Source of the DNA: Gammaproteobacteria bacterium
GTDB taxonomy: Bacteria > Pseudomonadota > Gammaproteobacteria > S012-40
Direction: 5' to 3'
NCBI GenBank assembly: GCA_027021445.1
Contig: JALUUH010000235.1
Coordinates: 1-64,000, forward strand
Length of the DNA: 64,000 nt
The translations under genes and the position numbers were made by a program. The notes under the pieces were generated by a model. It made no database searches and was not told the origin of the DNA. It saw only the letters and a list, made by a program, of their open reading frames with translations. This document shows positions 1 to 64,000 of this stretch, piece by piece (position 1 is the stretch's first letter; each line of letters starts with the position of its first letter).

Positions 1-149
1 TTCTCCCGAAGATAACAATGAAAGGATAAGAATCGAAATATATTTATTAAAATCAACGAATCACAGACTACAGGCCCACATGCCTGGAACTACGCACGTG
101 TGAACCTTGGAAAACATCAAAAACAGGGTTATGGTGAGGTGGAAGTTTC

Positions 150-387
150 AACCTAAAATCCTCAGTTGGACGGCGTGAAGGGTGCGTTTTTAAGCGCGAA
201 TCGCGCCGCATGATGAGGCAGAATAGCAGGCTATTGCAACGATTCGCAACAAAGCGAGCCACGCTTAAAGCGTGCTATTCATAGCGTAGCGCATTCACCG
301 TCTGAGTGAGCTTGATAGGTATACGCATTTGCATTTTAATCAATAACATAACGAAGCTTTGAAGCGGCCAACTGAGGATTTTAGGTT
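150..387. repeat. Perfect 20-bp inverted repeat (AACCTAAAATCCTCAGTTGG 150-169 / CCAACTGAGGATTTTAGGTT 368-387) bounding a ~200 bp non-coding segment
   Basis: Direct reading of both arms; related partial copies near 13352, 32198 and 45689. Confidence 0.8.
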
Positions 388-599
388 CAAGGGAATGCAG
401 ACTTTGTCTTACGAAAGGCTGGTCATTCATAACCCAGTGATCCGCTGAGATTACAACAGCGCCTGAATCAAAAAAAGCAATCCCCTAACTATTAGAAAGG
501 AGTGGGCAATAGGTTCAGTCCAACAGACATTTATACGCCACTGAAAAGCGCGGCGCATAAATGCTTAGATGTTCCAAACATTTCAGTTAAAGTTGTATT

Positions 600-1397
600 T
601 TAAATAAAAACATATAACAAAATAAATCCGAGCAGTAGACGATACCAAACAAAGGGTGCCATTCCAATTTTATTGATCAATTTTAAAAAATAATGAATAC
701 ATAAAAAAGCAGTTAAGCCTGAAATACCTGCTCCAATAATAATTGATTGCCAATCAACAGTTCCTTGCTGCTCAGCTAGGTCTTTCGCAGTGAGTAATCC
801 GCCTGCAGTAATGAGAGGAATTGACAGTAAAAATGAATATCGCGCAGCTGCTTCACGTGTAAAACCGAGTAATAATGCGGCAGTAATAGTGATACCTGAA
901 CGTGATGTGCCTGGAATTAATGCGAGTACTTGTGCCAGGCCTATGAAAAGAATGTCGGATATCGTTAGTGAGTATTCGTTTCTATTACGTTTGCCTTTAA
1001 CATCACTATACCAAAGTAGTAAGCCGAACAATATTGTGGTGATTGCGATGACTAGTGGCGATCTGAAACTGGTTTCTGCAAGGTCTTTCAATAAAAGACC
1101 GGCGACTCCAGCCGGAATGGTTCCAAGGATGACAGCCCAAGCCAGATTAGATTCAGGTGTAGATTTCCGAGCTTGTAAGGATTGAAACCACGCAATCGTC
1201 ATATTGATAAGTTCTTTTCTAAAATACAATACGACTGCTGAAAGCGTGCCCACATGAACGGCAACATCAAATGCAAGCCCTTGATCGGTCCATCCTGCAA
1301 TGAGGGGAATGAGTATTAAGTGTGCGGAGCTAGAAATGGGTAAAAATTCGGTAATGCCTTGCACTAATGCAAGCACGAAGATTTGAAATATTTCCAT
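600..1397 (-). CDS. uppP: Undecaprenyl-diphosphatase (BacA/UppP)
   Basis: N-terminus MEIFQIFVLALVQGITEFLPISSSAHLIL and central PGTSRSGITI motif, multi-TM. Confidence 0.95.
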   Translation of the reverse strand: MEIFQIFVLALVQGITEFLPISSSAHLILIPLIAGWTDQGLAFDVAVHVGTLSAVVLYFRKELINMTIAWFQSLQARKSTPESNLAWAVILGTIPAGVAGLLLKDLAETSFRSPLVIAITTILFGLLLWYSDVKGKRNRNEYSLTISDILFIGLAQVLALIPGTSRSGITITAALLLGFTREAAARYSFLLSIPLITAGGLLTAKDLAEQQGTVDWQSIIIGAGISGLTAFLCIHYFLKLINKIGMAPFVWYRLLLGFILLYVFI

Positions 1398-1562
1398 AGA
1401 CCTACCTGGTGATCAAAAAGTAATAATACATAGCTCAAAAATATGTCATTTGTGCGAGTGCAATCGAGTGGATTATACCGCTGAGGCAAGCTTAAGTGGA
1501 ATTTTCTTTTGAGCTGGTATTAATCTAGACTGAAGGTTTATTGATCGGTGTTCTGCTTGAAG

Positions 1563-1625
1563 ACCCAAAGAGTGTAATATATACCCGTAGCGATTGAGGT
1601 TTAGGTGTTATTACACTCTTTGGGT
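1563..1625. repeat. Perfect 17-bp inverted repeat (ACCCAAAGAGTGTAATA / TATTACACTCTTTGGGT) around a 29-nt loop
   Basis: Arms 1563-1579 and 1609-1625; loop contains the dispersed motif TATACCCGTAGCGATTGAG. Confidence 0.85.
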
Positions 1626-1631
1626 TGATTT

Positions 1632-1811
1632 TTAACTATTGAGTGTCTTTTGTTTAACGAACATAACGTTCCAAGATTCTTTTGGAATGAGTTCTACGCG
1701 ACCATCATGATACTCTACAACTATTCCATTGGTACCGCTTCCAATCACAGTTAAGTCCTCACCTTTCACGGTATAATGGTTATCGATTGAGGGCATTGCT
1801 AATGTTTGCAT
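1632..1811 (-). CDS. Small hypothetical protein, 59 aa (MQTLAMPSIDNHYTVKGEDLTVIGSGTNGIVVEYHDGRVELIPKESWNVMFVKQKTLNS)
   Basis: ATG with upstream GAAGGAG ribosome-binding-like site; below the 60-aa cutoff of the ORF track. Confidence 0.6.
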   Translation of the reverse strand: MQTLAMPSIDNHYTVKGEDLTVIGSGTNGIVVEYHDGRVELIPKESWNVMFVKQKTLNS

Positions 1812-2023
1812 ATTTCTTACTCCTTCAATTCAAGACCCGAATACAAATTATAGACTTAGTTGCAAGGTGTCCAGTTAATATGATTTATTGCACTCCTATA
1901 ATATATTTATGACAGCAGTTCATAATATAGTTTTATTCTCGATGTGGGCTAAGGTCCATTTTTTTATTATATCCAGGTTAAATCTAGATGCTGGTTAATA
2001 AATAACTCTCAGGACTTAACGCT

Positions 2024-3655
2024 ATGAAATCATCAGAACTTTTTGTTAAATGTTTGGAGCACGAAGGTGTTGAGTTTATTTTTGGTGTGCCAGGCGAGGA
2101 AAATTTGGACGTAATGGATTCCTTGCTTGATTCCCCTATTCAGTTCGTTACGACTCGACATGAGCAAGGCGCCGCTTTCATGGCAGATGTTTATGGCCGT
2201 CTTACGGGAAAAGCAGGGGTTTGTTTGTCTACTTTAGGCCCAGGTGCTACCAATTTATTAACCGGTGTGGCGGATGCTAATATGGATCATGGGCCGTTGG
2301 TTGCGATTGCGGGTCAGGCGGATACTGAGCGCCTGCATAAAGAATCTCATCAGGTTGTGAGTTTGTATAGAATGTTCGATGAAGTGACTAAATATTCTAC
2401 AAGAATTTTGTCTGCAAACGTGATTAATGAGATTGTAAGAAAAGCATTTAAAGTGGCGACTACGGAAAAAACCGGGGCTTGTTTTATTGAGTTTCCCGAA
2501 AATTTGGCAAAAGTAGAAGTCGATGCCAAGCCTATCCCGATAAAAGTTTCCGTATTACCAGAGCCTGACAGTGGCAGAATAGAGGCGATCGTAAAACTGC
2601 TTGATCACGCTAAAACCCCCATCATTCTTGCTGGGAATGGGGTGATACGATCTGCTGCTTGTGAGGCCTTAGTGGCATTTGCCGAAAAGCTTAATATACC
2701 CGTTGCAAACACCTTTATGGCTAAGGGTGTTATGCCGTTTCGGCATCCATTGTCGCTTGGAAGTGTAGGCTTGCAAGCAAATGATTACACCAATGTAGGG
2801 CTTTCGCAGGCAGATCTGATTATTTGTGTGGGTTATGACCTTGTGGAGTACCACCCTAAACTTTGGCATCCTACCGGGGATAGAATCATTATTCATGTGG
2901 ATACCACACATTCCGAAGTAGATACTTTTTACCCCGTTACTGCGGGGGTGGTGGCTAATATTGCTTATTCGTTGAATAAACTAGGTACATTGGCTAAGCC
3001 GCATCAGGCTCATGGAATGCATGTGCTGAGAGAAGCTTTGATCGAAGAAATGATTCAGCACAGTAATGACACTGAGTTTCCGGTCAAACCGCAAAAAATT
3101 ATTTGGGATTTACGCACGGCGTTAGCGAGTGATGATATTGTGATTTGTGATGTCGGAGCACATAAAATGTGGATGGCAAGAATGTATCGCTGTGATAACC
3201 CAAACACTTGTATCATTTCAAACGGGTTTGCGAGCATGGGGATAGCCTTACCCGGTGCGATTGCTGCAAAACTTGCTTATCCCGAAAAAAAGATAGTTGC
3301 GGTAACAGGTGACGCAGGGTTTCTGATGAACGCACAAGAAATTGAAACTGCGGTGAGGTTAAAGTTAGCTATCGTCGTTTTAATATGGAACGATAGTGCT
3401 TATGGCTTAATTGAGTGGAAACAGCTTAATCAATTTGGGCGTACTTCTAGTGTGACTTTTAATAACCCAGATTTCGTGAAATATGCTGAGTCGTTTGGGG
3501 CGAAAGGTATTCACATAACTAAAGCGGAAGATTTATTACCTAAAATAAAACAAGCGTTAGTCGATAACGTTTTGACCATCATTGATTGTCCGGTGGATTA
3601 TCGTGAAAATTTGAAGTTAACCGAAAAACTTGGTGATATGGTCGCTTCGCTTTAA
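2024..3655 (+). CDS. Thiamine-diphosphate-dependent acetolactate synthase, catalytic type
   Basis: FGVPGEENLDVMDSL, HEQGAAFMADVYGRLTGKAGVCLSTLGPGATNL, GDAGFLMNAQEIETA ThDP motif. Confidence 0.9.
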   Translation: MKSSELFVKCLEHEGVEFIFGVPGEENLDVMDSLLDSPIQFVTTRHEQGAAFMADVYGRLTGKAGVCLSTLGPGATNLLTGVADANMDHGPLVAIAGQADTERLHKESHQVVSLYRMFDEVTKYSTRILSANVINEIVRKAFKVATTEKTGACFIEFPENLAKVEVDAKPIPIKVSVLPEPDSGRIEAIVKLLDHAKTPIILAGNGVIRSAACEALVAFAEKLNIPVANTFMAKGVMPFRHPLSLGSVGLQANDYTNVGLSQADLIICVGYDLVEYHPKLWHPTGDRIIIHVDTTHSEVDTFYPVTAGVVANIAYSLNKLGTLAKPHQAHGMHVLREALIEEMIQHSNDTEFPVKPQKIIWDLRTALASDDIVICDVGAHKMWMARMYRCDNPNTCIISNGFASMGIALPGAIAAKLAYPEKKIVAVTGDAGFLMNAQEIETAVRLKLAIVVLIWNDSAYGLIEWKQLNQFGRTSSVTFNNPDFVKYAESFGAKGIHITKAEDLLPKIKQALVDNVLTIIDCPVDYRENLKLTEKLGDMVASL

Positions 3656-3693
3656 ATGAACGACTAACTAACATTTACGGAAAAGTATAGGAC

Positions 3694-4518
3694 GTGAACG
3701 AAAATACGCTTGTGCAGCATGTGCATAGAACTGATGAAGGAAATCGCCTAAAATTATTATCGTATAATATCCAGGTTGCTATTGCTACTCATCGTTTACA
3801 CCATTATGTGACTCGAAGTTGGCGCCATGTGTTGCCTCATGCAAGACACCTGGATAACCTTGATAAAATTGCAGGACTACTGCATCAGTATGATATTGTT
3901 GGTTTGCAGGAGGTTGATGCAGGTAGTTTGCGCAGTGGGTTTGTCAATCAAACAGAGTATCTAGCAACTCAAGCCGATTTCTTATATTGGAACCATCAAA
4001 CTAATCGCCGAATTGGGAGCATAGCTCAACACAGTAATGGTTTTTTGAGTCAGATTGTCCCGGCAAATGTGGTTGAGCACAAATTACCGGGATTAATGCG
4101 AGGACGTGGTGCGATGGTTGTTCAATATGGGGAAGATGACGATGCTCTAATGCTTGTTTTATTGCATTTGGCATTAGGCAAACGTGCGCGATCAGAGCAG
4201 CTGAGATACGTGAGTGAATTAGTTAATACACGTAAAAATGTAATTGTTATGGGTGATATGAATTGTCAACCTCATAGTGAAGAGTTACAGGCACTCTTGC
4301 TTTCCACAGGGTTGCGAGCACCCATATGGGGCTTAAACACCTATCCCAGTTGGAAGCCTACAAAAATGCTGGATCATATCTTGGTTTCTCCTTCTTTGGT
4401 TGTTGAAAATGTGGAAGTGATCGATGTATCTATGTCTGATCATTTACCGATTAGTATGGATGTTATTCTGCCTGATTCTGTTTCCTTAACAGCGCCTAAA
4501 CGTTTAGCGCTCGGCTAG
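3694..4518 (+). CDS. Endonuclease/exonuclease/phosphatase family protein
   Basis: LLSYNIQ, GLQEVD, VMGDMNCQP, SDHLPISMDV motifs; GTG start. Confidence 0.88.
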   Translation: MNENTLVQHVHRTDEGNRLKLLSYNIQVAIATHRLHHYVTRSWRHVLPHARHLDNLDKIAGLLHQYDIVGLQEVDAGSLRSGFVNQTEYLATQADFLYWNHQTNRRIGSIAQHSNGFLSQIVPANVVEHKLPGLMRGRGAMVVQYGEDDDALMLVLLHLALGKRARSEQLRYVSELVNTRKNVIVMGDMNCQPHSEELQALLLSTGLRAPIWGLNTYPSWKPTKMLDHILVSPSLVVENVEVIDVSMSDHLPISMDVILPDSVSLTAPKRLALG

Positions 4519-4558
4519 GACAGTCTCCTAGGTTTATAATTTTTAGTTCGAGGATAGA

Positions 4559-5917
4559 ATGGCAACAAATTCTGATGCAGACAGATGGCGTAAACAACTT
4601 GATGAGGCAGAAAATGAATTAACATCTGCAAACGAAAAATTTGAGCAGTTGGAAAAAAAGGTATGCAGCGTTGTTAACAAGTTGATCTCGCTAATTGAAG
4701 ATGAAGGGGAGCAGTATAAAAGTGTTCTCACGCAAATAAAAACCTCAGTTGAAAATGGGTTCGATTTTCGTGCTTTTGAAACGGCGATGACCCAGCTTAC
4801 GAATAATTTAGTACGTGAAGAAGTTGCAAAAAAACCTTCTGTAAATGATTCTGCGACAACTCAAGTATGCGCGCTTATGATATCAGAAGTATTATTACAA
4901 CTTGTAGATAGCGTAAGTCTTCCAATAAGTGTTACTGCGCGGATTGATAAAATCAAGCAAGGTCTTGAGAAGGGCTTGGACGCCGGTGCATGGGGTTCTA
5001 TGCTGGAAGAAGTTGTGGACATGGCGGCAGATATTCGTTTGAAAATAAATACAGAGCGCCAGGACACCGAAGTTTTTTTGCAGCAAGTAACGACTAGGTT
5101 ACAAGATCTTGATGGTTTCATGCTAGGCTCTAAAGAACGGCGTGAAATATCTCGAGAAAGGGGAGAAATGCTTAATGATGCAGTAAAAATGGAAATGCAA
5201 GAAATTGAGTCTAGTGTTCAAGAGGCGCGTGAAATTAGGGTTTTGCAGGAGCAGATTCAAAAAAGACTGAATGCGATAGAACAGCATTTTTCAAGTTTCC
5301 ATGAAGGTGAATTAATCCATCATGGTCAAGAGGACGAGCTAGTTAAAAGGCTTTCAGAAAGATTAACCGAACTGGAAGCAGAAACGCATACACTTCGTGA
5401 AAAAATCCAAACAGAGCGTGAGCAAGCATTGCAAGATGCATTAACCGGGGTTCCAAACCGGCTAGCATACGATGGACGGATTAAGGAAGAACTTGAGCGC
5501 TGGCGAAGATTTAAAAACCCACTTTCACTCGTTATGATTGATATCGATCATTTTAAACGTATAAATGATAACTACGGACATGCTGCAGGAGATAAAGCAT
5601 TAAAAGTTATTGCTAAATTATTAGCACAAAAAACTCGAAAAACAGATTATCTGGCTCGTTATGGTGGTGAAGAATTTGTATTAATTATGCCGGGTGTTTC
5701 CGCTGAGACTGCCAAACTAACGGTAGACAAGTTGCGAGTTTTTGTGGAGTCTTCTGGTTTCCATTTTAAGGGCGAGCCTGTAACCATTACCGTGTCTTGC
5801 GGGATCTCTGATTTTTGTGAGGGAGATAGTTCCGAAAATGTTTTCGAGCGCGCAGATAAAGCTTTATATCAAGCAAAAAATGCCGGAAGAAATCAAGTGG
5901 TCGTCGTAAAGAAATAA
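4559..5917 (+). CDS. GGDEF diguanylate cyclase with long N-terminal coiled-coil region
   Basis: YGGEEFVLIMPG active site, upstream RKTD consistent with an RxxD I-site. Confidence 0.92.
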   Translation: MATNSDADRWRKQLDEAENELTSANEKFEQLEKKVCSVVNKLISLIEDEGEQYKSVLTQIKTSVENGFDFRAFETAMTQLTNNLVREEVAKKPSVNDSATTQVCALMISEVLLQLVDSVSLPISVTARIDKIKQGLEKGLDAGAWGSMLEEVVDMAADIRLKINTERQDTEVFLQQVTTRLQDLDGFMLGSKERREISRERGEMLNDAVKMEMQEIESSVQEAREIRVLQEQIQKRLNAIEQHFSSFHEGELIHHGQEDELVKRLSERLTELEAETHTLREKIQTEREQALQDALTGVPNRLAYDGRIKEELERWRRFKNPLSLVMIDIDHFKRINDNYGHAAGDKALKVIAKLLAQKTRKTDYLARYGGEEFVLIMPGVSAETAKLTVDKLRVFVESSGFHFKGEPVTITVSCGISDFCEGDSSENVFERADKALYQAKNAGRNQVVVVKK

Positions 5918-6273
5918 GAAAGAAAAATAAACCCACCGATAATTACCGCATTAATGGCACTGATCAATACCGCTCCAGCAGCGACGTCTTTAGATTTTTT
6001 TATAAGTGGATGGTCATCCGGATGTACCGCATCGCAGAGTAGTTCTAGGGCTGTATTGAATGCTTCACAGCAGAGCACCAATGTAATACAGAAAATAATA
6101 AGTAGCCATTCATTGACTGCTATATTCAACAATAAACCCATAGATATAACAAAGACAGTCGCAACAAGATGTATCCAAGCATTATGCTGTGTTTTAGCAA
6201 CATAGCTTAAGCCTGCTATTGCATATTTAAAGCTCTTGATTCGCTGTGCAATCGAAAATTCGTTGTTTGACAT
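5893..6273 (-). CDS. dgkA: Diacylglycerol kinase (DgkA)
   Basis: EAFNTALELLCDAVHPDDHPLIKKSKDVAAGAVLI; three TM segments; 3' overlap with convergent GGDEF gene. Confidence 0.92.
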   Translation of the reverse strand: MSNNEFSIAQRIKSFKYAIAGLSYVAKTQHNAWIHLVATVFVISMGLLLNIAVNEWLLIIFCITLVLCCEAFNTALELLCDAVHPDDHPLIKKSKDVAAGAVLISAINAVIIGGFIFLSYFFTTTT

Positions 6274-6364
6274 AATATAATTGCTAAGTATTTCCGTTGG
6301 AGCGCTTTAGCGGTGATAAGGTATTTGAAAATAGTTGCATAGATTTATTGAGCTGTCTAGGAGC

Positions 6365-7018
6365 TTACAGATATCGCGGCTTATCTTTGTGAAAAGTGCC
6401 GTGCTCTATAAAATTGATTGATTGCGAGGCTGCTTTACTAGAAATCAAAATTCCAGAATGAGAAACAGGAAGAACTAGGTGATCAGTTAACCAAGCTCGT
6501 TTTGTTTCTGATACGCTAATTGCGCCATCATGTGGCTGCGGTAATTTTCCTAAAATACGACTTATTCCTAATCCCCAGGTGCCTGCAATGCTTGCAATTT
6601 CCCAGTTGCTGATAGCGGAAAAACGAGGCTTGCAGAGTATCTCGCGCGCATTGCCTAGCAGTTTTCTTCCTAAATAATACCGGCTTAGCCGTTTAGCCGT
6701 AGAACTTCCCGCGATAGGGGAGGCCAATACAATAGCGCGTCCTTTCTTATCTGGAGTGTATTTCTGTAAATAGTCGCAAATGAGTAAGCCGCCTAAACTA
6801 TGCGCAATAAAATGAACGTGCTGATGAGGTATATTTTCGATAAATGCATTTAATCGACGAAGGTTTTTATCCCATGAATTCATCGTTGGGCTGTAAGAAA
6901 AAAGATGGACATTATAGTTAAGGTTTTTTAATCGCCGATAGTAGTAAAGCAAAAACAGCGGGCTCATCCAAAGCCCGTGAATTAGGATGATGTGGGGTTT
7001 ATTATGCTTGATGTCCAT
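6365..7018 (-). CDS. Alpha/beta hydrolase, lipase-like
   Basis: ILIHGLW, FIAHSLGGLL (GxSxG), HSGILIS. Confidence 0.8.
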   Translation of the reverse strand: MDIKHNKPHIILIHGLWMSPLFLLYYYRRLKNLNYNVHLFSYSPTMNSWDKNLRRLNAFIENIPHQHVHFIAHSLGGLLICDYLQKYTPDKKGRAIVLASPIAGSSTAKRLSRYYLGRKLLGNAREILCKPRFSAISNWEIASIAGTWGLGISRILGKLPQPHDGAISVSETKRAWLTDHLVLPVSHSGILISSKAASQSINFIEHGTFHKDKPRYL

Positions 7019-7154
7019 ATATTAAAAACCCTTTTAATACAATAAAGTGTTATCAATTTGAGTTGTTTTTAAGTGCTAATGCGATCGTTCGCGGCATTGC
7101 TTTGGTTGAGAATATATTAACCTAGAATTTGGCGCTGCAGAGACATTTAACAGG

Positions 7155-7180
7155 CAAAAAAAGCGGGCTAGACGCCCGCT
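7155..7180 (-). terminator. Rho-independent terminator candidate (AGCGGGCGTCTAGCCCGCTTTTTTT)
   Basis: 7-bp GC-rich stem followed by U-tract on minus strand, downstream of 7226 CDS. Confidence 0.8.
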
Positions 7181-7225
7181 AATGAGAGAGAACTGTTGAA
7201 CGCAAGGTTCTTGAGAAGAGGGGGA

Positions 7226-7528
7226 TTAAAAACCTATGATTTGTGCATCAGGAAAATCTGTTTCCAAGTTTGCCGCGAGCGCTGGAAATTGCTCTGATCT
7301 GAATTTTATTCCTATATTTAGCAGCTTGGATGAAATGGGTGAAAATCGTACATCAGTAACCCCGTCTTTACTGAGTAACCAATGAGATATCTCTTCCTTG
7401 ACGCTATGATTCGAGTCCTTATCTAACCAAATTATAGCTGTGCCATCTGTGTTCTTTGCGAATGGGGTCTCTGTTCGGTTTGCCGTACCGCCTAAATCTG
7501 CATTATGGGTCATTGAAGTTATGAACAT
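7226..7528 (-). CDS. Small hypothetical protein, possible ferredoxin/HMA-like fold; paralogue of 7748..8038
   Basis: Shared pattern TAIIWLDKDSNHSVKEEISHWLLSKDGVTDVRFSP...LLNIGIKF...FPDAQIIGF. Confidence 0.75.
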   Translation of the reverse strand: MFITSMTHNADLGGTANRTETPFAKNTDGTAIIWLDKDSNHSVKEEISHWLLSKDGVTDVRFSPISSKLLNIGIKFRSEQFPALAANLETDFPDAQIIGF

Positions 7529-7693
7529 TGGATTTTCCGCCTTTTTAAGTTGTCTGTGTCTTGAGTATCACTATACGGGAATAGATGGACAAACCCTGTG
7601 AGGAGCATCACACAAAGCCAATTAGTTTCAAATTTATTGAAAAACTATTTTAGCGGCTTAATGTATTAATCTTTAGGAGGGGGTTTCGCAGAA

Positions 7694-7722
7694 TAAAAAA
7701 AGGCGGACTCTAACATCCGCCT
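7694..7722 (-). terminator. Rho-independent terminator candidate (AGGCGGATGTTAGAGTCCGCCTTTTTTTATTC)
   Basis: 7-bp stem plus U-tract on minus strand, downstream of 7748 CDS. Confidence 0.8.
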
Positions 7723-7747
7723 ATAAGGGAGAGGACTGTGAAAGTAA

Positions 7748-8038
7748 TTAGTCAGCTAAGATTGTGGCTTCAGGATAGTCTTTTACTAACAAGCTTTCTA
7801 TGTCTAAGAAGGCAACTTCGCCATAATTAAAATCTATGTTAATAATTCTCGGTTTTTTAGATGAGAAATAGATGGAGTTAATTCTGCTTTCTTCTAATAA
7901 GCAGCTAACCAGTTTTTCTTTTCTCTCTAACGATAGATTCTGGGCAAGATTGATCGTGGCTGTTCCGTTCGCAATTTGTTGAGCGTGGTTAATATTGTGT
8001 CGCATTCTATTAGGTTTAGTTTGATTTATATAAGTCAT
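7748..8038 (-). CDS. Small hypothetical protein; paralogue of 7226..7528
   Basis: ATINLAQNLSLERKEKLVSCLLEESRINSIYFSSKKPRIINIDFNY...DYPEATILAD. Confidence 0.75.
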   Translation of the reverse strand: MTYINQTKPNRMRHNINHAQQIANGTATINLAQNLSLERKEKLVSCLLEESRINSIYFSSKKPRIINIDFNYGEVAFLDIESLLVKDYPEATILAD

Positions 8039-8142
8039 TATAAATATCCTCCCTCTGAGGATTTTGTGTGTATGGATTACACTATAGTTCAGGACTTTTT
8101 ATGTTACCTGTGATCTATCACACAGGGGGGAATATTAATTTA

Positions 8143-9318
8143 TCAAATTTTCCCTGAGATAGCGTTGCTTAATATTTCTACATAATCTGCTTTATGCATG
8201 GGCAATGGGTTGCTCGCTGAAGAAGGGTCATTGACTGCCTGGTTAGCAATTAAATCGATGTGTTCACTGCTAATGCCAATTTCAGAGAGTGAATGAGGGA
8301 TCTGAATTTCTTTTCTGAGATTTAGAACCCAATCGAGTACACCCGCGTAAGATCGGGTATCGAGCTCTAGAATATTGGCCAGTCGCTGCATTTTGTGCTT
8401 AATAGCATCTCTATTGTGAACCAGTATATAAGGTATGAGTACTGCGTTTAGTAAGCCATGGTGGGTGTCGAAAAATGCGCCTAAGGGGTGAGCTAACGCA
8501 TGAGTGGCGCCCAGTCCTTTTTGAAAGGAGGTCGCTCCCATCAGCGAAGCGGTGAGCATGTGACTTCTTGCGGTGAAATCCTTGCCATCGTGAACGGCGG
8601 TTGGCAAATACGCCTTTATTAACCGTAGAGCTTCTAATGCAATGCCTTCGGCCATAGGGTGATAGCCTGGAGCACAAAGTGCTTCGAGATTATGCGATAA
8701 AGCATCCATGCCTGTGGCTGCTGTGAGTTTACTGTTAAGCCCGATAGTTAGTGCGGGATCGGCGATGACGGTTTTAGGCATCATTAGTGGATGAAAAATT
8801 ATTTTCTTTTCCACTTTGTTGGTATCAAGAATAACCGCAGCGCGCCCAACTTCTGAGCCGGTGCCCGAGGTTGTGGGAATGGCAATCACTGGAGCTACGC
8901 CGTTGCTATCAACTTTTTTCCAGTTATCATTAATGTCTTCGAATTCCCAGAGTGGCAGAGTTTGCCCGGACATCAATGCGATCGTTTTGCCTGCGTCAAG
9001 GCTGCTACCACCGCCGAATGCAATGACTCCGTCATGATTTCCCTGTCGATAGACCTCGACCCCGCTGCGAATGTTTTCTCCCGTTGGGTTGGATTTAACA
9101 TCCGAGAATACATCGGTAGATAAGTTTTTTGATGAGAGATGTTTGATTGTATTTTGTACGAAAGAAAGACTCACTAGCATATTGTCAGTGACCAGCAATG
9201 GACGGGTGATCTGTAATTCTGCACATGCAATATCAATTTTTTCGATTTCTCCGGGGCCAAATCGAACACGGGTTGGGTAATTCCAATTACCGACTAACTT
9301 TTGTTTGTCAGTTGTCAT
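8143..9318 (-). CDS. Iron-containing alcohol dehydrogenase
   Basis: GGGSSLDAGKTIAL, PTTSGTGSEVGRAAVI, ATHALAHPLGAFFDTHHGLLNAVLIP. Confidence 0.93.
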   Translation of the reverse strand: MTTDKQKLVGNWNYPTRVRFGPGEIEKIDIACAELQITRPLLVTDNMLVSLSFVQNTIKHLSSKNLSTDVFSDVKSNPTGENIRSGVEVYRQGNHDGVIAFGGGSSLDAGKTIALMSGQTLPLWEFEDINDNWKKVDSNGVAPVIAIPTTSGTGSEVGRAAVILDTNKVEKKIIFHPLMMPKTVIADPALTIGLNSKLTAATGMDALSHNLEALCAPGYHPMAEGIALEALRLIKAYLPTAVHDGKDFTARSHMLTASLMGATSFQKGLGATHALAHPLGAFFDTHHGLLNAVLIPYILVHNRDAIKHKMQRLANILELDTRSYAGVLDWVLNLRKEIQIPHSLSEIGISSEHIDLIANQAVNDPSSASNPLPMHKADYVEILSNAISGKI

Positions 9319-9328
9319 TTTTTCGCCT

Positions 9329-10720
9329 TTATAAGTCGAGCTTTAAATGAAAAGATTTTGTTTGCGTGAGTTGCTCATAACCTATTTCAGAGAGGCTGCA
9401 ACCGCGGCCTGAGTTTTTTAATCCTGTCCATGCAAGCGCAGGATCGAGGTAGTCACATCTGTTCATAAACCATGTTCCGACCTGAGCTTGTTGTCCCAGT
9501 TTAAGCGCAATTTTTTCATCAGTTGTCCATACTGAGGCGGTTAGGCCAAATTCACTATCATTGATTAAGTTCATTGCTGCTTCGTCAGATGTTACTTGCA
9601 TAATTCCGACAACAGGCCCGAAGCTTTCAACTTTCATAATAGACATGCTGTGGTCGACTTCAGTCAACACTTGTGGCGCGAGATATGGGCTGTCTTTATT
9701 GTATTCTGTAAAGAGTTGAGATGGTATACAGGCCGTAGCACCGTCTGCTATAGCTGTGTTGATTTGCTTGCGAACATGGTTTGCAGCTCTGATACTAACC
9801 ATCGGGCCTAATTCGGTTTCAGGATTTAATGGATTACCCAGCTGGTATAACTTTACCTTCTCAACAAACTGCGCAAGAAAACTCTCATATATATGTTCAT
9901 GAACATATATTCGTTCTATGCCACAACAAGATTGACCTGAATTAAAATAAGCGCCATCGACAAGACTTTCAACCGATTTTTCTAAATTTGCATCAGGTCT
10001 TACGTATGCTGCATCTTTTCCACCGAGTTCTAATCCCATGCCGATAAATCGAGTAGCGGCTGCTGCTTGAATATGCCTCCCTCCTGCTACCGATCCGGTA
10101 AAAGAAACAAAATCAATATTGCTATTTTTTACCAGTTTCTCGGTCGATTCATGATCTAAATATAATGACTGAAAAACCCCATTAGGCAAACCGGCTGCAT
10201 GCAGTGCTGCTGCGATGCGCCTGGCAGTTAAAGGGGTTTGCGACGAGGGTTTTAAAATGACGCTATTGCCTGCCATTATAGCTGGAATTATTGCATTGAC
10301 CGCTGTTAGATAAGGATAGTTCCACGGAGCAATGACAAATACGTTTCCACAGGGATTGCGTTGTATAAAGCGTTCAATGTTGTTTTTTTTGGGAATCTGG
10401 ATGTTTGCCAATTTATGTTCGGCAATATCTATCATGTATCTGGCGCGTTCGGCAAAACCCAGTACTTCACCTTCGCAATAGCGGATAGGTCTGCCCATTT
10501 GCCAGCAAATCTCTTCTGCAATCATGCTTTTTTGAGCCAAGATATTTTCAACAGCTTGTAGGCATATTTGCTTGCGTTGTGACAGTGAGCTAAATTTCCA
10601 TTGAGCGGAAATTTGACTAGATAGGCTAAGTGCTTGCTGAATATTATTTTGGCTGGAATAGCTCAGTTCTAAATATTGATGGTTATCAATAGGTGAAATG
10701 ACTTGAAATTTTTTTTCCAT
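9329..10720 (-). CDS. Aldehyde dehydrogenase family (NAD(P)-dependent)
   Basis: NPCGNVFVIAPWNYP, FTGSVAGGRHI, LELGGKDAAYV, FNSGQSCCGIERIYV. Confidence 0.93.
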   Translation of the reverse strand: MEKKFQVISPIDNHQYLELSYSSQNNIQQALSLSSQISAQWKFSSLSQRKQICLQAVENILAQKSMIAEEICWQMGRPIRYCEGEVLGFAERARYMIDIAEHKLANIQIPKKNNIERFIQRNPCGNVFVIAPWNYPYLTAVNAIIPAIMAGNSVILKPSSQTPLTARRIAAALHAAGLPNGVFQSLYLDHESTEKLVKNSNIDFVSFTGSVAGGRHIQAAAATRFIGMGLELGGKDAAYVRPDANLEKSVESLVDGAYFNSGQSCCGIERIYVHEHIYESFLAQFVEKVKLYQLGNPLNPETELGPMVSIRAANHVRKQINTAIADGATACIPSQLFTEYNKDSPYLAPQVLTEVDHSMSIMKVESFGPVVGIMQVTSDEAAMNLINDSEFGLTASVWTTDEKIALKLGQQAQVGTWFMNRCDYLDPALAWTGLKNSGRGCSLSEIGYEQLTQTKSFHLKLDL

Positions 10721-10763
10721 AACTATGTTTTAGAATGTAAGTTGTTAATGAAATGTGGGGAAG

Positions 10764-12131
10764 CTATATGATTTCAAAATAGCGTTCGAGCTCCCAGTCG
10801 GTAATATGCTTGCGAAATTCTCGTTCTTCCCATTCTCTGCTCGCTGCGTAATGAGATACAAAGGCTTCGCCAAATAATTCGTTTGCTATAGTCGATTGTT
10901 TCAAATTTTGCGCAGCATCCCATAGCGTTGTTGGTAATTTCAGGTTGTCAGAACTTTTTTGTTCATAGGCATTACCACTATTTGCATCAGTAGGTTCGAT
11001 TTTGTTTTTTATTCCCCAAATTCCTGATACGAGTGCTGCGGCGAGTGCAAGATAGGGGTTTGCATCAGATGCAGCAATACGGTATTCAACACGTTGGGAT
11101 TTTTCACTGCCCGGGATAACACGCAATGCACAGGTTCTATTTTCTATACCCCAGCTCGCAGTTGTTGGTGCCCAAAAACCGGGGATCATCCGAGTATATG
11201 AATTTACGGTGGGTGCAATCATTGACAAGAGGTCGGGCATTAACTTTTGTTGTCCACCAATAAAATGACGCATTGAGTCGCTAATATTATGCGTTTGAGA
11301 TGGATCGTGAAATATGGATTTTCCATGTTTGTCTCTTAACGATAGGTGAATGTGCCCACTTTGCCCCGGCCAGTCGGAAGACCATTTAGCCATAAAGGTT
11401 GCCATTTTATGATTGCGTTGAGCAATGACTTTAGTAAATGTTTTAAACAAGCTCGCTTTGTCCGCAGCATTGAGTGCGGTGTCTACTGTTATTGCGGCTT
11501 CTAGCACACCGGGCCCCGTTTCTTCGTGTAGGCTTTCTATGGGGAAGTCCATTTGCTCTGCGGTGCTTAATAGCTCATTATAAATATCACTATCGACTGA
11601 GTTTCTTAATACTGAATAGCCAAATGATCCTGGCGCGAGTGGTTTTAGATTTTTGAATTCCTTTTCTCTTACCGAGTCGCGAGTTTCGTTAAAAACAAAA
11701 AATTCGTATTCAAGGGCAGCATATGGAATGAAGCCTATGATTTTTGCGTCGTCGATGACCTTCTTTAAAATGTTTCTGGGGCATAGTTTTGCTGCCTCAT
11801 TTTCGAATTCGGCAAGAAAAAATAATTGCTTGTCCTCAAATGGAATGTCTCTACATGATTCAGGGATGATGCGCGCATTGGCATCTGGGTATCCGGTATG
11901 CCATCCAGTGTATTTGACGTTATCATATAATTGATCTTTAGAGTCCCAGCCGAGTATTACGTCACAAAACCCAAAGCCATTATCTAATGCAGACAAAAAT
12001 TTTTCTTTGGACATGTATTTTCCGCGCAGAATGCCATCCATATCCGTTATCCCTACTTTGATGTGGCTTAACATTCTTTCTTCGATGATTTTTTTAACAT
12101 CCTCGGTTGTTATAAGCTGTCTAGCGTCCAT
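10764..12131 (-). CDS. Glutamine synthetase family protein (GlnA/PuuA-like)
   Basis: YEFFVFNETRD, EETGPGVLEAAI, GQSGHIHLSL, ENRTCALRVIPGSEKSQRVEYRI; start placed at MDARQLITTEDVKK rather than the 12251 ORF start. Confidence 0.9.
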   Translation of the reverse strand: MDARQLITTEDVKKIIEERMLSHIKVGITDMDGILRGKYMSKEKFLSALDNGFGFCDVILGWDSKDQLYDNVKYTGWHTGYPDANARIIPESCRDIPFEDKQLFFLAEFENEAAKLCPRNILKKVIDDAKIIGFIPYAALEYEFFVFNETRDSVREKEFKNLKPLAPGSFGYSVLRNSVDSDIYNELLSTAEQMDFPIESLHEETGPGVLEAAITVDTALNAADKASLFKTFTKVIAQRNHKMATFMAKWSSDWPGQSGHIHLSLRDKHGKSIFHDPSQTHNISDSMRHFIGGQQKLMPDLLSMIAPTVNSYTRMIPGFWAPTTASWGIENRTCALRVIPGSEKSQRVEYRIAASDANPYLALAAALVSGIWGIKNKIEPTDANSGNAYEQKSSDNLKLPTTLWDAAQNLKQSTIANELFGEAFVSHYAASREWEEREFRKHITDWELERYFEII

Positions 12132-12237
12132 CTTGTGGCCTCTTAATGGTAGGGAGTATGTATTCCTAAGCTGTTGTTGAAAGTAAAATTCTAGTAAAAT
12201 TTCAAGGATCTGCAACGTCGATGCAAGGTGGAGACCA

Positions 12238-12939
12238 GTGAAAGTAGGCATATTGCAATGTGATTCTGTATTAATTGAATATCAAGCGGAGTTTGCAGAT
12301 TATCCGCACATGCTTATGCAAATGTTTGCAGCGGTTACCAATGAATTAGAGTATCAGGTTTATAATGTTGTAGACAATGAATACCCCGGAAATTTGAATG
12401 AATGTGATGTATATATAACAACAGGAAGCAAGGTTAGTGTTTATGATAACTTAGCTTGGATTGATGTGCTCAAGCAGTTTATCTGTGATTTGGACCGGAA
12501 TCAGAAAAAACTCGTTGGCATTTGTTTTGGACACCAACTAGTCGCTGATGCATTAAATGGTAAAACCCAAGCTTCTGCAAAGGGCTGGGGTGTGGGATTG
12601 TCGAAAAACAAAATCACAATGAAAAAAAACTGGATGTTGCCCAGTCTTGATGCATTAAGAATAATTGTCTCGCACAAAGATCAAGTGCTGGAATTACCCA
12701 CGGGAGCCGAGCTATTGGCCACTAGCGAGTTTTGCCCTCATTTTATGTACCAAATGGGTAAGCATATTATGTGCGTTCAAGGGCATCCAGAGTTTTCATT
12801 CGATTATTCAGCAACGTTAATGACACATCGTCGTAAACTATTGGGTGAGAGTGTTTACCAAGCAGGAATTAATTCCCTGCAATTAAAATCGGACGCTAGG
12901 GTTTTTGCACAATGGATAGTGCAATTTTTCAAAAATTGA
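12238..12939 (+). CDS. Class I glutamine amidotransferase-like protein
   Basis: VGICFGHQLVADAL (Cys nucleophile), VQGHPEFS (His); GTG start; divergent from GS gene. Confidence 0.85.
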   Translation: MKVGILQCDSVLIEYQAEFADYPHMLMQMFAAVTNELEYQVYNVVDNEYPGNLNECDVYITTGSKVSVYDNLAWIDVLKQFICDLDRNQKKLVGICFGHQLVADALNGKTQASAKGWGVGLSKNKITMKKNWMLPSLDALRIIVSHKDQVLELPTGAELLATSEFCPHFMYQMGKHIMCVQGHPEFSFDYSATLMTHRRKLLGESVYQAGINSLQLKSDARVFAQWIVQFFKN

Positions 12940-13351
12940 TAAGTGAGCTGTTGATTTTTGCTTTAAATCTAATGTGTTAGTTTGCCGGGAAATATAAAAA
13001 CACAAAGAGTAATGCGTATTTTTATGCTTGTTTTAGTGGTAAAGAGATTATTGCTTAAGAATAAATTAAGTTTGGAACCTTGAAAAATCCCTCTAAGATA
13101 CATAGATAGTTAATAGCGAGTGTTAACACAAAACGTAAATAGCACTTGCATAATACCAAAGTAAAATGTTAAGGTATTGCTTTAGCTATCCAAGAAACAC
13201 TAGAGCGGTTGGTGGCAGTGATGCAAAAGGATTCCTCCTCCCTCCTTTCCTTTGTATCAGACCCAGCTGCTGCTTGATCGCTCTAATCTTGTTTCTATTA
13301 TAATTTTCGACTGACCCGTCTTGCTTTTTCTGTTATTTCAATGACTTGCTT

Positions 13352-13378
13352 AAACCTAAATTCCGCAGTTGATCGCTC
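13352..13378 (-). repeat. Copy of dispersed AACCTAAAWTCCKCAGTTGANCGC repeat
   Basis: AAACCTAAATTCCGCAGTTGATCGCTC, related to 150-169, 368-387, 32198-32246, 45689-45716. Confidence 0.6.
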
Positions 13379-13416
13379 TTGCCTGGCGCTAACTCTTGCA
13401 ATTCAGATTCGCTATT

Positions 13417-13791
13417 TTAGAATTTAATATTGAGTCCAATTTTAGCGTTATTCGAAATAACGCCAACTTGCATCATCATCGTCGCACTCTGAAAAGTGCG
13501 TCGATATTTTTGCGGTAATAAATGAGCCACTCCGGCATGTAATAAGGCAGTTCCCAAGAAGTAGGCGTTTACTTTGTTGGTCGAAGGACATCGCCCAAGA
13601 GCAGGATTTGTTTCATAATAAGTGCCTTCGCCACATTGTGCGGCTATGTCGCGTGTTTGTCCCCAGTCCGCAATATGAGTGGCAAGATAGCCAATCTCCC
13701 AGGCGGTGTCTGCATTGGACCAAGCATTTGCATGCGATGAAACAACAAGGCTTGAGATAAATGGTAATATGAGAAAGGCGAGTTTTTTCAT
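13417..13791 (-). CDS. Hypothetical exported protein, 124 aa
   Basis: Signal peptide MKKLAFLILPFISSLVVSSHANA; ORF track start at 13854 is probably too long. Confidence 0.6.
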   Translation of the reverse strand: MKKLAFLILPFISSLVVSSHANAWSNADTAWEIGYLATHIADWGQTRDIAAQCGEGTYYETNPALGRCPSTNKVNAYFLGTALLHAGVAHLLPQKYRRTFQSATMMMQVGVISNNAKIGLNIKF

Positions 13792-14013
13792 TATGTTATG
13801 TCCTACGTAATAAGCTTTATTGTTTTGTTTGTTGCGTAATACGTTGGCGTCCATGCAATAGGGTTCAGCAGTTCGAAAATGCCAACTCGCTCATGTTTTG
13901 TGCTGGGTTTGTTGTTTTAAAGTGGAAAATGAGAGCCTGGTCACATTGCATTTATGCTTGTAGTGTAGGGCTGAGAGCTTATTAATAGGATCCAATGGAA
14001 GAGAGTTATAGCG

Positions 14014-15135
14014 ATGAGGTTTTCAATCGATAAGCCACAGGGCGAAGATAATCAAAGTATAGGTTTATTACGTAGACGTAGCCTAGATTTAGGCTGGTTG
14101 CAGCAAACTAAAGCCCAGGCTCCTCTGAGCGCTCAGCAGATAGCGGATAGATGGTCTTCATCACAAGCGATTGTATTGCCACAGGCGGTGAGTGGCTTTT
14201 TAAAGCCGCAGAAAAAGCATATTACACGTACTCTACAACTGATGGAGCAAGTCCTAGACGAAGTGGATTGTGAAGATGTATTTACCGAATCGCCTTATCA
14301 AGAAAGACTAAATGGAAAATTTGCAATGCTTGGTAGTATTTATGATGAGGGTGACCGTCAGGAAATTGAAAAAATAGAATTTGATGCCTTGGAAAATGGC
14401 GAAATCATCGCAGAAAATTTGTGGGTTAAATTGTCCTGGTTGTCGTTTGATGAAGATGATTCTTCATTTCGTTTACGTTTTTCATTTGGCTTAGAACAAT
14501 ATGAAGATGTGTCGCAAGATCTTCAACGGGAAATATTAACAGCACAGCTTGCAGAGGCTATTTTTCCAGAAAGTGTTGCCATTAGTGAAAATCAAAATCT
14601 GATTGAGCAATGTAAAAATTTATTACAATCAAAAAGCTTAGAATTTGTTGAGCGTATTATCTATTTTAATGCACCTAATGGTGGTGCGCAGTTTCATCAC
14701 GATGTTGAAAAGGGACATGCTGGAGTCGTTTTTTCTCAGCTTTATGGACGTACCGCGTGGTTTGCATTATCGAAGCAGCAATTGTTAAGCGAAGTTCAGT
14801 TTTTTAGGAAAAATACTGCAAGCGCAGAAATGTTTTCAGTGCTTGGAAAAGAAAAAGAATTTGCGGAATTTAAAGCATCAACGGAAGATATGAAAATATT
14901 TTCAGATCAGATGAATGAAGGTGGTCATGATCATGTTGAAGTTTTATTGAATCAGATACCCGAGTTTTTTCAGCAACTCGCAGATAATGGTTATGCCTTC
15001 ATATTAGAGCCTGGTGACGTGATCTTGTTACCGCAGCAAGATGAGGAAAATTGTGTGTGGCATACTGTTTTTTGTTTTGATGATTTTCCAGGGCATGCGT
15101 TATCATTTGCTATGCGGGCGGGGGTCGAAGGTTAA
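14014..15135 (+). CDS. Hypothetical protein, possible cupin/JmjC-like metal-binding enzyme
   Basis: FHHDVEKGHAG (HxD-like) and C-terminal LEPGDVILLPQQDEENCVWHTVFCFDDFPGHALSFAMRAG. Confidence 0.6.
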   Translation: MRFSIDKPQGEDNQSIGLLRRRSLDLGWLQQTKAQAPLSAQQIADRWSSSQAIVLPQAVSGFLKPQKKHITRTLQLMEQVLDEVDCEDVFTESPYQERLNGKFAMLGSIYDEGDRQEIEKIEFDALENGEIIAENLWVKLSWLSFDEDDSSFRLRFSFGLEQYEDVSQDLQREILTAQLAEAIFPESVAISENQNLIEQCKNLLQSKSLEFVERIIYFNAPNGGAQFHHDVEKGHAGVVFSQLYGRTAWFALSKQQLLSEVQFFRKNTASAEMFSVLGKEKEFAEFKASTEDMKIFSDQMNEGGHDHVEVLLNQIPEFFQQLADNGYAFILEPGDVILLPQQDEENCVWHTVFCFDDFPGHALSFAMRAGVEG

Positions 15136-15143
15136 GCCTAGAA

Positions 15144-16490
15144 TCAAAAAAACTGCTTCACTCCGAGTGCAATCCGGCTGGACTGCGACGAGCCACGAAA
15201 AACGGCATAATCTAAGCGTCCCACTGAGCGATAAATCCAAGGGATAATAATGCGTATTCCTAAACCTGCGCTCAGTTTTATACTGTCTTTATCAAACGTG
15301 AGCTCGGTATAGTCGTTTTTTACTTCGGTCACATCGACAAAAAAATTATGCTGAAAAATTGCGAGTTTATGTCGATAACTTGGAATTCGGTATTCTGCAT
15401 TTAATTGCCAATAGGCGCCTCCGCGGAATTGACCATCAAAATATCCACGCACATGTTGAAAGCCTCCCACTAAAAACTGATGCTGTAGTTGTTGTGTGTT
15501 TGTTACTCCCAGTCGCGCTTGTAAAGCAAGATTTCCCGAATGCGGAAGGCGTTTATAATAACGATTAAGAAAAACGAAATGGTAAAAGCTTTCTTCTGTA
15601 TTCTTAGTCAGCATGCTGTGTTTGAAGGTTAAGCCGCTTTCGCCACCACTAAATAAAAAGTTGTCATAATCGGTGCGCCCATATTTGGCGCTAAACGAAT
15701 AGAGTTTTGCTCGGCTTTTGTTTGAATCGGAGATTTGTAATAAGGTTTGCTTATCAAGCATTTCATTTGAATCATATGCAATAAACGCATCCTCGTATAA
15801 TTCAATGGCCGTCCCTGAGCTAAAACCAGATTCGTATTTTTTTTCCAAACTTAGTTTGAATAAATTTCTAGCTAATACATAAGATCCTGTTTTGACTCCA
15901 GAATCCAAATAAAGGCTTTTTGGCTTTTTTATCGAAAAGTAACTGACGCTCGTGGCCACGCGTTTATTGAACATTCGTGGGTTTTGCAACCAAATTGAAC
16001 CTGAGTGTTCGCCATTCCAATTATCGTATTGCACACCACTTTGGATAAACCGTCCTGCGATATTGATGTCATAAAATCCCGCAGTAAGTTGCTCAGTGCC
16101 TCCACCGCTGCTGTAGTTCATGTATGGAATAGCGGTCCACTTTTCTTTAACGCGGATAATGATTTTGGCGGTGTTGTTTGGAAGTCGTTCAATGAAAGGT
16201 GATACCTCGCTAAACAATTCGGTATTTTTAACCCGTTGAATGCTCTCAAGCAAGATGTCGGTTGATAGTTGATCGCCTGTTTTAAATATAAGCTCACGTA
16301 AAACAACGTATTTTTTTGTGCGGCTAAGGCCGCGAATATCGATTTCAGAAACAAGAACCTTATCCTGCAGATTCTGCGTAAGAAGATCTTGATTGGCGAT
16401 AACCTTGAGAGAGAAAAAGTTGAGCGAAAGTAAAGCGGCAAGCGCACAGGCCTGTGCTCGAAGGCGAAAACCGGAAAGAACTACAAACAT
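15144..16490 (-). CDS. BamA/TamA-family outer membrane protein with POTRA domain
   Basis: Signal peptide, VSEIDIRGLSRTKKYVVLREL POTRA-like, C-terminal barrel ending in F. Confidence 0.8.
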   Translation of the reverse strand: MFVVLSGFRLRAQACALAALLSLNFFSLKVIANQDLLTQNLQDKVLVSEIDIRGLSRTKKYVVLRELIFKTGDQLSTDILLESIQRVKNTELFSEVSPFIERLPNNTAKIIIRVKEKWTAIPYMNYSSGGGTEQLTAGFYDINIAGRFIQSGVQYDNWNGEHSGSIWLQNPRMFNKRVATSVSYFSIKKPKSLYLDSGVKTGSYVLARNLFKLSLEKKYESGFSSGTAIELYEDAFIAYDSNEMLDKQTLLQISDSNKSRAKLYSFSAKYGRTDYDNFLFSGGESGLTFKHSMLTKNTEESFYHFVFLNRYYKRLPHSGNLALQARLGVTNTQQLQHQFLVGGFQHVRGYFDGQFRGGAYWQLNAEYRIPSYRHKLAIFQHNFFVDVTEVKNDYTELTFDKDSIKLSAGLGIRIIIPWIYRSVGRLDYAVFRGSSQSSRIALGVKQFF

Positions 16491-16504
16491 TACAGAATAC
16501 AGAG

Positions 16505-18016
16505 TTATTTGATATCGCTAATTTTTATACGCCATTCTTTTGGGCCAAGGGTATGAATAGATTGACCCTGGCTATCGACCGCAACTGTGATGGGCATATC
16601 TTCGACCATAAATTCATGGATCGCTTCCATGCCGAGTTCTGGAAACGCGATGATCTTCGCGCTCTTAATCGCTTTTGATACCAAGTAAGCCGCTCCCCCA
16701 GTCGCAATTAAATAAACCGCTTTATGATTTTTAATCGATTCAATGGCAATCGATCCACGCTCCGCTTTACCAATCATGCCGAGCAAGCCTGTTTTAGCGA
16801 GCAGGGTATCGGTAAATTTGTCCATGCGTGTTGCTGTGGTGGGGCCAGCAGGGCCAATCACTTCATCATTTACGGCGTCAACAGGTCCTACATAGTAAAT
16901 AAAACGCCCGTTAAAATCCAAGCCTGCGGGCAGGGCTTCGTTGTTAGCGATTAATTCCACGAGGCGTTTATGTGCGGCATCACGTCCGGTAAAAATACGT
17001 CCATTAAGTAGCAATGTTTCACCCGGTTTCCACGATTGCACATCTTTTGGTTTGATCTCATCAAGATTTACCCGTCGCGAACTCGCACCGGCTTCCCAGG
17101 TGACTTGGGGCCAGGATTTTAGTGAAGGCGGTTGCAAATTCGCTGCGCCACTGCCATCAAGGGTAAAATGAATATGCCGTGTTGCTGCACAATTTGGAAT
17201 CATTGCAACAGGTTTCGATGCTGCGTGGGTGGGATAGTCCAAGATCTTCACATCCAAAACCGTGGTTAAGCCACCTAGCCCTTGTGCGCCTATGCCGAGT
17301 TTATTCACCCGCGTGTAAATATCGAGTCTCAATTCTTCTAACGAAGTTTGCGGGCCACGGGCTTTCAATTCATGTATATCAATTACTGACATCAGCGACT
17401 CTTTGGCAAGTAACATTGCTTTTTCAGCAGTACCTCCAATGCCTATGCCGAGCACCCCCGGAGGGCACCAACCGGCACCCATACCCGGTAACGTATCCAG
17501 TACCCATTGCGCGATGTCATCGGAAGGATTTAGCATCACTAACTTGGATTTATTTTCTGAGCCGCCGCCTTTGGCTGCTACAGTTATGTTCACTTTATTG
17601 CCGGCTACTATTTTGCTATGGATAACTGCGGGGGTATTGTCTCCGGTGTTGTTACGAGTGCCAGAGGGGTCAGTGACGATAGATGCGCGTAATGGGTTGG
17701 TTGTGTTCATATAGGCGTTGTGCACACCTTCGTTTACTAGCTCGTCGAGTGTACGTGAGGTGTCCCATTGCACATTCATTCCCACTTCAAGAAAAACTAC
17801 AACAATCCCTGTGTCCTGGCAAAGTGGGCGATGACCTTCGGCGCACATTCGAGAATTGATTAAAATTTGCCCGATTGCATCCTTGGCCGCAGGAGAGATT
17901 TCTTTTTCGTAGGCATTGGCTAATGAGTGGATAAAATCCTCTGGATGGTAATAAGAGATGTATTGCAAAGCATCCGCAATACTATCAATGAAATCTTGTT
18001 GTTTAATGATGGTCAT
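16505..18016 (-). CDS. Fumarate hydratase, class I (Fe-S)
   Basis: PLCQDTGIVVVFLEVG, AAKGGGSENKSKLVML, WCPPGVLGIGIGGTAEKAMLLAK, GPAGPTTATRMD. Confidence 0.93.
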   Translation of the reverse strand: MTIIKQQDFIDSIADALQYISYYHPEDFIHSLANAYEKEISPAAKDAIGQILINSRMCAEGHRPLCQDTGIVVVFLEVGMNVQWDTSRTLDELVNEGVHNAYMNTTNPLRASIVTDPSGTRNNTGDNTPAVIHSKIVAGNKVNITVAAKGGGSENKSKLVMLNPSDDIAQWVLDTLPGMGAGWCPPGVLGIGIGGTAEKAMLLAKESLMSVIDIHELKARGPQTSLEELRLDIYTRVNKLGIGAQGLGGLTTVLDVKILDYPTHAASKPVAMIPNCAATRHIHFTLDGSGAANLQPPSLKSWPQVTWEAGASSRRVNLDEIKPKDVQSWKPGETLLLNGRIFTGRDAAHKRLVELIANNEALPAGLDFNGRFIYYVGPVDAVNDEVIGPAGPTTATRMDKFTDTLLAKTGLLGMIGKAERGSIAIESIKNHKAVYLIATGGAAYLVSKAIKSAKIIAFPELGMEAIHEFMVEDMPITVAVDSQGQSIHTLGPKEWRIKISDIK

Positions 18017-18135
18017 AGTCTATCCCTAAGCATTGCTAAAACACAGTCGTTTGCGACACGGTTTAGATGCAATATTCGTGAAATGCTCAAATGATCTGGC
18101 TTCTGGATTAGGTTTCATTTGCTACAATGAACTGA

Positions 18136-18654
18136 GTGAATAAAAAAGGCAGCACTAAAAGCATGCAAGCCCAACGCAAATCAATTTACATCTTATTATT
18201 GAGTCTCATCATAACATTAATATTATTTGCTGCTGGTCAGGCCAAAGCTGCTGCGGTGGATTTTCAGTTAGCGGATGTTGATGGCATAGAACACCGACTA
18301 TCGGATTATCGCGGCTATTGGGTTGTAGTAAACTACTGGGCGACTTGGTGTGCGCCGTGTCGCGACGAAATGCCGGATCTCCAGCAATTCCACAATGCGT
18401 ACCAAAACAGAGCCAAAAACAAAGCCATTGTTATTGGGATTAATATGGAAGAAGCTGTCGACGAAGAAATCCGCGAGTTTATTAAACACTTCAAAATCAC
18501 CTACCCCAACTTGCTCACCGAAGTAGAGCGTAAAGGGCCGCTGGGAGAGATTTCGGGATTACCAACAACGTTTGTTATTTCACCTAAAGGCGAAGTGGTT
18601 AAACGCATTTTGGGCCGTGTAGACATGAACGAAATCATCGAATTAGTGGATTAA
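18136..18654 (+). CDS. TlpA/ResA-like thioredoxin-family protein
   Basis: YWATWCAPCRDEMPDL, GLPTTFVI. Confidence 0.9.
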   Translation: MNKKGSTKSMQAQRKSIYILLLSLIITLILFAAGQAKAAAVDFQLADVDGIEHRLSDYRGYWVVVNYWATWCAPCRDEMPDLQQFHNAYQNRAKNKAIVIGINMEEAVDEEIREFIKHFKITYPNLLTEVERKGPLGEISGLPTTFVISPKGEVVKRILGRVDMNEIIELVD

Positions 18655-18806
18655 TTTAAAACAAGAGAAAGTAATAATATGTTAAGTATATCAATCTCTT
18701 AAAGATTTTTTATTGGTTTGAGCATGCAGTTTTTTGTTTTCTAAAGCCTCCCCTAAGCGAAGTGAAATAAACTACCTATCCTTCCACTATCTCAGAGTAT
18801 TTCATT

Positions 18807-19277
18807 ATGCAGAGAGCAACTCTCGGATTATTATTCTTACTGTTGCCTATTTCTTCTAGCGCCGCAGTTTGCGACCAGGTGTGGTTTCATTTAGCCGGAG
18901 TTTCCAAGCACATAGAAGTTTATGAACCCAATCAATATACTCGTTATAAACGTCAAACGCATCCAGGAGCGGGTCTGGAATGTCAATTGGGTAAATACAA
19001 TCTATCGGCCGGTGAGTTTAAGAATAGTTTAGATCGGCCGTTTCGATATGCAACCGCTGCCAAAGACATATTTTCGATTAAAGAACTAAAATTATATGCC
19101 GGAGTTTTAGCAGGTGAATATGGGCGTACTGAACTTGAGCCTTTACGCCTAGTAAGCCCCGTTGTTTATTTAGAATATCATTATAAATATTTGGGTATTA
19201 ATTTGTTTGCTTTACCGCCTGCCCGAGGTTTTAACGACTACGCCATCTTTTTTGCACAATTTAAAGTAGGGTTCTAG
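18807..19277 (+). CDS. Hypothetical exported protein
   Basis: N-terminal signal peptide MQRATLGLLFLLLPISSSAAV; ATG-initiated 156 aa. Confidence 0.6.
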   Translation: MQRATLGLLFLLLPISSSAAVCDQVWFHLAGVSKHIEVYEPNQYTRYKRQTHPGAGLECQLGKYNLSAGEFKNSLDRPFRYATAAKDIFSIKELKLYAGVLAGEYGRTELEPLRLVSPVVYLEYHYKYLGINLFALPPARGFNDYAIFFAQFKVGF

Positions 19278-19390
19278 GGTCTGTTAATTACTGAGAACTA
19301 ATGGTCAGTTTTTTGAGTTTCATCTAATACTTCCTAAACTCTGGACGACTAATGTCCTACATTATAACGCTGTGATTTTAATAGCGTTAT

Positions 19391-22300
19391 ATGGCAGATA
19401 GATCCGTCTGTGCAGAGCATAAAGGTTGTATGTTGTATATGGAAGCTGCGAATAACTTACTGAAGTTCTTGTTCTTTATCTTCATAAGTTTTGCCATACC
19501 TATGCTGGTCTCGGTACAGGCGGAAGTCATAAATGGTGTGGCGAAAAAAATACAACATATGCCAAACCAAATTTTAGTACGTTTTAAATCAGACGTCTCA
19601 ACAGCCGGTATTATCTCTTCTCATGGAAACAAAAAATTATCTTCCGAGCATAGCTTTAAAAATTTTGTAGGTTTAAAAATTTTTAAACTACCACCAGGTC
19701 GTGATATCCAAACTGCGATTGCGCATTACCAAAGTAATCCAAATGTATTGTATGCAGAGCCTGATTATATCGTCGGACTGGATGTGACCAATGACCCAGC
19801 CTTTGCCAATTTATGGGGTTTGAATAACACGGGTCAAGTCGTTAATGGAACGGCTGGAATAGTAGACGCAGACATTAATGTTGTCGAAGCCTGGGCTAAT
19901 ACGGGTGTTACCGGGAGTAATAGTGTTGTCATCGCTGTGATTGATACCGGTGTGCAATATGACCACCCAGATTTAGCGGCTAACATGTGGATCAATCCAG
20001 CCGAGATTGCCGGCAATGGTATTGACGATGACGGTAACGGCTATATTGATGATGTATATGGTATCAATGCGATTACTAATTCTGGTGACCCTATGGACGA
20101 TCACGGTCACGGCACACATGTCGCGGGTACGATTGCGGGCGTTGGAAACAATTCAGTGGGTCTTACCGGGGTCAATCAACGAGCGAAAATCCTTGCCTGT
20201 AAATTTTTAAACTCTGCCGGAAGTGGTACCAATTCTGATGCATTGAAATGTCTTGATTATATTTACGAGCTTAAAGCTCAGGGTATTAATATAATCTTGA
20301 GTAATAATTCCTGGGGTGCGGCTGGAGCAGGAAGTCAATCAATTGATGATGCGATTGCAATGCATCGCCAGCAGGGTATTCTATTTGTCGCCGCAGCTGG
20401 CAATTCCAATTCAAATAATGATGCTTCAGGTTATTATCCAACAAACTATTATCAAGCCAATATTATTTCAGTCGCTGCAACCGATCAAAATGATGGCAAA
20501 GCGTCATTCTCAAGTTATGGTCGCCGTACCGTTGATGTGGGTGCGCCGGGAGTGAATATCTACAGTTCGATTATTGGAAACAATTATGCTTATCAACAAG
20601 GCACTTCCATGGCTACACCGCATGTTTCTGGTTTAATTGCATTGCTTAGTGCAGAAGACCCCTCGCGAGATTGGAAGGTATTAAAGAATCTTGTTATTAG
20701 TAGTGGTACTTCGGTGCCATCACTGGCCAGCAATACCACTACCGGGCGGCGTATACGCGCATGGGATAATGACGGTACCGGCGCAATGACATGTAGCCAG
20801 CAAAACGTTGCAGCTGTGATCTCACCATATTTAGCGACGTCCACCAAGATCGCAGGAACCCACTTGGGACTTGCCGCAATGAATATTCAATGTGCTTCTC
20901 CTGCGGGTACGGTTGATGTCATTACGACAGGCCCGAGTGCCGCTGCAGTTGTCACCCTGCTAGATGATGGCCAAGGTTTTGATCAAGCAGTAGGAGATGG
21001 TATTTACTCGGGTTATTGGACAGCACCTACAACCACAGGTGTGTATACCTTAACGTTTGATAACGGACAAATACAAACGGTTACCGTAACGGCAAACAAC
21101 AGTGTGCGCCAAGTTCTTTATCGTGCGCCGTTAGAAATAGCCTATAGCCCACGAATAAGTGTCAATGGTTATAGTGAAATATCAGATATTGGTTACATCT
21201 CTCTCGATGGATATACCGCTTACTATAGTCTTCCCATTGGCGGTGTTGCCACGGCTGCTATTTATGCCATTCCACAAGGGGCTAACCTGCTCAACATACC
21301 TACTGGGTCGCAGTTCACAGGAGTAAATACTCATCTCGCAAATGATGTTTATGAAACCCTGATTGCGGGTTACTGGGATGATCTCGATGTATTAACATCA
21401 GGTTATGGTTTAAGAGCCTGGTGGTCATATAATGCGGGTGATACACCTATCGGTGAAGCCGTATTTGAATGGAAAGCGCGACACAAGGTAAGTGGCAATC
21501 CCGTTCAATTTCAGATTGTGTATACCGCAAATTCGTCCGATATTGAAATGCACTATATTGCAACCGACAATAATGGTGAGTCGGCTACCGTAGGTGCTCA
21601 AGTCAATTGGGCAAAAGCCACTAGCCAAAATTTTAATACCATTAATTTAGATCTTGCTGCAAACAAAGCATGGAAGTGGCGACTTGATACCGGAGCGCCT
21701 GCCGCAAATGCAGGTGTGGATCAAAGTGTTGATGGTTTTACTATGGTAAGCTTAGCAGGCTCGGGAAGCGATCCTGATAACGGCGCATTAGCTTATAGTT
21801 GGACTCAAATTAGTGGTACATCTGTTACTCTTAACAATGCGAATACAGCCACGCCAAGTTTCAATGCGGCAAATATTTCTGAATCGTTAATTTTTCAATT
21901 AACCGTGACCGATGACGCAGGACAAGCCGCAACGGATGCAATGAATGTGTTAGTCAGCAAAAGTATTTCCCCAGGTAGTTTGCAATTTTCCGTGGCAAAC
22001 TACGTCGTTAATGAAAAAGACTCTCAGGCTAGCATTGCCGTCACCCGAACTAATGGTGTTACTGGCAGCGTATCAGTGAGCTATGCAACAGCAGAAAATA
22101 CCGCCACTATGGATAGCGACTACACTTCCACATCAGGAACTTTAACGTGGTTAGATGATGATAGTATGGATAAAACATTTGTTATTCCAATTATTAACGA
22201 TACCGATGAAGAAGGTAGTGAAACGCTGACATTAAACCTCAGTGCTGTAACCGGTGGTGCAAGTTTGGGAAGTAGTATCGCAATACTAACTATTGTGGAT

Positions 22301-23185
22301 GATGATGCGTTACCAGCAACTTCGGTGGAATCAGACATTCTAGAATTATCGGCAAGCACTTATAGCATCAAGGAAAATGCAGGTAGTGTTGATATTATCA
22401 TTACGCGAAGCGGCGACAGTTTAGATGGTGCAAGCATTGCCTATGCAACAACAGATTCTAACGCAGAATTTGGCGCCGTAGCAGATGTTGACTATGCAGC
22501 AAACGCGGGCACATTACATTGGACTGAGGATGATAAGCAAAGTAAAACTATTACACTTGATATAATCGACAATCGTTTATTCGAAGGAGATAAAACATTT
22601 GATTTTGTTTTATCAAATGTAATAGGTGCAAACCTAGGCGTGGCTACAGCACGCATAACGATCGTTGACGATGAGAGTGAATCTGTGGTCACAAACCAAA
22701 TACCTGAAGCACCGGTTCTTATGGCACCCGCCAATATGAATGAGGGTATTGATCCCCGTGTGGTCACTTTTGAATGGAAGGCGGTAATCGACCCTGATGG
22801 TGATGAGGTCACATACCTTTTAGAATACTGCACCGATTCAGAGTTTATGCAATGCGATGCGAATCAAACAGCACGGCTTATCTCTGCGCAACCCACATCG
22901 TTAATTGCCGATTTCGGTGGTAGTTTAGGCGCCGGGCTAATCATGTTTGGTTTGATCGGCGTAACTACGCGTAAGCAACAACTTAAAACCGCTAGCGCCA
23001 TCATTCTGGTATCATTTTTTATCTCGGCATGTGGCACCAATATTCCCCTCATCGGCGCCAATGGTATCGTCAGCCAGATAGAACTCCAGCTGCAAGCCAA
23101 TACTCACTATTACTGGAAAGTTACAGCCACCGACAGTAATGGCCTATCATCAAGCAGTGAAGTGTGGCGTTTTACTACTTTATAG
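19391..23185 (+). CDS. Subtilisin-like S8 serine protease with PKD/Calx-beta/FN3-like C-terminal domains
   Basis: VIAVIDTGVQYDHPDL (D), DDHGHGTHVAGTIAG (H), YQQGTSMATPHVSG (S); two Calx-beta-like repeats. Confidence 0.93.
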   Translation: MADRSVCAEHKGCMLYMEAANNLLKFLFFIFISFAIPMLVSVQAEVINGVAKKIQHMPNQILVRFKSDVSTAGIISSHGNKKLSSEHSFKNFVGLKIFKLPPGRDIQTAIAHYQSNPNVLYAEPDYIVGLDVTNDPAFANLWGLNNTGQVVNGTAGIVDADINVVEAWANTGVTGSNSVVIAVIDTGVQYDHPDLAANMWINPAEIAGNGIDDDGNGYIDDVYGINAITNSGDPMDDHGHGTHVAGTIAGVGNNSVGLTGVNQRAKILACKFLNSAGSGTNSDALKCLDYIYELKAQGINIILSNNSWGAAGAGSQSIDDAIAMHRQQGILFVAAAGNSNSNNDASGYYPTNYYQANIISVAATDQNDGKASFSSYGRRTVDVGAPGVNIYSSIIGNNYAYQQGTSMATPHVSGLIALLSAEDPSRDWKVLKNLVISSGTSVPSLASNTTTGRRIRAWDNDGTGAMTCSQQNVAAVISPYLATSTKIAGTHLGLAAMNIQCASPAGTVDVITTGPSAAAVVTLLDDGQGFDQAVGDGIYSGYWTAPTTTGVYTLTFDNGQIQTVTVTANNSVRQVLYRAPLEIAYSPRISVNGYSEISDIGYISLDGYTAYYSLPIGGVATAAIYAIPQGANLLNIPTGSQFTGVNTHLANDVYETLIAGYWDDLDVLTSGYGLRAWWSYNAGDTPIGEAVFEWKARHKVSGNPVQFQIVYTANSSDIEMHYIATDNNGESATVGAQVNWAKATSQNFNTINLDLAANKAWKWRLDTGAPAANAGVDQSVDGFTMVSLAGSGSDPDNGALAYSWTQISGTSVTLNNANTATPSFNAANISESLIFQLTVTDDAGQAATDAMNVLVSKSISPGSLQFSVANYVVNEKDSQASIAVTRTNGVTGSVSVSYATAENTATMDSDYTSTSGTLTWLDDDSMDKTFVIPIINDTDEEGSETLTLNLSAVTGGASLGSSIAILTIVDDDALPATSVESDILELSASTYSIKENAGSVDIIITRSGDSLDGASIAYATTDSNAEFGAVADVDYAANAGTLHWTEDDKQSKTITLDIIDNRLFEGDKTFDFVLSNVIGANLGVATARITIVDDESESVVTNQIPEAPVLMAPANMNEGIDPRVVTFEWKAVIDPDGDEVTYLLEYCTDSEFMQCDANQTARLISAQPTSLIADFGGSLGAGLIMFGLIGVTTRKQQLKTASAIILVSFFISACGTNIPLIGANGIVSQIELQLQANTHYYWKVTATDSNGLSSSSEVWRFTTL

Positions 23186-23338
23186 CAATTATGCAGCATC
23201 TTTATCTTTTGCTCCCAATCTGACAGTAGTATGCTCATGTTACGGGTTTAATCAGCCTTGTAATCGCAGATTGATATGCTAGCTTGCTTATTCTTAGCTT
23301 AATGGGCTCACCAATGGATTGAATTATACTTCTTCGAT

Positions 23339-23755
23339 ATGTCGTTAATAAAAACACTCTCAGCTTACATCGCAATTTTCCTGATGGCGGCGTCCCTTTT
23401 GGCTATCTTGGTGGATGGCGTTGCGATCATACTTGCGTATATTTCGATGGTATTTGCATTGCTTGCAGCGGGTATAAAGAAAAAGTATTTGCTTGCAACC
23501 TATGGTGTGTTGTTTGTGGCGGCGCATTTTATCCTGATTTGGCGGATTAGCAGCGATATCACAAGACCGCCTCATCACTCGGTAAAACAGGTGCCACATA
23601 CTCCAGAGGTGTTTATAAAATGCAGCAATGAAATGTTTAAACGTTTTAAGCTAGACCAGATTTTACCGGGTACTGCAGATAACAAAAAGAGTGAAAAAAG
23701 TACAAAAATGAAAAAATGGCTCGATGAGTGCCTGCTTAATAATGGTTTACCGTAA
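23339..23755 (+). CDS. Hypothetical small membrane protein
   Basis: Three hydrophobic segments then basic soluble tail. Confidence 0.55.
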   Translation: MSLIKTLSAYIAIFLMAASLLAILVDGVAIILAYISMVFALLAAGIKKKYLLATYGVLFVAAHFILIWRISSDITRPPHHSVKQVPHTPEVFIKCSNEMFKRFKLDQILPGTADNKKSEKSTKMKKWLDECLLNNGLP

Positions 23756-23773
23756 TATATACCCGTGGCGTTT
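23753..23773 (+). repeat. Copy of dispersed TATACCCGTAGCG repeat
   Basis: TAATATATACCCGTGGCGTTT; compare 1575-1598 and 28138-28158. Confidence 0.6.
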
Positions 23774-23951
23774 GGGCATTAGTCATTAATAATTGATGGT
23801 GAGATTTTTGAACCATTGACGTATCAGTTAAATGGTTTTTCGGTGTTGATGTTTTATCTGGCATAGTTATTTGACAAATTTGTGTTTCTAGCAAACTATG
23901 TGAAAGGCGGTATAGTCCACCAATAAACCATGTTATATAGGAGGAATTTAA

Positions 23952-24344
23952 GTGATTAAACGTAACTTGATATTATGTGTTTCATTCGCTTTGTTAGTGT
24001 TTGCTCAGCAAGGACTTGCATCGCCAGCAGCGGGTGCTAGTGATTCGGTAAGGACAATGGCAACAATATTAAAATTTTTGAATCATTTTCCTGATGATGA
24101 TGGTAAAGCAAAGTTGAACAAAATTATCGGAAGTTCGGATGCTTTGGCAGCTGAAAAAACGGTGGCTTCAGCGATACTTAATTTGCAGCATAGTGCTTCT
24201 TCATCCGATAAGAAAAAGCTTTCGAAAGTAATGTCGGACAATTCTGCGTCACAAGCTGTGCGTGATCTCGCAAATATAGTACATAATTTGAATCACAAGC
24301 CTTCGTCATCAGATAAGGCCATTTTGAAAAAATATAGTTGGTAA
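23952..24344 (+). CDS. Hypothetical exported protein with ~35-aa internal repeats
   Basis: Signal peptide; repeats ...ILKFLNHFPDDDGKAKLNKII / ...ILNLQHSASSSDKKKLSKVM / ...VHNLNHKPSSSDKAILKKY; upstream AGGAGG. Confidence 0.65.
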   Translation: MIKRNLILCVSFALLVFAQQGLASPAAGASDSVRTMATILKFLNHFPDDDGKAKLNKIIGSSDALAAEKTVASAILNLQHSASSSDKKKLSKVMSDNSASQAVRDLANIVHNLNHKPSSSDKAILKKYSW

Positions 24345-24368
24345 AGCACCCTCTAGTAAAAATGAATA

Positions 24369-24407
24369 AGGAACAGAGCGTTTTTAGCTTTGTTCCTCTG
24401 CTTTTTT
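24369..24407 (+). terminator. Rho-independent terminator candidate
   Basis: AGGAACAGAGC-loop-GCTTTGTTCCT followed by T-rich tract. Confidence 0.5.
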
Positions 24408-24559
24408 AATAAACCCTAAATCTGAGCGCTATCTTTCTCTGTGATTATTATGACGCGATGGTCTAATTAGAAGCTATCTTGTTATTTTCTCTAACTATAT
24501 TATAAGAAAAATAATATGCCTATTCACTCGATAGCGATGTATCGTTTACCGGCTTTGAC

Positions 24560-25195
24560 TTGTTAGGCCATGCGCAATATCGATTAGAACATCCGAAAAA
24601 TAAACGATATTTTCCTTTTTTTATGGATGAGATTATAGGCGGAGATTATACTCAGCCTTTGGCGGTCATGAAGGGCAGACTTGCTCCTGATGGTTTTTCG
24701 ATTGGAACCTTGTTTTCTACACTATGTGCGCAAGTTATTTTTGATCGTTCAACAGTAGCTAGCGTTTCTGCGCTTCCGATACACCCGGCGCTGATTGTGA
24801 GGGAATTGAGTGCGTATGAGAGTTTGGATCGAATTTGTGAGCGTTGGCATACGGGAAATACGACGCGAGTTCATATTACCAACCAGCTTATTGATATTCC
24901 GGTGTTAGTACTTGCTGGAGAATTTGATATTCGTACTCCCTCAGCAGATGCTCAAGAAGTTTCAGGCATGTTAGATAATTCATATTTTGTTGAAATCCCT
25001 CGTGGTGGGCATGGAGTATTAGGTGATAGATGCGCGCGTGAAATGAGAATAGAATTTTTATCCGACCCATCAGCACAACCAAGTACGCAATGTGTGGACG
25101 AAGTTACAGCGTTTATATTATCTAAATCAATATTGCAGTTACCTAAAGAAAGAAATTTACAGGAAGGTCAATTTAGATGGCCTTATATCAGATGA
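24560..25195 (+). pseudogene. C-terminal remnant of TAP-like (tripeptidyl-aminopeptidase-type) alpha/beta hydrolase
   Basis: IPVLVLAGEFDIRTPSADAQEV...GGHGVLGDRC match the C-terminal part; GxSxG part absent; no ATG start. Confidence 0.6.
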
Positions 25196-25265
25196 CGATG
25201 AGATGCCAATCGGGGAAATTGTTGCGTGCCCATTCCTAAGAACATCACTACTCAGCCTTAACGCT

Positions 25266-26171
25266 ATGCCTAATACACTGGTCCATATTGGAATACAGGG
25301 GTTAACAACCCGAGCGATAATAAAAAATTCAGATTTTATATGGATATATATTGCTGTTGTGATCCCTGACTTGCCTTGGATTTTACAGAGGCTTGTGCAA
25401 GCGCTGGGGGTCGATGTAAACCCTTTTGACTTGAGGCAGTATGTTATTGTACAAGCGAGTTTTTTTTTCTGTATATTGTTAAGTGCTGCATTGAGCAGCT
25501 TAACTCACGCTAGAATAAAGACATTTTTCATTCTGGTGCTTGGTTCCCTCGTACACTTATTAATAGATGCGACTCAAATAAAATGGGCTAACGGTGTGCA
25601 TTTGTTTGCTCCTTTTGATTGGAGTTTGCTGAATTTTGGTTGGTATTGGCCTGATAGTACAGCAACCTATGTATTCACAGTTTTTGGGTTGGTTTATTTT
25701 TTAATAATGATGTGCAGTAGTGTTCGGGTTTCAATTGGTTTGTCATTTAAAGGCGGAAAGATATGGATAGCAAGTGGTATCGTGTTTTGTTATTTTGCAT
25801 TGCCGTTGCTGTTTATTGATAAGCCTTTTGCGGCGGATAATCATTATGTGAAAACGTTATTTGAAAAGAGTGAAAGAGTAGGAAATTATGTTGAATTTGA
25901 CCGCAACAAAGTATTTATTAAAGATGGATCGGCCTACCTGAAAACGTTTTCAGGAGAAGATATCATGTTGCAGGCATTAAAAGTTGATGCGGCGGGAACT
26001 TATTCAATTAAGGGTGAGTTCAGTGCCTTAGATATAGTTGTTGTTAAAGACTTTCACCAGCATACCGCAGGTTTTAGAGATATTGCTACATACATTGGTT
26101 TATTGTTGATAGTTGGTATGTTAATCGGTAATGTTTTGGGTTTTAAGAGTTTAAGAAATGTTAAAAATTGA
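25266..26171 (+). CDS. Predicted membrane protein, inner-membrane metal-dependent hydrolase-like (DUF457-type)
   Basis: MPNTLVHIGIQG, IPDLPWI, GSLVHLLIDA; multi-TM; internal in-frame start preferred over 25092. Confidence 0.65.
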   Translation: MPNTLVHIGIQGLTTRAIIKNSDFIWIYIAVVIPDLPWILQRLVQALGVDVNPFDLRQYVIVQASFFFCILLSAALSSLTHARIKTFFILVLGSLVHLLIDATQIKWANGVHLFAPFDWSLLNFGWYWPDSTATYVFTVFGLVYFLIMMCSSVRVSIGLSFKGGKIWIASGIVFCYFALPLLFIDKPFAADNHYVKTLFEKSERVGNYVEFDRNKVFIKDGSAYLKTFSGEDIMLQALKVDAAGTYSIKGEFSALDIVVVKDFHQHTAGFRDIATYIGLLLIVGMLIGNVLGFKSLRNVKN

Positions 26172-26234
26172 TCGGCGACAGAGTGTCGCTATTGAGAGTA
26201 ATTTTATAGCAATGTTTTATATTAGAGAATAAAG

Positions 26235-26930
26235 ATGAAAAAAACAATTCTGATCACAGGTAGTAATCGCGGTATAGGTCTAGAACTCGCTCGTCAGTAT
26301 TCAGTGGCAGGTTGGCATGTTCATGCTTGTTGTCGAAAACCCAGCGCGGCGGATTCATTAAATTCATTGGCGAGTGGAAACAATAATATGCATATTCATT
26401 CGTTAGATGTGACTAATCTTGAGCAAATTGAATCCCTTTCAAAAAAATTATTGGATGTTCCTATTGATATCCTTTTTAATAATGCGGGTGTATACGGACC
26501 GTATGATGCGTATTTTGGGAATGTTGATGAACAAGAATGCCTGCAATGCATGCGTGTTAATACGATTGCACCGCTTAAAATGATTGAAAACTTTGTTGGG
26601 CATGTTGGTCGTAGCCAGCTAAAACTTGTGGCCTCTATGAGTAGTAAAATGGCGAGTATGAGTGACAACGGGTCGGGCGGAAGTTATATCTATCGTGCAT
26701 CAAAAGCCGCGCTCAATGCGATGATGAAAAGTGCAGCGATTGATCTTAAATCTAAGAATATTAAAGTCGCTATATTACACCCTGGCTGGGTGCGTACAGA
26801 TATGACGGGGCCTGCTGCAGAGATAACAACAGAGGAAAGCGTTACCCAGTTGGTGAAAAATATGGAAGCTGTTACCTTAGAGAGTAGTGGAAGCTTTTAT
26901 GATATCGATGGAAGCATTATTTCGTGGTGA
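26235..26930 (+). CDS. Short-chain dehydrogenase/reductase
   Basis: ITGSNRGIGLELARQ, NNAGVYGP, YRASKAALN. Confidence 0.92.
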   Translation: MKKTILITGSNRGIGLELARQYSVAGWHVHACCRKPSAADSLNSLASGNNNMHIHSLDVTNLEQIESLSKKLLDVPIDILFNNAGVYGPYDAYFGNVDEQECLQCMRVNTIAPLKMIENFVGHVGRSQLKLVASMSSKMASMSDNGSGGSYIYRASKAALNAMMKSAAIDLKSKNIKVAILHPGWVRTDMTGPAAEITTEESVTQLVKNMEAVTLESSGSFYDIDGSIISW

Positions 26931-26980
26931 TCCTTTAGACATTTAGATATGGTTAAGAGGGTCTTTATAATAAAAAATGA

Positions 26981-27463
26981 TTGATCGCAGAAGGAGCGAT
27001 TGTGGATATTTCTCGCATTTATCGTGCTATGAAACGCATTCCTTATGGTACGCAAGCATTTTCTAAGCTAATTTGTTTTAAGGCTCCTTATTTTGGAACG
27101 ATATCCCCGCATATTACACATTTGCATGCTAACCAAGTAGTGATTGAATTTAAAAAACGCCGCCGAGTCCTTAATCATATTAAGACGGTGCATGCTATTG
27201 CTTGTTGTAATGCGGCGGAGCTTGCTGCGGGTATGCTGATGATGGCGGGCTTGCCGCGACATTTGAGATGGATACCCAAACATATGGAAGTTTCTTATCT
27301 TCGATTAGCCACGACAAACTTAACTGCGACGGTCATATTGATGGACTGGAACGAAGTAGAGCCGGGCGATTTGAAAGTCAATGTAGATGTGGTTGATGAA
27401 GAAGGTGTTAGTGTCGTGGATGTGGTCATCACTATGTGGATAAGTGAAAAATGGAATTCATGA
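26981..27463 (+). CDS. DUF4442-like hotdog-fold protein
   Basis: HLHANQVVIEFKKRRRVLNHIKTVHAIACCNAAELAAG pattern typical of thioesterase-like family. Confidence 0.7.
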   Translation: MIAEGAIVDISRIYRAMKRIPYGTQAFSKLICFKAPYFGTISPHITHLHANQVVIEFKKRRRVLNHIKTVHAIACCNAAELAAGMLMMAGLPRHLRWIPKHMEVSYLRLATTNLTATVILMDWNEVEPGDLKVNVDVVDEEGVSVVDVVITMWISEKWNS

Positions 27464-27482
27464 ATCTAGGTTATGAATACAC

Positions 27483-28148
27483 TTGCTAATGATTGTAAAG
27501 ACAAAGGATGTTGACAATCTAATGTATATTAAAAAAACTCTATTGTTACTTTTTAGTTTGCTGATTTGTCTGCCGGTCTTTTCGCAAAATGTTAATCGAG
27601 CGGCTTCTTCGTTAGCAGGCCCTATTGGAACGGTTGTTACACCTGTTGCCAGTGTTGTTCCAAATAAATCCGCTAATGTGGGAATTTGGAAAAACACCGA
27701 TGATAGGGGTTTGAATAGTTTGTATCTCTCTTATGGGCTAAAAAACTGGTTGGAAGTTGGGCTTAATAGTACGTTGCTGGATAATAGTAAAACTGATTTT
27801 TTATTTAAGTTAAATAGCAATGTCATTCCTATTTCAAAAAAACTACCTACGCTTGCTTTTGGCGCGGACAGTTTTGATTCCTTTATTGTTGCCTCTTATT
27901 CAATTTATCCGATTATGTTGTCCATCGGCGGAATGCTGAATGAAAATAATATTTTTGCCAGTATCAATGCGCGATTGTCCAGGCAAATACTTTTACAAGC
28001 AGAAATTAAGGATACTATAATCGGGCTAGGGATTAGAGGGCAGCTTAATAGATTACAGTTAAGTTTATTGTATCAAGATGATAACGATGCAAATAGTACG
28101 AGAGAAGGGCGATGGTTTTTGGGCGTTTCCTTGAATCTATACCCGTAG
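27483..28148 (+). CDS. Hypothetical exported protein
   Basis: Internal start MYIKKTLLLLFSLLICLPVFSQN signal peptide; alternating beta-like C-terminal half. Confidence 0.6.
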   Translation: MLMIVKTKDVDNLMYIKKTLLLLFSLLICLPVFSQNVNRAASSLAGPIGTVVTPVASVVPNKSANVGIWKNTDDRGLNSLYLSYGLKNWLEVGLNSTLLDNSKTDFLFKLNSNVIPISKKLPTLAFGADSFDSFIVASYSIYPIMLSIGGMLNENNIFASINARLSRQILLQAEIKDTIIGLGIRGQLNRLQLSLLYQDDNDANSTREGRWFLGVSLNLYP

Positions 28149-28158
28149 CGATTGAGAC
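28138..28158 (+). repeat. Copy of dispersed TATACCCGTAGCGATTGAG repeat, supplies stop codon of upstream CDS
   Basis: CTATACCCGTAGCGATTGAG identical core to 1580-1598. Confidence 0.65.
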
Positions 28159-28200
28159 CTTTGCGTGTTTAATTCTTACTTCGCTTTTTGTCTTTGTTTC

Positions 28201-29280
28201 TTATTCGTTTTTTGCTGTCTCCCATTGTTTTCTTTTTTTCTTCTTTTTTGTGGCAGCTTGACCAGATGTTTTAACATTTTTAGGGCCGGTGTATTTTGCC
28301 TTTAAGTCAGCAATGGCGCGTGGTTCGAATTTTCGTTTTAGGTAGCGTTCGACGCTTGCTTTGAGGTTCCATTCCATAGGGCTGATTAAGCTGATTGCTA
28401 AGCCCTTACGTGCCCCTCTACCCGATCGGCCAATTCGATGGGTATAGATATCAGCACGTTTTGGCATGTCAAAATTAACCACTAAATCGATGCCGGATAT
28501 ATCGAGCCCCCGTGATGCGACATCGGTGGCGACTAATACCTTTACATGCCCCTCGCGTAATATTGTCATTACACGCTTGCGTTTTGCTGATGCTACTTCG
28601 CCGTGCAGTACGGCAGCTCTTTGTTTATTGCTGGTTAAGGAGCCGCAAAGTGTGTCGGCTTTATCCCTGCTATTAGTAAATACGATTGCTTTTTCATAAG
28701 TTTCATTCGCGAGCAACCAAAGAAGCATTTTTATCTTGTGTGTATCATCATCGGAGAGCATGACTTGCTCGTGAATATTGCTGGGTGCTGCTCGTTCAGC
28801 GGTGATAATCAGTTCGTCTGGTTCGCGCATGATCTTCGTAACAATGCTTGGTAAGTATTTATTGTTTAAAGTGGCAGAAAATAACAAGGTTTGGCGTCCG
28901 GTATTACAAGCATTTGCGATTGCTAATACGTCATCTGAGAAGCCCATGTCGAGCATTCTATCGGCCTCATCAAGTACTAATATATCCAAAGCGCTTAAGT
29001 CAATTATATTCAGTTTTAGATGCTCTATTAGTCGCCCGGTTGTGGCGACAACAATATTTGGGTTGTTGAGCAGTGAGATGGTTTGCTGTTCAAGATCTTC
29101 TCCGCCTGATACTAAGCAGCTTATTAAGTTGGTGTGTTTTTTTAATATTTCACACTGGGCAAATATTTGCTGGGCAAGCTCACGTGTGGGCAACAAAATA
29201 AGCGCGCGTACACCTTCGTTATTTTGTCGTGTGGTTAAAAGGCGATTAAAAATGGGTAATAAATACGCCAGTGTTTTACC
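28201..29280 (-). pseudogene. N-terminally truncated DEAD-box RNA helicase
   Basis: GKTLAYLLPIFNRLL, PTRELAQQ, VLDEADRMLD, FSATLN, HRIGRSGRG present; Q motif and start of Walker A absent; no canonical start before 29196. Confidence 0.75.
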
Positions 29281-29431
29281 GCGGTGATATTTTTTTAAAC
29301 CACGTTGGCGTATTAGCTAAGTCGATATCGATGCGTTCGTACGGAATGTTTTTTTCTTCCAAAACGATGACCGAGCGCTGCACATACGAACACAGTGCGT
29401 GTGAGATCAGTTGCAGTGTATGTTTAGGCAT
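29276..29431 (-). pseudogene. N-terminal fragment of glutathione S-transferase/SspA-like protein
   Basis: MPKHTLQLISHALCSYVQRSVIVLEEKNIPYERIDIDLANTPTWFKKISPR then stop; start overlaps DoxX stop. Confidence 0.7.
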
Positions 29432-29855
29432 ATTTTGCTTTCTCGGTTTGCAATTCCTCGCGTGTGCTCTTGATGGCGTAACGTCCGTCGCCCAGAAAGA
29501 TTTGCACAATTGCAGCCATGGTCAGAAAAAGCGGATATTCCCAGCCACCATTAGGATTGCTAAATAACCACCCACTCCCTGCGTGAGCCCAAGTAGCACC
29601 GAGTAAAACAGGAATTAATAAGGCGGCAAACCAGCGAGTTTTGAAACCGAGAATGAGTGCAATTCCTGCGACTGCTTCAATGGTAAATACGATGTATGCG
29701 AGTAATTCAGGCAAACCTATCGACGCAAAAAATGCGGCAGTCCCAGGTAAGGTGAATACGAATAACTTTAGGTATAAACTGTGTGCAATCAATACGATAC
29801 CCAATGTTACTCGCAATATTGTAGCGCCTATATCAGGCTTTAAATAATCATTCAT
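29424..29855 (-). CDS. DoxX family membrane protein
   Basis: Four TM helices; GIVLIAHSLYLKLFVFTLPGTAAFFASIGLP. Confidence 0.88.
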   Translation of the reverse strand: MNDYLKPDIGATILRVTLGIVLIAHSLYLKLFVFTLPGTAAFFASIGLPELLAYIVFTIEAVAGIALILGFKTRWFAALLIPVLLGATWAHAGSGWLFSNPNGGWEYPLFLTMAAIVQIFLGDGRYAIKSTREELQTEKAKYA

Positions 29856-29917
29856 GGCTTATCTCCTTGGTTAAGTAAGTCGCTATTATTAGCCTTGCGA
29901 TAATGCAAGTAAATTGG

Positions 29918-29933
29918 CAATATGCGCATATTG
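29918..29933. promoter_or_regulatory. Perfect 16-bp palindrome CAATATGCGCATATTG between divergent lysR and doxX; candidate LysR operator
   Basis: Palindrome read directly, located in divergent intergenic region. Confidence 0.45.
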
Positions 29934-29961
29934 ATTTTGCAATAATGCAAAGGGCGGGATT

Positions 29962-30831
29962 ATGGATTGGAATTCATTAAAAGTTTTTTTGGCGATTGTC
30001 CGGCAAGGATCTTTGGCAGGGGCAGCAAAGGACCTAGGTGTTAATCACTCAACGGTGTTCCGGCGGCTGAACAGCTTAGAGCAAGCGTTAGGAGGGCGCT
30101 TATTTGAGCGTTTCACACATGGTTATCAGCTTACTGCGACGGGTGAAGAGATATTGGATCTCGCGTGTAAAATCTCGGATGAATTTAATGAGCTTGAACG
30201 TCGAGTACTGGGCAAGGACGTGGAGCCGAGAGGTACGGTAAAACTTACTGCACCGAATAATATCGCCTACCATTTTTTACCGCGTTATTTGGCTGAATTT
30301 AGCCTGCGATATCCGGAAATACGTATAGAGTTATTGGTGAGTAATCTAGCGTTCAATATGAGTAATCGCCAAGCGGACATTGCAGTACGGGCGACGCTTA
30401 AACCACCAGAGCATTTGGTAGGTCGAAAGTTGCGTGATATCAGTTGGAGCGTGTATGGGAGTGTTGCTTATACTGAGCATTCGCCGTTACCTCTTTGCCT
30501 GGATGATTTGGCGGATCATCGCTTGATTGGTGGCAATGGCAATATGATCGATTTGCCGGCATTTAGTTGGCTGGAAAAAAACTATTCGCAACAGATTCAT
30601 GTACGCTGTGATGACTTGGTTGCCATGTCTTATTTTGCGGAAGCGGGACAAGGTTTGGCTTTTTTGCCCAATGATCAACAGCGTTCGGGTCTCAGGCGTT
30701 TGTTCACCTTTGATCCTGGTGAGCTTAGCAAGCTGTGGTTGCTCACCCATCCAGATCTTCGAAATGTCGAAAGAATCAAGTTAGTAATGCGGTTTTTAGC
30801 GCAGAATTTTGCCGAAGATAAACGACTATGA
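29962..30831 (+). CDS. LysR-family transcriptional regulator
   Basis: MDWNSLKVFLAIVRQGSLAGAAKDLGVNHSTVFRRLNSLEQALGGRLFER. Confidence 0.95.
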   Translation: MDWNSLKVFLAIVRQGSLAGAAKDLGVNHSTVFRRLNSLEQALGGRLFERFTHGYQLTATGEEILDLACKISDEFNELERRVLGKDVEPRGTVKLTAPNNIAYHFLPRYLAEFSLRYPEIRIELLVSNLAFNMSNRQADIAVRATLKPPEHLVGRKLRDISWSVYGSVAYTEHSPLPLCLDDLADHRLIGGNGNMIDLPAFSWLEKNYSQQIHVRCDDLVAMSYFAEAGQGLAFLPNDQQRSGLRRLFTFDPGELSKLWLLTHPDLRNVERIKLVMRFLAQNFAEDKRL

Positions 30832-30935
30832 GTGTTTCAGTTCATTGTCATCCCCTACCTACTGACATAATGCTGTCAGTAGGGTTCTTATATAATCCTA
30901 ATTCTATATTTTTATACACAATGGAGTGATCACCT

Positions 30936-32063
30936 GTGCCTGAGCCGTTTAAGAACCTATTTAACAAAAAACTTATCTGTGGCATGGCGAAGCATTTTGA
31001 AAAGCAGTGGCCCGCATTTAATGCAAAGCGCTTTGTGGCTGATGCATCGCGTGATTTTCACGTGCTTGAATTAAAGCAGCGTTCGCAGCAGATAACAGAT
31101 GCGATGATTAAACATCTGCCAGATGATTTTGAAAAATCCGGGGCGATTATGTTAGCTTGCTTGGGGCCGGATCTTGGTGATGATCTATCATTAGGTGCAG
31201 TGAATACTGATAACATTTCGGGTTGGGCTGTTATGCCGATGGCTGATTATGTCGGTGAACTTGGGCACGATTATTTTGATCTATCAATGACCTTGCTTAA
31301 GAGTATGACGAAGTGTTCTTCTTCCGAATTTGCGATTCGGTTTTTTTTAATAGCATCTCCTAAAAAAACATTGGCAGTATTAAAAAAATGGACGCAGGAT
31401 GATAGTCAACATGTTCGGCGTTTAGTTTCTGAAGGAACCCGGCCGCGATTACCATGGGCGATGAGATTGCCCGTGTTTATAGAAGACCCTTTACCGGTTA
31501 TAGCCTTGCTCGAGAAACTAAAAGATGATGAAAAAGAATATGTGCGACGTTCAGTTGCAAATAATCTGAATGACATTTCAAAAGATCATCCTGATCTGGT
31601 AGCAGAAATTGCGCAGCAATGGATGGTAGATGCGAGTGACCAACGCAAAAAATTAATTCGACATGCTTGCCGCACCTTGATTAAAAGCGGGCATAAAAAA
31701 GCATTACGAGTACTAGGATACGGCGCACCTAAAATTGCGGATGCGAAACTCGAGATATCAACGCCTATTGTGGAGTTTGGTAATGCCTTGCAGTTCTCGC
31801 TATCCATTCGTTCGACTTCTAATAAAAAACAAGCCTTAATGATTGATTATGTGATTCACCATCAGAAAGCAAATGGCAAAACAACAGCAAAGGTTTTTAA
31901 GTGGAAATCCATCACTTTTCCTGCTAAAAAAACACTGGTGTCAGAAAAAAACCATGTCATTAAAAAAATAACGACCCGTGTTTATTACCCAGGTGAGCAT
32001 TCAGTAGAGGTAATGGTGAATGGAGTATCTGTTGGCATGAAAAGCTTTCAATTATTGATGTAA
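30936..32063 (+). CDS. DNA alkylation repair protein, AlkD/AlkC-like HEAT-repeat
   Basis: FAIRFFL...VRRLVSEGTRPRLPWAMRLPVFIEDPLPVIALLEKLKDDEKEYVRRSVANNLNDISKDHPD. Confidence 0.88.
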   Translation: MPEPFKNLFNKKLICGMAKHFEKQWPAFNAKRFVADASRDFHVLELKQRSQQITDAMIKHLPDDFEKSGAIMLACLGPDLGDDLSLGAVNTDNISGWAVMPMADYVGELGHDYFDLSMTLLKSMTKCSSSEFAIRFFLIASPKKTLAVLKKWTQDDSQHVRRLVSEGTRPRLPWAMRLPVFIEDPLPVIALLEKLKDDEKEYVRRSVANNLNDISKDHPDLVAEIAQQWMVDASDQRKKLIRHACRTLIKSGHKKALRVLGYGAPKIADAKLEISTPIVEFGNALQFSLSIRSTSNKKQALMIDYVIHHQKANGKTTAKVFKWKSITFPAKKTLVSEKNHVIKKITTRVYYPGEHSVEVMVNGVSVGMKSFQLLM

Positions 32064-32197
32064 ATACATCGAACAGACTGAGCTATTGCGAACAAGTCTG
32101 ATTGCGTAGATTTCCCGGTCAAGCTCGTTCAATATAGCTGGAAGTTTCAACAAACGCTGGATATCTTTGATAAAGCTTATTTAGTACACAGTTTTTT

Positions 32198-32246
32198 ATT
32201 GTAATCAACAATATAACAATGCTCTGTAGCGGTTAACTGCGGAATG
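32198..32246 (+). repeat. Copy of dispersed repeat ...AATCAAYAAYATAACRA...AGCGGYYAACTGMGG
   Basis: Aligns with 333-388 over ~45 bp with scattered differences. Confidence 0.65.
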
Positions 32247-32363
32247 AAGAGCGCGATTAATTGAGCAAAATGGAGTTCCAATACTAATCTTAGTAATTAG
32301 CAGGCGATCGTATTACAATGACTCATGGTTGGGTTTTTTTAATTGCTGGTTCAATAGGTTATT

Positions 32364-32392
32364 TAGGAGTCTGTTCTCAGACAGCCTCCTAG
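32364..32392. repeat. Copy of dispersed palindromic CTAGGAGGCTGTTCTCAGACAGCCTCCTAG repeat
   Basis: TAGGAGTCTGTTCTCAGACAGCCTCCTAG. Confidence 0.75.
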
Positions 32393-32468
32393 TAAGTATA
32401 TCTTAATCAAGATGATTATATTTTGTAATGGGCAAAATACCTCATTACGCTACTTCAGGAGAAAATCA

Positions 32469-33041
32469 ATGAATAAATTGGGATTAGGAATAGCAAGCGT
32501 GTCACTTGCTATCATACTAGTGGGTTGTGGTAGCAAAGGTGTTCAAGAATGTGTGTTTCCAGATTCGCCGGACGTTGAAGCACCAGGGTGGGTGTGTGAT
32601 TTCCCCGTGGATGGAGTAGAAGTGTCTGCTACCGGCTCTGCTGGATTTTCGGGCGCTGGTCATGATTTTATGAAGCAAATGGCGGCAACCTCGGCGCGTG
32701 TGCAATTAGCACAACGTATGCGGGTACAAGTTCAAAACATGATAAAGCAGTTCGCCGGAATCACCGGTGCGGCAGATGCTGAAACTGTTGATTTGGTTAA
32801 CGCTTCCGTGACTAAACAGATTACCGATGAAAGTTTGGTTGGAACGAAAATATTTCGAAGTTATTCAAACCCTACTACACGCGCACTTTATGTTCTTGTT
32901 GGTTTCGATGAAACCGGGCTAGAAGCAATGACTAAGGCGGCCTTAAAGACCAGTATGAACAATGAAAAAGCGTTGTGGCAAAAGTTCCAGGCGAAACAAG
33001 GGCAGGATGAGTTAGCCGCAGATATTGCAAAAATGCGCTAG
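32469..33041 (+). CDS. LPP20-like lipoprotein
   Basis: Lipobox MNKLGLGIASVSLAIILVGCGSKG; ATGSAGFSGAGHDFMKQMAATSARVQLAQRM. Confidence 0.7.
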   Translation: MNKLGLGIASVSLAIILVGCGSKGVQECVFPDSPDVEAPGWVCDFPVDGVEVSATGSAGFSGAGHDFMKQMAATSARVQLAQRMRVQVQNMIKQFAGITGAADAETVDLVNASVTKQITDESLVGTKIFRSYSNPTTRALYVLVGFDETGLEAMTKAALKTSMNNEKALWQKFQAKQGQDELAADIAKMR

Positions 33042-33105
33042 GAGCCTGTCCTAGAAGGCAAGCTCTGGAATGAGACTTATTTTCGGACACCGCCGTATAT
33101 AATGC

Positions 33106-33136
33106 AAAAAGGTCTCTCAATCGAGAGACCTTTTTT
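33106..33136. terminator. Bidirectional rho-independent terminator between convergent lipoprotein and flagellin genes
   Basis: AAAAAGGTCTCTC-AATC-GAGAGACCTTTTTT, perfect 8-bp stem with A/T tracts both sides. Confidence 0.92.
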
Positions 33137-33168
33137 GTACGAGAATATTTTATCTCTCTATACGATTC

Positions 33169-34614
33169 TTATTTTTTCCCCAACAAGCCTAAAGCTATCT
33201 GTGGCGTTATATTAGCTTGTCCAAGCATGGCAATTCCTGCTTTTTGCAAGATCGTTGCACGAATGAGTTCGGCCGATTCTTTTGCATAGTCAGTGTCTTC
33301 AATACGGCTGCGAGCGGCTGATAGATTAACGGAATAATTTTCCGTACTGCGCACAGTTGATTCAAATTTGTTTTGTAATGCACCGAACTCGGCACGTTGC
33401 ATCGCTACTCTAGAGATTGCTGCGTCAATGACTGACAGTGCTTGGTTCGCCTGGTCTACGCCACTAATATCGATATTTGCAACTTCCAATAATTGCGCTG
33501 ATTCAGAAGCATTTGCGGTTACAGCTCCAGCCGTGCTAGCGGTGGTGAATGATTTGTCTGAGCGAAAGGAAACCTGGCCAGTGGCTATCGTTGTATCTGC
33601 CGTAGTGTCAGCGGTTAGTGTTTGGCTGCTTGCGCCCGAGCTTACGGTTACATCACCGGCGTTTGCATTTGTGGTGTCACTGACGGTGATGCTTTCACCT
33701 TCATAATTGGTGAGCGTGATGCCGGATCCGTCATCATTAACGGCAGCAATGACGCCGGTTGAACCGCTTTTTTCATTAACAGCGCTGACGGCCTGCGAGA
33801 GTGATTCTACGCCAGTTGTGCTATCGATTGAAAAGTTGACGGTTTCTGTTGTTCCATTATCAGCTGATATATTGAGCTGATAATTCCCAGCCGTATTAAA
33901 GCTAAGTGAAGTTTCTGTTATTGCTGAAGCTTCTACCCCCGTTTGTTCAGCGGCTTGATTCACTGACTCCGCAATTGCTTTAGCAGAATCACCGGCGGCA
34001 TAATTGACACTTACTGATCCGCTAGCACCGGTAATGTCGATGCTACCACCCACGGCGATGCGGTCTGTTGCGGCGACCGAGCTTGCTTCTCCAGAGAGCT
34101 GAAAATCGCCATATTGATCGGTGTTAAAGTTTGCGGTAGTTGCGACGATGGTGTCATTAGCATTTGCACCGACTTGAAAGAGCGCTGTTCCGAAGCTTCC
34201 ATCTAGTAATTTTTGACTATTGAATTCTGTTGATGATGCAACACGATTTAGTTCGGAGCTTAGTTGTGCGGCTTCTTGTTGTAAAGCTCTACGGTCAGAT
34301 GGGGAATTAGTTCCGTTAATTGATTGCACGGCGAGTTCGCGTACACGTTGCAGCATACCGCTGGCTTCTTGCAGAGCGCCTTCGGCGGTTTGCGCGAGTG
34401 AGATGCCATCATTGGTATTGCGAATAGCGACATTGTTACCGAGTATTTGGGTTGCCATACGTGCCACGATGGCGAGTCCTGCGGCATCGTCTTTTGCGCT
34501 ATTAATTCGTTTTCCTGATGACATTCGCTCTAACGGTGTTTTTAGATTATCACCTATGCGGTTTAGGTTTTTTTGCGCATTCATAGAGGGGATGTTTGAA
34601 TTGATTTTAATCAT
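33169..34614 (-). CDS. fliC: Flagellin
   Basis: N-term [19 protein letters not shown]...[24 protein letters not shown]-term [35 protein letters not shown]. Confidence 0.95.
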
Positions 34615-34810
34615 GCCTAATACCTTTGGGATTGCTTAGGAGCGAAAGTCTCGTCCATGAACTCAGTCAGTCTTGTTTAGGCTTTCGGATAATGAGAGGT
34701 TTGTATGAGTGCAAATACTTGAGTTTGTGAACAGGCGCACATTCAGGCAGTAATTAAAGGGTAAAAAATACAATAGCTTACAATGTAGGTTGTTGTTTTA
34801 TATCAGCTGT

Positions 34811-34917
34811 TCCCGCTAAGCGTGGAATAGGTCACTGTTTTGCCGTAACTAGTGCCAGGAATGGCCCATGGAACGGCAAAACAGTGACCCATTCCTTCGT
34901 AAATCTAGTTAGCGGGA
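34811..34917. repeat. Long nested inverted repeat (~107 bp)
   Basis: Inner arms GGAATAGGTCACTGTTTTGCCGT 34824-34846 / ACGGCAAAACAGTGACCCATTCC 34873-34895; outer arms TCCCGCTAA 34811-34819 / TTAGCGGGA 34909-34917. Confidence 0.85.
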
Positions 34918-34936
34918 GTTCCTGATTTTATATGTT

Positions 34937-35968
34937 TTAATGGCTGGCGAAGCCGATCAATGTGTCAATTAGCTGATCATCCAGTAGCTTTCCAGATTTG
35001 TTAATGAGGCGTGATCTGGCGCTCTGTTCTTCTCTAGCAGATTGCTTTATTTTCCACTCATGCGAGCCTTTTACGCTGTTATCCGATGAATTAACCAGGC
35101 TGATTGCTAACAATGCTCGTATCCAAATCCAGCCGTCTTTGGTAAATGGTTTATTGTCTCTTAGGGATACTTTGAGTATGAAGTCTGAAGCTTCGCCAAT
35201 ATCCGCAAGAAACCCGGCTTCTCCTAATACGCCGCTGGCATATTCCATAAGTTTTTCAGATTCGGTACCTGTACTACTTACTGATATTTTAATTGAGCGT
35301 TGCAGCTTATTTAATTGCGCATCAATATCGCTGGCTCCAACAGAGGAGGCGATTCCTTTTCCAGTCCGATTTACTACCCGTAAATACTCATTGAGTTCGG
35401 ATCTGCTACGAGCATGTTTTTTCGCTTTTAGCAGTAAGCCGAGGGCGTGAAAGGCATCTTGGCTATTCGTGGCAGAATCAATAAGACTCATGATTTGGTG
35501 GTTTTTTTCGTTGATATCACCGCGTAAATATTTTTCTGCAATTTTTCTATCTAAGGTGGCAAGAGAATAATATTCTTTTGATATGGGATCTTGCCAGCTT
35601 TTTTCGATATTAATGCCTTGCAGTTTGACTTGGCTACGTGTGCGAATTTGCCTATCTGTTGTCGATGAAATATTTTCTGATGAACCCGAGCTGTTTTTAC
35701 GTTGCTCAACTTCAAGCCTGGTTGTTAAGTTCGAGCTAATTGAAACCTTGATGGATTTTCCAAGATCTGATCTTGCCGCATTGGATGCTTTGTCTAGCGT
35801 CGAACCTTGTCCAACGCCTAGGAGGTAAAAATCTCTTGGAAACTGTGAGCTTTCACCATTAATCCAGGCCGGGCGTTTTGAATTTTCACCGGTACTCGCG
35901 CATCCAACAAGCCAAGAAAAAACAACTAAAATAGTCAGCAAAAAAGCAAAATGTTCGGTTGTTTTCAT
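34937..35968 (-). CDS. LPP20-family lipoprotein
   Basis: Lipobox LTILVVFSWLVGCAST; RPAWINGESSQFPRDFYLLGVGQGSTLDKASNAARSDLGKSI. Confidence 0.75.
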   Translation of the reverse strand: MKTTEHFAFLLTILVVFSWLVGCASTGENSKRPAWINGESSQFPRDFYLLGVGQGSTLDKASNAARSDLGKSIKVSISSNLTTRLEVEQRKNSSGSSENISSTTDRQIRTRSQVKLQGINIEKSWQDPISKEYYSLATLDRKIAEKYLRGDINEKNHQIMSLIDSATNSQDAFHALGLLLKAKKHARSRSELNEYLRVVNRTGKGIASSVGASDIDAQLNKLQRSIKISVSSTGTESEKLMEYASGVLGEAGFLADIGEASDFILKVSLRDNKPFTKDGWIWIRALLAISLVNSSDNSVKGSHEWKIKQSAREEQSARSRLINKSGKLLDDQLIDTLIGFASH

Positions 35969-36022
35969 TTTTAGTATTTCCTTTTTACGATGGCCTTTCC
36001 AGGAGTGTATTTATTTTTAATG

Positions 36023-37297
36023 CTATCGACTAGCAGCAACCCAGTGGTAAGTTTTATAGGTTTTTTGGCGTTTTTTAACACGAACATTTTCATAGCTTTG
36101 AGTTGCGATGACGTCGTTATCGCTATTTAATAGTTCTACGCTAACATCATAAGTTCCGGCATCAATGGGTATCCTCGCTAAGTGAATATTTTGCGGCAAG
36201 GTTACCCAGCTTCTGGTGTCGGCGCGTTCGGAAACAAAGCCGAAAATATTTACAATCAAACCCATGATTGGATTTGCATCGCCCACCTTACCAGCCGTTT
36301 TATCTTTAATAACAGCGCGTGCAACGGCTCTAGCGGTTATCAGCGGTAGTTGTTTATCCAACATATAATTCGCAATTTTTTCAAGGTCTTCAGTGATTTC
36401 ACCTGAAAAATTTTTGCCATCTATTGTGACTCTAATTTGGCTAACATATGTGGGTTTATTTTGGTATAAGGGCACGGATATTCTTATTAATCGCCCGGTT
36501 TGCGGGGACTGGGCATTAATCGCATGTTCGCTTTTTATCGGAACGAGATTGTTGTTAACAATTATAACGAGTTCACCCTTTTGATTGAGTTGCTTGCTGT
36601 TGGCAAAGGAAACTTTTTGGAAGCTTTCTTGATATTGATCATGTTCATTATCAAAGCCTAGCGCATCTGTTAATCGTAACAAATCAGCTTTTAATGCATT
36701 TGGTTCGGATACGGCGACATCACTATTTTTTATATAACTGTCGTGTGATTTTCGATAAAAGACGAGTGCGGAATCTTCTTCGTCTAAATCCTCGAATATC
36801 ATTCCAGTCAAATATCTTGAAAATGAGTCGGCAGCATAATCATCCTCGGGTAATTGTTGCATGAGTTCGTCAATCTGCAAGGCTTCAATTCTCGCCCCGT
36901 CAACATCATTCAGTTCTAGGTAATTGAGGGCTTTATAGATATGCAACATGACTCTTTCATAGCTTTCGCCTACATAGCTTCGTAGGCTGTCATTGACAAC
37001 GAGTGCGCTTGCTTGTTCACTAACGCTAATGGCTTCAACACGTAATATTTCAGCTTTTGCGGCTTCAAATACATTATTGCTGGCCTCAAATTCCCCTTTC
37101 ATTCGGAGCACCATGGCTTTGTTCATCATATAAAGGACTAAGTCACGTTCTTCACCCTTATTTTTTTCTATGAGTTCAAGTGCGCCATCGTATTCACCCT
37201 TTGCAAGCTTAGCTTCTATAGGTTTAAAAGAGTCCGAGTAGGTGGCGCATCCACTAATAACTATTGTGAGTAAGATTGAAAAAAATAAACGTTGCAT
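36023..37297 (-). CDS. COG3014-like tetratricopeptide lipoprotein
   Basis: Lipobox LLTIVISGCATYSDSF; helical repeat region; adjacent to LpoB-like gene. Confidence 0.7.
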   Translation of the reverse strand: MQRLFFSILLTIVISGCATYSDSFKPIEAKLAKGEYDGALELIEKNKGEERDLVLYMMNKAMVLRMKGEFEASNNVFEAAKAEILRVEAISVSEQASALVVNDSLRSYVGESYERVMLHIYKALNYLELNDVDGARIEALQIDELMQQLPEDDYAADSFSRYLTGMIFEDLDEEDSALVFYRKSHDSYIKNSDVAVSEPNALKADLLRLTDALGFDNEHDQYQESFQKVSFANSKQLNQKGELVIIVNNNLVPIKSEHAINAQSPQTGRLIRISVPLYQNKPTYVSQIRVTIDGKNFSGEITEDLEKIANYMLDKQLPLITARAVARAVIKDKTAGKVGDANPIMGLIVNIFGFVSERADTRSWVTLPQNIHLARIPIDAGTYDVSVELLNSDNDVIATQSYENVRVKKRQKTYKTYHWVAASR

Positions 37298-37371
37298 GCC
37301 AAAGTCCTTTATTTATTGTTTTTAAGTAATAGCTCTACCATTTCGTTTTTGGTTAATTGAGCAAAAAATTT

Positions 37372-37974
37372 CTATCTTCTCGCGCTCGCTTTGGTTACGA
37401 ATTTTTTAATTTTCTTTTGGCCTTGCCAAACTTTTCGATTATTGGCGAGATTGATTAAATTAAGGTCAACTTGATAGAAGCGTATTTGTTGTTTTCCGTC
37501 AGTATCGAGAATGGTGCTAAAAGTCCCTTTCAGCATGAAATCCGCACCCATTTCCTCACCCATTTCTTTGCGGCTATTTTCAGAAGCATTAATATCCATA
37601 TCTTTGCGTTCTTCTCGGATTTCATTGCGTTCGTCACGCGAAGCAACAAAATCAACCACACCGGAGTTTATTAATTCACCTTCAATATCATTAACGAAAG
37701 TTGCGACATTGATATGCTCATGGCTTTTGTTTCGAACTTTGCCGATAATAACAGCAGGTGGGCGGCCCATTTTAGTTTCAAATCGAGTTAACCAAGGACG
37801 GTTTAAAACGTCTCTCACCATTTCTTCAGATACCAGGCGAGAATCTGTGTCATTCCATTTTCCGCTGAGGTCTTTAACTTCATCAGCCCCCATTCGTTCA
37901 ACTTTTCCGGCACAACCAAAGATGAGGAAAATGGACAGGGTGAGCAAAATTATTTTAGAATGAGTCTTAATCAT
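37372..37974 (-). CDS. Penicillin-binding protein activator LpoB-like lipoprotein
   Basis: LSGKWNDTDSRLVSEEMVRDVL, VIIGKVRNKSHEHIN, GADFMLKGTFSTI. Confidence 0.8.
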   Translation of the reverse strand: MIKTHSKIILLTLSIFLIFGCAGKVERMGADEVKDLSGKWNDTDSRLVSEEMVRDVLNRPWLTRFETKMGRPPAVIIGKVRNKSHEHINVATFVNDIEGELINSGVVDFVASRDERNEIREERKDMDINASENSRKEMGEEMGADFMLKGTFSTILDTDGKQQIRFYQVDLNLINLANNRKVWQGQKKIKKFVTKASARR

Positions 37975-38224
37975 GAGTGTACTCCAGTTTGTTCTTAGAT
38001 AAAGGCGTGATAGATATTAAAGCGGACATCAGGTCACGGAATAAAAAATGTATTGTGTACATGTAAACTAGAAAAGTCCATACAGAATCAGCATATTGTA
38101 GCTAGTTGATGGCAAGTGGTCGAAATATTTGTCCGCAAGTTCTAGCGTATTAGTTTGCATTTGTTGTAAGGCTGTAGTGCTTGGAGAAAATAAGTGGCGG
38201 GGTTTTGATGATGACCGACTGTAG

Positions 38225-38896
38225 ATGATAGATGCAAAGAATTTGAATATATTTTTTATTTCAGCAGATCAAAATGAGGCCTGGGAGTGGTGTGTGTGGC
38301 AGCCTTGTTTTGAGTGGAAAGGGTGGCAAGCAATAATTCTGCGTCAACAAGTGGAATCTACGGCTTCTTTGTCCGAGGTCGTGGATGATTATCGTCAACA
38401 GATTTTAGCGCATGTCGCAAAGTCTAATAAGGTCAATAATATTGTTGTAGGAAAAGGCTTTGGTGCCCTGGTCGCGCTTTCCCTTTCATTAAAAGAAGAG
38501 CTTCACTCCATCGTATTAATTGATTTTTTCGCAGAGCCGAAATTTATCGATTATTTTGTAGAATATGCGGCTGAGTTTATGGTGCAAGATAATCGTTATT
38601 TTAATAAGTACTTGTTAGAGCATGGCGATAAAGTATATTCTTCTGGTCTATATTCTAACAAAAAGCTAGAGGTATTTATTAAAGATAAAGTTATTCCCAA
38701 GTCGCAGCAATCTGCTCTATTTGTTTCTAGTTTAGATGATCTTGATACATCGGCTGATAGTAGTGAGTTTCTCGCCTCCATTATGACGGCAACATTTTTG
38801 AATTATAGTTATATCAATGCAACTGAATTGCTGCTTGGTAATGATGCAAAAGATTGTGCGACTCATATCAATGAGTGGATTGTTAGCTTGAAATAA
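38225..38896 (+). CDS. Alpha/beta-hydrolase-like protein (DUF3530-type)
   Basis: VVGKGFGALVALSLSL at nucleophile-elbow position. Confidence 0.55.
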   Translation: MIDAKNLNIFFISADQNEAWEWCVWQPCFEWKGWQAIILRQQVESTASLSEVVDDYRQQILAHVAKSNKVNNIVVGKGFGALVALSLSLKEELHSIVLIDFFAEPKFIDYFVEYAAEFMVQDNRYFNKYLLEHGDKVYSSGLYSNKKLEVFIKDKVIPKSQQSALFVSSLDDLDTSADSSEFLASIMTATFLNYSYINATELLLGNDAKDCATHINEWIVSLK

Positions 38897-38983
38897 TAAC
38901 GTAATGTAGCAAATGGGGGGGCAGCGGGGAATACTGGCCAATAACAGTTTCATACCATCAGCTCGTTTAGGAATGGGCGCTCA

Positions 38984-39706
38984 TTAGCTAAACCCCGTTA
39001 GGCTAACGGCTAAGCCGATGAGTCCACCAAAAACACCGCCCCATACGACGAGCCATCCTAGGTGTTCTTTGATCAGTGTTTGAATAATTTCTTTAACCAG
39101 CTGGGGCGTTAATTCATTGAGTCGCTGGTCAACAATGGTTTCGATTTTGGCTTTTATATCGACACTTAATTGCTCACTGTCGATGCTTGATGCAAGTGCT
39201 TTTTGAAATTTGTCCTTATGAACCATTTCATTGAGTGCTTCCTTGATTTTGCCAATAAAAGGGATTTTTAAGTTATCTAGCGCATTTCTGCCGCCAAGCA
39301 TGTCTAACATATCGCCAAACGAAGATTCCATTATGGCATCAACTAAGCGCTGAAAAAGTGTCTCGTAATTCAACTCGTCAATGAGTCGACCTGGTTTAAG
39401 CCATTTATGCACTGATTTTTCTTCTTCGCTAATGAAGCGTTTGAGATTTTCTTCTTGAAAAAATTGATCCATTATTAAATGCTTAATTGAGCTTTTAAAT
39501 TCTTCAAATCTGTTAGGGATGACACCTGAGCCATATAAGAGTGGGACTTTTTCAAACAGCATGTGAATCGCTAGCCAGTTTGTTAGCGCTCCAGATAGCG
39601 CGAATAATCCGATTGAAAGTAAGTGATCTTGGTAAATATTGAGAAATATACCGCCAAGGATGAAAAGCACAGCAATCGCATTGGTGATTAACGCTTTATC
39701 TAACAT
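38984..39706 (-). CDS. DUF445 family membrane protein
   Basis: ALSGALTNWLAIHMLFEKVPLLYGSGVIPNRFEEFK; C-terminal GGVFGGLIGLAVSL. Confidence 0.85.
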   Translation of the reverse strand: MLDKALITNAIAVLFILGGIFLNIYQDHLLSIGLFALSGALTNWLAIHMLFEKVPLLYGSGVIPNRFEEFKSSIKHLIMDQFFQEENLKRFISEEEKSVHKWLKPGRLIDELNYETLFQRLVDAIMESSFGDMLDMLGGRNALDNLKIPFIGKIKEALNEMVHKDKFQKALASSIDSEQLSVDIKAKIETIVDQRLNELTPQLVKEIIQTLIKEHLGWLVVWGGVFGGLIGLAVSLTGFS

Positions 39707-39744
39707 GAAGAAGCCTATATGAATTTTAGTGGGGCGTATTTTAC

Positions 39745-39767
39745 CCTAGGAGGCTGTCCGAGAATAG
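39745..39767 (+). repeat. Half-copy of dispersed CTAGGAGGCTGTCCGAGAATAG repeat
   Basis: CCTAGGAGGCTGTCCGAGAATAG, near-identical to 60788-60810. Confidence 0.75.
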
Positions 39768-39879
39768 AAATTGTAGCGCACGCTCTCGCACATCCCTGTG
39801 CTTCGCTGCAGACCATCAATGGTCAAAAGAATACGCCTAATTGCGTATATTTTCGATCAAATGAGACGAATAGCCGTCA

Positions 39880-40353
39880 TTATTCTGAAATTTGCTCGTC
39901 AAATGTAAACATTAACTGCGAACACTTCTTTTTTAAACCAGGAGAGTCTGAGCTATTGAGCGATAAATTGCCTGCTTCATTAAAATGACATTCAATGGCA
40001 TTTTCTTCTTTATCTTCTCTTAGGGTAATGCCTTTGCCGGGTTTGTATTCTGCTTCGAGTACTCCCCCGTGGTAATAGGTGTAGCTATCTTTTGTACCCC
40101 AGTACAAGGTGCGTGAATGTGCTGCCATTTTATCAATTATGCTGGGCACTTCTTTGATGGTGTGAGTAGGAGTTTTACTGGTGCTTGCTTGCAACGGTGT
40201 TGAGCTGACCGGCGACAAGGGGCTGTCTAGGGTTGTGGGGCTGGTGGCGGTATTTCCAGGCGAGCTTGGTTTCGTATTTGTATTGGCGCAGCTCGCTAAT
40301 AAGAGTGTGGCGATTGCGTAAACTGATAATGTTTTAAAGTTGTGATGTTGCAT
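39880..40353 (-). CDS. Lipoprotein with one copy of a novel AEYKPxxG/ED/NAxEC domain
   Basis: Lipobox IATLLLASCANTN; domain similar to both halves of 40677..41462. Confidence 0.75.
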   Translation of the reverse strand: MQHHNFKTLSVYAIATLLLASCANTNTKPSSPGNTATSPTTLDSPLSPVSSTPLQASTSKTPTHTIKEVPSIIDKMAAHSRTLYWGTKDSYTYYHGGVLEAEYKPGKGITLREDKEENAIECHFNEAGNLSLNSSDSPGLKKKCSQLMFTFDEQISE

Positions 40354-40676
40354 GATATTCCCCCAATTTCTTGTCTTTAAATTATCACAGACAGAATCCT
40401 AGATTAATGGACAGTGCTAGTACTCATTCTAGACATCCATTCGGGTATTTCAGTTGATAGGATAGTCTGGAAGTGGTGACAGCTCTAAGATACATAGTAA
40501 AATACTCCGAAACAAGGGGTAGCGGAAAAGCAGATATAGGTTTAGCATGGTGGTTTGAGTGTTAAGTGGAGGAGTGAGTCGTAACTAATTGATTAATTGC
40601 AAGTTTTGTCGTTTTTATGAGGGTGGATTGGTACTCCCAAAAAAGTAGTTAGTGTCGCATCCGTTAAACTCACCTC

Positions 40677-41462
40677 TTACTCGGAAATCTGTTCATCAAA
40701 GCTTAGCATGAGTGCCGAGCAGCGATCGCGAAAATCAGATTTCTCTTTTTTCTTAACCTGAAGTCCCAGTTGCTCGTTGTAGTGACACTCTAAGGCATTT
40801 TCATCTTTGTCTTCGCGAAGGATTAGACCTGAGCCTGGTTTGTATTCCGCCTGTACAACTCCGCCCATATAGAAGGTATACATGCCTGTGTTACGCCAGT
40901 AGAGCGTGAAGTCGCTGGCGGCCATTTTATCGATGATTGTTTCGGGTTTTCGTTTCTTGGGAGCCGATTTTTTCTGGATTCGGGGTATAGGTGCTGCTCG
41001 TCTTTTAGTGATAGGATCGGGTATTTGCTGATTGAATGCGGTGACCAATTCGTTGCATCGGGTTTGAAATATCATGGCTTTTTGAGAACTAAGGCCGGGT
41101 ATTGAAAGGTCTCCTTCATCGTCAAAGCGACATTCTATGGCATTGTGGCTTCTATCTTCGGTTAACGTAAGCCCAAAGCTTGGTTTGTATTCTGCGGTAA
41201 GAATTCCATACATTTGTAATGTATAAGAATCATCTGATTTCGAGTAGCGGGTTTCTTTGTGTCGATCTATTTTGGCAATCATTTTTGAGATTGTTCGGTC
41301 ATCAACCGGTTCTATGCGTGGTTGAGAAAGCGAGGCAGCGAGGCCGATGATAGATGCTGATGAGCTGACGAGGAATGGGCTTGTGGTCTCGGCATTTCCT
41401 GTGCTCAGGGTAAAAGTTGCTATGCTTGCGCTAATGAGCAAAGTGTTTACTGTCCTTTTCAT
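40677..41462 (-). CDS. Exported protein with two copies of the same novel domain
   Basis: Signal peptide MKRTVNTLLISASIATFTLSTGNAE; AEYKPSFGLTLTEDRSHNAIEC and AEYKPGSGLILREDKDENALEC. Confidence 0.8.
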   Translation of the reverse strand: MKRTVNTLLISASIATFTLSTGNAETTSPFLVSSSASIIGLAASLSQPRIEPVDDRTISKMIAKIDRHKETRYSKSDDSYTLQMYGILTAEYKPSFGLTLTEDRSHNAIECRFDDEGDLSIPGLSSQKAMIFQTRCNELVTAFNQQIPDPITKRRAAPIPRIQKKSAPKKRKPETIIDKMAASDFTLYWRNTGMYTFYMGGVVQAEYKPGSGLILREDKDENALECHYNEQLGLQVKKKEKSDFRDRCSALMLSFDEQISE

Positions 41463-41515
41463 GCGAATAGCCTCTGGTTAAACTTGTTGTTTTTGGTGAA
41501 ATTTATGGGTGAATT

Positions 41516-42238
41516 CTATTTTTTGAAATCAATTACTTTTTTTAAAGGAGATAGATTGATTTCATCAAAAACGGTTCCTTGCCGACTTTCTAGGATAAAT
41601 ACGATGGTATTTGCAAGGTCGTTAGTTTGAATGTAATTGTCTGCGTCTGGGCCCGGGGAGAAATCAAGCTGGTCAAAAAACGGTGTGTTAACCATGCCAG
41701 GATTAATGATTGTGACTCCAATATTTGAGCTTGAACATTCTTCCCGTATAGCTTGCGCGAACCCTCTTAAGGCAAACTTACTGGCGCTATAAATCGCCCC
41801 TTTTTTTCCTCCTTTTAATGCGGCTTCTGATCCTATGAATACAATGCTGGCATTTTTTTGTTGTTTCAGTCGAGGTAAAAACGCACGAACAACAAAAGCT
41901 TGGCTTGTAAAGTTGAGATCTATTAGCTCTTTAATCTGAGAGTAAGAAAACTCTTCGATGGAAGCAAATCTTCCTTTGCCGGCGCAGCAGATAACAGAGT
42001 TTATATCATTATGTTTTTTTTGTATGCTCTTAAGTTGCGATGGGAGTGTATCTAAGTCGAAAAAATCCACCGAAATAAACGTGAAATTATTATTGTTTTT
42101 AACTTCAGTTGGAATGCGTGAGCTATTTCTGGCCAAAGCAACAACTTGATAATTGCATTGTATTAAGCAAGACGCAATGGCTAGGCCTATCCCTGAACTT
42201 GCGCCGGTAATTAATATTTTAGATTGTTCTTTAGGCAT
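41516..42238 (-). CDS. Short-chain dehydrogenase/reductase
   Basis: ITGASSGIGLAIAS, CCAGKGRF, YSASKFALRGFAQ. Confidence 0.92.
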   Translation of the reverse strand: MPKEQSKILITGASSGIGLAIASCLIQCNYQVVALARNSSRIPTEVKNNNNFTFISVDFFDLDTLPSQLKSIQKKHNDINSVICCAGKGRFASIEEFSYSQIKELIDLNFTSQAFVVRAFLPRLKQQKNASIVFIGSEAALKGGKKGAIYSASKFALRGFAQAIREECSSSNIGVTIINPGMVNTPFFDQLDFSPGPDADNYIQTNDLANTIVFILESRQGTVFDEINLSPLKKVIDFKK

Positions 42239-43223
42239 CTAAGCACCGGAAATATTTTTTAGCAGGTATGTATTGAAGTAATATTTGCTCACAATAAAAA
42301 ATCATTTTATTCTCCAGGTCAAACTTATATGAAGTCATGCCATTCGATGATTCCATTGGCCCAGAAAAAATATGTTCTCTGGGATGCATTTTTATCAGGT
42401 TTTTAAAGAATTTATCCGGCATGCGAAAAACTCCAAGACTGACAGAATGCAATGCTGCTGTGTCAATGGCGGAAAAAATAGTTTCAAACATATTTTTATA
42501 GGCTTGTTCATAGCCGTCATAATAGATAATGGGATCAAAGCGTAAGCCAATCGTCCAGCCCTTGTTTTGCAGTTTTTTAATGGCATCAATCCGTTTTTGT
42601 AAAGAGGGGGTTTTGTGTTCTATTTTGTTAATAACATCCTCTGGAGAAATTGAAAATGCAACGATGCAGCGTGGGTTTGCCGACATGTCGAGTAGATGTC
42701 TTATTTGAGTGCTTTTGGTTCGCAGTTCTAAATAGGCGTTTTTTATATTCAATATTTCAGGGGTGAAATATTTTGCAAAGTGGGTAACGGGTTCAAGCGC
42801 TAAACTGTCACAATCATAGCCAGAAAAAAAGGCAACATCCTCACTATGCTGGCTGGCAACGGTTTTTATTTCAGTTATAAAGTCTTCATAGTTTACAAAT
42901 AAAACATAATGTGCGCTGCGATACATGCCTTGTAAAAAACAGTATCGGCAGTCGTAAATACAATTCATCATGTGTGAAAAGTAATAATTATGATAAGGGC
43001 CAATTCGGTAAGCATCCGGTGCTTGATGCACAAAGCGATTCATTTTTTTTGCTAAGATTAACGAAGGATTGTTTTTTTGTAGTCGAAAATTTTGTGCAGA
43101 CGGGTTGAATACCTCGCTGTAATGTGTGCAAATTATTTGCTCGGCATTTTTGAAACGAGCGAGTATCTGGCGGGTGCGTGTATGATCAATGATTTCTTCT
43201 TCGATATAAATATTTGAAATCAT
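42231..43223 (-). CDS. Spore photoproduct lyase (SPL)-family radical SAM protein
   Basis: MNCIYDCRYCFLQGMY (CxxxCxxC cluster in SplB-like context), VAFSISPEDVINKIEHKTPSLQKRIDAIKKLQNKGWTIGLRFDPII. Confidence 0.85.
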   Translation of the reverse strand: MISNIYIEEEIIDHTRTRQILARFKNAEQIICTHYSEVFNPSAQNFRLQKNNPSLILAKKMNRFVHQAPDAYRIGPYHNYYFSHMMNCIYDCRYCFLQGMYRSAHYVLFVNYEDFITEIKTVASQHSEDVAFFSGYDCDSLALEPVTHFAKYFTPEILNIKNAYLELRTKSTQIRHLLDMSANPRCIVAFSISPEDVINKIEHKTPSLQKRIDAIKKLQNKGWTIGLRFDPIIYYDGYEQAYKNMFETIFSAIDTAALHSVSLGVFRMPDKFFKNLIKMHPREHIFSGPMESSNGMTSYKFDLENKMIFYCEQILLQYIPAKKYFRCLDA

Positions 43224-44024
43224 TTATAGCTTCACTTTCTGTAGGGTGAGTAGGTTGTCGAGATATTGTAAAACCTGTTTGGCGTTTGAGTACTTATTCA
43301 ACTCTATATTTATGTCATTATTGGAATTTAGAGTAAGGCGGTCTAGTGCTTTTTTTAATTGATGTTGTTGAGTTTTTGTGAAGTGGAATGCAGTGGTTAG
43401 TTCATGATAATAAACAGGGGTTTGTTTTTCCAGTTGATATTCTTGCAGTAGTTCATTTTGTTGATCGAAATAAGTCAGAATGCTTGATAAGGCATTTCCC
43501 ATGAGTTCATGAACATAATTTTTATCGATATTTTTTATAGATTGTTGTTCATTGTCTGAGACGACTTTTAGGCAGCTGACTAATTCAGTCGTAGTGAATT
43601 TAATACATGTTGCATAAAAACCAGCTGCCTCCATGTCGTAGATGTTATTGTTTTTATAATTTTCAGTCGGCTGGTCAACGGTAATGAGTGGGCTGCTTTC
43701 GATTTCGGTTTTAATGATAAGTGGAGGATACCCGTATAGCATGCTGAAGTCAGCACTGACTTTATTCGCGATAAAAATACTTCCTATGGGTTTTTTACGT
43801 GCGCCGCATATTCCGATGTTTAACCAAGAGCAAACGGGGTTGTTAAATTTTGCATAAACATAGGCGCACGCGGCGGCCATATTGAGCTTTCCGATCCCTG
43901 ATATTATTAAAAGGATGTCATTTTTTTGGTGGATTTTAAATGGGTGATTTAGAATCGACTTCATACTGAAGTGATCGATGAAGGCTTGTGCTTCACATTG
44001 TAATGCGCATGTTATTATCCTCAT
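43224..44024 (-). CDS. Nucleoside phosphorylase/nucleosidase-like protein with C-terminal extension
   Basis: ISGIGKLNMAAACAYV, NIGICGARKKPIGSIFIANKV, YDMEAAGFYATC, KVVSDN. Confidence 0.82.
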   Translation of the reverse strand: MRIITCALQCEAQAFIDHFSMKSILNHPFKIHQKNDILLIISGIGKLNMAAACAYVYAKFNNPVCSWLNIGICGARKKPIGSIFIANKVSADFSMLYGYPPLIIKTEIESSPLITVDQPTENYKNNNIYDMEAAGFYATCIKFTTTELVSCLKVVSDNEQQSIKNIDKNYVHELMGNALSSILTYFDQQNELLQEYQLEKQTPVYYHELTTAFHFTKTQQHQLKKALDRLTLNSNNDINIELNKYSNAKQVLQYLDNLLTLQKVKL

Positions 44025-44843
44025 TTTGTTTCGCTCTCTGCAGTATAGATGGTACGTAATTTTATCAGATCTTCCACATCATGTTTTTTGTTTCGTTTGA
44101 TGGCACCATTCACGACGATGTCAATTTTTTTAATGAGCATTGCGACCGCATTTTGTTTATCTTCGGGTTTTAGCCGATGATATTGTAGTAGGTTGTCAAG
44201 TGCTCTAATTCTGAATCTATCCATGCCCCAATATTTTTGTGAGAGTTGATCTTCGTGGCCCCCATACTTCTTAATGAGTGCGGTATTGACAAATAATACC
44301 GGATATTTTGCGCAAATTTTCAACCACAAGTCATAGTCTTCGCAAGCGGGTAAGGATTCATCAAAACCAGAAAATTCATCGAGCAAAGAACGGTGTAACA
44401 TTATGGAGGAAGGAGACATGGCGCATAAGGTCAAACATTCGGAGAATATCCATCCGCCTGATTTTTTGTGTTTGTTTTTTTGGTTGACACGTTTGCCATT
44501 GCGAATCCATATTTCTTCTGTGTGACAAACAAAGTGATCTGTATTTTTGGATAGAACGTCGGTTTGCATTTTAAGCTTGTCAGGTAACCATTCGTCGTCA
44601 GAGTCTAATAGTGCAATCCAATTCCCGGTTGAGCGTTTAATGCCCTGGTTACGTGCCGAGCTTACTCCTTTGTTTGCTTGTGACACTAAAATAACATGAG
44701 GAAAACTTGCATGTATAAATTCTACACTGTCGTCATTCGAGCCATCATCTATAACAATAATTTCATGTGCCTTATATGTTTGATTGATGACAGATTGTAT
44801 GGCGCGAGCAATAAGGTGCTTGCGGTTATAGTTGGGGATAATA
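44021..44843 (-). CDS. Family 2 glycosyltransferase (start codon unclear)
   Basis: Upstream in-frame RISVIIPNYNRKHLIARAIQSVINQTYKAHEIIVIDDGSNDDS plus SSARNQGIKRSTGNWIALLDSDDEW; track start 44686 cuts off the N-terminus. Confidence 0.8.
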
Positions 44844-44865
44844 ACCGAAATACGGAATGTTGAAT

Positions 44866-45561
44866 CTAGGATTGTCTTTTCTCTGAACGATAAGGTGTGT
44901 TGCGAATTTTATCGTGATCATGCATGCGGTATTGACTAAAGTCTTTTTTATTGTCGAAGTGCATGAAAGGGTTGCCTGCTACCTGCTCTTGCATTGTCGA
45001 GGTTTGTTTTTCAGCGTAGTTATGGCCAGGGTGAATGATAGTGTTTGAAGGTAGATCAGAACCTAGTTGGCGTAGAGTATCGTACATGATATTGGGGTCG
45101 CCGCCCGCGAGATCGCAACGTCCGCATCCAAATACAAACAGGGTATCACCGGTAATTAAATCATTTTGAATGTGATAACAAGCTGATCCGGGTGTGTGTC
45201 CAGGTGTGTGTAATACTTCTATTTCTGTTTTACCGAGTTTGATGATGTCGCCGCCATGATGAGTGGTTGGTGTGTTCTCATATTGCCCCCAAAACTTAGC
45301 TTCTTGTTTCAATAAATGAATTTGAGTATCGATGCTTTGATTGAGTTCTTCTATGCCGTTAATATGGTCGTTATGACTATGTGTTAACAAGACATCAGTA
45401 ACGTTGATGCCTTTTTCTTTGGCGAGTTTGATGACTTGTTGCACATCCCAGGCGGGATCAACGATGGCTCCGCGATTGCTTTCTAAGTCTTGAATTAAAT
45501 ATACAAAGTTGTCCATGGGGCCAAGCTCTAGTGCATGTATGGCATGAGTTTTTGTGGTCAT
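44866..45561 (-). CDS. MBL-fold hydrolase, hydroxyacylglutathione hydrolase-like
   Basis: LLTHSHNDHINGIEEL, HTPGHTPGSACYHI, GDTLFVFGCGR; start at MTTKTHAIHAL. Confidence 0.88.
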   Translation of the reverse strand: MTTKTHAIHALELGPMDNFVYLIQDLESNRGAIVDPAWDVQQVIKLAKEKGINVTDVLLTHSHNDHINGIEELNQSIDTQIHLLKQEAKFWGQYENTPTTHHGGDIIKLGKTEIEVLHTPGHTPGSACYHIQNDLITGDTLFVFGCGRCDLAGGDPNIMYDTLRQLGSDLPSNTIIHPGHNYAEKQTSTMQEQVAGNPFMHFDNKKDFSQYRMHDHDKIRNTPYRSEKRQS

Positions 45562-45688
45562 TACGGTTTCCTTGAATATTCGAACTTGAGTTGCCATTTG
45601 GATTCTAAGGTGGATGCGTCGAGGTGTTTATCACCTGTGTTTTTTAAAGCATTGACGGTAGGTGGTCTATTTTTTATCATCGACTTAT

Positions 45689-45716
45689 CCATAGCGGTTA
45701 ACTGCGGGTTTTAGGA
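45689..45716 (+). repeat. Copy of dispersed AGCGGYYAACTGCGGRTTTTAGG repeat, encodes C-terminus/stop of 45698 CDS
   Basis: CCATAGCGGTTAACTGCGGGTTTTAGGA. Confidence 0.6.
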
Positions 45717-46477
45717 TTATGTTGTGCAATTTCTCTTAATTTTGGTACAGCGAGTCCTGCTTCATTTGCTAGGACTATGGCGCGTGCTAAGCGAGCAGGT
45801 GCAGAACGTCCCATGCATTTATGCTGAGGGTCGCCTTGTATGCCTTCGATAAATCCACTAACCTGTTTTTCTCGATCAATTTTTTTGTCTATCAGGGTTT
45901 CTTGAATATCTATGACTTCATTTGCGACTTGTCGCGCTAAGGCTTGGTTGTTTTTCCACAACTCACTCACTACCCCGCCACAAACTAAACCGGATATGTT
46001 AGTTGTTAATATGTAGACATTTTTACGCACAAGCTCAAATTCTAGTTCTGCAGAATTTGCTACTTTGTGGGTCGGTATGTCGAGTTTCCCGAGCGCATTT
46101 ATTAAACTGTCTGAATGTTTACCAAAGACGGGGCTGGGTATTAATACTTTAGCATCTTGGCCTTTCTTTTTTTCAAACCATATGGACATGACCGTGGGGT
46201 TTTCAATGTTATGTGTTTGCCAGTCTTTTGGCAGTAATTCATTTTGAATCAAAACAAGTTTGTTAATCCATACTTGCGGAATATTGGTTAGGCAAGCTGA
46301 TAGATCTGCTTCGGCGACGGACAACAAAACAAGTTCTGGGTCAGGGCATTGTTGGGCGGCTTGTTGTATATCCATATCTCGTGTAACTGGAAATACAGGG
46401 TGGCCTAAGCGTAATAAACCACGCGCAAATACGCCACCTATTTCTCCTATACCGATAACGACAACAGATTGTTTCAT
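45698..46477 (-). CDS. NAD(P)-binding reductase-like protein (ketopantoate/pyrroline-carboxylate reductase-like Rossmann N-terminus)
   Basis: VVVIGIGEIGGVFARGLLRLGHPVFPV. Confidence 0.65.
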   Translation of the reverse strand: MKQSVVVIGIGEIGGVFARGLLRLGHPVFPVTRDMDIQQAAQQCPDPELVLLSVAEADLSACLTNIPQVWINKLVLIQNELLPKDWQTHNIENPTVMSIWFEKKKGQDAKVLIPSPVFGKHSDSLINALGKLDIPTHKVANSAELEFELVRKNVYILTTNISGLVCGGVVSELWKNNQALARQVANEVIDIQETLIDKKIDREKQVSGFIEGIQGDPQHKCMGRSAPARLARAIVLANEAGLAVPKLREIAQHNPKTRS

Positions 46478-46618
46478 GTGAATTAAATACCTCTGAGTTG
46501 ATATTAAATTAATAATGGTATCTGAGCTCCTAGGATGGCATCAAGTGATAACATCATAATATAATGTACTTTAATGAGGTGGGTATAACAAGCGCTAGTC
46601 TTGTTGAAGTACGAGGGG

Positions 46619-48010
46619 TTATTTTTTTTTCCCGTATCTCTTGCCGGTGCTCTTTTTTTTGTATTCTTGCAATGGTGTTAGCTTAATTCGTTTTTCTTTA
46701 TAGGGGTTGTCGCTGCCTTTATAGACCACGCGCAAAGGTGAGCCTTTGATTTTTAAAACTTTACGGAAGGTGTTAATAAGATAACGGGTATAACTTTCTG
46801 GAACGCGATTTATTTGATTGCCATGTATTACGATAACGGGTGGATTTTTACCGCCTTGATGTGCATACCGTAGTTTAATACGCCGACCATGAACGAGAGG
46901 GGGCTGATGTGAGCTTACCGCGTCTTCTAATATTCGAGTGAGCATGGGGGTTGCAAAGTCGCTCATTGATGATTGATAAGCTTTGTGTACAACATCCATT
47001 AAGAGACCGACGCCGCTGCCGTGTAAGGCTGAAATATAATGTACTGACGCAAAATCAACAAAACTGAGTTTGCGTTCGTATTCTGTTTTTATCCACTCAC
47101 GTTGGTCTTGGCTAAGGCCGTCCCATTTATTCACGGCGATGACGAGCGCTTTTCCTTCATCGAGTATGTATCCGAGCAAGGTGGCATCTTGGGCACTGAT
47201 TTCTGCTTGTGCATCGAGTACAAACATGACTACGTGGCAGGAGTCTATAGCTTGCAAGGCTTTTATGATGCTGAATTTTTCAATTTTTTCGGAGACTCGT
47301 GTGCGTCTGCGAACACCTGCAGTATCGATTAAGGTATAGGGGTGATTATTGTGCTCGAACGGTATGAAAATGCTATCGCGTGTGGTGCCCGGCATATCGA
47401 ATGCGAGTACGCGTTCTTCTCCGAGTAAGCGATTGACTAAAGTAGATTTGCCGACGTTAGGTCGACCCACAATCGCTACTTTTGCGCTATGTTCGTCGTC
47501 TTCTTCATGTGCTTCTCGATCTGAGTCTAATTCGGTATCAATGAAATCCATGAGTTCGTTAACCCCGGAGCCGTGTTCAGCGGCGATAGGGTAGGGTTGA
47601 CCTAGCCCCATACTATAAAAATCAGCAGTGACGATGTCAGCGTCGAGGCGTTCTGTTTTGTTGACAATGAGGTAGATGGGTTTTTTAAGTTTACGCAGGG
47701 TTTTTACAATGGCTTCGTCCGCTACAGTGATTCCTTCTTTGCCATCAACCAGGAATAATACCGCGTTAGCTTCTTCCATGGCCTGTCGAGCTTGTTCCGC
47801 GATGAGTTTATCAATGCCGGCATCACTGGTGATGCCGCCGGTATCAATAACAATGAAATCGCCTTGGCCTGCTTTAACATTCCCATATCGACGATCACGA
47901 GTTAGGCCAGGCTCGTTGGCCACCAATGCGTCACGGCTTTTGGTGAGGCGGTTGAATAAGGTGGATTTGCCGACATTTGGGCGGCCTACCAGGGCAATAA
48001 CACGTTTCAT
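46619..48010 (-). CDS. der: Ribosome biogenesis GTPase Der (EngA)
   Basis: Two G domains: GRPNVGKSTLFNRL and GRPNVGKSTLVNRL; NKTE, NKWD. Confidence 0.97.
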   Translation of the reverse strand: MKRVIALVGRPNVGKSTLFNRLTKSRDALVANEPGLTRDRRYGNVKAGQGDFIVIDTGGITSDAGIDKLIAEQARQAMEEANAVLFLVDGKEGITVADEAIVKTLRKLKKPIYLIVNKTERLDADIVTADFYSMGLGQPYPIAAEHGSGVNELMDFIDTELDSDREAHEEDDEHSAKVAIVGRPNVGKSTLVNRLLGEERVLAFDMPGTTRDSIFIPFEHNNHPYTLIDTAGVRRRTRVSEKIEKFSIIKALQAIDSCHVVMFVLDAQAEISAQDATLLGYILDEGKALVIAVNKWDGLSQDQREWIKTEYERKLSFVDFASVHYISALHGSGVGLLMDVVHKAYQSSMSDFATPMLTRILEDAVSSHQPPLVHGRRIKLRYAHQGGKNPPVIVIHGNQINRVPESYTRYLINTFRKVLKIKGSPLRVVYKGSDNPYKEKRIKLTPLQEYKKKSTGKRYGKKK

Positions 48011-48012
48011 CG

Positions 48013-49239
48013 TTATTTATAGGCCAGCGAAATAAAAGCGCCATTTTGATATGGAACAAAGATTTGCTTTCCATTGCTGAGGGGGGGGCTAATAACTCGG
48101 ACATCTTCAATATCATGTGCGGCATCAAATGCATTTTTTACTTCTGTGCTTTCTGCAAGATTGATGATGCCGGTTTCTTCTCCCAGCCATTGGTAATCGA
48201 CTCGCCCTAGTACTTTGCCGTCTTCTTTGGCAAGTGAGAAAATAGAGCCATCAATGCCGCCAACAATTAAATTTTCAGCGACGACTAATGGCGTAGTCGT
48301 GACTATTTTTTTGAGTTTTTCTTGCACCCAGAGCGTGGAACCATTACGTCGATCTAAAGCCCATATTTTACCATCGACATCGGTGATGAATAATAAGTCA
48401 TTGGCCATGGATACGCCAAGGTGAGAAGACATTTCACGTGTCCATAGAATGCGTCCTGTGCCAGCCGTTAAGGCCACGGCTCTACCTTGGAAGCTGCTGA
48501 CATAAACTGTGTCATCATGGACTTGAATCAGTCCATCGACATCAACCATTCGCTCTAATTCCGATCTTCCTTTAGGGACGGCTATTGTAGTCTCCCAAAT
48601 CATTTTTCCATCATCAACGGAGAGCGCGACTAATTTTCCGTTGGCAAAGCCGGTAATCACTTTATCTTCAGTGATAACGGGTGAGGCGGTGCCGCGTAGG
48701 GTTAGTGGGGGAACGTTTCTATCATAAACCCAAACTTGCTCGCCGCTACGTAGATCGAGTGCTGTTATTTTTCCATCATTGCTTTGCACGATGACGTTGC
48801 TGCTGGATATTTGCGGTGCTGCTAGAATTTCGCTACTAACGGATTTTTTCCAGATCAATTGACCGTCGTTTTTATCGAGGAGTAAGACACCGGCATCTCT
48901 TGTTCCGAGTGCGAGATAATTATTGGCGACGTTGGGGCCAGCGGTAAACGCATCGGTGAATTGTTTTTTCCATATGTGCTTTCCGCTGTCTGCATGGAGG
49001 GCCATCACTAAGCCGCTGTGATCGGCGACATAAAGTATTTTATCGCTGAGGGTAGCACGTTGTTTGCTGATGCGATTAATTCCATGATCTGCGAGTTGCA
49101 CTGACCATAAAGGATTGACGCTTATCGTTTTTATGCTGGAGATATACGCGAGTTTTTCCTCATCCAGCTTTTTTGGAGTGCTTTCGCAAGCAGATAAAAC
49201 GGCGAGGAAGCACACACCTATAATAAGACTTCGAATCAA
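48013..49239 (-). CDS. bamB: Outer membrane assembly lipoprotein BamB
   Basis: Lipobox LAVLSACEST; PQQ-like WD repeats; synteny with der. Confidence 0.93.
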   Translation of the reverse strand: MIRSLIIGVCFLAVLSACESTPKKLDEEKLAYISSIKTISVNPLWSVQLADHGINRISKQRATLSDKILYVADHSGLVMALHADSGKHIWKKQFTDAFTAGPNVANNYLALGTRDAGVLLLDKNDGQLIWKKSVSSEILAAPQISSSNVIVQSNDGKITALDLRSGEQVWVYDRNVPPLTLRGTASPVITEDKVITGFANGKLVALSVDDGKMIWETTIAVPKGRSELERMVDVDGLIQVHDDTVYVSSFQGRAVALTAGTGRILWTREMSSHLGVSMANDLLFITDVDGKIWALDRRNGSTLWVQEKLKKIVTTTPLVVAENLIVGGIDGSIFSLAKEDGKVLGRVDYQWLGEETGIINLAESTEVKNAFDAAHDIEDVRVISPPLSNGKQIFVPYQNGAFISLAYK

Positions 49240-50105
49240 GGTTGCACCTCGTTAGTTGTCACTGTAGCAGGTATTGTCTCAATGGGACTCATTTCGGCGG
49301 TGGTGGTTTCAGCTGGTGCGATCTCAGTAGGTGTTCCTGCAGTTATTGGGTTTTCGGTTTTAGCTGAGTTTGCTTCTGTCGCTACCGATTCGAGAGCAGG
49401 GGTTTCTTGCGTAGCCACTGCTGGGGCGGATATTTCCGGGGCAGTCATTGACGTGCTGGAAACTGTTGGGCCATTACCTAAGTCATCAAGTTTTAGTTGT
49501 ACCAATTGCTTGGTTTGGGGTGTTGCGCCATCACTTTGTAACGTGTGCTGATAAGCACTTCTTGCTTGATCAAATTCGCCTTGTGCACGATAAATATCAC
49601 CTTTGAGTACCGAGTATTCCGATGCAAAATCACTCATATTGCCTTGCATGGTATGTGTTAATGCCTCATTTAACTCTCCTGTGGCAATGAGTACTCGGAT
49701 TAAACGTAAACGAATAATATGTTCGATGGCGGGTTTATCGTTATTATCTAAGGCCCAGCTTAAGCGCATTTTGGCTTCGTCTAGGTTTCCTTTTTCGGCT
49801 TCGATCTTGGCCATGGCGAGAGATGACATGATCGCATAGTGGGATTCCTTGTGCTTATCGATGAGTTGTCCACCACGTTTTAATGCGGCATCCGTTTTCT
49901 CGTTGCGCAGTTCTTCCATCATTGCGTCAAATTCGTTGGAGACTGTGAATTGAGCTGTTTGCTTATAATCTTTCCAGATACCACCGCCAACAACACCAGC
50001 AAAAATGAATATCAATGCGATAATTAGGTATTTGCCGTTTTTTTCCCACCAGCGTTTAATGGCGTCTATTTGATCTTCTTCGGTACGATAGGTTTCCAAG
50101 GTCAT
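49236..50105 (-). CDS. yfgM: YfgM-like tetratricopeptide protein (UPF0070)
   Basis: YRTEEDQIDAIKRWWEKNGKYLIIALIFIFAGVVGG; between bamB and hisS. Confidence 0.88.
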   Translation of the reverse strand: MTLETYRTEEDQIDAIKRWWEKNGKYLIIALIFIFAGVVGGGIWKDYKQTAQFTVSNEFDAMMEELRNEKTDAALKRGGQLIDKHKESHYAIMSSLAMAKIEAEKGNLDEAKMRLSWALDNNDKPAIEHIIRLRLIRVLIATGELNEALTHTMQGNMSDFASEYSVLKGDIYRAQGEFDQARSAYQHTLQSDGATPQTKQLVQLKLDDLGNGPTVSSTSMTAPEISAPAVATQETPALESVATEANSAKTENPITAGTPTEIAPAETTTAEMSPIETIPATVTTNEVQP

Positions 50106-50131
50106 TCCTCTTTACATAAAATTTAGGCGAT

Positions 50132-50161
50132 CTAGGAGGCTGTTCTCAGACAGTCTTCTAG
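50132..50161. repeat. Full copy of dispersed palindromic repeat CTAGGAGGCTGTTCTCAGACAGTCTTCTAG
   Basis: Imperfect hairpin between yfgM and hisS. Confidence 0.8.
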
Positions 50162-50182
50162 AGTATAAATTCTCGATGTTGT

Positions 50183-51469
50183 CTATTCTAACTGAGATTT
50201 TAAGAAGTCCGTTAGTTCATCCTGTGAAATAGTCCGTTGTTCGGCCGTTTCACGCAATGCTTTGATCGTAATTTGCTTGTTTTCTAACTCCGATTCGCCG
50301 AGTAATAAGGCCCAGTGTGCGCCACTTTTATCTGCTCGTTTCATTTGTGCTTTAAAACTACCGCCATTTAGGTTCTGTAACACGGATAGCTTAGGTATTT
50401 GGTTGCGAATTTGCTCAATGAGAACCATCCCTGCCTCTTGGGTTCCTGCTCCAACCATGGCTAGATAGCAGTCAGGTGTAGTAGTCGGGGGAGAAGCCTG
50501 GGTTTCTTCTAATAAGCTGATAAGGCGCTCAGCTCCCATGGCGAACCCTGCGGCGGGCGTCGCTCGCCCACCTAATTGTGTTACCAAACCATCAAATCTG
50601 CCACCCGCGCAGACGGTACCTTGGGCACCGAGTTTATCCGTCACCCATTCAAAAACGGTTCGCGTATAATAATCTAATCCGCGGACTAATGAAGGATTTA
50701 CTTCGTATTCAATCCCCGTCTTGTCGAGTAAATTTTTTAGCGTGGCAAAATGCCGTTGTGATTCTTCGTCTAGGTGCTCTAGTAATCTCGGAGCATGTTT
50801 TACAATTTCTTGGGTTTGGGTATTTTTGCTGTCTAAAACGCGTAATGGATTTGTTGTTAATCGGCGTTGGCTATCTTCGTCGAGGTCGGCTTCGTGCTTC
50901 GCAAGATATGCCACTAATAGCGCGCGATAACTTGCACGGCACTCGGGTGTTCCCAGTGAGTTAATTTGCAGCTTTAGATGGGGTAATAAGCCAAGATTTG
51001 TCCATAACCTATGGGTTAGAAAGAGCAATTCTGCATCGAGCTCCGGGCCTTCAAAGCCAAAGGCTTCTACTCCAAATTGATAAAATTGGCGATATCGCCC
51101 TTTTTGTGGCCGTTCATGTCGAAACATCGGGCCAAAATACCATAGTTTTTGCGTTTGATTATGTAATAAGCCGTTTTCTATAGCAGCTCGGACGCATCCT
51201 GCCGTTCCTTCCGGTCGAAGGCTAAGATTATCCCCGTTTCTATCCTCGAAACTGTACATTTCTTTTTCGACAATGTCGGTTACTTTGCCAATTGAGCGTA
51301 AAAATAAATCGGTTTTTTCGACCACGGGCAGACGAATTTCGGCATAACCGTAGTTCATCAAGATGTTTTTAATCGTTTGTTCCAGTTGCTGCCAGTAGGG
51401 CATGCGTGCTGGAAGAATGTCATGCATTCCACGGATGGCTTGGATATGCTTGGCCACATTGTTCTCCAT
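50183..51469 (-). CDS. hisS: Histidyl-tRNA synthetase
   Basis: [47 protein letters not shown]. Confidence 0.97.
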
Positions 51470-51592
51470 AATTAGGGGACGGTCTTAGGAATGAGTAATT
51501 TTATTCTAGAAATACAATAGGATCACGATTTACTTTATAATTAGTAGCGACGGAGATGAGTGATTATTCCAATTGTTTAATTTATCTTTTGA

Positions 51593-52183
51593 CTACTCTT
51601 TTTTAGGTAATTCCAACGTATTGTCAATACTGGGCGTAGGTAAAGCCAATGTAGAAGATTCAGGTTCTGTCTTTGAGCTTGATATTGAATCGAGTGTGTT
51701 TAAAGTGAGTGATTCCCCAATTCCTGCTGAACGTCCCCAGAGGATGGCGAGAACGAGTAATAGTATTGCAACCGTATACATTGCCCAGCGCATGGAGGTA
51801 TGACGGCTATCAATTTTGTCTCGATAAGCTACTCTGGCCAATTCTGGTTCTAGTTCATGTCCATAACGTTCAAAACATGCCACGACTTCTTCCGAAGGTA
51901 GGCCAACGAGGTTCGCATACCGTCGACAGAAGTTTTTTACATATATTGGAGCGGGCAGTTCATCAAATTTATCATTTTCTAAAGCCCGTAGTTGGTAAAT
52001 GCTCATGTTCATTCTTGAGGCCGCTTCCATTTCTGAAATTTCCATGCTTTTACGTAGTCTAGCGAGTATTTTTCCAGGGCCTTCGGTGCTCATTTGTTGC
52101 AATTCATTGATTAACGCACTGATGTCTGGGTTTATTTCTGGTTTTTCACTGATGGAGTCTCTGTCTAAAACGGGATCTGCCAT
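51593..52183 (-). CDS. rodZ: RodZ-like helix-turn-helix membrane protein, short form
   Basis: GKILARLRKSMEISEMEAASRMNMSIYQLRALENDKFDELPAPIYVKNFCRRYANLVGLP; one TM; no C-terminal DUF4115-like domain visible. Confidence 0.8.
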   Translation of the reverse strand: MADPVLDRDSISEKPEINPDISALINELQQMSTEGPGKILARLRKSMEISEMEAASRMNMSIYQLRALENDKFDELPAPIYVKNFCRRYANLVGLPSEEVVACFERYGHELEPELARVAYRDKIDSRHTSMRWAMYTVAILLLVLAILWGRSAGIGESLTLNTLDSISSSKTEPESSTLALPTPSIDNTLELPKKE

Positions 52184-52195
52184 TTTTTTATCCTT

Positions 52196-52942
52196 CTAGT
52201 TCGGTTTTCTACTATTGGGTTTAATGTTGAGTTTATCAGAAGACGTTTTGTTTCCAAGTATTTGTTTTAGCTCAATATCTATTTTCATGCTTTCAGGAGT
52301 CGCTTTCGCTATTGCATGAAACTGCAGGATATAGCGGCGGGTTTCCAGATAATTTTGTTGCGCAAATTGTAACTTAGCCATTTCGAGTAGTGAACGCTGT
52401 TGTGTCGCATTTAACGCTAAAGCCTTACGGAAATAAATTTCTGCTTGTTGTTTGTTTTGTTTTACGGCACATAAAGCGGCATTTTCGTAAGCGGCAGATG
52501 GTGTGACATACATCTTATGTTTTGCTGCGTTAAGAAAATGTTGCTCTGCTTGCTCGAGCAGTCCCTTTGTACACAAATAAACACCAAAATTATTATGTAC
52601 TATGCCGTATTCGCTGCTGTTATTCGGAACGTTATCAATGGCTTTTTGAAAGTATATTTCAGCTTGTGAAAAATTACCTAATCTTTTGTGCACTTCTGCA
52701 AGCATTAAGTGTGTGATATAGGAGTCTGAGTCTTCAGACAGGGCTTTTTGAAAATAATTCAGAGCATTTTCCATTCGCCCTTGTTTTAGATACTCTGTGC
52801 CTAGTCTTAGGTTAATGCTTACCTTTTCCTCGGAGCTGGATTGATTCTCGTTGATGGTTACACAACTGCTGAGGATGAATGAAATTAAGAGTAAGAATGA
52901 TTTAATTTGAATTACCGGCTTTTTTCTCTCCATTTGCGTCAT
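52196..52942 (-). CDS. pilW: PilW/PilF-type type IV pilus biogenesis TPR lipoprotein
   Basis: Lipobox [14 protein letters not shown]; syntenic with rlmN-ndk. Confidence 0.85.
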
Positions 52943-54041
52943 TCAACTGTTTCTTTATCCGTTCTCTTCTCTGGGTTCTATCAAGCACTTTTCCCGCCAG
53001 TTGGCCGCAAGCCGCATCAATATCTTCGCCCCTGGTTCGGCGGGTAATCGTAGTCATGCCTGCGCGGTATAATTCATGGTAAAACACATCAATATCCGCT
53101 TGCGTAGATGTTTTATAGACGGAGTTTGGGTATGGGTTGAACGGAATAAGGTTTATTTTTGCAGGAATTCCTTGTAATAATTTTACCAGTTCCTTGGCAT
53201 GTTTTGCTTGGTCGTTAATGCCTCTCAGCATGACATATTCAAAGGTGATTTTTTTTCTGGCGGTGTCGTCCACATATCTTTTGCACGCGGCGAGCAAATC
53301 AGCAATGGGGTATTTTTTATTAACGGGCACGAGTTCGTTGCGTAGTTCGTCGGTGGTGGCGTGTAATGAAATGGCAAGACTAACATCACAGTCTTCGCGT
53401 AATTTGTCTAAGGCCGGGATAATGCCGGCAGTACTTAGAGTGACTCGACGTTTGGATAGGCCAAAAGCGTTGTCTTCCAGCATGAGTCTCAGCGCAGGAA
53501 GTACTTGATCGTAGTTCAATAAAGGCTCACCCATGCCCATGAATACTACATTGGTAATGATGCGATGTTGTTGATTTGCTTCGAATTGTCCGAGCAATTT
53601 GGCGGCAATCCATAGTTGCCCAATAATTTCTGAGGTTGTGAGGTTGCGATTAAAACCTTGCTTGGCGGTTGAGCAAAAGGAGCAGTTTAATATACAACCG
53701 ACTTGTGACGAAATACACAAGGTTCCACGGCCTGATTCAGGAATAAAAACAGTCTCGATACAGTTGCCATCATCAAGGCGTAACAACCATTTTCGTGTGC
53801 CGTCGTTGGAGTTTTGCTCAACCACCATTTCTGGGGCACGAATTTCAGCACGGGAACTCAGTAAAGTTCTTAAGCTCTTAGAGAAGTCCGTCATTGCAGC
53901 AAAATCGGATATACCGCGATGATATATCCACTTTAACAATTGGGTTGAGCGGAAAGGTTTTTCACCGTGATCGGCAAAAAACTGCTGCAAGCCATTAGGG
54001 TCAAAATTTAGCAAATTTTGTTTTGGCGCAATAACGGACAT
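52902..54041 (-). CDS. rlmN: 23S rRNA/tRNA (adenine-C2)-methyltransferase RlmN
   Basis: [45 protein letters not shown]. Confidence 0.97.
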
Positions 54042-54050
54042 AGCTAGCTT

Positions 54051-54476
54051 TTATCGCGCACAAATTTCAGCATTATCGAAGAAAAAAGCAATTTCTTGTG
54101 CCGCTGTTTCTGGAGCATCTGAGCCGTGAACCGCATTGGCGTCAATGCTGTCAGCAAAATCTGCTCGAATAGTACCGGGGGCTGCCTCTTTAGGGTTTGT
54201 GGCACCCATGACATCACGATTTTTCGCAATGGCATTATCGCCTTCCAAAATTTGAATCATCACTGGGCCAGAGGTCATGAACCCTACTAAGTCATCATAA
54301 AAAGGACGTTCTTTGTGAACCGCATAAAATTCGCCTGCTTGTTCTTTGGATAAATGAACCATTTTAGCAGCGACAATTTGCAGGCCTGCTTGTTCAAAAC
54401 GCGCATAAATTTCACCAATAACGTTTTTAGCGACGGCGTCAGGTTTGATAATAGAAATAGTACGTTCTACGGCCAT
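54051..54476 (-). CDS. ndk: Nucleoside diphosphate kinase
   Basis: [38 protein letters not shown]. Confidence 0.97.
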
Positions 54477-54507
54477 GAGTTACTCCATGTTGTGTGGTTT
54501 AGCTAGC

Positions 54508-54547
54508 ACCTAGATCTTGCAAGCACGATCACTTGCAGGATCTAGGT
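54508..54547. repeat. 16-bp inverted repeat with 8-nt loop upstream of ndk
   Basis: ACCTAGATCTTGCAAG-CACGATCA-CTTGCAGGATCTAGGT, one mismatch. Confidence 0.75.
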
Positions 54548-54671
54548 AGCAAAGATTACGAAAGGCGCGGATTTTAGCACTTCGTGCACTTTTCAGCCAA
54601 CTACTTGTTGGATTATATATTTCAGCGCTCATCAGGCGTGTTCTAAAGGAACTTTTGCTGTTGTCGTCATA

Positions 54672-56003
54672 TTGATCAGTGGAATGCCGAAAGGAAGTAA
54701 TTTTGGAGTCAATTGGAGGACTTTGGGTAAAAAAATGAATAATGGTGGGCGCTTAGCTTGCTTCGGTATTTTATTTGGACTTTTCGTCGCCGTGGAGGCG
54801 AGTCCTCTGTATTCGCGTATATATCAGGTGAGCTGTACTGCTTGTCATTCAGCAGCACCCGCGCTGAATGAGATGGGCCAAAGGTTTGCAGTGACCGGTG
54901 TGGCGCCGTTTAAGAAAAAATCAGACGATGTGAATACCAAGGATGATCGATTAGATCTGACTAAGGCGTTTCCGTTTTCTATTCGAGCCAGTGGATACGC
55001 GAAATTGCGGCGTGGCCGTGAAATTCTCGATTTTGCAACTGGTGAAACAGGGATGAGTCCTTTTTTTGATATGCATGCCCCGGAGAAAATTAAGTTGATG
55101 TCGGCGTCTAGCGTTTCCGATAAATTAGACTTTTTATTGGCCGGGACTTTTGCGCCGGCTATTAATGACGGCGCAATTCGCTTGAATGAAGGCTGGGTAC
55201 GTTATCGCTCGGGTGGTGTGTTGCCTGTCAATATTAAATTCGGTCAGTTTTCAATAACGGACGTAATGTTTAACTCAAAAACACGGCTTACCTTTCAATC
55301 TTATTTAGCCTATGAGCTGAGTCGTATTGGAGTAGACAGAGGGATTCGAATTGATGGTTATTTTGATGATTTGCCCATCAGCGTGGGAATGACGAATGGC
55401 AGTGAGCTTAATTCTAGTGCACCAGCTAACGCGGCAGGTATTTATCGAAATGATTATTTTTTAGATGATAATAGCGGTAAAAATTTTTATGCATATTTTC
55501 GGATGAAGTTTTCTTTGTTTGATCTGGGTTTGTTTTGGCTGAATGGTCAGCAGCAATCAGCATCAGGTGTTCTTGCGGATCAACGCGGAGTGACAGAAAG
55601 TGCACGCTCTGTCTTCGGGCTAGATTTTGCGATGCATGCAAATAACTCAGTGCGTTTTTATGGTCAAGCATTGATGAATCAGTGGGTGGATTTTATTGAT
55701 CCTGGAGACCGATATAGCTGGTATGCCGGATTTTTAGGTGCTGATTATTTCGCGAGTGATGAGCTTGCCTTTTCTCTCTTGTATAACTATGCGTTAGCGG
55801 GTGATTTTAAGGACTCTGGCACTATTTACGAAGGTTTGGGTTTAAATGCGATTACTTCGTCTGCTTCTTTTTACCTCTCGCGAAATGCGCGAGTAATTTT
55901 TGAAATTACCCTGGATTTACTGCCCATTGACGATGATTTGGATTTTGTTGGGCACGAAGATAAAGAAGACTATATTTCTTTAGGTTTCGATCTTTCCTTT
56001 TAA
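54672..56003 (+). CDS. Exported outer-membrane-barrel-like protein with a single CxxCH haem-binding motif
   Basis: YSRIYQVSCTACHSAAPALNEMGQRF; C-terminal SLGFDLSF. Confidence 0.7.
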   Translation: MISGMPKGSNFGVNWRTLGKKMNNGGRLACFGILFGLFVAVEASPLYSRIYQVSCTACHSAAPALNEMGQRFAVTGVAPFKKKSDDVNTKDDRLDLTKAFPFSIRASGYAKLRRGREILDFATGETGMSPFFDMHAPEKIKLMSASSVSDKLDFLLAGTFAPAINDGAIRLNEGWVRYRSGGVLPVNIKFGQFSITDVMFNSKTRLTFQSYLAYELSRIGVDRGIRIDGYFDDLPISVGMTNGSELNSSAPANAAGIYRNDYFLDDNSGKNFYAYFRMKFSLFDLGLFWLNGQQQSASGVLADQRGVTESARSVFGLDFAMHANNSVRFYGQALMNQWVDFIDPGDRYSWYAGFLGADYFASDELAFSLLYNYALAGDFKDSGTIYEGLGLNAITSSASFYLSRNARVIFEITLDLLPIDDDLDFVGHEDKEDYISLGFDLSF

Positions 56004-56061
56004 ATCTCAATAGTTACGTTCCTGAAATTCAACTCATATAAGGTTTCTTCCGATATACATA

Positions 56062-57876
56062 ATGCGTAATTCCGTTGGTAATTTTGGAATATGGGTAGAT
56101 ATGGCTTGGAGGTTTAAAGCTAAAGTTAAGTTAATAACTTTGAAATGTTTGATTTCAATGGTTTTACTTTGCTGTGGCACAGCTTTTAGTGCAACGAGTG
56201 CAAATATTAAGTATCCAAAATTTCAAGCGGAAGAGGGCAAGGTGATCATTAGATTTACTGATCTCAAAGAAGCTCAGGAAATTTTTGCGGGATTGCTCGC
56301 GAATGAGCAGAAAGTAGTAATGCGTCAACAGGATATTATTGTACAGCTTAAGACCTTGAGTTTGGGCTTATACCTAAAAAGAAAAGTGGCTAATGCAGTC
56401 ATTAAACAGTTGCAAAAAGCGGGAATTGATGCGTATTTGCGTAAAACAGAGTCTGGCCCAGGTTTTTGGGTTCATGCGGGGGCCATGTACGAAGATGTAT
56501 ATTATTGGCATCGACATGATGAGCTTGCTCGCCTGGGGTTTTCGGACATTCGAACATCGCAGAAGCCGCATCGAATTACCGAGTATCTTATTGTGGCGCT
56601 GCCATTGACCTTAAGTGATCAATTAGTCCGTTCAAAGCGCCTGTTTAATGGCTATTTAAAAGGTGAGTTTAGCGGCTGGGGCCAGGAAAACGGGTTGAAT
56701 ACAGCGAGTTATTTTACGGCAACTCTTGGGCATTTATCGGCGTTAAGCGAGCGCACGAATTTGAGTTATGGTTTGCGTATGGATACTTTTGAGCAATCCG
56801 GCGAACTTGATGTTCAACAGACAAGGTTTGATTATACTCCGACGTTTGTCCAGCATATCCAGGATACAAACCGCTGGACGGCTGGCACCCAGTTAGTTTC
56901 TTGGGGGACAGGAAAGCATGATTCACTGAGTGATCGTTTGAGTGTTAAAGATTTAACCCGATACCGTTTAGATGAAAACATTCTTGCGCGCAGACGTTCA
57001 TCGCTAAATTTGCGTTGGGAGTTAATCGTCGCTAATTATCAGGCCGACCTGTTGTGGATGCCGCTATTTAGACCGGCGGTATTACCCGATGAAGCCAGTA
57101 TCTGGCATCCTCTGAGCCGTAGCGATGGCCGTATTATGGATATTGAAACACCTGAATCTCTCAAATATTTAGTGAAAAATGGGACGCGCGAGCAGGAGAA
57201 GAAGAAACTTCAGCATGGTGGCCTAGGCATTAAGTTTAGTCGAGAATTAACCTATGCATATCATGCGTTTACATTTCAGTATGCGCGAAGATCAAGTCCC
57301 TATTATCGGGTTAATCAGCAAATTATCGATGCTTTATCGGCGGGCAGTGATGCCCCAACAGCGTTAGTTGGAACTTCCGGGAGTACCTTAATACCTATGC
57401 ACCCCGGTAGCTGGGTTCTTAGTTTTGAAGAAGGTACGCGTTATTGGATGTTTGAAACGGCATTTGTGAGTGATGCTCCAATTACCAAGGTTGATTATAG
57501 TTATGCGACGGCGATTGCGCTTGAGTGGCTGATTCAAGCTAATTTTCAAACTAGTTTAGCAAGAACCGATTTAACTATTCAGTTTTCGGGTCGGCAATTA
57601 GGGAGTAATGAGGCTTTGCTTGATCGCAAGACACGTTTGCGTGTTTCGGGGGAGCTTGTTTCGCGCTCAATGAGCAACCGTTGGAAATACGGTGTAAATT
57701 ATATTGTGGGTCTTGATAAATACGAGTTTTTTCTTAATCCCTACGTGGGTTTTAATGGTAACAGGTATATTTCATTTGCGCTCAAAGGCTATGTGTTTGC
57801 GGGCGAAGAAAATTCTGAATTTGGCTATTTTCGTAATCGCTCGTTAGTGACCTTAAGTTGGAGTGCTTTTTTCTAA
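56062..57876 (+). CDS. Exported protein, SPOR-like N-terminal region plus outer-membrane-barrel-like C-terminus
   Basis: Signal peptide; GFWVHAGAMYEDVYYWHRHDELARLGFSDIR; repetitive amphipathic strands ending SWSAFF. Confidence 0.6.
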   Translation: MRNSVGNFGIWVDMAWRFKAKVKLITLKCLISMVLLCCGTAFSATSANIKYPKFQAEEGKVIIRFTDLKEAQEIFAGLLANEQKVVMRQQDIIVQLKTLSLGLYLKRKVANAVIKQLQKAGIDAYLRKTESGPGFWVHAGAMYEDVYYWHRHDELARLGFSDIRTSQKPHRITEYLIVALPLTLSDQLVRSKRLFNGYLKGEFSGWGQENGLNTASYFTATLGHLSALSERTNLSYGLRMDTFEQSGELDVQQTRFDYTPTFVQHIQDTNRWTAGTQLVSWGTGKHDSLSDRLSVKDLTRYRLDENILARRRSSLNLRWELIVANYQADLLWMPLFRPAVLPDEASIWHPLSRSDGRIMDIETPESLKYLVKNGTREQEKKKLQHGGLGIKFSRELTYAYHAFTFQYARRSSPYYRVNQQIIDALSAGSDAPTALVGTSGSTLIPMHPGSWVLSFEEGTRYWMFETAFVSDAPITKVDYSYATAIALEWLIQANFQTSLARTDLTIQFSGRQLGSNEALLDRKTRLRVSGELVSRSMSNRWKYGVNYIVGLDKYEFFLNPYVGFNGNRYISFALKGYVFAGEENSEFGYFRNRSLVTLSWSAFF

Positions 57877-58222
57877 ATACGGGGTAATTCTGTACTTGTC
57901 TCTTTTTGGACGTAAATTTTCTCTATACGTATTCCCAAAGTATTGAAAATTCGAATTAATCGAGTTTGCAAAAGTGATAAAATTCCGGTTAAGTAGAGCG
58001 GTATAAGTTCTCCCTAATTATTTGCCCAATATGGTATATCTTGGCATTAAGCCTGGCTAGTTAATGACTGGCATTATCTTCTGTAAGTAAGTCATTGATA
58101 GTAATGTTTATTTTGCCGCAAAGGGAGGGTTGTTTTTTAACCAAAAAAGGACAAGAGTGTTGAAAAATTCTACAAAAGCGCGTATAATAACAAGATTAAA
58201 TCTGGCTAAGTTACCGTTATCT

Positions 58223-60763
58223 ATGAAAACAAAAGCCCATTTCCTGATTGTTGCGTTTCTGGTTTCTCTTTTGTCTGCGTGTGGCGGTGGCGGGGATATT
58301 TTTGGCTTAAAAGACAAGACTGATTATACCGCACCAGTCATCGCTAAGATTGAACCCGCAGACCTCGTAAATACCAAAACCTTACCGCCGTCTACTACCC
58401 AAATTTCAGTCGAATTCAGTGAATCAATCAATGGAACTGAAGCACTTGCTTCTGGTGGATTGACCGTCGAACCGAAATTGCCGGGGTCATGGGTTTATGA
58501 TGATAGTGAGTATAAATTAAAATTTACTTTCGAAAAGACGGCGGGTGATTTACCAGTAGATACTACTTATAAAATAACGTTAAAGACGTCGATCCAAGAC
58601 CTTGAAGGGAATACGCTGGTTTCGCCGAAAACTATTGAGTTCTCTACACCACAAAGTTACCGCGTAAAAGGGATTATTAACAACCTTAAAGGATCGCTAA
58701 AATTAGTCGACCAGGACGGTGTTGAGCAAACCGTGACTGGCGACGGCTCCGCTGAGAGCATTGATTTTGAGTTTTCTACGTCATTGGTGCCGAAGAGCCC
58801 TTATAAGATTGAACTCATTCAGTTTGCGGATACCACCGGCTTTTGTGCGTCAAATAAACTTGAAGGTGTTGTTGCAGACAATGATCCTTTCATCACTATT
58901 TCTTGTAGCGATATTCAAGCCTCTAAAGCGGAAGCTGCAAATTGGAACTCTTATTACAGCACTGTTGAGAGCGGTAAAAATTGTTCTGAAACTGAAACAA
59001 CATTACATTGCGCACATGGTGGGGAGCTGCGTCAGTTTGAACTACCTGATTCCGTAAATAGCTGTGATGGCATATCGGTAACGGATAATCAAGGTGCTTT
59101 TAATTGGGTATGCTCAGAAGAAGCCGGACTCGTGACGGTATCGAGCACCGGTCTTGCTGATGGAAAAGGATTGACCGATTTGATTGATTTTCAACGTGTA
59201 AGCTGGAAGCTAATGCGGCTCATTATTATTGAAAATGGAAACACAACTTCCATAGGTGATGCGACTGCTGGCCTCTGGTGGAATAACCCAATTAAGGTCG
59301 CCGGGCTTGGTTCCACACTGGATGTAGCTGGAGCCATCTATATTATCAAGGAATCCACCGGATCGAATTATTTGATTAAGGCCGATGGCATCGCGTTAGT
59401 GACGGCCCCCGGAGTCACTCAGCGAGTGGGTTTTTTCACGAATAGGAATGCGATTGAAGTTGCTGGGGCGAGTTATACCTGGATCGAAGGAGTATATAAA
59501 AATGTTGGCCGCAATCAGAACGGTCTAGTGATTAGGAGTACTGACTTGTTTGCAAGGCTTAATGTCGTTAATAATTTTCAGATGACATATACCGCAGAAT
59601 CTCTGATATGGCTAAGTAATGCCTATGTGACAACGATTAAGAACACACGTGTCGAGGACAGTACAAAATATGGTATCAAGATCGACAATAATCCTGCTCT
59701 TAAAGCGGTCTATGATAATGCCACGGCATTATTTAATGTGAATGAAATATTTAATGTTGTCACTAATACGCATGTACTGGATGCTGACGAGGCGGGTTAT
59801 TTTATCAACGGTAACTTTAACAAATTCACTGATATTGTGGCCAGCTGGAATGATGGCGACGGGATTCGTATTACGGGCATTCATAATATTTTGTCGGATG
59901 TAGCGAGTTTTAATAATCTTGGGCATGGGCTGTCTTTGAACTCAGCGCAGAATAATATTTTATTAAATATTTATACTTCATCTAATGATAGTGCAGGAAT
60001 TGCATTTTTGAGCAAATCAATCGGCGGCGGGACGACCCAAGCTACTTACAATTTTATTTCTAATTTGACCAGTGTTAATAATTTCTTGCAAGGTGTTTAT
60101 TTTGATGCGGCCAGTGATTCTGATACCAATACCTTGAATAACATTGTTGCCGCTTATAATCCTGATAATTGCTTTGAAGAGTCTCCTTCTGGTCGTTGCA
60201 GTGATGTGACTCTGGTTTCCGCTGTTGATGCGCCCATCACTGAAACTTTTATTCATGATATTAGCGGTCAACAGTCTATTCAGCAAGAAGAGCGTCCAGC
60301 GCTTATCAGTCAAGCGTGGGGGGAGTATGAGGGTGGACTATCTATTAAACGCAAAGGTGCTTGCTCCTATACTCCAATAAGCTCAGGTATATGTACTCTA
60401 ATGGACTGGCGTGTACCTTCCATGAGTGCCAGTGTGTTACATAGCAAAAACGCAATACCAGCGGACATGGCTGTGCATACACGCCTCAGTGGCACCGAGA
60501 CGAATAACTCAGAGACGACTGATAATGGCGAAGCTTACATGCCTGCCCCTTATCTGGAAAACGCAGTAGAAATTGTTTCAGATAACGTCGGGAATGATAA
60601 TGGGCTTTGCGAAAACTTTGAAGTATGTTTGTATACGCCGAATTTAGGTGCGTATCAAGGCGATGGTGAGCTTGTTGAAGTGCCAGGGTTTACGCCGCCT
60701 GTTGATAACGACAATATTATCTTATTACAACGTGCTGATAATGGGGTGGTTGTGACTCCGTAA
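58223..60763 (+). CDS. Lipoprotein with Ig-like domain and right-handed parallel beta-helix repeats
   Basis: Lipobox LLSACGGGGD; bacterial-Ig-like segment; repeated N-rich strands NILSDVASFNNLGHGLSLNSAQNNILLNIYTSSNDSAGI. Confidence 0.75.
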   Translation: MKTKAHFLIVAFLVSLLSACGGGGDIFGLKDKTDYTAPVIAKIEPADLVNTKTLPPSTTQISVEFSESINGTEALASGGLTVEPKLPGSWVYDDSEYKLKFTFEKTAGDLPVDTTYKITLKTSIQDLEGNTLVSPKTIEFSTPQSYRVKGIINNLKGSLKLVDQDGVEQTVTGDGSAESIDFEFSTSLVPKSPYKIELIQFADTTGFCASNKLEGVVADNDPFITISCSDIQASKAEAANWNSYYSTVESGKNCSETETTLHCAHGGELRQFELPDSVNSCDGISVTDNQGAFNWVCSEEAGLVTVSSTGLADGKGLTDLIDFQRVSWKLMRLIIIENGNTTSIGDATAGLWWNNPIKVAGLGSTLDVAGAIYIIKESTGSNYLIKADGIALVTAPGVTQRVGFFTNRNAIEVAGASYTWIEGVYKNVGRNQNGLVIRSTDLFARLNVVNNFQMTYTAESLIWLSNAYVTTIKNTRVEDSTKYGIKIDNNPALKAVYDNATALFNVNEIFNVVTNTHVLDADEAGYFINGNFNKFTDIVASWNDGDGIRITGIHNILSDVASFNNLGHGLSLNSAQNNILLNIYTSSNDSAGIAFLSKSIGGGTTQATYNFISNLTSVNNFLQGVYFDAASDSDTNTLNNIVAAYNPDNCFEESPSGRCSDVTLVSAVDAPITETFIHDISGQQSIQQEERPALISQAWGEYEGGLSIKRKGACSYTPISSGICTLMDWRVPSMSASVLHSKNAIPADMAVHTRLSGTETNNSETTDNGEAYMPAPYLENAVEIVSDNVGNDNGLCENFEVCLYTPNLGAYQGDGELVEVPGFTPPVDNDNIILLQRADNGVVVTP

Positions 60764-60787
60764 CACACTTGTTGTATCTTGCTTTAT

Positions 60788-60863
60788 CCTAGGAGCCTGT
60801 CCGAGAATAGCGATCGGGGTAGAGCGTGCGTAACGTATCACACTGTTCTCAGGCAGTTGCTAC
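60788..60863 (+). repeat. Copy of dispersed CTAGGAGCCTGTCCGAGAATAG repeat with a downstream partner CACTGTTCTCAGGCAG
   Basis: Direct reading; compare 39745-39767 and 50132-50161. Confidence 0.7.
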
Positions 60864-61063
60864 TGGTCTCTTTCCTCTATCCAAGCCATTTGAATGGCTT
60901 CAAGGATTTTTTCGCCTGATCGTTGTGGATCGTCATCAAACCCTTCTAGTTCACAAACCCATGTATGTAGGTCTGTAAAGCGAATAAGTTGTGGGTCGAT
61001 GTCGGGATGTTTTTCATCCAGTGCAATGGCGATGTCTAAGCTGTCTGTCCATTTGATTTTCAT
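60860..61063 (-). CDS. iscX: Fe-S assembly protein IscX
   Basis: KWTDSLDIAIALDEKHPDIDPQLIRFTDLHTWVCELEGFDDDPQRSGEKILEAIQMAWIEE. Confidence 0.96.
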   Translation of the reverse strand: MKIKWTDSLDIAIALDEKHPDIDPQLIRFTDLHTWVCELEGFDDDPQRSGEKILEAIQMAWIEERDQ

Positions 61064-61094
61064 CTGTATTTTCCTGGCTTATATAGTCTTTGGG

Positions 61095-61430
61095 TTATTT
61101 CTCTGAAACCATGTTGATCGTATACTTAGGGATTTCAACAACTAAATCTGTTTCGTCGACCAGAGCTTGGCAGCTTAAGCGCGAATCAGGTTCTAGTCCC
61201 CAGGCCTTGTCTAATAAGTCATCTTCTTCTTCGGTGGCATCTTTAAGAGAATCTAAGCCTTCCCGTATATAAACGTGACACGTAGTACAGGCACATGATT
61301 TTTCACAAGCGTGTTCAATGTTAACACCGGCTTCTAGCAAAGCATCGCAAATGCTTTCACCTTTGGTGACTTCGGTTACTACACCTTCTGGGCATAATTC
61401 TTCGTGAGGTAAAATAATAATTTGTGGCAT
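61095..61430 (-). CDS. fdx: ISC system 2Fe-2S ferredoxin
   Basis: HACEKSCACTTCHVYIREG, RLSCQALV. Confidence 0.97.
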   Translation of the reverse strand: MPQIIILPHEELCPEGVVTEVTKGESICDALLEAGVNIEHACEKSCACTTCHVYIREGLDSLKDATEEEDDLLDKAWGLEPDSRLSCQALVDETDLVVEIPKYTINMVSEK

Positions 61431-61439
61431 TAATGGACC

Positions 61440-63317
61440 TTAAATATTTATATCATTGACATTGTGGCCGGTGAGCGCTTGCTGAATATTCTTATTCATG
61501 CGGCGTTCGACGTAAAAACTAGCAACTTGTTCGACATTTTTGATTGCTTTTTTTATTATTGCGGAGTCGCTGTCTTCCATGCAAGCGCGTAATTGATCAA
61601 CGGCAGCATCAATTTTAGTTCTTTCTTCAGCATTTAGATGGGTGTCTGCATCTTCCAATAGCGCAGCTTCAATGGCTTCGAGTTCTCGTTTTGCGGCGAC
61701 TTGTTGTTCGCGGAGTTTTCTCATGCCTAGGTCTTCGGCGGCGTGTTTTATCGAAGAGCGTAACATGTTTTCAATTTCATCAGATTCTAAGCCATAAGAT
61801 GGTTTGACCGTAATCTGGCTCTCTACTCCGCTGATAGTTTCTCTAGCAGAAACATTTAATAATCCGTCTGCATCGATCTGAAATGTAACCCGTATTTTAG
61901 CAGCACCTGCAACCATAGGCGGTATCCCGTGTAGTTCGAAGCGAGCTAATGATCTGCAATCATCAACAAGTTCGCGTTCACCTTGTACTACATGTATCGC
62001 TAATGCAGTTTGACCCTCTTTAAATGTTGTGAATTCTTGTGCGCGAGCAACGGGTAAAGTCGTGTTACGCGAAATTATTTTTTCAACCAGGCCTCCCATT
62101 GTTTCTATGCCTAATGATAGTGGGTTGACGTCTAGTAGTAACATATCGGAATCAGGTTTATTGCCAGCTAAAATATCAGCTTGGATGGCGGCACCTAGCG
62201 CAACGACTTTATCGGGGTCAATATCAACATGTATCTGTTGTTCAAAAAAATCAGTTACGAGTTGGCGTACTAGTGGTATTCGAGTAGAACCACCCACCAT
62301 AACCACATTTTTTATTTCTGTTTTATTGATATTTGCGTCACGGATGGCCTGCCGACAGGGTGAAATCGTTTTTTTTACTAATGGCTCCACGATTTCATTA
62401 AACTTATTTCGAGTTAGGATTATTGTGCCTTTAAACGCCTGATCAATATCCAAATCGATTGCAACTTTGTTTTCCTGGGTTAGTTTTTCTTTTGCGTATT
62501 TGGCTTTATTGTATATATATCTTAGTGTGGATTTGTCTAGCTCAAATTGAATGTCTAATTTTTTTGTTATCCAGTTTGCGATAAGTAAGTCGAGATCGTC
62601 ACCGCCAAGCTGAGTGTCTCCAGCAGTAGCTAATACTTCAAAGACGCCTTTGTTAAGCTGTAGGATTGAGACATCAAAAGTACCACCGCCAAAATCATAT
62701 ACGACTATGGCACCTTCGGACTCTGCATCCAGACCATAAGCGATAGCAGCAGCAGTGGGTTCATTGAGCAGGCGAAAGACCTTTAGGTTGGCGAGCGTTG
62801 CGGCATCTTTAGTTGCTTGACGCTGGGCATCATCAAAATAAGCGGGAACGGTAATTACAACGCCCGATAGTTCATCACCCAAGGTTTTTTCAGCACGGTT
62901 TTTTAGGTTTTTTAATATTTCGCTGGCTACTTCAATAGGGCTTATTTCCCCTGCAACGGTGAGAATCTTAGCCGTGCCAGTTTCTGTATGGCTAAATTCA
63001 TTGGTATGGTTTTTATCGGTTTGTATGAGTTCTTTAGTGCTTCTTCCGATAATTCGCTTTGATGAAATAATCGTGTTCTTTGGATCTTCTATACTATGGC
63101 TTAGGGCTTTTTCACCCGTTTGAATTTCGCCATTACTGAGGTAGCGTACAACCGATGGTAATAACTCTTTTTTGCTTTCGTCAGCTAAGGTTTCCGCTTT
63201 TCCGTTTCTAACCGTAGCGACTAAGGAATTGGTTGTGCCTAAGTCAATTCCTGCAGCAAATCGGCGTTGATGGGGCGTGGTGGATTGTCCGGGTTCTGAA
63301 ATTTGTAATAATGCCAT
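61440..63317 (-). CDS. hscA: Fe-S protein assembly chaperone HscA
   Basis: [41 protein letters not shown]; adjacent to fdx and hscB. Confidence 0.97.
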
Positions 63318-63351
63318 TAATCATTCACTTTATGTTCATAACGAAATAAAT

Positions 63352-63888
63352 TCAAAGGTCGAGTTGAGATTCTATTTGCCTAGCTTCTTCTTGTAATTTT
63401 ATAAAAAATTGAAGCTGCCTGACTTTGTCTGCCGCTGCTTCATATTCTTTTTTACTTTCTTTTGATAGCTTAAGCGCGATGTCTGATATTAATTGGTTTT
63501 TCTTGCTTTCAATTTTGCTAAAAATATCATCGAGCAGCTTAATGGGGCTATCAGCGTGTTGAATTTCGGAGAGTGCTTCACGCAATTCCATTTGCTCCAT
63601 TAAAAAATCAGGAGCCATTAAGGTGGTGCTTTGTTGCTCATCTAAAAGGATGCCGTGTAGAGAAAGCATATATTTTGCACGGGGCAACGGTGTTTTTAAA
63701 ACCTGGTATGCCTCATTTACCAGCGCTGCTTTGTGAACCGATAGCAGACGTTCTTTTTCGGCAGCGTTTGTATATTTGTCGGGGTGAATTTGCGACTGCA
63801 AAGCACGATAGCGTGCTGTTAAGTCGGCTCCATTGATTTCGAATTGCACTTTTAATCCAAAGAGCTCAAAAAAATTATCATCTTTCAT
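63352..63888 (-). CDS. hscB: Fe-S protein assembly co-chaperone HscB
   Basis: NFFELFGL, J-domain HPDKYTNAAEKERLLSVHKAALVNEAYQVLKTPLPRAKYML. Confidence 0.96.
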   Translation of the reverse strand: MKDDNFFELFGLKVQFEINGADLTARYRALQSQIHPDKYTNAAEKERLLSVHKAALVNEAYQVLKTPLPRAKYMLSLHGILLDEQQSTTLMAPDFLMEQMELREALSEIQHADSPIKLLDDIFSKIESKKNQLISDIALKLSKESKKEYEAAADKVRQLQFFIKLQEEARQIESQLDL

Positions 63889-63921
63889 AACGGTGGTGTT
63901 GGCATTTAATTTCGGCGTGCG

Positions 63922-64000
63922 TTATACGGTAAAACTTTCACCACAACCGCATTCTGCGTCAACATTAGGGTTGTTGAATTTAAAACCCTCGTTGAGTCCT
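63922..64000 (-). CDS. iscA: Iron-sulfur assembly protein IscA, C-terminal part (truncated by window edge)
   Basis: GLNEGFKFNNPNVDAECGCGESFTV* read from the minus strand. Confidence 0.9.
   Translation of the reverse strand, partial: GLNEGFKFNNPNVDAECGCGESFTV

Follow-up and report, generated by a model that had tools for sequence, protein, structure and literature searches.

Four consecutive minus-strand genes occupy positions 41516 to 44851 of the analysed window (the whole stretch of 64,000 nt), which comes from an uncultured gammaproteobacterial bin of about 67% completeness. They encode a soluble GT2 glycosyltransferase with an SDD-type metal motif (44021..44851), a nucleosidase resembling MTAN and futalosine hydrolase (43224..44024), a radical SAM enzyme of the spore photoproduct lyase (SPL) type with CxxxCxxC at residues 88–95 (42231..43223) and a classical SDR with TGASSGIG and YSASK motifs (41516..42238). 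The tight packing described in the initial annotation was reproduced in the ORF list: GT2 and nucleosidase overlap by 4 nt, nucleosidase and SPL abut (0 nt), and SPL and SDR overlap by 8 nt. Pfam assigned the SDR to PF00106 (3.2e-43), the GT2 to PF00535 and the SPL-type protein to PF20903 (1.4e-25), the last assignment being joined by an AF2 model, a residue alignment and a tree. The motif CIYDCRYCFLQGMY, pointed out earlier in the SPL-type protein, is present and nearly invariant in the alignment. The nucleosidase had no Pfam match above thresholds, and its NCBIfam nucleosidase matches were weak.

The GT2 gene has no ATG, GTG or TTG at its natural start, and its frame is open to 44869. The first canonical start (44686) would truncate the GT2 domain at its N-terminus, while ATT at 44851 opens ISVIIPNYN, the usual GT2 beginning found in relatives. 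Judging from the reading frame and the relatives' starts, translation likely begins at this ATT. It would be a rare start codon, unless there is an assembly error at that position.

The gene for an MBL-fold hydrolase lies directly upstream of GT2 on the same strand (44866..45597). In three genomes of the same family (L041, L042 and L046) it stands close or next to GT2, and it was absent elsewhere; such local synteny places it probably outside the module. PanE, also considered as a member, showed local synteny only. At 39880–41462, two adjacent secreted/lipoprotein genes share a repeated module (IIDKMAA...YWG/YWR...ECHYNE), and their homologues are found behind the SDR only in genomes of the same family.

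Conservation and co-occurrence of the module

A uniform scan gave 33 cassette-type SPL loci in Gammaproteobacteria and Planctomycetota. The nucleosidase gene was directly upstream of SPL on the same strand in 29 of them, the SDR directly downstream in 19 and GT2 upstream in 15; all four genes stood together at 10 loci, some of the gaps being contig ends. This order is kept at 45–61% SPL identity across genera and phyla, far beyond chance. The initial annotation had proposed a pathway of four genes and had named rare adjacency as a finding that would speak against it; the adjacency found is frequent, and the set can be regarded as a real, conserved pathway unit that combines a radical SAM enzyme of the SPL family with a 5′-modified-adenosine-type nucleosidase.

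Of the 95 genomes made up of the window's genome plus its relatives, 17 have SPL-like orthologues (45–61% identity). Ten GTDB contigs, that of the planctomycete Uabimicrobium among them, also carry such orthologues, and so do, at 47–54% identity, 7 of 199 genomes drawn from its phylum. None was present in 398 other genomes taken evenly from across the window's phylum. Among the 95 genomes, SPL (17), nucleosidase (16) and GT2 (17) occupy nearly the same set, with 15 genomes shared against about 3 expected (p ~1e-13 to 1e-14, uncorrected for kinship). Outside the window's own family p was still 1e-8 to 1e-9, with no further correction for kinship, and in Planctomycetota the association was weaker (p = 0.003). 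The three genes co-occur also when they are unlinked. Since gene order is conserved and the genes co-occur, a chance operon was ruled out.

It should be noted that GT2 is present in several genomes though unlinked to the cassette, and the wider neighbours of these unlinked genes gave no consistent clue. In some Planctomycetota the GT2 family occurs although no SPL passed the cut-off applied, which makes GT2 less specific to the module in that phylum. By eye, the GT2 homologue of Planctomycetota (L098, L099, L101–L103) often adjoins a gene for a STAS-type anti-sigma-factor antagonist.

Fused genes were found at two points of the module. In Fusobacterium vincentii, nucleosidase and SPL-type enzyme are joined in one protein of 623 aa (HMM 7e-46 and 5e-98, respectively), whose gene is followed by an SDR of 33% identity; in genome G086, GT2 is fused to a nucleosidase-like domain. 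These fusions are strong and falsifiable evidence that the parts of the module cooperate. The F. vincentii replicon (NZ_CP084075, fusion at L108:5104-6975) is filed as a 2.1-Mb plasmid, yet it is chromosome-sized.

A human-faecal contig deposited as phage carries nucleosidase, SPL and SDR in order. Two human-faecal records (MT835514 and MT835770; L112 and L113), unverified and labelled 'Bacteriophage sp.', contain the SPL-type module together with housekeeping-like genes and are probably bacterial contigs; no cassette was found in IMG/VR, and a phage-borne module was rejected. Between its SDR and SPL genes, L112 has a gene of 160 aa that is a candidate decayed nucleosidase, with weak HMM support. 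Neither Fusobacterium nor the gut contigs have GT2 next to the core. The presence of the core in Fusobacterium and human-faecal contigs makes the question of its function directly testable in cultured bacteria.

Since these four genes are repeatedly found together in distant phyla, in some cases as fusions, it is very probable that they constitute an undescribed biochemical pathway. No description of the set was found in the open-access literature searched; the module is apparently undescribed, yet it is built from known enzyme families. PADLOC gave no match, and a defence system was rejected.

The SPL-type enzyme and its nucleosidase partner

The AF2 model of the SPL-like protein (pLDDT 85) matched SPL 4fhe over its full length in Foldseek (TM 0.85/0.83). 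It shares with SplB (TIGR04070, PF20903; PDB 4fhe/4k9r) the fold, the N-terminal domain, CxxxCxxC and Tyr96, the latter two being conserved in the SPL-type enzyme. Whether the catalytic Cys and Tyr of SplB are retained had been left as a check on the initial annotation, and they are not: the H donor Cys140 is replaced by Tyr in all 33 cassette proteins (Tyr136 here) and the relay Tyr98 by Phe in 32 of the 33 (Phe96 here). In addition, unlike SplB, the cassette comes without sporulation genes and with fixed nucleosidase, SDR and GT2 partners. Despite the full fold, a spore photoproduct lyase was rejected on account of these replacements, and the score of 110.2 bits is below the NCBI equivalog cut-off of 400.

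Four aligned rows have Gly, Ala or Thr in place of the adjacent Cys138, which is therefore not a catalytic constant and was rejected as the H donor. No invariant cysteine was found outside CxxxCxxC in the alignment of 33 sequences; the SPL of Clostridium has been reported to use another Cys, C74. The cassette proteins form a separate clade (support 100/99), and in more remote SPL-like proteins the Cys140 position is taken by Glu, Gln or His. Cys140 is kept in SplB, in a Nostoc protein and in one of two Roseomonas lyase_spl_fam proteins. In B. subtilis SPL, the C141A and Y99F mutants release about one 5′-deoxyadenosine per repair, and SAM regeneration is lost (PMC3742179). By analogy with these mutants, the loss of the Cys/Tyr relay predicts that the cassette enzyme should consume SAM stoichiometrically, one per turnover, with a 5′-deoxyadenosyl group released or transferred each time. 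SPL is a known DNA-repair enzyme, and this large sister clade, which lacks the repair residues and is bound up with nucleosidase, SDR and, in many cases, GT2 genes, points to novel radical chemistry.

The nucleosidase consists of a catalytic-type domain (residues 1 to ~190) and an extra C-terminal helical domain (~200–266). MTANs and futalosine hydrolase were the best Foldseek matches of its AF2 model, MTANs being at the top. The acids E11, E132 and D157 are invariant in 29 nucleosidases and were matched by motif to the MTAN triad, which we take to be Glu12/Glu174/Asp197 in E. coli MTAN numbering; both the fold and the triad are thus of MTAN type. By NCBIfam, futalosine hydrolase was matched by 24 of the 29 members and MTAN by 11, with scores far below the curated cut-offs (25–28 bits for the window nucleosidase against equivalog cut-offs of 124.7–161).

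Genome G063 (L051:7396-8058) has a non-catalytic nucleosidase remnant between GT2 and SPL, in which the helical domain is retained. G021 and G086 contain GT2 and nucleosidase without a cassette SPL; each has a divergent SPL-family protein, and they are the only other genomes of the 95 with a PF20903 protein above cut-off. The helical domain is missing in G021 and G086, as it is at one cassette locus (L030). Its retention in the decayed G063 gene and its absence where there is no cassette SPL suggest that it serves the SPL-type enzyme.

Possible pathway and alternative readings

Based on the above results, we tentatively favour a dedicated radical SAM pathway in which adenine is stripped from a 5′-deoxyadenosyl group, most likely on an acceptor, before reduction and glycosylation, though we rate it at somewhat less than even. 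The SPL-type enzyme would cleave one SAM per turnover and attach the 5′-deoxyadenosyl group to the acceptor. The partner nucleosidase would then remove adenine, the SDR may reduce a carbonyl, either the ribosyl aldehyde set free in this way or another one, and GT2, where present, may glycosylate the product. Building or repair of a modified nucleoside, as first proposed for these genes, is possible, but the nucleosidase could act equally well on the SAM-derived 5′-deoxyadenosyl group.

MqnE and MqnB are a precedent for adenosylation followed by depurination. There, too, a radical SAM enzyme is combined with a nucleosidase from the superfamily of the cassette nucleosidase, whose commonest match is futalosine hydrolase; however, the cassette radical SAM enzyme is of the SPL type and not MqnE, and the window nucleosidase reaches 25.6 bits against the hydrolase cut-off of 124.7. 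The linkage of a nucleosidase gene to a radical SAM gene, as in MqnE/MqnB and HpnH/HpnG, is seen here in the adjacency and in the F. vincentii fusion. The same gene logic of a radical SAM enzyme, a PNP-superfamily enzyme and a glycosyltransferase is found in the hopanoid C35 pathway, where HpnH adenosylates, HpnG carries out phosphorylase-type depurination and HpnI is the glycosyltransferase (PMC12583986), but no Hpn model was among the NCBIfam matches listed and no hopanoid genes were seen in the neighbourhood.

Adenosylation followed by depurination is supported by the conserved order, the unlinked co-occurrence, both fusions, the relay loss, the intact triad and the preference for futalosine hydrolase. 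Counting against it are the low scores of these futalosine hydrolase matches, the absence of GT2 beside the Fusobacterium and gut cores, the lack of a cassette SPL in G021 and G086, and the nucleosidase decay in G063, where SPL and GT2 are kept, so that depurination is either dispensable or performed by another enzyme. A more far-reaching version, which we consider somewhat less probable still, would be a new SPL-fold class of radical adenosylation and depurination in Gammaproteobacteria, Planctomycetota, Fusobacteriota and gut bacteria, with a glycosylated ribosyl-derived product and with the nucleosidase helical domain docking with SPL.

The nucleosidase could also simply clear 5′-deoxyadenosine, an inhibitory co-product freed when the SPL-type enzyme abstracts hydrogen, leaving the SDR and GT2 to complete the actual product. 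We hold this to be a serious possibility at about one chance in three, nearly tied with adenosylation, which is favoured. The predicted stoichiometric 5′-deoxyadenosine, the MTAN fold and triad and the SPL–nucleosidase fusion fit product removal, and the tolerated decay in G063, which argues for dispensability, is expected if other enzymes clear it. On the other hand, another PF01048 enzyme (MTIP-like by eye in G000) is present in most relatives, whether or not they have the cassette, and this argues against a mere housekeeping role. Moreover, many radical SAM enzymes work without a private nucleosidase, matches to futalosine hydrolase outnumber those to MTAN, and clearing gives no reason for the tight linkage of GT2 and nucleosidase, including their fusion.

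It is improbable that the SPL-type enzyme acts on a polymer base (tRNA, rRNA or DNA) which GT2 then decorates in nucleic-acid modification or repair. Characterised SPL does act on a DNA dinucleotide, and by eye a DusA-like gene (L049), a TmcA-like gene (L051) and SpoU-type methylases (L022) adjoin cassettes. Such RNA-modification neighbours, however, stand at only about 3 of the 33 loci, no RNA- or DNA-processing partner is conserved, and the substrates of the nucleosidase fold are small nucleosides.

That the enzyme is a UV-lesion repair SPL of non-sporulating cells with chance neighbours is very improbable, since, for all the shared full-length fold, CxxxCxxC and Tyr96, its clade lost the Cys140 and Tyr98 that Nostoc and Roseomonas lyase_spl_fam proteins keep, and its neighbours are conserved and co-inherited.

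The lyase_spl_fam proteins (TIGR03886) belong to the same superfamily and also occur in non-sporulating bacteria. Two of three aligned examples keep both residues, unlike the cassette protein, which scores 62 bits against their cut-off of 437.55, and their genes lie near par/rep or unrelated genes. Other SPL-family genes adjoin ParB/RepB-like partition genes (L077:5428-7558, L053:7738-10596 and L111:7-4420; repA-repB-spl-spl on a Roseomonas plasmid), which is a recurring context different from that of the cassette.
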